Origin: Phytoseiulus persimilis
Lineage: Eukaryota; Arthropoda; Arachnida; Mesostigmata; Phytoseiidae
DNA length: 64,000 nt
NCBI GenBank assembly: GCA_037576195.1
Contig: CM075102.1
Span: 25,912,745 to 25,976,744 of the forward strand
Direction of reading: 5' to 3'
Each line of letters opens with the position of its first letter. Within the stretch, counting starts at the first letter, position 1. The position numbers and the translations under genes are program-made. Shown in pieces: positions 1 to 64,000 of the stretch. The notes beneath the pieces are model-generated. The model was not told where the DNA came from, ran no database searches, and saw only the letters and a list, made by a program, of their open reading frames with translations.

Positions 1-295
1 CGACAAGACGGCCCAGTATTGTGTACCAGTCAGCATCGAATCCACGAAATTCCTGGGAATTGACATCTCAGCACCTCTTCGATTGGAGGTCGCCATCACA
101 TTTTAGGCGGTCTCTGAGGGATGAATCTGTTCCACAGGGAAGGGAGCAATCTTCGGAACCGATATTCAGCGGGAGAGTTTACCTTACCGTGAGCCTTAGC
201 GCTCACTTCAGGCGGGGTTTTTACGATGATCTTGTTTGACGTAACACCGAAAGATTCATCTCTCTTCAAATCGACTCGCAACTTTCTGTTTAGGC

Positions 296-507
296 CAGTG
301 GTTCTCAAACTCCACTGACCCATCGACCCCCTAGGCGACTTCGTTGAAGTTTATGGACTGCCGTCCCCCAAGGAGTCGACCGTCGAGCCTTGATTCACCT
401 ACGTGGACGCCAAGAAGCATGGTCAAATCCATCCCGGCATCACCTCTGTAAACCGGATATCGGCCATCGACCCCCGAGGTCGATATCGACCACTTTGAGA
501 ACCACTG
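296..507. mobile_element. Non-autonomous hAT-like element (MITE) with 8-bp target duplication
   Basis: The left end reads CAGTGGTTCTCAAA (296-309) and the right end is its exact reverse complement (494-507). This terminal sequence is typical of hAT-superfamily elements. The flanks GTTTAGGC (288-295) and GTTAAGGC (508-515) match at 7 of 8 positions, which fits the 8-bp target duplication made by hAT transposases. The 212-bp body has no meaningful open frame, so it must have been moved by a transposase encoded elsewhere. The one flank mismatch suggests that the insertion is not very recent. Confidence 0.85.
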
Positions 508-1493
508 GTTAAGGCCGACGCGAGCTCAGCAATGCTTCTGCTGGTCAAGCTCCGCTCTCATCCCAACCCAGCACCAACGGACGTTCATGATTCTCCATCT
601 GTCCGCACAATGAAGAGTCAGATAGAATTCCGTCGATCACATCTTCTCACCTTCCAGTTCTTGTAGAGGTTTAACGAGAATCGAGCGGAAAGGCTGATCT
701 AAGTGCTGAATATTCTCCCTTTGGAGCAGTTGAGATGTGAATCCCCCGAAAGCTTGAGAATCGGATGCCTGCTATGAGTCCCAGAGCCACGAATCGCACC
801 GAAACATAGCTCCGTGAATGAATTTAAGCTCTGATTCGAAGCCAAGCGAGACGGAACAACGCGTGAAAGAAAAACACCAGTATTCCGTTTTATTTATTCT
901 ATTTTCTTGACCTTTTGTTCCTGGTCAATAATCGAACGGAGTGAGCGTAGTGGATGGAGAAAGGGGGTTTTCGATTCCTTATTCCTTATGGTTTCCGTCG
1001 CCGTCGGAAATTCTGATGATGGGATCCTGACCAAATCCAAATACGGTGCAAATATAAGTCAATCAGCTGTTTCACTCAGGAGCGACGACGGAAAACAAGG
1101 GTTTTTCGCGCAGAATTCTGCACCAGAAGGTCTTGAACAAGAACTCAAGCTTGAAATATCTCAAGAAATTCTCGATGTGCTAGTCTACATAGTCAGGCCT
1201 TTCTTATTCGAAAAGTTCGAGTGGAGTGGATTCCATCTCTCTCTCGCTTGGCTCTCTTAGTTCCTCTGATCCGCTTCTCGGATGCCGGAATGCTTGGGTG
1301 TTCACTGCCACCTCACTGTCCCATCACAGTCAAGCCGAAGTTCTGTCAATCAGACACGAAGCACAAGCCTTGGCATTGATCCCTCCCGAAGAGCATATTA
1401 CGGATCGAGATCCAACTTCTAGTTCCCGGCCGAACTTGAAAGAATGTATAGGGAGGCTGTTTTCGGTCGGAAATACTCAGACCGGATTTTTAT

Positions 1494-1648
1494 TTGGCGG
1501 TGACGCTGGAGGAAACTCATCGGTTCAGAGAGGCTCTCGAACGCTTCCAGAACGACGTGACGGTTCCGAATTACGGCAGAATGACCCAACCAGTCGAATC
1601 ATACGATTCCATGAGGCTGGCATCATGGAATCTCAAAACCACGAGGCG
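1494..1648 (+). CDS. Candidate internal exon, unidentified protein
   Basis: An open frame here has ordinary protein composition (ETHRFREALERFQND, then VPNYGRMTQPVESYDSMRL) and ends at a reasonable donor, GTAAGC, after ACCACGAGGC. An open stretch at 907-1260 could be another exon of the same gene. I could not find a phase-matched partner exon or a family. It lies just upstream of the acylphosphatase gene on the opposite strand. Chance open frames of this length are common, so this is a weak call. Confidence 0.25.
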
Positions 1649-1805
1649 TAAGCTTGTAAATCTTCGAGTCGATTACCTGGAGCCCTTTCATGGCCTTTGT
1701 ACAAGTTCTCCTTGCTCAACTTTTCACAACTGGTCAACAGAGTGCGTTTCAAACTCGCGAGTTTATTCGTACACGAACAGGGGGAGTATGCAGAGAGAAC
1801 TCAAT

Positions 1806-2200
1806 CTATTTCGTTCTTCGAATGTCGAATTTCTCAAAATCTGATTTCTCAAGCACTCTCTCGTTGACGAAGGTTGCTTTCTCGATTTCAGACTGCGGGC
1901 TCCCTCTCGTTTCCAACCATTTCTTCATCTGACCATAACTCTCTTCAGTGCCTTGGATCTCCCCTGGAATCGGAGCTCATGAGAATCTATATACGAACTA
2001 TATATCAAATTCCTACGAAATTTCGATACTGAACAATCAATGAACGCACTCATTGGAAGTATACCTTCAACTGTGCCTCGCAAAGTGTTGCGAATCCATC
2101 CAGTAACTCCGAGCTTTTCGGCTTGCTGTTGAGTATATTTCCTGAAGAAAACACCCTGAACGAGCCCGAAGACTTCGAAAGAGCATGCGCGCAACGACAT
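1806..2200 (-). CDS. Acylphosphatase (ACYP family), two exons
   Basis: Exon 1 is 2200-2065 and exon 2 is 1963-1806, with a 101-bp GT-AG intron (2064-1964) in phase 1. From the methionine at 2200 the protein has 97 residues, the usual size of this family. It carries the acylphosphatase signature FGLVQGVFFRKYT, whose arginine (R20) binds the acyl-phosphate, and GWIRNTLRGTVEG, whose asparagine (N38) positions the catalytic water. Exon 2 supplies the family C-terminal half (MKKWLETRGSPQSEIEKA, then DFEKFDIRR). The enzyme hydrolyses carboxyl-phosphate bonds such as that of 1,3-bisphosphoglycerate and is normally cytosolic. The frame stays open upstream to an ATG at 2287 and would add 29 residues, including a hydrophobic stretch. 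I prefer the inner ATG because it gives the standard protein. It does not overlap its neighbours. Confidence 0.93.
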
Positions 2201-2643
2201 TTCCACCGGATCTCCTGGACGGCAAGTCCACCAGAACGATGCGAGAACGATAGCACTGATTGACACTCCGAGCACTCTACTCATCAAAAATTCGATTCTG
2301 CCTGTGACCGATCAGCGCCTCGAGCTGCGCGAGAACTAGCTCACACGGACTTTTTCTAGGAGATCGAAATCTTCAACGAGATCGACCAGATTGGCTGAGA
2401 GTCGTCAACGAAATTTCGGGATTCTCTACTGCAGCAACGTCTTAAGACCCCGATCAAGACCACGACTTCAGGCGGACGTTCCTCTCAACAGGGAAGGATT
2501 CATTCGCGGTTGTCGTACTCCGTCATAAATCGAATGGTGACATGATTCCGCAGAATTTGAATGCAGTGAAGTGTCTCCTGGAGAGAGATGTGGCTGTATG
2601 GTTGTTTGCATGAGGAGACTGCCTTACCAGGAGGGGTCTACGT

Positions 2644-2891
2644 CGGATGACCGTAGGACAAGATGGCGGCTCGAGACGAATCGAGGGAGAGGGGGAAAAG
2701 CAGTGAGAGCTTCCTCGGGTATGTGTAAAACCTAACCTAACCTGACCCAATGCCATGCGCTTGGGTCATGCGATCTGCTGAGAAACGGTCTTTTGACCCC
2801 CATACATTGAAGAAATGACCGTGCGCGGGTTGTACTTTCCTCCTCTCCCTCGAATTCGTCTGTAGCCGCCATGTTGTCCTACGGTCATCCG
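2644..2891. mobile_element. MITE-like inverted-repeat element with AACCT repeats inside
   Basis: GGATGACCGTAGGACAAGAT (from 2646) recurs in reverse complement at 2863-2890 with one mismatch over 27 bp. The similarity continues inward through GGCGGCT, GACGAAT and CGAGGGAGAG for about 55 bp in each arm. The roughly 248-bp unit is therefore a short element with long terminal inverted repeats. Target duplications are not clear. Its central spacer contains three AACCT units (about 2729-2743), the complement of the arthropod telomere repeat TTAGG. No protein is encoded. Confidence 0.7.
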
Positions 2892-3162
2892 GCGCATTCC
2901 CTACCAGGAGCCCATAGGAGGTAGATTTGAGTGAGCACGATCAACACCGCATCGTGTAGACAGCCGCTGACCTAAGGGATCACGTCATCATTTGGCGGGA
3001 GGGCAGTCGGTTGCTTCGGAGTTCGAAAAACGCACCCCTCGGCTCCGTTCGATTTGTAATCCTTACTCCATTCGAAATCCAAGGAATGTCGAGAATCTTG
3101 ACAGCTTGAAGCTGTGGAAGGTGTAGCTCTTTTGAGGAACCGACTCCGTGATCTCGGTCGAA

Positions 3163-5545
3163 ATGACGCTAACCGAGGAGAAAATCGACGAAGTGGGGAC
3201 AAGTGAGAAGATATTTTTCAAAGAAGGATCTCGCATTCAAGACGCGGAAATTCTGCTAGCTTCTCTCGAAGATTTCGTTGTGCGGAGGTTCAATCCGAAG
3301 CCCGACGGCTTCTTGAGCAAAGGTAGGGATCGAAAGCAGTTCATTTGATTTTTTGTGACGGAACTTGGCGTCGGACGCCTCAATCATTTTTGTGGCGTAG
3401 GAGTGTTCCAACTGAAGCTCGATGAACTTCGCTCGAAAGTGGATTCTCTCGAACCCTCATCGCAAGATCCCGACTTTCTGTGGATAGTGAGTATGCTCCT
3501 GGGTGTCAGGAGTCATCTCAGAACTTATTGTTGAACCGACTGAATACCTGATTGCCATTCCTCACCGCGCATTGATGTTACAAGTTCTCATGGGAAACTG
3601 TTTTATTTCCAGTGCGAGAAGATTACACTACTCATAAACTTGTGCCGCAACCTAGAAGGAGCCGTTCGCGGGAAAGTGGAGGGAGTTTCCGCCGACGAAG
3701 GGGTGGGAGCTTGCAACGACACCGATCAGTTGCTGGACTGCCTCCGGCTCGAAATGCGGCAGAGAGGAGAGGTTTCAGTTATATTGAAACCCGTTACGAA
3801 GAGGTTGACGAAAATTAAAGCGCATTATCTCGCAGAGGTATGATCCGGATAATTCAGATGAAGGGTCTTCTAAGATAGCGCGTCGTTCCCACTACGACCG
3901 CTGCAAAGGTGCGAAAATATAACGATGGCGGTCCGTTCTCAGTTGACAGGAAATTGGCGCCAACAGGTTCGTTGGCAGAAATCCGACTTCCCCCTAGCCC
4001 ACCGGCTAATTGTTTCTCCAGATGCTGGAAGAACTTTCGCCCTCCTCAACGGTTTGAGGAATTCCTCAACGCTGGCGACTGATCTATTGGCAGCTTTTGC
4101 GGAGAACATTGTCATGCCCGTCATCAACGACAAATGCCTCATCGTATTCTCGGAAAAAAACTCACTAATCAAACTGGAAGCAACCATGGTGGACAGGGCC
4201 GGGGAAGCCAAAGGTATCGTCGTAGACACCGTGAAGGATGCAGAAGCACATGCACATCGTCCAAGGGGTGCATGCATTACCAAATCGCAATCCTCAACCC
4301 TATAATGCAGATGTTATCACATTGACGTCTCATTCCAGTGGATCCTATTCACAATCTGCAAACGGTGTACAAGTTCATCAGTCGAACCCTCCTTCCCATA
4401 CTGACCCTCCAGGAAGATAGTCGCGAAATCAGCGCGACGCTCAACCTCTTGGGTCAACGAGCTCGCGAGGAGAATCCAGAAGCTATCGATGATCTCGCGA
4501 CGAATATTCATGCGGACCTTCCTCAAACAGCTAACTTACTGACAGGCTATGCCACTGAGGCCGAATCATCAAAAGAAGGTGTGGGCTGGAGTTCAATTAT
4601 GAAGGCCAATCGACCCACTCGCTCAGACCCCGGCGAATTCGAATTCCTCAATCTTGTAAATGTTGATTGTTATTCGAGACTCCATATCTTTCAGCTCTGC
4701 AGATCGTCTCTGAGATGGAGGAAATGATGCTCACAGCATTGGAACCAACAGAGGAGGCTGAAATCGCAAATCTCCCCAAGAACCTCATGAGAACTTACGT
4801 AGTCTCCTCATGGGTGCCATCCTTGGCTGACAGTATTCTTCGACTCAAACATGAATCCGTGCTCATGCCTGTCTTCTCCTGTCTCTTGCGTCATCTGACA
4901 GTGCTGGAGGCCGAAGCTCTGAGTGGCTCCTTTAAGGTTGCTGTTTTCCTGAACAACTGTATTTATCTCGCGAACCGTTGTAGTCTACATTGTCCGGTGC
5001 CGACGAACAGCATTATTATGCTGAAAGAAAAAGGGACATCGGTGTTCTTACGGTTCGTCAACGAGCTTAAAATGAGTGAAGTCTCGATGTCGCTTCCAGT
5101 TTCGACAGCGTTGAAACTGTTCCTGACGTACATGGCATCTCTTCAGGAAATGGAATCTGCGTGGAAACGCTCCCTCCCATTCGAGAATTATTCGAAAGCT
5201 ATGGGTCTTCTATTCAATTCATTCTCCACTAGCTTGGAGTCGTATATTTTCCAACAGAAATTCCTCACTGAGAACGAGGTAGTCCATCTGAAGTCGCTTC
5301 TGTTCCGCTCCGTGTCCATGGCTGAAGCGTGGCAGCGCGGTAATGAGCAAACGCTTCACGTCAGCGGGGCAAAGGCTGACCATCTCCTGCAACTCATGCA
5401 GATGACCCCCGACGACATAGCTCTTGCTTGGAAGTCTCGCTCGGGGCCGATCAGAACTGTGTTCACGGCAGATCAGGTTGCCTCTTTGGCCAAAGCACGA
5501 TTCGCACTCGAAGAGTTTGACAAACTGCACTCGGCACTGTTCTGA
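3163..5545 (+). CDS. Zw10: ZW10 kinetochore / RZZ and NRZ complex subunit, six exons
   Basis: Exons are 3163-3322, 3401-3486, 3613-3837, 3943-4213, 4339-4578 and 4695-5545. All introns are short GT-AG introns with continuous phase, and the product is 610 residues. ZW10 works in the Rod-Zw10-Zwilch complex, which recruits dynein and Mad1 to kinetochores, and in the NRZ complex for Golgi-to-ER tethering. The assignment rests on family-like blocks: NWRQQVRWQKSDF and LLNGLRNSSTLATDLL in the middle, NNCIYLANR and ENYSKAMGLLFNSF in exon 6, and the C-terminal LAWKSRSGPIRTVFTADQV, which parallels the human ending around ADGKGPLAAAFSSSEV. The start is the first ATG of the exon 1 frame. The protein is shorter than human ZW10 (about 780), mainly in the N-terminal and linker parts, so a small exon could have been missed. 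AATAAA follows 56 bp after the stop. Confidence 0.85.
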
Positions 5546-5600
5546 AGAAGGCCGCAGATTCAGTGTTCGAAGATCCCTGACCGAAATATTTCGGATGCCC

Positions 5601-5606
5601 AATAAA
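5601..5606 (+). terminator. Polyadenylation signal AATAAA of ZW10
   Basis: A canonical AATAAA lies 56 bp downstream of the ZW10 stop codon on the same strand. It is the first such signal after the coding region. Confidence 0.7.
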
Positions 5607-5631
5607 GGGAACCGTGTTTGACGTGAGCAGT

Positions 5632-5637
5632 TTTATT
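5632..5637 (-). terminator. Polyadenylation signal AATAAA of the SLC35A-like gene
   Basis: TTTATT on the plus strand gives AATAAA on the minus strand, 171 bp beyond the stop codon of the transporter gene. It sits only 26 bp from the ZW10 signal on the other strand, so the two mature 3' ends should nearly touch or overlap. Confidence 0.6.
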
Positions 5638-5807
5638 CGAAAGTTTCTTCTCCCGCGTCATGCATCTTGTAACAGTGGGGGAACACGGCCATTGTCAAAT
5701 ATCACAAGAATCACGAGCAGCTAGACTCGCTGCCTGCCCGACGGCAGTTTTCTGAATTGGCGGATGTTCTGCTGGGCCTGTTGTCGAGAGCTGAATAGGG
5801 ACTCCTG

Positions 5808-7415
5808 TCACCGCTTGCTGAGCGTGAAAGTTTTGTTCTCGTAAACGTGCACTGCATAGAATAAGACGAGGAGACTTATGGCGAAATGAGGAGTCAGCGT
5901 GAAGCGATCGGGGAACAACAGTTGGTTCAATCCTGAGTTCAGGAGATGGACGACGCAAGCGACTTGATACTTCACGACATTGTCCAGTTTCTTCACCAGC
6001 AGAGCCACGCAGATCCCGTGTACTGCTGCCGTGATCCAGGTGATGCCCAGCAGACCCCATATCGACCAAGGAGCCTCAGAAATAATTTCTGCAACAGAAA
6101 CGGAGGTTTACAACTCCCCAGAGTGTATTCTGGGTGAAAGCTGGTTATCTGAGTCGTTCGAGCTTGAGAGCCTTCACAATATTTTCGTCCCCATAAGATG
6201 TCAGTCAAGATTTTGTCGTTGTAGCGGGTGCCGCGAATTCTCATTCGTCGGAGAAGGCCAGTTCCTCGGTATGCCTAATCAGCTTCGGACCGTGATTCCG
6301 GTCGTTGTTGGACGATGGTGTGAAAGCTTGGTGTTTAACCTGTTTCCATTCACGGGCGACTCTCACTCCGCTGCGTTTACTTATAATTCAGTCGTTTACA
6401 ATGAGTTGTCCCCGGCTGCCGTGACTGTCAACGCGCGATTGTGCCCACAATAAAACGTTAATCCACATCAAGCCCTGTTCATCACGACGCGATCTCAACC
6501 TCAACGGCATCAAGTTTTCTGATATTAATGAATAAGTATCGGGCTCTGTCTCTGAAGTCGAGAATCTTCTATCTCGGGTCACGCAGATCAGCTTACATCT
6601 TCTGATAGCCCTCAGCGTTCTTTGTCCAAATCTTCGAGACTGTGTGCACTCCGAGCATGCATTGATTTATCACAGATACACAGACCTTTCCGGAAGACGA
6701 AGGAGGAGTAGACGAACGGCACTACCGCGAAACCAGCTCCACCGATGTACATTTGAAATTGCTGCTTCCAGATATTCGATTGCTGAGGGTTCTTGAAGAG
6801 CAGCTCGGTGTAAACAGCGGCACTCGCTGAAAGAACCGAATTCAGGAGAGCGAGCACGAAGCCGACCGTGAGACCGTGCGAAGCCCCCGCGCTCAGTTCT
6901 GGAAGCTGACTGATGCCTATGGCAAAGCACATGAGGAAAGCTCCAATCCACTGAGCTTCGCTTACGCTCCTCCTGAAGAAGACTTTATACAGCAACAGTG
7001 TGAGGGGAATCCTCGTCTGCACAAGGACCATCCACACCGCCGGCGTGACATACGCCAGCGAAAAGAAGAAAATGTTGTTTGTAATGGCGTAAACCATGCT
7101 CGGAAGAAGGAGTCTCCAGTTGAACGGCGTCCACGCCGACCCGTTGTGCGTCGTCACGTGCAGGAAGAAACACACCAGGGCTTTGCTGAGTTCGAGGAGC
7201 ACCACGAAGAGAGTCTGGTCCACGGGGAACTTGTCGTCATTGTAATAGCGGATGGCGTACGCGCCAACAACTTTCACGAGCTCACAAGACGCGATTAGAA
7301 CACAGAGCTTCACTGAAGTTTTGCTGGAGAGCGGTACCTGTCGTCCGATATTCAAAGACGGAGCCGGGTTCGGGATGTTGATTTTCGACTCCACCAACGG
7401 ATCCGCATCGTCCAT
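5808..7415 (-). CDS. SLC35A-type nucleotide-sugar transporter, two exons
   Basis: Exon 1 is 7415-6686 and exon 2 is 6088-5808. The 597-bp GT-AG intron is in phase 1, and the product is 336 residues. The protein is a multi-pass membrane protein with eight or more hydrophobic segments and short polar loops. Family features are the early FVVLLELSKALVCFFLH segment, NNIFFFSLAYVTPAVWMVLVQ, SASAAVYTELLFKN (the SSVYTE-like motif of the SLC35A group), and VALLVKKLDNVVKY near the end. These proteins exchange cytosolic nucleotide sugars for nucleoside monophosphate across the Golgi or ER membrane. Substrate cannot be read from sequence. The best match by eye is to the less-characterised members SLC35A4/A5 rather than the classic UDP-galactose or CMP-sialate carriers. 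The ATG at 7415 starts a hydrophilic cytosolic N-terminus (MDDADPLVESKINIPN). The gene converges on ZW10. Confidence 0.85.
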
Positions 7416-9902
7416 TTGGAGGGTGTGTGCGCCCTGACGGATTCTGCTGATCGCGGCCCTACAGAAGAACCAGGAGAAAGGGCAACCCGATGCAGGCGAG
7501 GAGGTTTCAGAGTAGAAGAGCAGTGCGCTCTGTCAAGTCACCGATGAACCTCTGGAACTGTATATCGTTGGATGGAACATTGATTTTTTCAGGGCTTCCT
7601 GCCCTGGGGGCCACATATACACGGCAATTAAACGCTACAGCGTCGACGAAGCCGTGAGGCACGGGGTTGCGTACCATCCCGGAGCATTTGCTTCTTTTCA
7701 TCGAAACAGCTCTTCTCACTCACATGGTGACTGAAGAGCGCTCGCTCCGGGAGACTGGTTTCATAATCCTGGAATCGATCATTTGAGCGCTGAAATCAAG
7801 TTGTTCCTTGCCTCACATATTGCTCACACCTCGGTAGCACAGATACGTCATCTCATCACGGGTCGAGCTGAGTGATCGCTCAAGGCGGTCAGATATCAGA
7901 ATCTGTGACAATATTAAGGTGAACACAGGCGACTCGACAGGCCATTGAGGTTCGGGGTGTTGAATAAGCATTCACCTCGTAAGGGGTGAGGATCACATCC
8001 ATTTCATCTCACCTCGAGAGCCATCGAGCGGTTCTGGGATTCAATCGAAGCCCAGCGATCAATTCCTTCAAACGGAGAATACGCAGTCTGATTCCCCTTG
8101 GTCCCTCCCTGAAACACTCATAATAATTCGTGCAAAGTTAGAAGGACCGAGTCAGGACCAGCAGAGCGAATGAGGACCTTCAGGAGTTCTCACCGCAAAT
8201 CTTCTTCTCCTCGCAGGATCAGTTTTTGCGGAAGCGAGAACTCGACGTAGCTATCGACTTGGCTATCAAAATCCTCCGTTGGTCAGAGGCATATCGTTCG
8301 TCACGATAGTTTACCGAGAATTCCATCTCTTGTTAGCTTTGAGACTTCCGCTGGCCACTGTCAGTTTTATGGCTTCCTCGGAAGCGATCTTCGAGATTTG
8401 AAACAGAACACGGTGCTTGCTGCTCGCAATCGAATCTGATGTAATTCCGAAAATGTCACCGACAACTCCTTGCTCTGTAGCCCTAAACTCCCGAACATTT
8501 CCGATGCTCACGATGGGGAGAACAACACGACTGAGGGACATGTGATCACGCGATTCAAGCCCCATATCTTCCGACTCACGAGGTTCTCCGACACAGCGCC
8601 AGATGATCCTTGGGTGAAGTGTGAACGAAGAGAATCGATCCCGAAACTCCGTTTGTTGGCGATGCTGCCTCGGCGAAGACGCGAAATCTGAGCCCTCCCG
8701 CTCACCCCTCTTGGAGTGGAGAACGTTCGAGGTCAGCCGGCGTTTCTTGCGCTCATGAAGTGTTCGTATGAGATTCGAATTCTTACAGGGAACTCTGCTT
8801 CGTTTCGCTTTCGACTGTTTACCATATCGCTTGGCCTAATAGACTGCGCTGTTTTGATACTCGGAACAATGATCCCATTCGAGGTTTCTCGGAGGGTGCA
8901 TCGTGGGTCTCGAATCTTCTAATGTTCCGCGTCTCCTCCTCAGGGAAACGGAGGGAGAATCGGGAAAGTATTGTCGGGAAAATCGGCGCAGACCTGTTAT
9001 CGCAGCTCCGTTCGGGGGTTCAAACATGCGTGGTGGTTTGATTAATCGCGTTAAGCTACAAATTAGCGGTCGTGTTCATGGTCGCGGCTCGAAAGCGAGG
9101 TGTCATCCTTAAATCCAACGAAATAGCCACCTTAGTCTCCACCCAAAATGGGAGTCACGACATCTGTTGCACTGCACCCTCGTTTGCTATTTATCGGTCG
9201 GTGGATAAGGGAAGGGCGTCGCGGGAAAGAGACCCTGAACACCGACGCGCCCTCTAGGACTCCCTGGAAGCCACGGAGGAGAACTATCCAGGAGCTCAGG
9301 CGCAAGATGGCTCCGAATTAAACTCGCCGTCCGCTCGAAGACCTGCTGTAGCGGTCGCCTGCTTTTCACCCTCATCCGCTCCGAAAGGTTGGTTGAACGG
9401 CCACTGCGTTCGCGCAAACATTCGTTTCCATATTCAGTGGAAGCCGAGAGCCCGAGTCATTGGCAGATGCGTACGCTGAGAGAATCGTTGAGCTCCGGGT
9501 CTTCTTTTGACAGAGGAAGCAACAGGGGCAGTTGAATTTTCAACAGGGTATCTCACAAAGCGGTCGGGCGCAGCTGTTGACATGGTGATCCGTTTGTTGC
9601 CGTTCCAGGAGAAGCACTATGACACTTGATTCAAAAGCTGCCCGGGTTGTCGAGCCTAAAACAAGCCATCCGTCCAAGCATCGCAGAGCGGGCAACTTTA
9701 TTGCCATCCAAGCACCAACAACCCACCCGAACTACAGCAAGACTCCTGACGAACAACAGAAACAATAACAATTTCTGACCCGGACGATCATAGCTTCTAG
9801 GCTTTAGTTTAATCGTAGCATAGAGCTTGTTGGTGGAGGCGTGTTGGCTTCTCCGGAGGATAAGCTGCAGGAAAACAACAAAAAGAAGAAACACCGTCCA
9901 AA
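7416..9902. other. Intergenic region between the divergent transporter and NALCN genes
   Basis: No gene could be established here. The two flanking genes point away from each other, so their promoters and the NALCN 5' untranslated region should lie in this 2.5 kb. One minus-strand open frame (8565-8311, with RVVLPIVSIGNV and KHRVLFQISKIASEEAI) has protein-like composition. I could not place it in a family or join it to another exon. I see no clear TATA box, repeat or RNA gene. Confidence 0.4.
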
Positions 9903-22826
<12,924 letters not shown>

Positions 22827-25800
22827 TTCCGTTATCGTCGTCGATGAGCGGTGTTGTTGATGACGGCGATGTCGTCACCTCGTCTCCGAGGAATTTCGAA
22901 AGTGTTGAGCAATCTTTCATCTTGTACAAAGCGCCAAGGCATGCTACAAAAGACAGAAGGTTTCGTTTCATCTTCCAAGCAGCTAAAAATATTCAAAACT
23001 GCCTGTGGACCTTTTTGCCGAGGCGACTGGAAGAAGCGTAGACATAAAGCAGAGAGGAGAATGGTATATTATCGAGTTTCTTAAGCAGCAACTAGCTGTG
23101 CGCCAGTCGAGAAAAGACTGCAGGACTTTCACGAGATGCTTATCGACTTGAGCAACTTTCTCGGAAACTGGAAAGATGTCATTCGAAATTAGTCACTCGA
23201 ATCTGTAATGGATTCGAACTGTCTTCCACTCTGAAAACCGTTCATGTTCGCTCCTCACGATTGAATTTCGGGGAGGGAGCGTTCCGTGAATCCGTGTGGA
23301 ACAGCCCACGTGTAAAATGGAGGAGCTAGTCTTTAGCGGCAATTTAGTTTTGAAGCGAGGACTGCTTACGAGGGCTTCCCGGTTGAGCCTATTTTGATGA
23401 AGGTGATTGATACATGGATCACTTACCAATAATGGATGGGTGGATGAGTCGATGAATATTTGAGTACATAATCGAGCAGGAGGAATTAATCTTAACAACG
23501 AATTATCAATTTACGTCTCGGGCCAGGTCGGCTGTTCATGCTTTAGTCCGCCAGGCCCTCTGTGATCTAGTATTGACTTCGACCCACGTGGTCAGAACTC
23601 CGAGCTATGACGAGTGTTATGATTGACTGATTGGACAGTTGATTGAACAACGTTTGATCGACGCTGGTCGGCGATTGGAGAAGTTACTATTGAACGATGA
23701 ATGATTACAAGGGAGGAGATTAGCGTGATAGGAGAATGCACGTTTGAGAGGAGCAGCAGCTGGCTCTTCCTGGATACGATCATCACACGTGAACGTTTCA
23801 AGGCATCCTTACCAAGGACTGCCACGTAACTACAACCGACAAACCACTTGAATAGGCGTCGTGATCATCGCCAAAATACACAAGAACTTGTTCTAATCCA
23901 TTCATCAGAGAATATCTACCTCAATACGGATCATTGGAGTGACCATCCTCGTTTCCAGACACTGAAGTTATGTCAACATCGTAGAACTCCACTATCAGAT
24001 CCATGATAGACTCATCTAGGCACCTGCAAACGCAGCTCCGGAAGTTGAATCGAATGTAGACGAAGTCCTCCCGCCATTTACTCTGCCCTATATTCCGAAT
24101 TCGTCCTTATTATCCAATAGTTGTTCAGCGATGAGTCGCAAAACTTTAAACAAATATGATATTGTAATGTTCAATAATGTAGTTACGGCTGACAGTCTGA
24201 AGGTGGACGAAACCTGCCAGATTCCTTTGCTTCACGCAGTTATCGTAGGCGAGGTGCCTCATGGATCAAAATCACCGTCTATGTTACGGAAGCCGGCGTG
24301 CCTTGCACTACGCCCACCGATCGAGCGAGGTGCCTCCATGAAAAACCAACATGGAGTCAGGGTCCAGGCGTCACGGATTCCATGATGGCACTCGTTAACT
24401 CTTTCGTCCAGTGTCAGGAATCGAGACGTTGATGAGGTTCAGCGGATCGATTCCCGACATCAAGAACATTCAGCCTCTTTATTGAAGAGTCGGTATGATG
24501 TATCCTCTTGGTCATCAATTATAAATCAGTTCTCCATCCACTCGAGCTAGGACGTTTGAGATCCTAATCCTATATTGAGCGTTGAGTTTAACGATGCGCG
24601 AGTTTACAAGTTGTCGATCACTGGATTTCGATTTTGCTGTTAAGCTCTCGGGTTTTGAATTCGGAGAAAAGATAAATGTTTATTGCCGACCCCGACCCCG
24701 AGAATTTGGAGGAGGGAAATAGCAAAAACTACTAGATTCCGTTGCCACCACCCGTTAGGAGTTGCAAGGGCATGTCCCTTCAGCGTAAGCTCGCTGTGCT
24801 TTGCTAATGTTTGACTAGACGGTAGAAGCAAGGCGGTGTTCAGAACGCGCAAGAAACGAACAGAGACCCAAACTTCACTGAGCATCCGCTGAATAAGACG
24901 TCGGATGGAAGAGGAGACTTTAAAAAAAATTGATAAATAAAATGCTGTACCTGACTGAAATGAGGCTCTTTTTCGAGGATTCCGAGCTCTCTCCTCGGGA
25001 TTCCCTACTTGGCGCAATCTATAACGTCTTCAAATGATTGCAGAGGCAACCGTCAGGTTGTCATTGAGTGTAGGGTAGGAGAGCCCAGAACATGGAACCT
25101 TGCGCGAACCGGGAGTATTGGAAGACAGCAGTGTGGTGACTTTGAGGCGAGCCACAATAATTGTTTTCATTGCCTTGTCCAGAACCAATCCCATTGTGGC
25201 TCTTCTCCAGCGCTCTGTTTCTTTCTTTCAATAGCGTTTGAGAGACGCATCTTCTTCCGTTTCCTCCTTTGGGGTGGTGATTCAAGAGCATGTCAAAGGT
25301 GGTTCTCTTTCTCTCCACGCCGAACTGCAACAGCACCGCGAATCGACAATTTCCAACGGATCGTCGTCTTCCAAGTTACCATCGATTCGTCTTCCTCCCC
25401 GCTTCAGCATGCACAAATTAGCAGCTCGAGCGCGAACCCGGAAAGTGCGGCAGATTACATCGAGCCCGAATTTCAGCGTTCAACCCTCTCGATTTTGGTT
25501 TATTTGCGAAATTCCGCGTGAGTCTCTGGGGAGGAAAGAAAGGTCTCTTTTTTGAGCAAAGTACCCGAAGACTCGTGGATTCAACTGAGCATACCGACGC
25601 TGTGCCTATGGAACATCCTTGGACAGCGAACAGCACGATGGACGAATGGACGGTAATCATCGACCGACTGTGTTGCTATGATGATCGGGGTTTCGACCAC
25701 TCTCGTGCCTTTCTCGGCAAGTGTCGTGATTGCGACTCTCGAGTGAGGTGCTTCACGGTGTCTATTGAGCAGGCGAAGAGCTCGATTATCTACGTTCCAG

Positions 25801-26883
25801 TTCTTCCTTTCTCCGTAGCCATGATGATCACTTCCTCCTGCGTGAGGCTTCTGCTGGTGGCGGTTTCCTCTCGTGGTTATAAGGGGTGATCTTGTGGCCA
25901 GGTTCAGCAAACACGCACACGTGGATACTGTAAGGAACGCCTTTTCGCTATGTCGAATCGACAGGAGAGGCGGGACGCAACATGAGGGAGTCCTCAGAGC
26001 GACCCAGTCCATCGATGATCCACCGTCCATTGGTTCATCACACCCTTTGCTATCAGATGATGTTCAATAGGTAAAGTGTTGACTTGTTCGTTTGAATCCA
26101 TGAGTTTCCACGTGTTCTTCGGAAAGAGGAGATGTTTGCCTGCCAAGAGCCTTCTCGGAATCGGCTGCCTCAGTGGGACAGGCGCGATGTTGCTAAAGAG
26201 CCGAGGTCAAGACAGTCGAAGGGCGGGTTTCAGGGATTCTGAAATCTGTCGCAGCTTTTCGATTCAGGCTCGATCCACGCTGACGGAGAGAGCTCAACGA
26301 CGAATCGAACTTCATTCGAACGAAACTGATCCGTTGAAAATTGACAACTCATGAGACTATCGAAGTTTGGGCTCGAAGAAGACCCCTTGACCCGACGAAA
26401 TGCCGATGTATTTCTTCTCCCGATTTTGCTTAAATCCGATGACTACCCAGAAGAGGACCCGGTGGCCTTACGAGCACCATGGCAGGCTCTTGGACAGGCC
26501 GCGGCCGGTTTCCGAGACACTGACAACGTAACTCGAAGAGCGCCGGATCGTTCCATTCCGAATCTACTGCCTTGATGATCCGGATTACGGAATCAGGCTG
26601 GGGAAGGTCTACGAGTTGGATTTGTGATAATCGTGAGCATCGACCAGGTTCCGAATCTCTGATGCCAGATGACTTCAGAGCTCAGTTTACGTGAGCATTG
26701 CCTTCCGTGTACGAATGGGCAAAAATTTGGCTTTACGTCTCGATGATTCCATTGACCGATTTCCTCCCGGGATAGGAAAATGAATCCTATTGAATGGCCA
26801 TAATATCGACCAGGAACGGGATCGATGAAGCGCGATAAGCTCTACAGACAATGGCGCCCGGCGCTTTTCGGGGGCTAAACATA
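22827..26883. other. NALCN 3' flank and non-coding spacer
   Basis: This 4-kb stretch follows the NALCN stop. No exon could be supported on either strand. Open frames here lack phase-matched splice sites and family motifs. The only AATAAA I noted close by (about 24935) is over 2 kb from the stop, so the position of the NALCN 3' end is unknown. Confidence 0.4.
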
Positions 26884-28253
26884 TTGGGTGGATGCAAAAG
26901 TTCTGGGCCCCTAATTTCAATCGCTCATAACTCCGCTCCCGGGAGCCGCAGAAAAATAATAAAATATAGGGAATGTGCGGAATCCAGTCGGCTTTCAGAT
27001 GGAATCAACCGCGATTTTGCGGTTCCGGCGAAACTAAGATTATGACTAGGACTGGGAGTTTGGCGCGGCATTCACGGTCGTGCCACGTGCGTGGGTTCCG
27101 CACCTTCTCCGCAGAATGCACGGATTCTTGAATATCTCGCGCAGTCAGGTCGATCACGAGGTAAACCTCGCATTCGGGAAGCTTCCTGAGCTCTTCGCTG
27201 CCAGCTATCACAGTAACTAGACATCTCACGGTATCAGCCATTCGACGTGATTGTAGGAAATGATAATCGTCGGAGAATTTCGAATTTACTCTTGTTGCAA
27301 TCAATCTTCAATATCGTCGTGCCGGTTCCGCCACCCCCGGTAGCGAAATACTTCAGAAGCCTGGCTCCCCTCCTCGTTCCTGTAGGCTGAAAGTCGGAGG
27401 CTACAACGCCTTGCAGGACTCACGGAGGCCGTGAATTCACCGTGCATTTCCCCGCGCCAAACTCCCAGCCCTAATTATGACCCCCTGGTTTCCCTTTAGA
27501 AACATGAGGTTCGTCAAAAAATAAGCGATTTCAAAAAAAATTGAGCATTTTGGCTACGGCGAAGCGGAGATATCGGGTCCCGAAGATTCAATCTTTTTGT
27601 GTTTTTTAGTGACCCTTTTTCCGCCAATTGAACGGTCCGATGGATGGGATGCGCTGGAAGTTCGTGAAAATTACAAAAAACTCCAGCCATCACCCCGGGA
27701 TGGCCAACCGAGATCAACTGATCCGAGCGCAATGCTCTACGAGTTCCTCAAGGGAATTCAGCGGCCGAGATGAAATGACTCTTCCGTCGCTGGAGAAGAC
27801 GAAAATGATTCCGACAATCCAACTCTGATTCTAAGGTCTCTTCTTGCAATGCGAACATTGATGAAAAGCGTTGAGAGGACGTTTCCAAGAGGCTTCTGAG
27901 AGTTTCCAAGGAAAATCCAGCGTATCCCATCCATGAGACGTTCAATTGGCGGAGAAAAGGTTAACAAAGAATCACGAAAAATCTAATCTTCGGGAGCCGC
28001 TATCTCCGCTTTGCCGTGGCCAAAATGCTCAATTATTTTTTTGAAACCGCTTATTTTTTGACGAACCTCATGTTTCTAAAGAGAAACCAGGCGTTCATAA
28101 TCTTAGTTTCGCCTGAACTGCAAAATCGCGATTGTCCGAATTTCGACCCTTTCAGGAAGATCGATGCTGTGAGCATCTATTCGACTCCATCTGAAAGCCG
28201 ACTGAATCCCGCTCATTCCGTATATCGGGCCCAGAACTTTTGAATCAACCCAA
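26884..28253. mobile_element. Foldback-type element with mariner-like ends, disrupted by a second element
   Basis: The left end TTGGGTGGATGCAAAAGTTC (26884) and the reverse complement of the right end, TTGGGTTGATTCAAAAGTTC (ends 28253), nearly match and resemble mariner ends. Both are flanked by TA. The inverted similarity runs far inward: AAACTAAGATTATGA, CCTGGTTT...TTTAGAAACATGAGG and CCGCCAATTGAACG all occur in both arms in opposite orientation. The arms reach roughly 350 bp each with a non-repeated centre near 27.7-27.9 kb. Without the internal insertion the unit is about 935 bp. No transposase motif is seen, so it is non-autonomous. Confidence 0.8.
27047..27473. mobile_element. hAT-like element nested in the foldback element, 8-bp target duplication
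   Basis: The left end TAGGACTGGGAGTTTGGCGC and the right end (reverse complement TAGGGCTGGGAGTTTGGCGC) differ at one base. The element is flanked on both sides by ATTATGAC (27039-27046 and 27474-27481), a perfect 8-bp duplication as made by hAT transposases. Removing it with one ATTATGAC copy restores the same sequence as the intact opposite arm of the host element (AACTAAGATTATGA followed by CCTGGTTT). The order of the two insertions is therefore certain. The 427-bp body encodes no recognisable transposase. Confidence 0.88.
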
Positions 28254-28543
28254 TAGTTTTGGAATCTTCCCTAGACTCCTCCGACCGTAGATGCTTTTTC
28301 ACAGATAGAAAGTATGCCATTCTTTGTATACTGCTGGAACGATAACCCTCGAATGTTTAGACGGATACCGCAAATTATGCAATGCTCCAATGCTTATAGC
28401 TGGTTCCCATCCGTCAACCGATCTTCAGCAGCTTACCGAACTCCCTCCTCCTGGAAGCATCCTGAACTAGTGCGGAATGCCCTCGATGCTGTTCAATGGG
28501 CACGAGGAATCCAGGGAGCATGTCCTCACCGCTGTCACGACAG

Positions 28544-29262
28544 TCATAATTTCGTCTCTGTCGCTTTCATCTTTCCAATTCTGACTTGCCGGTGAACACA
28601 ACCCTTGTCCGTCCAGCTTCCGCGTTTCTGGGCAGCGATAAGACCCACCACCTTGGATGAGCTGCAATCCTTCGTGGTAGTTCTGATATGCCCTCATCTC
28701 GAGCCGTGACTATTGCAGAGTGGATGTTTCGAGCACTCACGCGGCGATGAGCAAAGCCTCTCGTCTCGTGGTTCTCCGAGGTGCTTCTATTCGCGGTGGA
28801 ACATGACAGGCGCCCTTTCCCTCGTATCGTCTGAGAGCACTCCGAACTTCGTGCACCAAAGCTCTCGCGAGACCAGCTAATTCTCGTATGCTGTTTCCTA
28901 CTTCCCATCAATCTAATATCGTGGAACGTCCCTTCGTCGAATGTTGACTCCTTGGGAATATAGAAGCCAAGCTACCACAGTAGGCTTAAAAACTCGGTCT
29001 CTTCGAGTCGCAGGAACCAACACAGGATGTTCTCTCGCTTCGCGGCGTCCGCCAGAACTCATTCGACAAAGCGTCATTCGAACGCTTACCGAGATCGAAC
29101 TGCAGACGCACTTCATAAGCTCTTCCGTTGGCTGGTCTCAAGTCATGGAAGTGCATGGAAATCATGGAAGTGCTTCCTCCAATGAAGATGCTTTCTGTTG
29201 GGGAGGACTCGATACATGAGAACGCCAGTCCTTGAGCCGGAGAGAAAACGGCGATTCCAAAA
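28544..29262 (-). CDS. Three 3' exons of an unidentified gene
   Basis: Exons 29262-29090, 28876-28741 and 28661-28544 have good GT-AG borders (GTAAGC and GTGAGT donors) and join in phase (1, then 2) to a TGA stop at 28544-28546. The joined reading has 140 codons of ordinary composition, for example VFSPAQGLAFSCIESSPTES, then IGGSTSMISMHFHDLRPANG, then GLARALVHEVRSALRRYEGK, and it ends KMKATETKL. I do not recognise the family, and no signal peptide or membrane segment is in this part. The 5' part must lie above 29262. A minus-strand open stretch at about 29.6-29.74 kb (YPLVHVVQKIIPKGKRAGF, then KFAENGSAIWAERRRGLPVL) is a likely upstream exon, but I could not connect it. Confidence 0.55.
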
Positions 29263-31683
29263 CTGTAACCAATCATATCATACCTTGTTCCTCCGATTAA
29301 GGTGACTTTTCGAAATTATTCCTCAATCGCAATGAATCAATCCCGTGCGATTGCTGAAATTATTTGGGGAAACCACCCAAACTTCTAGGCTCTTATCATA
29401 ACGTTACTGAACGCATGATACTGAGCAGTATGCTTTGGGATAAAGTTGTGTCGAGCTGCCACTAGGATATGTAGTTTCGGCTCTTGTTTTTCTCCTCGGC
29501 ATGCTTTCTCCTCTCAGACGGCAGACTCTGGATCTCGTATGGACAAAGATGCTTAGCTCATGAGGATTAGTTTTGCTTGTGATCAGTGATTCTCACTACG
29601 AACGTTGGATGCCGGCAATACTGGCAATCCTCGCCGACGCTCCGCCCAGATGGCGCTCCCGTTCTCAGCAAACTTGGAAAATCCTGCTCGCTTGCCCTTC
29701 GGGATAATTTTCTGTACAACATGCACGAGAGGATATTCTGCTTTCGCTCAAGTTAAGAGCTCCTCAGATAAGGGCGCAATAAGCCCCACCGGTGAATAGA
29801 TCAGTTCACACTATCGAATTCCTCCGACTGTTTCGACCGATGAACCGAATCGTTCGTCGGTTTGAAGGCCTCCGTGGCCCCCTTTGCAAGCAGATTCGGA
29901 ACCTCTTGACCCTCTGTAGTCTCTCTTACACTTTTGCATGCTCCTTGGAAGAAATGAGAAGGAAGATGAAGCTGACACTCCGAAATGTCGCGGAATCGTA
30001 GCTCCAGCAATATGATGCCAAGACAGCAGTCTTGGGAATACAATCAGGTATAATTCGTCTTTCTCGGGATCTGTTCTTCCTTGGCTGTAAATATCGCTTG
30101 GACGGGAGCAACTTCAGTCTTACTTGGGCGGTTATCAATGAGAAGCGCTTCTGGAAAAACTCGAAGGTGCGGCTCACCGCTCCACATCTAAATCCTCCGC
30201 GAAGCGTCAACACTGTGGGGAACCGCCCGCCAGAACTCTGCACTCATCAGAAACTGGTTGACGTCCCGTGTGGAGCATCCTAAGTGTCGCTTTCGACGCT
30301 TTCTATCCCAAGTGAGAAGCCCCTAAACGTGTTTCCGCGGGAAGAACCGCGTGTTTCCGCACGAGAGACGTGAACCCAAGCGCTTCAGCTAGTTCCGCGG
30401 TGGTCAATCTGAAAGTCTTATCGGCACGGCTCCCGGAAACATCCCGGTGGCCCCCCGGTTGGCCACCGCTGCTCTATACTGGCGGGCGCATATCCAAGCC
30501 CGGAACATCAGAAATTATCACTGCGACCACTTGAATCATGCTAGTCCCAGGCTTCCGGTGTGCAAGGAGCATGCTCCATCCAAACGAAGGAACTCAAGCT
30601 TCGCAAGCTGTTCCTGTCATCGATTCTAGAACAGAAACACCGTTTATATTGCTCCAAAGCGCAACATTCCTATCCGAAGGGTCTGAGCTCCGGGTCCGGC
30701 CTGAAGACTGTTCGATTCAACTCTAAGTCCACCAGTATATCAAACAGATGATGGATTCCCATTGTCAACCACGCGTTAGCTGCTGAAACACGGTCACAGC
30801 TTCGAGGAGAGTGAATACTTCAGTTGATTCACAGACGTGGAGACAAATGTCAGCCATCGCCGCTGCACGCGTCTCACGTGTGTCCATTCTACGTTGCGCA
30901 TTTCAGATATCGGTTCCCAACTTGAGATTAGGTTTGCCTCATCTGCGGAAGTCAGATACCGCAAGTCGGTGAGTTGGGAGAGCCGCTTCAATATGGGCCA
31001 CAACGGAGCGGGAGAAAGAGCTGAAAAACCGCGAGTCCGAGTCCGCAAGCGGGTCCGGATCTCAGAATCTCGGACTGTGGGCCCGGAGAGTCCGAGACGG
31101 TAAGCGGGCTTTCCTTTTTAGGAATCACTAGCACCCCATCAGGGACGAGCGAGCGCCGGTTTTCGGTGTCCATCGATCGAGTTGACAGGAGAAGAAGGCC
31201 CGCATAGTCTCAGCAAGAAATCAATGCGGCTTTCGAATGGATCGCGCCTCTTGATTCCTCGGGATTCATCCGAGCTTCCATCTTGCCCCACCGGAGGACA
31301 GTTCACTCATCGGTGAAATAATAGCACCAGTGATGCCAATCGTAGAAAAACGGAACCATGGTAATTTTTTTTCCTTGCTCTGAATACAGAACTCGAGCTG
31401 CACTGATTCCAAGGAAGTTCCCATAATCTGAAGTATTGAGACAAGATGGGAGTCTCAAGTTCTCCAGTCTGATCTATTTCTCGCAAAACGAGGACTCTTC
31501 ATTTTCTGCTCCCTCAGATGTCCCGTGAGTTATCCCTGAGTCTTAATTCCGATTCCGCTCTTAATTCCGAAATTGATCCGATTCCGGATCTCTTCGAACG
31601 ATGGGTTCGGCAACAGTACAAACACGATGGTTCAGCATAATTTTCGATAGAGCCCCGATAATCCAATTCCTGCTTGATTCTGG

Positions 31684-32429
31684 ATGAGAGCCGAGGATTC
31701 TGCCACCAACCGGTTCACTCCCACGAGAGTTCCATGTTGGGAAGTACACTCAAACAGCGGAATCGTTTCGTGGAATATTCAAGATGTAAGTTCGAGTGGA
31801 GGATACAAGGATATTGGTATGAAGGCAAATTCACTGCAAGAACTTTCGCGCCGTAAGCTTCCAGGCTTCTCACTCTCACAATGCAGCCAGGGCAAGGTGG
31901 ACATCTCCGGGAAACTCAGATACTGAGCATATTCGAAAATTCTCTCAACACTTCCCAATCGAACATTACGCACTCGAGGCATGATGCTGCTCGAACCCCG
32001 AAAACGATTCGAATGAGCCCCGGTGTTTGGGAGCTTCAGTCTCAGCAGCCTCGAATGCGCAGAACGTCGTTCGCCACCATTGCAGGAGATGATGCTGAAG
32101 CCGCGGTAAACAAAATCCTTGAGGCTTCCTGACTAGAATGCTAGAATCTCGGTTGATTCCTTCAGGGAGCGGTATCTGTCAACTTCACGAGTGTGGAAGA
32201 ATCAATGTGAATGGGTCCTTCGAGGGAGATGTCGCGCAGCTGAGCAGTTAAACACTCCAGCTTCTGAAGAACAGACGGTTAGGGCAATGAACATTCGAGC
32301 AGATGAGTACGCTCACAGGCACTCTCAATTTTACGACGCTGGGGAATTTTCACTCGAACGTGAATCGAACAACCGAATTGCTGAGGTATCTAAGGATCAA
32401 TTCTCTGAAACTCAGCGTCAACTGCTTGC
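31684..32429 (+). CDS. Candidate exons of an unidentified gene
   Basis: Several plus-strand stretches look coding and end at good donors. 31684-31787 (TRVPCWEVHSNSGIVSWNIQ) is followed by GTAAGT. About 31990-32105 (RMSPGVWELQSQQPRMRRTS, then ATIAGDDAEAA) is followed by GTAAAC. About 32260-32429 (MNIRADEYAHRHSQFYDAGE, then FSLERESNNRIAEVSKDQF) is followed by GTAAGT. I could not fix all acceptors or show continuous phase, so gene structure and product are unknown. Confidence 0.3.
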
Positions 32430-33759
32430 GTAAGTTTGTTCGACGAAAACTCTTCCGCAGACCATGACCCTCCTCAGGAGTGGGTGACGCGTCGATTCAT
32501 CAGGTGGAATTTGTTGAGGAATGATCGATGAGTGTTTCCTCCAAGAAGATTCCACTCTATACCTATGTGTGAGCGAGTGCATGCGATTCCTATCGACACC
32601 GCAGCATCCGCTGCCGTTATGGACAGACTCGGAACACAGCACCTATTCAGACAGAGTGAGAACAGACGCAACAGAAGGCTCCGAGAGGAAGGGTTGCGAG
32701 TAGAAGGAACAGAGGACGACAGCTGGAGTCATCGATCAATCTGGCCACCACGCTCACCGTGTCATTGATACCAATAGAGGAGGCGCCGCTCATTTAACGG
32801 GCGATCTCATTCCAGCCAAGATGAACCGCTCGACCTCTCGGTCTGAGTCTGGAACCGTTGGAAGTTCGCTAGCTGGAAAAGTTTTCATGGCTCACCGCGA
32901 TCGTTATTGGGAACGGTGATGCAAACACCAGCGACAGAATAGAGAAACCTCATTTCGGGGGATCGATTCCAAACCCGAGGAGATCGCCAACAGAGAGGAC
33001 AGTCGGGCAGAATGTCATCCCAAGTTGGATTCCATATCGCTAGGGACAGAGATTCACCGGAATTTCCGGAGAGGAGTATTTTCCCTTGAATTCCCCTTGA
33101 GCGCGACAAAGAGATCGGCGCCGACAGGAAATCCTGGCAGGCAATCGGACCAACGGCAAGGATTCAGAGGCGTGGCGACAGAAATCCCAATCGGGAATAG
33201 AGGACGCGTTTCGATATCCCAGACTCTCCGCGTGGTATTGAGCAGTATATCTCCGGAAGAAGCTTCTTAAGGAAATTCGGTGTAGAAATCGATGCAGCGG
33301 TAGGCGGCACAGTAGGCGCAGCCCGCAGTTCCAAAGAACGCTTAGCATCCGGCGCGGAAAGATCTCCGCCGGAGCTACTTCACACTTGGTGGGCTCGGAC
33401 GATATTTGTCAACAATCCTCTTTCGGATAGAGGGTCAGATCCAGATAAATATAGAAGAGCAGCTTGCTGCCCACTCTCTTGGATCGAGGCGCGTCTGACA
33501 GCCGCACGCGCGGCAGTTAACTTTATAAGAATGCTCTCTGTGTCGGGGCTTGGAGATCGATATTCACCTCATCGAGCAGAAATCGGCAGCTGGGAAAAGT
33601 TCGCGAGCGGAGATCTTGCTTTTTTGCGCGCGTACATTCCGAGCTCCCGCCACCCTCGAAGCAGCAGCTAACGGCCGCCGCGTGTCGGGTTCCACGCAGA
33701 ACCTTCGCTTTCGGAGCTTGTGGAAGAATGATGTGCTCGAGGTGAGAGGGTAACCAACG

Positions 33760-36400
33760 AAAGAGTTAATCTATCGGAGCCTTCCCTGAACACCGCCGCC
33801 TCAACAGACAACAAGACAACACCCGGGTCGACATGTCTACTTAGAGTGCGGACGAACTCCCGCCGATTCTATTACATAGCTCCCTCCATTGTGGTTTGGT
33901 TGAAAAGCTAACCACGAGTCGGTTCTGTTCACACTTGGTCTGTGCCGAGAGCCGCGGGACGGCGGAACAGGGAGTATGGTCGATCCCCAGGACCAGTTCT
34001 GTTGTGGGGAAAGAGAGAAGACTTGGCAATAAGCTGCTGCACGGACCTATCGCGGATGGAAGCCGGAATCGTTCGTTGTTGCTGGTCAGAGGTTTCGGGG
34101 ACCGTTTCCGCCTGAGCGTGGAACGCTCGATTCCTCTGGCTGGGACATCTCGGACGGCGACGGTTGATGGCCGTCACTATACCACACGTCCGCAATGAAA
34201 CGTCGCGGGTCAGTGCAGCAAGTGTTGGGAGCTCTGCGCATAAAGTCGTCTTCCCTGCCAGAGCGCCGGAACATTCTGTCAGAGCTCGAAACAAACGCAT
34301 GTTTAATGTGTTCCCCATGCAGTGCTCTGTTCCACCTGAATAAAACGATGCCAGTGCATGTAGAAGTGTTGTTCGAGTGTGGCAATTTGTATCGTTCCCA
34401 CAGAATCCGACCTCTTCCTTCCTCTACGCTCGCATGTAAAGGGTTTCTACTCTTTTGGAGAGTGGCATTTTCACAGATGCAGAGTTCCCATGTAGCTTAG
34501 CGTGGAAGGTGTTATTGTATCCGTGCATGATGAATGGCCGTCCAGCGGGAGCGGCTGGAAAAGGCTCATTCAGTCATTCGTTCGGTCGTTCGTTCGTTCG
34601 CTCGTTTCTGGAAGAAAGGAAGTAAGCTCGGGGTGCGTTCACAATTGCTCTACCACACCCCATATGTTAAACGACAACGAATGTTAGACACACGAAACGA
34701 ACAGGCTTGTCGAAAAAGCCGGGAGAGCGGTTCGAAATCTACGCGAGGGTAAAATCTGGCCAGGATGGCGTCCTGAAATGGTTGGAGAGCTCTTTGCCAC
34801 AATACTATCAGTGATTTTGGAAGTTGATGGCTTTCGAGAGCTTGTCGCCCGGAATGCCATTCTATCGGTCAGCTGTTCGTCGAACTACAGCTTCTAAATT
34901 GCTGCTCGCGGGGCGAACGGACTCCCTCAAGGGTAGTGAAGGCGTGAGCTGGTTGCGAACAGGTTCGAAGGGACAGCCTCAACTGCTCTCTAAGCTGACA
35001 GCCCTTTCAGATCGCATGAGAATCACCGAAAAGTCAAAATGATCGTTTCCCTCATGGACAGTCCACTGTCAGTGCTCGTTGGGCTGATAACCTGACCATC
35101 CCAGCGAAATAACGACTCCAGGGTATATGCACATGCTGCCATCTTACCAGGGGGAAAAAGTTGGCACGGCCGAAACCACGTGACCACCTCCCAAGGCTCA
35201 CCCGGATCACTGAGGATTGAATGGGGGGAGCTCGATTCTTCAAATCAACTGCAGGCTTAACTGTTGATGCCCTCCGATTTCGCCTCCGAAAACCGAATCG
35301 AAAATTTGCTGGATTTGTGTGAAGGGGGCCGACTGAACCGGTTTCGATTGATGAAAGATTCCAGCTCCGACCCGGAATCGCATTCCATGCGGTCAGATTT
35401 CCTGGGTATGTGTTGAATTCGAGATCCCAGTTATTCGGGCTCAGACAGAGATGTTCAGGGGCATACTTGCTGCGATGTGACACGCGTCTTTTGGGTGGAA
35501 CCGTAGCCTAGGAACGAGCTTCCGGGGGGATTTGGACTCGAATGGGTCTATTCTACCGGAGCGCCCTTCGTGGCTAGCCCTTCGAAAAGCTCAGTGCTCG
35601 AACTCAAGGTACAGTTATCGCTGCGCAGAGCCAGCTAGTAGTATGTCTTCTCGCAATTAGGTTGCTTGTTGCGACCCACACCTTGATGCGCAGCAGCCTT
35701 GCCGAGTTAAGAGTTGGAATGATCGTTTCTACCAGAGTGGTGACTACAAAGTGAATGAATAGAGAGACTTCACAACTCGCTCAGCACCCTCAACCTGGCT
35801 TCGACAGAATCGAACACACGCTGAGGAGTTGCGTTCGCTGAACCGAACGCGTGTCTGAATAGAGCTCCGGAGATGAGCTTCGACAATGATTTAGACCGCT
35901 CGCAGCATCTTAGTCACAACTAGAAGCGGTCACAGGGTTGAAGTGGTCAGAGGGACGTCCGCAGTAAGGTCATTCGTTTGTTGTTCCAGTTTCCCATAGC
36001 TGATTCTACAAAACACAGTCAAGTGCAGGGTGGCTGTTCGAGAAGATTTTTGCGCGCGAGTGGAGAACGCGCACAACATCAATCGTGTATGTATGAGAAC
36101 GCACAAGAGATCGCCGTCGAGAGAGGCAACGGCAGCGAGAGCATGAGGAGAAAAAGCGATGATAGAGCTGGAGAGAATCTCCTTCCAGACGCCCCATTGC
36201 TTTTGATCAAGCACCTTACAGTCGTGTACTGTTCGTTCGGTCCCTTTCTCTGAGGAGTTTTGTTCCGTTTCTTGCCGACTGCCTCGGTTGCCCGAGTCCC
36301 GTGTCGTTCCTGAGCTTTCAGTAGAATGCTTTTGGGGATGGGAAACGGTTTTTATGTCCGGCAGTCATATCGCCGGCGTGTCTACTCACAAAAATCAAAG
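33760..36400. other. No gene recognised
   Basis: No exon or element could be supported on either strand here. The only clear structure is the TTCG microsatellite near 34.6 kb, which is listed separately. Confidence 0.4.
34575..34604. repeat. TTCG microsatellite
   Basis: An imperfect tandem run of TTCG units (CATTCGTTCGGTCGTTCGTT...). It has no associated gene. Confidence 0.8.
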
Positions 36401-36539
36401 ACAGACACCTTGTCCTATTCTGAGACCTTCCTGAGTAGAACGGTGCGCCGCACCATCCGCCAAGTGGGCATCCAACTGTTGTCGAGCATTGGCCATTGGT
36501 CCTTGAAGCGCTCTTGAAGACTTTTGTGAGAAACAGGAT

Positions 36540-36719
36540 TCACGGGAGGGCGAGCTCGGGAGCCGCGAATACCTGAACCTGACGAATCACTGAATTTATC
36601 GATAGAGCCAGAGCTTCGTATGAGAACAATTGCTGCTTCCGCGAGGAGGCGACGATTGCGCTGACCACCACAAGAACCGCTGAAACTACAACGACCCACG
36701 AGCGGAGATGATGACACAT
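36540..36719 (-). CDS. Candidate small secreted protein or first exon
   Basis: From the ATG at 36719 the frame encodes a clear signal-peptide-like start (MCHHLRSWVVVVSAVLVVVS, cleavage probably after IVA). A short polar segment follows (RKQQLFSYEALALSINSVIR) with potential GT donors just after it (CAG|GTTCAG, CAG|GTATTC). It lies on the same strand as, and about 390 bp downstream of, the MIP precursor gene. It could be the first coding exon of another secreted peptide, or a chance frame. No family motif is visible. Confidence 0.3.
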   Translation of the reverse strand: MCHHLRSWVVVVSAVLVVVSAIVASSRKQQLFSYEALALSINSVIRQVQVFAAPELALP

Positions 36720-37104
36720 CGCAGCCCGTAGCAACCAGAAGAACAGAGACCTTTATTTGAGACACTTTCCGCTTCCGTCCGAGATGCTGAGAGTAGAGCG
36801 ATCAAATTCAACGACAAAGTCCCCCGCAAGCGACGAGAGGCAAACTATAGCGACTCAGATCTGGGATTCCTCTCGATGATTGTGAGTCCTCCTCACTCTG
36901 CGCGATGAACCTGACGCAAGTTAAGCTGGACACGGAAAAATAACCGACTCCTGATTCGACGACGATCTGTCGGATCAGCAGCGCACTGAGAATCATGCTC
37001 GATGGTGACTAACTCGGCGGCATGCCCGAATCAGCGGACACCTCCTTCCCGACCGTCCGCCGGTCCGTCCCGATGAGTTTTACGGCTCGCCGCTGACGAC
37101 GAGG

Positions 37105-37598
37105 TTATCCCCAATACCCCTTGAGGGAATTCCAGTTGTCAGCCTGCTTCCTGCTTCTTTCCATGGCTCCGTTGGAACCGAAGGGCCACCATTCGGTCAG
37201 ACTCCGCCAACGGCTCAGAGGGACCGGGACAATCGCCATAGCGGCAGACCTGGATGTTGGGAAGGAGTAAGTTCCCGGTTCAAACGAGTCCCGACCCGTT
37301 CCCCGTGATTGCGGAACGTCCGCCACTGGCCACTCACCGCTTGCCCCAATAGTTCCTCAGTCCGCTCCACGTGCGCATGTCGATCTCCCTGGCGGGAGGA
37401 CTGCGTCTGGCGGGGCTCCACACGGCTGTAAGGAAAGATGCTCGCGTGAATCTCGAACGAGCTCCCACGAACAATCTTCGTCGACGCGAACTCACGTTGG
37501 TCGTCGCCGTCGTATGTGTATGACCAGTTGATGGCATCTGTCTGATACACAAAGATCAAGAGGAGAACCAGAGACAGTTGCAGGAAACAGTGGGCCAT
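37105..37598 (-). CDS. Allatostatin-B / myoinhibitory peptide (MIP) precursor, three exons
   Basis: Exons are 37598-37496, 37425-37338 and 37249-37105, with introns of 70 and 88 bp. GT-AG borders and phases (1, then 2) are consistent, giving 111 residues. The start has a classic signal peptide (MAHCFLQLSLVLLLIFVYQT, cleaved near DA). The processed part holds RTWSGLRNYWGKR and, at the very C-terminus, RKQADNWNSLKGYWG followed by the stop. Both have two tryptophans six residues apart followed by an amidation glycine, the W(X6)W-amide signature of allatostatin-B/MIP. In insects and chelicerates these peptides inhibit gut muscle and juvenile hormone synthesis and act through the MIP/sex-peptide receptor. 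A third W(X6)W spacing (WRSLTEWW) lacks an amidation site. Most MIP precursors contain more copies, so this one is small. Family assignment is by motif only. Confidence 0.8.
37108..37146 (-). other. Predicted mature peptide MIP-2
   Basis: It follows an RK pair (37152-37147) and ends at the last glycine codon before TAA. The predicted product is QADNWNSLKGYW-amide, possibly with N-terminal pyroglutamate. It resembles insect MIPs such as those ending WNNLKGMW-amide. Confidence 0.65.
37343..37402 (-). other. Predicted mature peptide MIP-1
   Basis: It lies between a dibasic RR (37408-37403) and a GKR site that continues into exon 3. The predicted product is SPPAREIDMRTWSGLRNYW-amide. A shorter form beginning near the internal arginine (EIDMRTWSGLRNYW-amide) is also possible. 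Confidence 0.65.
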
Positions 37599-37599
37599 A

Positions 37600-40500
37600 T
37601 CCTGACTTCGGAGCGACATCTGGAACCAACACACACGGTTTCGTGACTCTCGAAGCGACCTCGCCCGCAAGATTCGAGTGGAAGCAAATGTCAGCTTCGA
37701 GAGGTTGTTACCTTTGCTGTTCGTCGCATCGTTGCTGGCTGATGCCCGAAGTGAAAGTGGGGTAGAGCACGCGGGGCTCATGGAGGCGGGAGAGGGTCCT
37801 GTTGTCGCCATCGTTTCGTGGTGATCCCGCAGTGCGGGTGTTTATCGAAAAAGGCTAATTAGGATTTTGAGAGAAATATCTTTATTAGGAGTAGATCCGC
37901 TCATTCCGGGAGATCGCATTTCTCCGATCTGATGCGTCACTGATACGCTGCTTCAAACTATTCAAACAAAGCCCCAGAGCTGGCGGCGTAAGTTTTGAGA
38001 GAAATCGGCATCGTACGTCTCTGGTTCGAGCAAGCATTCGAGACGACGGCGCAGGACCCTGACCGTTCCACTCGAACGCTTCTTTTCCCTGACGAAGCTC
38101 AGAATAGCAACTGTCATCCAGGGTATCCTGTCTGACGGAATCAATATCCTCAGTGTCATGATGCACTCAGCTTCGGATTTTATCGACGTCGGTGCATGTT
38201 CAGAAGTCGCGAGCCGGGTCCATTCGTCGGAAGCAAATCGCGTGGAAGAAAACTCGAGCATTTCAGCTTGGGAGAGGATGTATCGATTCCAGCGGAACCC
38301 TTGGAGAGCACAACGAAACCTTGCGACGGGCTCCATACATATAGCTCCAAGCTTGACGCACGAAAACGCTGTCTGAAGCTCTGCCCTGGGTGTGGGGCTC
38401 GAAGCTAATTAGAATGTTGCAGAGTTTCCGGTATCCGCAACTTCCCCACGCTTCGTGTCGAGCGAACGTGCGACCCTTGAAGGTTTGGGTTTCATAAAGC
38501 CGCGCTGGCGTGCGCGTGCCGGGACTTTTCGAGCACGAAATTCTCACTCACTCAGTCAAACTTTTAGGGGTTCCGCAATTATACAGCAAGCACACCGGAT
38601 ATTCGGCGCTAGCAGCTTCGCGGCGACAGAAAACAAACCACAATCAATGACCGCCCGCGAAAGTCCCGAGAAGGAATCAGGAGAGATGCACGATATCCTC
38701 GGAGAGGGAAAACACTCATGCGGAATCCGTTCGAAGAATTGTGTGAGTTCATTGATGTTCTTGATAGTTCTCGAGCATCGAGGGGCGAAGGGCGAGAGAG
38801 CGCAACAATCGACCAAACGATGACTGATAAACGAAATAATCCTTTCGTTCCGAGTTTATGGAGTGCCGAACGGCTCCCAAGCAGGACAACGGGGAAAGTT
38901 GGACTCTACCGACTGTCCTCATCAGAGACGCGTTTGGACTGAAGTCTCCTCGGTATCCGCTTGAAATCAGGATTCTCAACAGTTAACGAAACCGAGCACA
39001 GCGACTCTTATCCACTCTCTTGGAAGAAAAAGTTGGGAAAACAAGAAGCACGCGCAGAATTTATTGGGCGTGAAATGTGAGCAGAGGAAATCGCAATCCG
39101 CATTTTGTGTGAGACGAGCGCGTCACGATGCTGGGCGGTCGCTGGAAATCATGGCCTCTCTCTCTCTCGCATCTCGAAGTGAGTTTGTCGCTGACTGCGA
39201 CTGAGGTGTTCCTCGTGATGGCTGGCGTTGATAGGGGAGAAAAATATTCGCCAACCGCCGCAATTCCGAATTTCCATGTTGGCATAAACTTGTTGATGGT
39301 CTCATGAAATTTCTTATTCCTCATCGTCCGAGTCCACTTCTTGGACGAATGTTCCGCGAAAAGCTGCCAGTCTTCAAAGTAGGTGATTTACGGGAGCCGT
39401 TCGTGGCAACTCGGCCGCCACGAACCGACAAGGCAGCTCTGAGAAAGAGGCACGTTATATGAGCGTTTGCGAATCTGGCACCCTTCGGTGTTTGTGAGGA
39501 TGAGGGCCGAGATTTCGCCATCGGGTGCAACGGTAAGAGAACGCAGGGGGAGGAGAAAAGTGGACGCTGTTTTTGTTTTTTGTTGATGGTTGCGATTCCG
39601 GGCTTCTTGAATGAGCGCGGGAACCAATGATTCGGAATCCCCCTGCGGAGCGCCAAAACCCATACCCCATCGTTATGTAGGAGACTTGGACGAATGATTG
39701 GGCTCACGAACGATGCACTATGAACAGCATTGACAGGGGCATAAGAGATTAGAAGAGACCCGCTATTCCTCCGAGCGAATCTTCGCAGATGGACACCGTG
39801 ATTTCCCTGAAACTCTCACCAGTGAAACCGATCGCGACAGCTTTTTCTAGAGCTCTGCTGTTTGAATACGCGCCGCGCACGGTAACGTCTCGGAACATTC
39901 ATTGTGTAGTCTCGATTCCCGGAGGGTTCAGGAACCTTGTAAGTGAAAAAAACATGCGAACGGCAGCCGCACAAGAGCGAATATGTTGTTTGAATGCTGG
40001 CAGTATTTTTAATCAAATCGTTCCACCACAGTATTCAGTGTTGGGCACAAATCAGCGGCAGTGCATCCGAACCCGATGACGGGGTCGAATAGATGCCTGC
40101 AAACGACCGCAAAACAGAACGAGCAGCAAGCAGCAAAACAAGACGATAAGCGGAAAGGAAGAGAAAGAAGAGTTTTCTGTCGAGTTCTCAATGGCTATTG
40201 CCTCGGTCACGTTTACGAATTTATCAGAGGTGTCGGTGGGTATTCTTAGCGGTCGCTTGCCAGCCACCGAGCGAACAAGAGAGTCATGTAGACATTGAGC
40301 GTCCGCCCGCTCTGTCGTCCATGAGAGAAAATGGAAGAAGAGACGAGGACGCTCCATTCAAGAAAAAAGAAACTCCAACAACAGGCTTTCGTCGCATGGA
40401 AGCAGAAAATATAGAAAACGTCGGTAGAATCGGGAAGAACAAATCTCCATAGAAATTGCTTCATAGCAAACCGAAAAACAGACAGACGGACCAACTGACT

Positions 40501-41379
40501 GTTCGACTGAATGGCATGCAACTTTGATTTTTCGCCCGAGGTGTGTACGTGGGCACACGATTCACGCGTGCCAACCGCGAGTGCCTTAATAATCAATCGA
40601 TCTTCGGTTCCTCACATCACCGCTCTTTGGGCAAGTGACGCCTATTTTCAATATTTCTATTCGTGATACTTCCATCATCCCTTTGATGTTGTTCACCCCA
40701 ACAAAAACAGTTTTCAGAAATACTTTCCATCTAGCTGTCCCCCAAAGAAATAATCGTTCCAACGGGCCCTAGTTCCACCACCAATCCAAGTCCAAAATTC
40801 AACAGTGACCCTGTCAGATCAGACCGCGTATGTGAAGTATGAGGAGCACGACGAAATTCTCAACAAGAGGCAACATGTTTTAGGGCGTACGGTCGACCAT
40901 TGCTTCGTTCAGTGTTTCTCTTTCGTACCTTTGCCGGTGTCAGAATGAGCATACAGAACAGATTGAGACAAATTTCGTCGGCAAGTTACGACTTTATAAT
41001 CAGCCCTTCCGTGGGTCGCTAAGCTCGTGGGCCAGCTTCGCGGGACGACGAATTCTCTCCAATACATGCGGGACGTAAGTTGCGAAGCAGTGTATGCCGC
41101 TGATAACGAACGCTTGTCGGAGGGACCACTGATCCGTACCGGACTTCGCGCTCCTTCACATACTTCACCGATATTTATGTGAATCCGAGTTCGATCATGA
41201 GCGGTTTAGACTGCGACGCTCGACAAACGGGTGAGTTTCGAGAGATACTTCCTTCGATAACTTGTCAGCGGCAGGATTGACTGCCGATCAGAGCATTGAA
41301 GGTGAGACTCGCGAAAAGCATCTCTCCATCCGTAGTGAATATTCTCCCAAATTCCAACTCGACGCATGAAGTTCCATTG
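37600..41379. other. No gene recognised
   Basis: The promoter of the MIP gene should lie in the first part. Open frames on both strands here (for example the minus-strand frame 38816-38556 with several cysteines) have no phase-matched partners or family motifs. I see no element ends. Confidence 0.4.
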
Positions 41380-43025
41380 TCAAGAAATCTGAACGTACAA
41401 CAGCATTGATTCAGCGGTTTGTCTTTTCAAAGGAAGATCAGACTCAGATAGGGGTTTTGGACGACATTGCTCCCAGGAGCCACTGGGTCTGGAATCATTG
41501 AATGACCATGCCCACGTTCGTCTGGTTTCCCTGAATCCACACCGCTTCGGGACCGACGGGCTCATTTTTGACCAAAAGTCAGCTTCAGAAATGGAAATCG
41601 AAGAAGACGATGAATCGCGATCGGTTGGTAGCGTGTAACAAAGGTTCTCTTTTCTTCGTCAAGCTCCTTTGTACTGTCTCCACAAGCGTGGAGCATCAAG
41701 AATTAATGCATCGAGCCGTCTGAATCGCGCAACGGACACTTGTTCCTTCTTCGTTTCGATATCTCCTTGGTATGTGATCATTGTAGCAAGATTATTGAAG
41801 ATTGTGCCTGCTTGGCCACTGTACGCCAGTTTATCTGGACGACATTTTTCAATGAAATATATCCAGCGATATAATGTATTTATATCGATCACTTTTTGGT
41901 CCTTCTTTTCTACCTTCTTGGCTTGATCCTTCGCGTGTTCGCTTGTTTCCGACAAATCCATCTATCTATGGAGAGGCAGGCCGTGTGATCCGACCAAGAG
42001 TTATCTTACGCCGAGCTTCGACTGATTATTCGTGCCGATGCCTTCATCGATTGATTCTGTGACATTAACAGGGGGGAATTTCTTCATGAAAATGGGCGCA
42101 AAAGGGGATATATTTTCAGGATTGAAAGCAATGATGCAATCGAAACGAAAACCTGAGAATTCCTGGATATGATTGCTTCGACGGTAAAATCGCCATAGCA
42201 CATCGTCAGGGTTACTTGATCGCATTATCCTCTTTGGATCTAACTGTTGGACAAGACAGATACTCTAGCTTTCCAGCGTCTCACGTTCCCAAACTAAGAT
42301 TCAGGGCTTCGTCGGCTCCGACTGTATTCTTGAGTATCAAGGGAATATATTCCAGTGAGGAGTTCATAGCCGAGCCCGTTGCTTTCGGAGCCCCGACATC
42401 ATTTTCACATGAAGCTCCGACCACGATGCTCTCCACACCAAGTATCTTCTGGTACCACCATACGAACGTCAAAGTGCGGCAGAATGTAAGCAGGCAATCT
42501 TCTTGTTGTATTGTCAGGAATTCGTCATTGGACGTTAGAAGTTCCCACAGATTGCTGACTGCACAACAGGAAAAACAGGTAGAATACGGGCCGAGACCGC
42601 AAAAATAAGCGACGCAATCAGTGATGTCGCCGATGATATTTCTATTTGCGCACGCAATAGCGTTTGTTGAGACTCAGCGATCTTCGTGTTTGCTAATGAG
42701 CCCCATCTGGAGCGGAACAGGCAATAAAATATTAGCAGACAGTTCAGACTTAAACGCGGCTTTCAAGTCGCCCCGACAGCATCCAACAGAACCTTCGAGC
42801 CGCTACCTTCTGCGAATGACTCTGCTTATTTAGAATGACACTAAGCCCATTGGAGATCATCGAGGAGTTATCATCAACCGGGCAGTGGTATGGACGTTTC
42901 ATTTGTATAAAGCACGGAATTTTATTGACCAGCATGGGAGCGATACGGTTCCCACCGTTATTAGGAAGTCCGGTTCCGGATGCTCGAAACTCCGTTTGGC
43001 AGGCGGCTGTGCATGTTTCTCCCAT
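41380..43025 (-). CDS. Unresolved coding-like region (gene with very short introns, or broken copy)
   Basis: Long minus-strand stretches look like real protein: 43025-42807 (MGETCTAACQTEFRASGTGL, then a GTAGCG donor); an open run about 42760-42530 with hydrophobic segments (IEISSATSLIASLIFAVSAR); 42558-42285 (LWELLTSNDEFLTIQQEDCL, then RTLTFVWWYQKILGVESIVV); 42240-42005 (IMRSSNPDDVLWRFYRRSNH, then GFRFDCIIAFNPENISPFAP); 41961-41665 (KKVEKKDQKVIDINTLYRWI, then RPDKLAYSGQAGTIFNNLAT); and 41635-41380. The gaps between them are only about 40 bp, and at least one junction (42285 to 42245) reads into a stop if spliced at the obvious sites. It is either a multi-exon gene whose borders I mis-set or a frame-disrupted pseudogene. 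Family not recognised. Confidence 0.4.
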
Positions 43026-44645
43026 AAGAGTTCAGCTTTCTCGAAGTTTCCGGAGCGAAAACTAAATGAGGGATACAAACGGGTGTTTGTAGATCGATAT
43101 CGGGGCTACTGATATTCATCTTCCTTAGAAGATGAGGCGTATGATGTGAATTCTGGGTGGTCCCCTCCATCACAGGAACCCACCGATGAAGTTACCCCGT
43201 GTGGACACATTTATCCTCGTGTCATGTTCTATTGGGCTTAACGCGACCCAAATGAGTTGGGCCAATAGCGGGCAGCTCGAAGGCGTCCCTTGTGAATAAT
43301 GGTGCCCTTGCCAGCGAAGCATCCCTAACAATATTCGAATCGATCAGGACAGCAAAGTTCCGAGGGCGAGTGCACGATCGTAGAGTATCGGGATTCGGAC
43401 TTCACTGGACGGGACTGGGATTCGAAAAAAAAAGTTGAACGTCTGTTTCTCCATCACTTTTTATCACTCAACTCGTCTCCGTGGGCTCCGGAACGTCAGA
43501 GACACATATAGAAGAGACCTTGCAAGGCTGTCATCACTCTGAGTATTCGGAGACCACGTCTTTCTACGGAATCCTTTCCGCCTCACACAATATATATTAC
43601 TCAGACACGGGCTTATCACGATGATTCGGGGAACCGGACATCGAGGAAAGCAAATGGAAATAAGTGCACGGTGTGGAGATGGGCTTCATTTCGGTTGGGG
43701 TGGGTAACCCCTCAATGGGTAGCGGATCTGTCATCGCTTCGCCTTTGTACGTTCGAACCACAGGCTGAGAGACAGACGGGCGAGTAGAAGAGGGACGCCG
43801 AAGAACTGAAAATCACTGTGAATTCGCCTCGGCGCACCAATCGGCAATCGCAGAAGAAACGAGAGAAGATGGCAGCCGACAGCGCCGTTTCACCTCGTTT
43901 GAAAAATCGAGACGAAAGTTCAGATCTAGGGTTAAACGCCATAAAACAGCGTACTGAAGAAAGATTCCGACGTTCAGGACAACAGAAAAATAGCGTCAAC
44001 CAGCAACGTTGCTTTCTTTTCAAGTCTTCCACCCGGTTCCCCTCTTTCTCGAACTTGTTGTCTTTGGCTACCAGCCCAGTGAATTAATAGTGAGCGGGCC
44101 CGTCATCACCACCGCATTCGCCGAACCAGAAGACAAGCATACGTTGCGGTGGTGAAGAAAGTGCCAAATATTCTTCTCGAATCCACCGTGGAGCACCACA
44201 CACGAGATGGAGTATTCTTCCCGAGAACTTCGAGGGCTGACAACTAACCTGATTTGTTTGAGTAAACCCGCTGATCGGATCAGTCGGTGTTCCCTGCGCA
44301 GACAGCGATTGTAACAATGACGCCCTGCTCGAGATTCTAGGTGGAGAGTTTCGCTTCCCTACGTGACACGACGAGCTAATGAGTGAACTTTGGGGATTGA
44401 CCGTCCCAGAAGAAAAACGGTCTATCATCTTTTATCAGGAAAACTTCGATCTCCTATGCGCGGTCTCGAGAGAACGAAAGATGGGCGTTTCACTCTCATC
44501 GTCGCCTTGTAGTTGCTGATGATGTAGTCGCTGTTGATGTGTGGTCGACCGACGGCGGGTCGCAAATAATAGCGAACTCATTGTATAGAATGATAAGCCC
44601 CTCATATTCTCTGAGGAGTGAAATCTTGGCATGATTAAAACCCGT

Positions 44646-44996
44646 TCAATCCAGATTCTGCGGAGTCATTCTCCCTTCATGCGCCAAATATCTTGGAAGG
44701 AAGGAGTATCCGTTCGGCGACCCCGAAAATGTGTGTCTCCATCGGAATCGCCGCAACATGCTTGCGTGCATTTCATTGGCGATGTCACCTGTCAGTTGAT
44801 GAGTGGGTTCAATGGTATCCACTGTTCCCGAAAATGTGATCATTTCTTGTAGAGTTACCCCGCCAGAGGGCCGTTCAGAGATAGGGCTTGAATTCCTGTC
44901 CGTTCTCTCGCTCGAATGAACCGCGCTCTCGGAAGGAGATGTCATGGTACTGTGCCATTCTCGCGCCAGTTCCAATGAGCTCTCTGACGTGAGCAT
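44646..44996 (-). CDS. Candidate exon, unidentified
   Basis: An open frame of 116 codons with polar, protein-like content (ISERPSGGVTLQEMITFSGT, then EPTHQLTGDIANEMHASM). A possible donor GTGACA lies inside it. It sits downstream of the membrane-protein gene on the same strand. There is no partner exon and no family. Confidence 0.25.
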   Translation of the reverse strand: MLTSESSLELAREWHSTMTSPSESAVHSSERTDRNSSPISERPSGGVTLQEMITFSGTVDTIEPTHQLTGDIANEMHASMLRRFRWRHTFSGSPNGYSFLPRYLAHEGRMTPQNLD

Positions 44997-45895
44997 TCTT
45001 CATGGGAAGCGAATCAAGTGCGATCGAAGTCGCACTTGAGATTTCCGTTGAGCAATTTCCTCGCTGTCATCTATGGAGCTCTCCGGACCCTATCGGGCCT
45101 TCTCGTGACGTTTGCTTATAGCAGCTCACTCTATCGGGAACTACTGGAGCTCGAATACAGTGAAAGCCATCTATTCCTTGGTTTTCAGATAAAAAACCTC
45201 CGCCACGCATTCCGACGGGAAGATGCCTGCTTTGCAGTGGCCAAGCTTCTCAGAGAGTCCGCTCCCCGGACTCAAACCCTCGGGGCTCCATCTGTTGAGC
45301 TTCTCGCCACGGCCAGCTGCATCGTTCGCTCAGCTTGTCCCAGCGGCAACCAGGGGGCGCCAGGGATATCGTGTTCCCCATCGCTGCGCCAAAAACAATG
45401 AACGGGATAGCTCGAACTCATTCTACCTCTAGCAGATCTTTATTATCAACTCCAACTTCCGACGGAGTCAAGATCACAGCTGTTACATGTTTTCATGCAA
45501 AATATCATTCGAATGCTACTATCCTAATAACCTACTGAATAAATTCCTCACGGAAATCCATCAATCACAACATTCGGACTGTTCGAGATAAATCAGTCGA
45601 TTCGACCCAATACTCCACATCTCGATTCATTGAATGAGAATTCGGATGGAGGATGGCCTTCGCTGTAGATTCCGGACTCGGTGGGGTTGGCGCACTGATT
45701 ATTCAAACCCCTTCAAGAATAGACGGCTCGTACGTGTATTGCTGTCCGGAACAGACGTTCCGGGTCGAATTCACTGAGCTCCATCGACGGCGATGATACG
45801 CACCACGACGCGCAGCCCAGCTCGTCGAAACGTTGGGATGTCTTCCACAAATTCTGCAACCGTAGCGTTTCCACGCGACTTGCAGACGGGTCCCG

Positions 45896-47682
45896 TCAGT
45901 GGTCAGAGCTCGTTTGGAGCAGGTGTGGCGTCCCGGTGTCGTCGTACATCTCGTCTTCACTGATGACCATGTGGCTGACCACCCTATTGCGCGAGGTTTG
46001 CAGCGTACGCTCGACAGTCCGTGGTGGGCTGTCTCTGTCGTTTCCGGGGTCTATTCCAGGGAAGACGAATTCCACTCTTTGTTGAACGGGACTGACCACG
46101 CTGATCGGTCTTTGAGCCCTGTGGAGAGCATATGGGTGAAGAATTGTTTCTCGTGAACTCCTGCGGCCGCAACTGGGTTTTCGCGGAGTTTTCGAGATCG
46201 CTCCAAAACATTGAGACGGAATACGGCTCAATCGGAACTCACCCCGAGTTCTGCTGCTGTTTCTGCAGAAGTTCATGTTTGGGAAGCACGGGCGGGATGT
46301 AAAGGTCCGACTTGCTGCTTCTGGCTTTCCAGATCCGCTCCGACAACGAGAGTCTCCTCCGCTGGTTAACTGGACCTGTCAAGCTACCGTTGGACGCTCC
46401 AACCTGGTGCTGAGCATCTCGATCAAGGTGTCGCGGAGACTCCAAGTCGCTTGTTTGGTAACGAGCCGCGTTACTGGGATTCGAAAGTATTCTTAGTTCT
46501 CTCACTCGATCGCATGGGTTTCGAATTCGGATTCAACACCTCTTCGGGACCATTACGAGAGATGCAGGTAATTTTGGAATGAAATAGAACCTTACGCATT
46601 AATGTTGAAGTGCACAACCTGCCTCCGTCGCTGGCTTGTTGTCCTGTTCTTTTTGCAGTAGCGTCGATAGACCAGAAACGAGCCGGGTACACCGATCACG
46701 AAGAACACAACAACAACACCAAGGATCATGAAGAAGGTCCTCCTGTTTGAAATGTTGTATTAAATATCCGCAGCCGGAATGAGCGTGGCGAGTTCCATTC
46801 GGATTTCGGGCATTCGGGTCAATGAAGTCGCGCTTCCCCGACGCGCGCTTCTCGACCCGAACTTCAGGCTACTTTTGGTCCTGACCGTCTCGAAAAGCAG
46901 GCCACGACTCCTGATCCCGAGCCTACTCTTCCTTTCATTGGCCACGAGTATCGTCCCCTGGAACACTCACCCAGCGGTCCCCTTATCCGCCACGATGGAC
47001 GCTTTGAATTCCCGAACTTTTTTCAATTTCAACGCATCGAGTCTGACTGCCATAGTGAACAGCCGGTTCGGCATGATTCGATAGTTCTTCATTTCATATT
47101 TGTTGAGGTGCTCCGATAGCATTGAAGAACTTTTCGACAATGGCTTGACGTTTGGGTTTTCGTCGCGTCTCGAGTATCTGAAGGTTCCGAGTTGTTCTCC
47201 TCCCTGGTCATAAGCCCCTCCGATCCTGTCAGCCGTGTTCTGCCTCGGATGCACTCGGACGGAGTCCATGATCTGAAGCCGAGCGGTTCCTCTTTCAAGC
47301 ATTGTCTGTCCTATTCGTGTGTTGAAGTAGTTCGTCCTAAATTCTAGTCACTCACCACAACGGTGTTGTTGTCCTGTTTGCTATCCAGATAGTAGGACAG
47401 ATTCAACATAGCATAGTCCCGCGTATATACGTTGATCATGCAGTATGACTCATGCGATTCCTCTATCGTGAACTCCTCGCCCACAGTGACTATTTTCAGG
47501 TTCGAGAACTGCCCATCCGTCTTATCCAAGCCATCAGAATTGATGAGAAGGGGCTCATCGATTCTACCACACTCGAACGCGCAGCAATCCGTGATGAGGT
47601 CTAGAACTTCGCTGTGATGAGCCGCTCCTGAATAAATGAACAAAGTCCACAATGCACATATTACTGGGAACTTTTTGTACAT
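45896..47682 (-). CDS. Type I single-pass membrane protein, orphan, five exons
   Basis: Exons are 47682-47356, 47305-46971, 46742-46596, 46473-46243 and 46160-45896. Every junction is GT-AG and the phases (0, 2, 2, 2) agree, giving 434 residues. The start MYKKFPVICALWTLFIYSGA is a signal peptide. The extracellular part (about 22-222) has four cysteines (DCCAFEC and SYCMIN) and N-glycosylation sites (NLS, NNT), and no domain that I recognise. Exon 3 encodes one membrane span (about 224-246, FFMILGVVVVFFVIGV) and a stop-transfer (YRRYCKKNR). The cytosolic part (about 247-434) is basic, then polar with an acidic C-terminus (ISEDEMYDDTGTPH), including a DEMYDD tyrosine that could be a phosphorylation site. 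An ATG eight codons upstream (47706) is possible but would precede the signal sequence. It could be a receptor or adhesion protein. Confidence 0.7.
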
Positions 47683-48171
47683 TTTCGATTCTCGCACACT
47701 TTGCACTATCTCATCGGATCCTCATAGAACTGTGTCAATTCATGCATGGTTCTCCGAAATGTCCACTTTAAAACTTCATGATCAACTCCCTGCTTTTGCA
47801 ACTTTCACTGGCAGACGACAGTCGATAGTTCCCTCTACAACGCTTATCCGAGGATCAACCCACCCGAAAACGAGAATTCCCTAGATTGCTCGACGCTGTC
47901 GCCAGCAAGATTAGCGCCGCGGCTTTTGCCGAACACAGCCCGGCGCCGTGGATCGATTCTGCTATTGTCGCCGGGAGTTACGTAATCACAAGAATGGGTT
48001 ACGGTTTGAGCTCGAGATAGTTCTTCGTGTTGACAGATTCACAATACGATTTTCGATCCGATCGAAAAACTTCCCCGCTCCGAAAGGTTCACGAAGTTTT
48101 ACTCCTAATCCAGACACATGTCGATTGTTCGAGATCGCATGGATGGTATATGCCAGGCCCCGGGATTTACG

Positions 48172-49094
48172 TTAAGTTATTGAACGCGTGGTCGGAACCG
48201 AATTTCCCGAAGGATGTCCAAGCTCACGTGAGCTTCCAGAAGTCTCTCGAGGCAATGTCGCTACTTTGAGCACGAAGTTGATGTGTAACGGCTCGGGCCG
48301 GAGCGTCTTCGATTCCTGGCACCCAAGTCTTCCTAACAAATCAGGATTTATCCCAATGAGGTGCTGATGTAGAAACCCAGACTGGAAAACGCGTCGGGCA
48401 CCGCCAGTCTGGGGTTCGGCTCGTGTGCTCGCGAGTGGACTCGAGCTTGTTGCTGGCATCCTCGAGCTGAGCGGATACTGCCTCGTTTTCGTTTCCGCGA
48501 CCCGGTCCTATCTGGAAGGACTCCAGTCCAGCTTAACGTGGTGCGTTGTGAACTTCGCTCCCTCTCGCCGAACGCTACCATCTGTTGATCATTCCGAAAC
48601 ACACCCAGGTGCTTGACTGCGCTCGAGGAGAGGTTCCAGAGAGGAGAGGCGCAGCCACCCACTCCAGGAATGAAACTGTATTCGAAGGCGTTGTCGGGCA
48701 GCGTTGCGAAGAAAATCAGCACGATGTTTCGCTTGCTGATCTCGTTGGTCCTACCCCACCACTGGAGAGCCGGAGCACGCTTCGAAAACACGGGGGGGGG
48801 GGGGGGGGGAAGCGGAGGTTCTACAGGTGTGATTAAAGCATGGCTCCCCTCAGGGAGTGGTCACCTCCGAAAGACCTCTAAGTCGTGGACTCTCGAGGAG
48901 GAGGTCATTCTCGGCTGCTGGTGGCTGGGCTCCTTGCCAGAGCCAGTCGGGTCAGTGTTTCTTTCCGATGCACTCGTCAGAACACCCAAGAGCAACATTT
49001 CTCGATTCATGAACACGAGCTCATTTCTGGTCATGGAAACACTGAACCGCATGATGAAGGGTTCCCAGTGAGCCTCGTGACCACGGAGTTCCAC
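48172..49094. other. Unresolved coding-like region
   Basis: Both strands carry protein-like frames. Minus has 48791-48560 (NEISKRNIVLIFFATLPDNA, then EYSFIPGVGGCASPLWNLSS) and 49094-48865 (MRFSVSMTRNELVFMNREML). Plus has 48613-49069, which crosses a poly-G run and ends at a possible GTGAGC donor. None could be joined in phase to another exon, and the poly-G run may hide a length error. No product is proposed. Confidence 0.25.
48792..48809. repeat. Poly-G tract (18 bases)
   Basis: An uninterrupted G run. It can form G-quadruplex structure and is prone to length error. Confidence 0.8.
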
Positions 49095-49436
49095 GAGAAG
49101 TCGTGTGTTTTTCTCCGTCCCTTCGCTCCATTCTCGTTATCTCGCGCACAATCGACGAGGCGATCCCCCTCAAAAATTGGCTGGCTCGAAGGCAAGTGGT
49201 GAGCACGGCTCCAAGTCATCGGTAGTCCTCGTCGATGACTTTCTGTTGGCTGCACAGGGAGCGATCAGAACTGGAAGCATAGTAGTTGAATTAATGACAG
49301 TCAGAGAAGCGACTTAATAAATCTTGTCATTTATCAAACAAGAGGCGTTTGTGAGCCAATGAAATGTTGTTGTGGTCGTCAGAGTCGTCAGAGTCGTGTC
49401 TCAGACCGCAATGACTCGAGTCTACAATGTCAATTA

Positions 49437-49462
49437 TAGACAGACAGTCAGTCAGTCAGAGT
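49437..49462. repeat. AGAC / AGTC short tandem repeats
   Basis: Runs of AGACAGAC then AGTCAGTCAGTC. A related TGAC run is at 55153-55176. Confidence 0.7.
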
Positions 49463-49699
49463 CGTGCACTGGCGTTATCGCACGACACTCTGCTCGATTT
49501 CTTCAACTGCCGTTTTCCCTCCTGTTACGATATTCCTCACGGTCGTTCAACTTGCACACCTCAGACATGAACGACAGACAAAAGACTGTCTTACTAGATG
49601 ACACTGGCTGGCTTAGCCAGCGACCGAGCGATTGGCTGGTTTGCGGAGTTTTCTCACCGGTCGGTTCGACTGCCTACTGCGACCTGATTTATGCCGTTT

Positions 49700-52135
49700 T
49701 ATTTTAGCCAAGAAAATGAACACGCGGGAGAATTTCATTCTCAATCGGGAACTCCCGCTTCTTGTGTTTGTCTGTCAAGTGACTAGCGAGCAGCAGCAGT
49801 TAGGTCTTCTTCGAACGCTCACTCGAACGCTCCCAAACAGAGACGTAAAACGATTCTCATCACTTGAAGCCGTTTTGACTAAGCGACTCCTCGGTGATCA
49901 GACACCCGAGCGAGCCGTGATATTTAGTGACCGACGCGGCGCTGACGCTTGATCGTCGTCGAGGCGTTACCGCCCGACCGACTGTGCTTCGATTGCGCAG
50001 GATTGAGACTCACAACCTCGAGCAGTCCATTTAACTCTTGTTCACGGTACTCGTCATCCACCAGCAGGAGTCATATCAGGCTGGGAAACTCAATTCCGCG
50101 TCCCAGGATTCCTAATCGCGTACCAGGATCGATCGGTGATCCCACTCCGGCCCACTTCGGTCGGATTCCGGAAAGAAAGAGTTTCATCTACATGAAATTC
50201 AGATCGCTCCTCAACGGCGGCCTCAGGGATCGACCCAAGGCTTTGACCGAAAATCTCTGTGCAAGCGACAGCTTTGGTGACCAGCCATGGAATTCAGTCG
50301 AGAGAACTTGATCCTCTCCGTCCGTTTCGATGAATTCCCAACGCACAACGATTCTTTCGGAAGATTGTATTCCTAGTCGACCGAGACCTGGGTATGGATA
50401 TCACTCGGATGAGACTTCGTTGGTGTTGTTCAGTGAGAACTGATCATGAGGAAAATCGCTTCCCAGGCATAACGAGCGGAAAGACGAGGTGAGAGGGGGA
50501 AGGGCAGGGTCAACCACGAAACGTCCAGGGCTTCATCGAGTTCCGGAGTGCAACTGTCTGCGGATCAAAACTTCTGAACTTCTGCCCCGAGTGGTCTCAG
50601 CTCGAATAAAAGAGAGCCCACAGTCTGGCTCTTCAAATCCGCTCGTCCGGGACAGTTATAATATCGCCCACCAGGGTTCGGAAGCTTGGGTGCCAGGATA
50701 CGCAGCTGCTCCAGTCAGTGGGAGGCGTTCAATGATCATGGAAGCGCGAATTCCGGGAAGACCTGAAGTTGTTGCAAGTTCAGTTCGAGAGAACTTTTTC
50801 TTCCTCCGTCGTAGCTGATGGTACTGTCCAAAAACCATATTCTTCATCAGCTCGCTCTCGGCGTCTGCCAGATGTGACACCTACACAAAGACGTGCCTCG
50901 AGCCGACAGTCTCGATTTTCGAGTCTACATGAATGTCAAGATCGGAGCGTCTCATGCTGAATGTGATTCACGCGTCGCGAAATGACAGAGCTGTTTGTAA
51001 ATCCTGAGTGAGGGATTATTATTCCTATCATCCTGATATGGCCCGCGCAGGTAGCTGTTCCAATCATAACGAATCATCCTCGGATCAAACCAGGGTCCCC
51101 CTCGACCAACATCGTGTGGCCAAGCCGTTACCTGGGTCGCTAACTCTATGAGATTTCACGAATGCCAGAACAGACTCGATCAATGGCGGGCCACATGTGG
51201 TGCACCCCTGCATTAGAGAAGATGAAGTCTCCAGTTTTGTAGGGAGCGGAGCGTCACTTCACACTATTCATGGCGCGTTTGGTTGACAGCGTTTCGGCGA
51301 GTCTCAAGAGCGAGCAATTGAGAGCAGGTAAGTAAGTGGAGAAGATCCGACAGAATGAACGGCTCCGCGGTGGATAAGGAGTAACAGCGAGAGGATGGGG
51401 AAGGACGAAGCGGAAAAAAATAGACAGCAGAAGCGAGCGGTCGAACGAGCGAAAACCACGAAAGCTAGTTAGCGCTCACAAGGCTCGTAAATCACCGACG
51501 GATAAACACCTCATCCTCCTCTTCGTGAGTTTCATTTATTTTACCCGAACACAATGATTCTCGCAGAGTTCGTTGGTTTTGGTGTTCTGCCTGGCTATCC
51601 GACCGTCGGTCTGTCAATCGGTCTATGGCTGCCTGTTCTGAGAGTCACCCTCATCCGGTCCGCCCTCCTACGAATTTCGTTCGCCCCATAGGGCTCCATG
51701 TCGATTGTCATTTTCATGACCCCCAGGAAGGGTGGAAACATTTGCTTCCCCACCTCAGGTAAGCGAATCCTGCGCACGCCCCTTACAGATGTCCACGCTC
51801 TCCTTCCTTACAATATCCTGACGCTGGGCATGAGACGCGGAGGAGGTAGGCAACTTTGGACAGGGATTGAAAGGATGGGCACAGCGCGAGTAGGTCGAGA
51901 GATCCCTCAGCCCGAGAGTCATGAATCATGACTCCGGAATTTTATTAAGGTTTTGGACTAGTATATCGATGTTCTATGAAAACGACGACCCACAATTCGG
52001 TTCCCCCGGCATTCGCGTGTTTCCATAAGCAGTGCGATAACGAAACCAAGAACTCAGGATCATTCGAAAACTTGTAGTTTTGTACTTTTGCATTGAGGTA
52101 CCTTAAACCTCAATTTTTTTCCGAAGCCGAATTTT
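49700..52135. other. No gene recognised
   Basis: Open frames in this stretch are short and lack phase-matched splice sites. No element ends, RNA gene or family motif was seen. Confidence 0.4.
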
Positions 52136-52180
52136 TTTCCGATGAGCTCTCGATGCATTGTATCGAGAGCTCATCGGAAA
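52136..52180. repeat. Perfect 19-bp hairpin
   Basis: TTTCCGATGAGCTCTCGAT (52136-52154) and its exact reverse complement (52162-52180) are separated by the 7-base loop GCATTGT. The outer ends continue with a T-run on the left and an A-rich run on the right. The sequence is not inside a recognised gene. Confidence 0.9.
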
Positions 52181-53660
52181 GAAAACAGCTTTCGCGTAGT
52201 GCCCAGACACATACGTATTCCTATTTTTTCTCCCACACGCTCGTATACATATATCGAGCTTCATCGGATTGATCGAGTGACGTCAATGGGAGCTGGGTTT
52301 CGATTCTAGAGCGCCAGAGTCTGCACACTAAGCCTGTTCTAGAGATTGGTGGTTCGTGGGAAGTTGTGGGTCCAACCTGCGGTCACTTCGCGAGGATTGA
52401 CTTCGGTGCGCCAGAATCCCGCTGCTGGAGCATTCTCTCAGATAAGTAACCTCGGAAGATTTCTCGCAGGATAACAGCCTGGAACTTTTTAACGGAGAAA
52501 CCCACGATGACTAGCAGATAAACACTAATCCACGATTCGGGGGAGGAACTGAATGCTCGGCAGCAAATCGAGCAGAGTTGGCAGGCGGATGTCGTCACAG
52601 GAAAACGAGGTTGTTATTTGGCAGTGAATTTTCGAATTGGTGTGCTAATGCCTCAGATGATTCGAGACGGAACGAAACGACGAGGTTTGGGCCGCGGAGC
52701 CGATGACTCTTCTGAGCGCGAGTTGATACGTTTGGATGTTTCCACTCCAACTAGCTAACGCATTCGATTCGGCATCTGGAACGCCGCGTGGTATCCGCCT
52801 CCTGCATTTCAGCGGAACAGAGCGATAGATTGATAAACAAGAAACAAAGATGCTCAGCTGTTCAACCACGTTGATCTACCGCAGGACGCCATTAGTTTCT
52901 CATCGACGATTAATTAATAATAAATTCAATTTCGTTAGCGTTTTACGCCCAAGTCGTAGAACGGCTAGCGTGCCATTCACAGAGGCCGCCGTCAACGTGG
53001 TGTCATGGCAACGTTGTTTCAAGGATTATTTTCGGTTTCGCGAACCATGCGGCATGCATCGCTAATCATGCGTTCTGGCTCGCTCTCTCATCAAGGATAT
53101 CGACGAGACACTCCGACGGCGCAGACCTCATGGACTTGTTGAAGTGAGAAGCTGAACCGAATGCCCTGTTTCGTTTCCTTACTTCTTCTTCTTTCAAAAC
53201 ATACCCGATGTGAATAGTACAGAAAACTCAGTGAAAACACCAGTGCGAGCTCCATCTCGCCTGCGATCCGTCAAAGGCACTGTGGGAGGTCAACGTGAAG
53301 AAAAACGTCATCCCGAGCGGACGATGGAGCGAACACACGAAAATTCCACCGAGACTTCAAGACGAGAGCCGACATGATGCCAACTTGTGTGTTTTTCTGC
53401 CCGCGCATTTGTGTCTGCATGTTAGGTGAAGTAAGCACTGGCTGATTACTTGCTGACATTGTACGAAGGGGCAGTCGGTGGGTAAGGAGGGAATTATTCC
53501 TCCTTGAATCAGCCGCCTGCCTCCGTCGTTCCTACCGCAAAAGGAGATATCGCCTAAACTTAGTGCTTTGTACTCAGGTCTTGAATCGAGATTCCAAGAA
53601 CCTCGTTAGTGAGCTGATACTGCGTCGACGGCATTGCTCGAAACGAAATCGGACCGTTAC

Positions 53661-54220
53661 CATGGAACTAAACATGATGCAGGTCGTTCAGAAGCTAATC
53701 ACTGAGTTCATGGATCGTGAACTTTTCCATCGCGACTCAATTCAGGCGATGGGCCGTCGTGGCGATGAGGACTTCACGATGACGATCACGAAGGTTGAAA
53801 GGTATGACGACTGCCATGAATGATGGACATCATGGAGACGGTGATGATGTAGGCGACCCTTAATCTGCACTTTGCTGCACAAACAATAACGCTGATCCGT
53901 TCGGCATTATCTTCGAGACGAAGAATGAAGAGCCGCCGCTATTAGAGCGAAGAGCGATATCGAGAGAGTTGTTCATGAAGAGAAAAATCCAACCCGCCGA
54001 TGTTTGCTTGAGCGTTGATTTGATCTCTCGTTCAGAGATGCGGGCTTCAGGCTCAACAGCCAGAAGGTAGACCTCAACTCCTCAGCGAGCGCTGGACAAG
54101 CGGGCCCGGGAGAGTTCCCTCGGAATTCAAGTCCTGGAGGCTGCATATTCTTCTGCTTCAGATTGTCAAGAATGTGAACTTCGCTTGTCAGGTTCCCGAA
54201 CGGAGAATTGAGTAGTGCAG
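53661..54220 (+). CDS. Candidate small gene, three short exons
   Basis: An exon with MELNMMQVVQKLITEFMDRE, then HRDSIQAMGRRGDEDFTMTI, ends at AG|GTATGA (about 53802). A second short exon after TTCAG (54036) reads DAGFRLNSQK and ends at AAG|GTAGAC. A third after TTGTCAG (about 54190) reads VPERRIE and stops. Phases agree (2, then 0), giving a 64-residue product, but the exons are too short for this to be strong evidence. No family is recognised. Confidence 0.3.
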
Positions 54221-54516
54221 AACAGCCCAGTCATCCAAACCAACCATTCGTTTTTGAGAGCCAAGAGCTCGTTACCATCGACTAATTATTTCGTTTAGCT
54301 AGGCTCAGGTCGTCGTCGTTGAAACGAAACTACCCGACGGAACTCAAGTCATGCATGTCTCGAGATGAGTGGTCATCGTGACTCTGGCATAAACGCCGCA
54401 GAAGCTGTTCGTCTCCCTTAGCTGTCTGATTCTCATCTTCTGGCCGTATCCTTTTTTGCTCCGTCTTGTTCTAATTCCCATTTGTTTCTCTCGCTTTCGT
54501 TCGTATTCGAAATTGT

Positions 54517-54711
54517 TTGGTAGCTCACGAAGTTGATTCTCTCGGAGGGGAGAAGGGAATCTTACGGCGAGTCAAGTCGCTCTTTAATTCCACCGGAACA
54601 AAACGGGTCGCTCCGACAGCAACGTCGACGACGACGACGACAACAGAAACATCGGCCAAGGTGGATTCTAACTCGATGTTCATCAATTGTAAAAATCTCT
54701 CCCTCGACTGA
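54517..54711 (+). CDS. Candidate terminal exon, unidentified
   Basis: After a possible acceptor (TTTGGTAG) the frame reads AHEVDSLGGEKGILRRVKSL, then a threonine run from an ACG-type repeat, then a stop. The composition is partly repeat-driven. It could belong with the candidate exons upstream, but the phase does not connect. Confidence 0.22.
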   Translation: MVAHEVDSLGGEKGILRRVKSLFNSTGTKRVAPTATSTTTTTTETSAKVDSNSMFINCKNLSLD

Positions 54712-54898
54712 AGTTTCGGCTAATGCCGCTAAGCTGATAGCTTTCTGGCCGTCTTGCAGTGAAGCACATAGCCGGTGGTGAAGGTGGTTAGGAGGCCCGG
54801 AGACAATAGACTTAGTCAATGCTTCGCGATGCTCGGTAGCCCCATTTTTCGATCGGTAGCCTACGCCGCTGCTACCTCTGCCGCTGAGAAGACGTTGC

Positions 54899-54950
54899 AG
54901 CTTCTGCTGCTGCTGTTGGTGGTGGTGGTGGTGACGGCAGCAGCAGCAGC
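54899..54950. repeat. Mixed triplet repeats CTG / GGT / CAG
   Basis: CTG units (about 54904-54915), GGT units (54917-54932) and CAG units (54937-54949) follow each other. The CTG and CAG runs are mutually complementary and can form a hairpin with the GGT run in the loop. Confidence 0.8.
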
Positions 54951-55152
54951 TCGATCGTGTCGTTGCGGATAGCCGAAGTGAACGTTTAGGAGAAATGTCT
55001 CGCCCCAGCCCGGCGAGCCAGCGAACAATGACGCCGGTAGCCCCCGACTTGAGGCGAGGAACCGCCAACAACGATTAATGACAATAATTATATGAGACGA
55101 CCATCGAGACAACGAACCATCGAACCGACCGATCGAACATCGTACCATCGGG

Positions 55153-55176
55153 AACTGACTGACTGACTGACTAACT
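55153..55176. repeat. TGAC tandem repeat
   Basis: Five to six TGAC units with one variant (TAAC). Confidence 0.8.
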
Positions 55177-55199
55177 GACCGAAGTGATCGGCTCTCGTT

Positions 55200-58000
55200 G
55201 TTTTACGCCGGTGCTCGCGAAGGTGGTGGCGGTGGTTCACAACCATTTTTCATGACGACGAGAAAAAAAACACCAGTACCCGATATGCTGCCAGCGGTAG
55301 CTATCTGACCGTATCCGAAAATTCTCTCCCCTCCGCGCAAACTACCAATTTGCTCAGTCATCATCATGAGAGCGACCGAGAACGTCGATGTGATCGGGAA
55401 AATCGTCATCATGATCGAACTCGCACCAGAGGAATCTTTCAACAAGAGCAGGAACAGCCTCGTATTCAAAACGATCACGATTACCGGAAAGTGTAGCAGC
55501 ATCATCGCAGCCATATGATGCCGAAGCGTCCGTTGAAGAAGCACACCCCGTGGCTCTTGAGCTACATAGTTGACCGTAGAATAACTGCGGCGCGTTGATC
55601 TTGGGCCCCTGTCGGGTCGAATTCACCCCCAGAAAACATCACGCGTTGGTCACACGACGCCTGCCACTCATCACTACAGGACGAATCGGACAGACAGAAG
55701 AGAGGAGCGAAGAAATAGAAGGAAGCGGACAAGCTTAAAGAATGATCGGGGACATGGGCAGCGAGATGGGCTGACCCATAGACCGGAACGCTCAGACTTC
55801 TGTTGTCTTGAAAGCTTTACATGTGTTAGGACAATGAGAATCTAAGTTACAACTCTCCGTGAGAGAAGTATACGAGGTCGGGGAGGACCGATCTACTGTG
55901 TGATCGAATCACCGGCGGTTTTCGGTTTTGCGTGATCCTTCGGCTCATGGAACGAGGAGCTAATTCCAATCGGGAGGTGACCCAGGCGATGATCTGGAGA
56001 TGCACGATATGCTCCAAGTGAAGGAGCCAGCCATGTATTCATAAGTATATCGTTTCACAAACCCCGATGGGTCGTGCCGGACTGCTTCTCCGAGCGGGAA
56101 AGCTTATTTTCTCCCGAATCTACGTCCGAATCGTGATAAAATGTTGAAAATTCTAGAAACCACCGGATTCGCACAGAGCTCAAGAACTTTCCTGGATGTA
56201 CACCATTCATGAAAACAAAAAATTTCACTCGAACACTGGGCGACTGGAGGTCAGAAGGTCACTCAAGAGTAAGCAATAAATACCTCGGATCACTCGATGC
56301 GCAGAAGCGTGCCCAGTTCACAAGACGCCACCTTCGCCACAGCCCATCATCTCATACGCATAGAAACACAACTCTAGTAATGATCAGAATGTAAATGATG
56401 TCAAACACGCGCCCACATCTAATCCGACGGAAACCTGAGTCCAAACCCCAGACTCTTCGACGTCAGCTTCCGGCAAGGGAGAATCCACAGATTCTAGTGC
56501 TGTCGCTGAACTACAGCGAGAGTTCCGAATTCGCGAACACACCTTTAGGCTCATGGGCGGTCGGAAGAAGCGGCGATAGTTTTCGTGGTGGGGGCAAAAT
56601 AGAAGTTGGAGCGAACAGTTATCCATTTTCCAAGTGAGTTACATGAGTGAAGTGTTTGCAGTTTCTTGAAGCCCTCTTCAATGATTCAAGAGTTTCCTGT
56701 GAAAACTCTGAGCAGCTAGAAAAAGGTCTTGAGTCAAGGAGGCCAGCGTTTCTTTTTTCCAGTTTGAGAATCGATTCTGCGATTTGTATCACTCCCCATC
56801 ATGTTCATTTCTCCCCGGGGTGGCTCAGATTATCAGGCGGGAAATCTTCCCACCAACCCAACTCCAGAAAATCTCAATTTTCGTCTTTCTCCTCGTTCCA
56901 TCTTTCAAGCGTCGGTCTCCTTGTTGGGCTCTTCTCGCGAGTCGGCATTGCTGCCGAACCACAACGCTCTCAGCGGTCACCCTCGGAGCGTGCGGTTGTT
57001 CCTGTTGCCGCACGGAGCAGCCTTGATCTTGCTCGCATCCTCACCGACAAGTGCACTACGCACCGGATCCTTCACAATCGTTTTCATGCGCGCCTTACTC
57101 CTTCTTTGCCTCAGCGCTGCATGAAGCATCTAGGCGTTCGGAAGCGCAGCCCGTCGCAGCCGTGAGAAAGACAGTCGAGTGTCAGAAAAGCGGCTCATTT
57201 CCTCATATTTTTATATACTTTCAAAGTCAATGTCTCCGCCGCCGCCGTTTCGTCTGTTTTCGACGGAACAAGCGATGTTTGTGGTCTCCCCACATCCAAC
57301 ACGGTCCGCGAGCATGATGCCACCGCCGAATTTCATTTGGTTACGATCTCTCTTTTCTCCTCCTTCTACGATGCCGCTAATGTAGTGGGCCACTGTTTCC
57401 TGTTCCGATCCGAGATTTCCTTTTAGAGAGTGTGTGTGTTTGTCTACGGCCGTCTTTTATGCTTTGATTCCATGGCGATGTGAGCGTTTGTCCGCTTGGT
57501 GCATGGTTAGCCAGAGTCGGGAAGCCCTCGTCTTTCATACTCGTCTCGTTGAAATGAATGTTCGTCGGCATCGCTCATCCCAGATAAAAACACCACCGGT
57601 CCACTATGACGGGCGGCCCATATCGCTCTCGATGTCATCGTGGCCCTTTGACAATACGATGGTGCGACCCGTCCCACTTTTCGACGTCTGTGACGTCGTG
57701 CGACCGTGTCTCACCGTGCTGCTGTATGATGGGCTCGGGGCGAAAAGAGTACATCAACTTCTGAAGAATATCAAATAGAAAAGATAACGAGCTCGAAAGT
57801 CTCTTAAACAGAAGTTTCGCTCGTCTTTTGATGCGAGGAGGCGAGAGATAGGTAACGAGAGTGACGGTCGGGTGAGGCTTCCGAAGCGCAAGCGAGTAGG
57901 GGATAAGGGCGTCGATGTGTGAAATGTAGAGTTTGTGATGCGACTGCTGCAGCCTCTCGTTTTCGGGCGTGTGTCACCTATGAGTACGAATGTTTCCACT
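55200..58000. other. No gene recognised
   Basis: Several open frames occur on both strands, but none has convincing splice borders, a signal or membrane anchor in a sensible context, or a family motif. Confidence 0.4.
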
Positions 58001-58005
58001 CGCAG

Positions 58006-58050
58006 GAAGAGAGAGAGAGAGAGGGAGGGAGAGAGAGAAAGAGAAAAGGG
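58006..58050. repeat. GA-rich microsatellite
   Basis: A purine run dominated by GA and GGGA units. A second GA run lies at 61724-61750. Confidence 0.85.
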
Positions 58051-58999
58051 CTTCTCTCAAAGCAAATCCAACACAGCGAAAGGCAAGCAAACCCTCAGAG
58101 AGGCATAGGCGAAGTGGGACTATGAGAATAACGAAAACAGAATGAGTCCAAAGCAAAATCCTCCTACCGGTGCCATCGCCCAGAGGACGCGCATGCTTGT
58201 CCTCATCATCTTTTCCTCCTTTTTTTTCCGTGGCGTATCATCCGAGCCACCCCATATTTGCATGGCGAGTGCAGGCTTTTCAAAGCTGCGGCGGGAAAGG
58301 ATTTCGAAACTTTCATTGAATGTGTGATTGGCTTAGATCTGCGGTCGTCGACGACGGTCGGGAACAGCGCGGAAACTCTCCATGATCTCCAGATGACAGC
58401 GAGCGAAGCGAGCACAGTCGACAAAAGACGTCCGCGAAAAGCAAAACGATACAGGACTCGCTCTCAAGCACCAAGACAAACACCATTACAGACATATTTC
58501 GGAGTTGGTGTTCTCAAAAAGAAAAACCATTTTCATCAAGGAGGAGGAGGAGATCGCGGAGAGGACGAAGCCCCGGATTCAGATCTCCTCAGAGCAAACG
58601 ACTCCGAGATGTCATCAAAGACAAGTAAGAAGATTATTACCTGGGTCGAACCCTCTCTTCCCCAATGTGCGTATCTCTTCCTCTCGCCCGCTCTAACGGC
58701 CCGGCCGCGCGTCCGCGGTGTCGTGAAGTCGGTCGGCAGTCTGTTGATCTGACAAAGCGTTCCCATGCTCCATTCTCGTCGAATCTCGAGTTCTAGTTGT
58801 GACCCGAGCGCGGCAGTTCGGCTCGACGACGATAGCGGCGAACAACGAGAAAGATGGAGAACTCAGACAGTCAGACACTGACTCAAAATGGAATGGAAGA
58901 ATGAGCGAGCTAGCTGCGGGCGGATGGATGAACCAAAAGGCTTAAAAGGCGATTAAAACACTCGGAAATGCTCGCTCGGAGGGAATCAAAGAACAAGTC

Positions 59000-61900
59000 C
59001 ATCCTCCACAGTCAGCCAGTCACAATGGGAAGCGTTGTGGGACGTCGTCGCTCTCTGCGTCAGACTCTAGGATGCAGGTGCATCGGCTGAGGGCAGCGGC
59101 CTGAGCGGCGGCAGGGAACAAGCGGCCCTGCGCGCTTGGTGGCACACCTTTGTAGCACCGAAAGACCTCGATTGCTAATGACTATTGCTGTGTCTGATCA
59201 CATCGATCCGTCGATCAAAAAACCTGATAGTCCGACCGACTCTCATTCCTCTGAAAGTCTCAAGGGAGTCAACGTTATATCATTGGAAGGCTCGGACTTG
59301 CATCTTTTCGCTGCAGAAATGAACTCCGGGAGCGCAAAAAGGAATTTCGCGTTATGGAGAGCTTTTTCTCTTTTTTGAGAGTTGGTTTCCGTTTGGGGGA
59401 GGGCGGCAACGGAAACTCCCCTACAATCCGGTTTCGAAGCCTGACCAAGATCTGCCTTTGACCAATGTCTTTTGTTATTTCTTTGCAAGGCCAGATCTTC
59501 CCGCATTCCCTCGGGACCAACCTCATGACGGGACCGGAATCAGGCTCAATGCCTCATTCTGTCATTTGGATTCGTCATTCAAACGAATCCACCACATGGT
59601 TCCCCACGCCGTGGACGTCTTCGCTCAGTGGAGGCGAGCGGGCACAGAGAACGACGATGACAAATTTTTGGGAAACTAAGCCTCGTTGGAAATACTCGAT
59701 GCACACGTATCGTTGGATCAATGGGAGGCTGCGTTTTCAGCATGAAAGTGCCGCACGAGCCGCTCGGTTTGGTTTTTCCGTTTGGGTTTCCCAGAGCTTG
59801 TATCAGGATTTCCGTCAGCGTACTCCTGCGATAGTGAGGGCAACTGATATACGGGGAGTCCAGCAGCGGGAAGCATAGCAGAGTATTCTCCGAGCCTTGC
59901 CGAGGTACTTTAGCACTCGAACCGGAACGTCGAGGACGAGCGTACCTTCGGAAGAGGGTGACCTGTTGCCTTCTGGGGGATCTCTTCCTTCACACCCAGA
60001 ATCCACATGCGGTGCGGATCGTTGAGACGCTCCGGTCATCTAGTCGATTAGTATCCCGGAATTTCAGCTCCCCTGGCCCATACAATGGAATATGCGAGTT
60101 AGTTTTTTTTTCAATGTTGGGGCAACATTCCACGGTATACTACAACTGGAATCACGAGGACTCGGCACAGATTCAGTTGATTGAAACCCCTCCGTTCACG
60201 GGAGTTTCTCATTCGTCGAGAACAGGAGCTCAATCCGAGCTCCTCCTCTCTGTCACGGTTAAAACGCCACATTGTTCGGGTGTCACTGGCTCACGGTTCG
60301 GATACGTTCCGGTGAGTGAGCCTCTCCGCTGCCCACATCCTATCCGCCTCTACTGCTTGTGTTGCTGCTGCTGGCTGGTCGTTCTATTTATCTGTGTGTC
60401 TGCGCGCCTCAATCATCGTTACGTTATGCGGCCGCTTGGCCACATCTTTCATTGTGTGCTGTTCCGCTGGCGGTGTGAGCCGTCGTTTGGTTTCTGTGTT
60501 TCCTCACACGAAAGGAGGAGCGTCCGTCACTTAGGGCCCGCTCCCTACCGGGCTACGTCAGACAATGGAGGGCCAACCCAGCAGCCAGCACAAAAGAACA
60601 GGCACCGCCCAGTCTGAGAGAGACTTTCAGCCCTCCTTCGACGAATTGTTCTCCTGGCAACCGCCGCCGCCCGAGAGCACGACGGGAGACTGACTGCTCA
60701 GGAGAATAAAATGAGAAAGGGACAAACTCCGTCGGGGAGAAGAATGCCACGCGCTGCACGGGCTCTTGCGGTGTACGCAAGCCCGTTCGAATTGAATCTG
60801 GCTCAGCGCCTTCCGAACGGGACCGGCGGAGTAAACTAGGAGGAAGCACTTGGCTTCTCATAACAGCAGTGGGAAGATACATCGAATGCTCACGGCGCCC
60901 TCCTGCTCCTCCTGATTTCAACCCAGGATTTTATCTGGATCCTGACTCCCTTTCCTTCTCGTCCCTCTCGCCGCTAGCGGACGACGCACAGCGCGACGTC
61001 CACCGTTGCTTCTTCCGAAAGGGCCAGTCGCGCACTGACTCGGCCGCAACCGACGTTTTTTCGCTTCACGCGCGTTTTGACGTTTCGGCGCTCTTTCTCG
61101 GTTCTCTGTGGACGAAGAAGGAAACCTCGAAGGACAACATTCTGCGCCATCGAACCAAGTTCTCCTAGTGCGAATAGGTCTGTGCACTCGGAAAGAAGTT
61201 CGGAACTTTGAAAGAACTTCGCGCGGTCGAACAATATTTTTTTTCCCAACAGTTCTCAGAGCTGAATAGTTGCAGTGGTTGAGTTTATTTGTGTCCTCTG
61301 GAGAAGAGAACGAGAATCGACTCGGGAAGCTTTTCATCAAGGTGAGTGGTAACAATCTGAGATGTGAGCTCCGAAGAAAAGATTCCCGATGCGACCTCGT
61401 CGCTGAAAATCCCTCAGCTTGGAAGAACGAAGACTCCTCCTCTCGGAAGGATCCGAAAGTCGCCGTTTCCATTCACAATCGTGAACTGGAGGCTGAGCGA
61501 ACCGTCGTGGCTTATTTCGGATCGACTCGCGAATGGGAGGGGACGGGGGTCGCGAAGAAGTATTCACTTCGATGTTTTTCGTTTTCGTTCCGATGTCGTG
61601 AAGCATGCATCGGCAGGATTGTCTAATTTACGACATTGTAGTGAGCGGAGCCTGTTTCAGAAATCGATCCTAAGTACATTTGATGTCGCCATAAATTATA
61701 CGAGGAGACCGGGAGAGTGAGTTAGAGAGAGAGAGCGAGAGAGTGAGTGATCGAGCAGAAAAACCGAAGTAAGACTATTAATTGCTGCTCGAGCACTGTT
61801 CAATGATTCTCATCTACCGTGCTCACAACTTGTTCATCGTGGCGGAGACGAGGTAAAACGGGGGCAGGATCTAATCTTGGTAAATTTTCGTCCCGTCTCA

Positions 61901-64000
61901 TTTATGTCTCCTCTACGTCAGCGTCTGTTAACGTCGCAAACTCAATCAGCTCGACAAACATCACAATCAACAGATAATCCTGGCTATTGTATCTGCTCTG
62001 GATCACCTGCTCGATCAAATCCGCACACCTCAGCGGAGAGAAATTTCCGAAGAGTCCTGATCTACGTGCTTCCATTTCGAACTCGAACTACTCGATTCGC
62101 TCCGATCCGAGAGGCGATTTCATTGATGCCTCGCCGCGTGCAACCCTCGAGCGGCTCATGGAAGAGGAAACCTTTGAGATTAGAGGAGCTGTTCCAGGTC
62201 CTCATCCAGTCGGTTCCTCGCGAGGAAGCGTTCATAAATCATAAGGCTTGTCAACGAGGGGCTAGACCACCCGTCGACCCACCTTCGAGCGATCCGCTAC
62301 CGTCGTAAATGAGACCGAACTTCATTCCATCGAGACCAAAGTCCAGCGGACGATGCGATCTCATCCCTTTGACCCAGCTGTCGAGCAGGCGCCGGTGTCG
62401 AAGAGGGCGGCGAGACAATCGGCGAGGAATTTCCGTTCTCGACAACAGGCCGTTAGCTGGCTAGCTATTCGAAAAATTCCGCTCTGGTGTTGAAGGAGTA
62501 CCGTCAAGTAGGGGATGGACTGAAGATGCTTGAGAAAGACAGATGCAAATAATCTTCTCCGACGATAAGAGTGGGTAGTTGATCAGCAACTGTTTGTCAC
62601 CACTGTTGGATATTGTTGTCAGAAGACTTTATGCGTCGACGACACAGCGCTCGATGACGATGTTGATTGTAGCGCTGCGACTCCACCGATGAAGACGGCG
62701 GCGCTTCGCTCACATTGTCGTGCCTGCGTACAGTCTCGCACGCGAACCGCTACAGGGACGGGGACCCCGGAATCGATGAAGTTGCCGAATCACTGGGAGG
62801 ATGCAGGAATTCTGCGGACAACCCGGTTGGCGCGGACGAATGCCTAAGGAAGGAGCGATGCCTCACCATCGATCTTTCTACGGTTCAAGCATCAGAAGAA
62901 CCGCCACAAAGACGACGAGATCCACCGGGTCAAAAGAGAAATCGACGAAACCAGAATCGCTCAGTCAGGACGACAGTTTGTTTCGATGGTTCCCTATCGT
63001 CGAGTGGTTCCTCTAGTCGCACAAAGTCCAGCTGGACAACGATGGAACTCGACCGCCGGGGAGCTAGGACAAGAGCGGGGTTTCCGATATCTTCATTCAA
63101 TCTGTTGAGTTCGAACTCAATTTCCGACCGAAGGGAGAGTTGTTTACCTCGATCGCTCGGTTCGATACCGTCAGGGACGTTGTAGAGCTCTATAGGCCTT
63201 CCCTCCATGTCCTTTTTGATGCATCGCTTGTTTGAAGGAATACTACGAAGCGGCACAGACCGTAGAATGTACGTCCCTCGAGTCGGCTCATCGTTCGGTA
63301 ACAAGGCGCACAGATCGATCATCGTCCCGATTGAGTCGAATATGAAATCAATGTTCTTGTGCTCTCATTCTCTGAATTCTTTTGTTTCAACGGCCATTAT
63401 GAGACAGTGTGGCCCTCCTGCCGACAGCCGAGGCAACGCGGGCAAAGACGAGCCGATCCATGTCGGGCCAAGACATGCCAAGCCCAGAACGTCTCGACTG
63501 AAAATCCATACTTTGACGGTTATTGTTTTCGTCGGCAGAAAAAAAAGTGTTACATCGACCATTATCATTAGCGACCATATCGACAGAATCTGAAACCGTA
63601 CCTTCGGAACCTCACCTGAGAAGTCGAGCTGCAGTGGACGTCCGGGCTGCGTTATCGGATTCTTCCCCGGCGGATTCAGCGGCAAAACTCCGTTTGGTGC
63701 TCTATCATCCTCACTGTTCGAAGCGATCGCGGAAAACAGCCGGAGTTCCTTGACGCTCGAGGCTTCTGGGAGCCGCCGAGCCATTTTACGAATGAGAGAA
63801 TAGCGTTAGAGGCGGTTCAGTACAAGGTTCTCGTGTCATCGTTGTTAGCGGTCGCCGTCGGCTCGCTCATCAGTGCTGGCTTCTTTGCTTTGTGCTGGTC
63901 GTTTGTGGCGGTTTTTGTTGTAGAAGGAGCATTTTTATGCAGCATGGTGAGACCAGATTTAGCTCATCATCGTCGGGACAGAGGCACGGCACAGAGCCTA
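59000..64000. other. Right end of the window: only weak coding candidates
   Basis: The longest frame is 59958-60617 (+, 219 codons). It has many cysteines and tryptophans but no motif, and a frame of this length can arise by chance here. Better composition is seen at 62270-62505 (+, SATVVNETELHSIETKVQRT) and 63322-62935 (-, YNVPDGIEPSDRGKQLSLRS). They lie on opposite strands and neither could be joined to other exons. The last 170 bases (+) encode a hydrophobic run that may be the edge of an exon cut by the window. No product is proposed. Confidence 0.3.

Follow-up and report, generated by a model that had tools for sequence, protein, structure and literature searches.

Allatostatin-B (AST-B)/MIP precursors have been described with differing numbers of peptides: five in Drosophila (PMC2575521), six MIP copies in Tribolium (PMC3016957), 13 and 9 AST-B sequences in two crabs (PMC3749230), and eleven mature peptides in Platynereis (PMC7270403). 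At the MIP/sex-peptide receptor both tryptophans of the ligand matter, the C-terminal one most (PMC7270403). MIP transcripts have been reported from the tick Ixodes scapularis (PMC4116169, PMC7828734), and MIP has been associated with the salivary glands and hindgut of hard ticks (PMC7693490). In the spider Parasteatoda, the amplification of AST-B is reported to have failed (PMC6736302); thus, its presence cannot be taken for granted throughout the arachnids. A non-exhaustive literature search returned no MIP precursor from a mite.

We analyzed a 64,000-nt stretch of DNA (the window), the minus strand of which very probably carries an AST-B/MIP precursor gene, with two peptide copies, of a small-genome arthropod that is most likely a mite (Table 1). 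This identity had been proposed in the preliminary description and is supported by the reading frame, the leader, the splice donors, and the peptide motifs, which match AST-B/MIP precursors as described in PMC7270403 and PMC3749230. The three predicted exons, when joined, gave 336 nt in frame with a sole, terminal stop codon and a product of 111 aa, beginning with MAHCFLQLSLVLLLIFVYQTDA and ending with QADNWNSLKGYWG before the stop. The rebuilt transcript reproduced exactly the coordinates of the three-exon join and the intron phases 1 and 2 given in the preliminary description.

Table 1. Features of the predicted AST-B/MIP precursor gene and of the NALCN gene in the window.
Feature	Position	Strand	Details
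Coding exon 1: ATG, hydrophobic leader MAHCFLQLSLVLLLIFVYQTDA, propeptide start	37496..37598	-	103 nt
Intron 1	37426..37495	-	70 nt, phase 1, GTGAGT...TTCCTTACAG, end TTACAG
Coding exon 2: first MIP, WSGLRNYW-G-KR	37338..37425	-	88 nt
Intron 2	37250..37337	-	88 nt, phase 2, GTGAGT...CAACATCCAG, end ATCCAG
Coding exon 3: linker with WRSLTEWW (37209-37186), RK-QADNWNSLKGYW-G, TAA	37105..37249	-	145 nt
Possible polyadenylation signal AATAAA	36752..36757	-	~350 nt past the stop; consensus match only
Alternative upstream ATG, in frame	37617..37619	-	adds MSLRSQD before M
NALCN sodium leak channel gene, several exons	12233-20476	+	PDB matches

The locus had been said not to be visible as one long open frame. 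An ATG-led ORF of 198 aa (37811-37215) does run in one frame across exon 1, intron 1, exon 2, and intron 2 into exon 3, and it contains the leader; since it leaves the first MIP out of frame, the claim was right. The best ten-residue hydrophobicity of the leader was equalled in 5 of the 883 ATG-led 25-codon open frames of the window, a count that presumably includes the leader's own frame and the overlapping upstream ATG. This hydrophobicity, together with a small residue seen by eye at the likely cleavage position, agrees with the signal peptide postulated earlier. Some 240 nt upstream of the start, at 37841-37876, lies an imperfect palindrome with overlapping arms of 22 nt (77% complementary). 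RNA folding across the gene region was unremarkable (z of -0.90). A repeat search around the gene yielded two short two-copy families and no sign of recent exon duplication.

Two peptides with exactly six residues between the tryptophans and an amidation glycine had been predicted, and both were confirmed in the joined frame: WSGLRNYW (37369), followed by G and KR, and WNSLKGYW (37134), located within QADNWNSLKGYW, preceded by RK and followed by G and the stop codon. Regarding the dibasic sites, KR after the first copy and RK before the second were present, while none was found directly before the first copy; the N-terminus of the first peptide is therefore uncertain. The nearest dibasic site upstream of it, RR, would give a peptide of 19 residues, and single R residues lie closer.

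The similarity of the peptides to known MIPs was evaluated against eight published cores from krill (PMC3749230), tick (PMC7693490), beetle (PMC3016957), and cockroach (PMC13302288). WNSLKGYW had a mean BLOSUM62 score of 10.6, inside the leave-one-out range of the published cores (6.0-15.6), and 1 of 2159 null motifs scored as well. WSGLRNYW, judged by its sequence, is moderately similar to these cores: its mean score of 4.1 was below that range and was reached by 50 of the 2159 null motifs. The two copies scored 14 against each other. The second copy conforms to the core W-x-x-L/F-x-G-x-W, whereas the first has N where all eight cores have G; in both copies Y precedes the last W, a residue found at that place in none of the eight. 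Among individual peptides, the Ixodes ricinus MIP ASDWNRLSGMW (an antigen, in non-amidated form) is likewise of W(X6)W type and has the core W-N-x-L-x-G-x-W in common with QADNWNSLKGYW, but differs in its N-terminus and in other residues (PMC7693490). With krill AST-B, e.g., GGADTDWNSFRGSW-amide, the pattern W-(N/S/G)-x-(L/F)-(R/K)-G-x-W-amide is shared; krill has five AST-B forms versus two here, and the residue preceding the last W is A or S in krill and Y here (PMC3749230).

A third, non-amidated W(X6)W motif, WRSLTEWW, had also been listed and was present at 37209, where PFG, and no glycine directly, follows its last W. Its score was -2.5 against the published cores, a value matched by 499 of 2159 null motifs, and 5.5 against its two sister copies, matched by 25 of 1290. 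From its sequence, it is possibly a decayed MIP copy; the two null comparisons lean different ways. An unrelated motif of the window, WASFRLGW at 43680, scored 4.6 against the published cores and lacks a glycine after it.

The strict motif, W(X6)WG followed by a dibasic site or a stop codon, was observed twice, against an expectation of 0.05 per window that derives from a total of 10 in 200 null windows, which were third-order Markov (Markov-3) sequences modelled on the same window. Both occurrences are on the same strand, 235 nt apart; a same-strand strict pair within 500 nt was found in 0 of the 200 Markov windows. Stop-free W(X6)W was present 30 times in the six frames, and W(X6)WG without the rule on the tail was observed 3 times versus 1.17 expected per window. 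Since bare W(X6)W and W(X6)WG are common, the rarity consists in the tail after the motif and in the pairing. The sole other W(X6)WG of the window, at 21928, lies inside a tandem-repeat tract; hence, a further MIP copy is absent from the window. Elsewhere, at about 27008-28240, two open frames on opposite strands contained ...IILVSPEPQNR and IILVSPELQNR, respectively, suggesting an inverted dispersed repeat.

GTRAGT had a density of 0.41 per kb per strand in the window and was found on the minus strand of the 36600-38400 region only at 37495 and 37337, i.e., at the two proposed donors. Splice variants were enumerated with GT-AG introns of 50-250 nt and with both peptides kept in frame: 102 in-frame two-intron models were obtained, 12 using both GTRAGT donors and 90 using one. 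All 12 both-donor models retain both peptides. Their intron 1 acceptors were 37426 (CTTTCCTTACAG) and 37441 (GATTCACGCGAG), the former being clearly better by eye; their intron 2 acceptors were 37250 (CCCAACATCCAG), 37214 (GGTCCCTCTGAG), 37202, 37157, 37154, and 37151, among which 37250 looks best by eye and 37214 is a fair rival. The proposed intron 2 acceptor is a less certain point of the gene model than the remainder.

The local splice style was learned from the NALCN gene, the introns of which were placed by eye from PDB alignments. Six homology-placed introns were 84-160 nt long, all of them GT-AG, so short introns are normal in this region; five of the six, when joined, gave a single open frame without a stop. 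The donor was GTGAGT in two introns, as at both candidate donors, and other than GTRAGT in four; the acceptor was CAG in five and AAG in one; the downstream exon started with G in all six. Two features of the MIP model stand against this style: intron 1 falls below the NALCN length range, and the first base of exon 2 is C. In Metaseiulus occidentalis, the mean intron length of 647 nt, which is inflated by long introns, exceeds that of the introns placed here (PMC5467014). The G+C content of the window was 50.4%; in a table of ten arachnids, the only similar value was the 52% of Metaseiulus occidentalis, with 30-45% for the other nine (PMC5467014). A phytoseiid mite may tentatively be guessed as the source.

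Other features of the window included a nucleotide-sugar transporter (6615-7532, minus strand; Pfam PF04142, E 3e-17) and a ZW10-like protein C-terminal domain in one long open frame (4667-5542, plus strand; PF22766, E 2e-10). Along with NALCN and the presence of introns, these two proteins point to an animal. At 47347-47721 (minus strand), an open frame that contains cysteines and a leader-like stretch, KFPVICALWTLFIYSGAA..., had no Pfam match and possibly encodes a secreted protein.

Several other readings of the locus were considered. When exons are short and splice sites can be chosen freely, many joins are possible, as the 102 models illustrate, and a gene-like product might thus have been assembled by chance from short open frames. 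Such an origin would have to account for two strict motifs so close together, a pairing absent from every null window, for both GTRAGT donors sitting precisely at the needed positions, and for a leader hydrophobicity matched by just 5 of 883 frames; we consider it scarcely credible. Alternatively, the locus could be a MIP pseudogene of recent decay, the functional gene being located at another site. This would be consistent with the presence of just two copies and with the degenerate look of WRSLTEWW, but the start, leader, donors, acceptors, frame, amidation glycines, and stop are all intact, which makes this reading very improbable.

A MIP gene with another exon structure deserves more weight, although we still regard it as unlikely; being a MIP gene too, it does not exclude the preferred explanation. 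The structure could differ by the acceptor 37441 (an exon 15 nt longer), by the ATG at 37619, by an extra copy-bearing exon, or, above all, by the acceptor 37214. The latter has a pyrimidine stretch, gives an intron 2 of 124 nt that falls within the NALCN range, leaves the peptides unchanged, and removes SAAMAIVPVPLS from the linker; 37202, 37157, 37154, and 37151 are in frame as well, and one of the six NALCN acceptors is itself not CAG. By eye, however, the proposed acceptors TTACAG and ATCCAG contrast with the GAG ends at 37441, 37214, and 37202, and the acceptors 37157-37151 are purine-rich. An extra copy was absent from the window, with the only other W(X6)WG being that in the tandem repeats.

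The 111-aa product had no match in Pfam or PDB. As the AST-B family is described as being without a Pfam or InterPro entry (PMC3749230), the empty Pfam result fits the preferred reading, an AST-B/MIP precursor. Collections of phages, prokaryote genomes, and viruses yielded no relative when searched with the product, as would be anticipated if the gene is from an animal, and there were no Rfam matches and no tRNA. Short peptide words of the product were absent from the full-text literature searched, which excluded supplements, databases, and subscription journals.

What our analysis shows directly is the sequence, its reading frame, that splice signals are present, that the motifs are rare, and that they resemble published MIPs; we infer splicing, cleavage, amidation, receptor, physiology (for ticks, that of the salivary gland and hindgut), and the kind of animal. 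In the proposed pathway, the leader would take the precursor into the secretory pathway, and convertase cleavage would occur at the KR that follows the first peptide and at the RK ahead of the second. The C-terminal glycine thus exposed on each peptide would be converted to the amide, yielding ...TWSGLRNYW-amide, with its uncertain N-terminus, and QADNWNSLKGYW-amide, possibly with a pyroglutamate. The calculated [M+H]+ is 1480.697 for QADNWNSLKGYW-amide, or 1463.670 in the pyroglutamate form, and 1181.585, 1825.880, or 2334.156 for the first peptide, depending on which of three candidate N-termini is used. Both peptides would be released by neurons and may act on a GPCR of the MIP/sex-peptide type via their two tryptophans. 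When intron 2 is left unspliced, the frame reads WSGLRNYWGKR-stop, i.e., a stop codon immediately follows the KR of that peptide. Intron 2 might conceivably serve as a dose-and-identity switch, its retention giving TWSGLRNYW only and its splicing giving both peptides, an idea that we rate as improbable; if it were true, a minimal two-copy MIP gene would select its ligand set by splicing.

The locus represents a well-known peptide family, and its low copy number appears to be the only unusual point. The unusually low number pointed out in the preliminary description holds in comparison with Drosophila, Tribolium, the two crabs, and Platynereis, all of them species outside the mites. The Drosophila precursor belongs to the same family and has peptides of a similar size range (9-13 residues in Drosophila), with five copies versus two here (PMC2575521). 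Varroa and Metaseiulus have a natalisin precursor with two mature peptides, as here, but of an unrelated family (PGFVGAR-amide) (PMC4730192); two copies may therefore be ordinary in mites. The locus provides a compact MIP gene for which exons are proposed, and its two predicted ligands are candidates for work with receptors and mass spectrometry. Should the two-copy state turn out to be general among mites with small genomes, it would point to peptide-copy loss alongside genome compaction; otherwise, the finding is a routine annotation of a gene of the kind that a simple ORF search misses.
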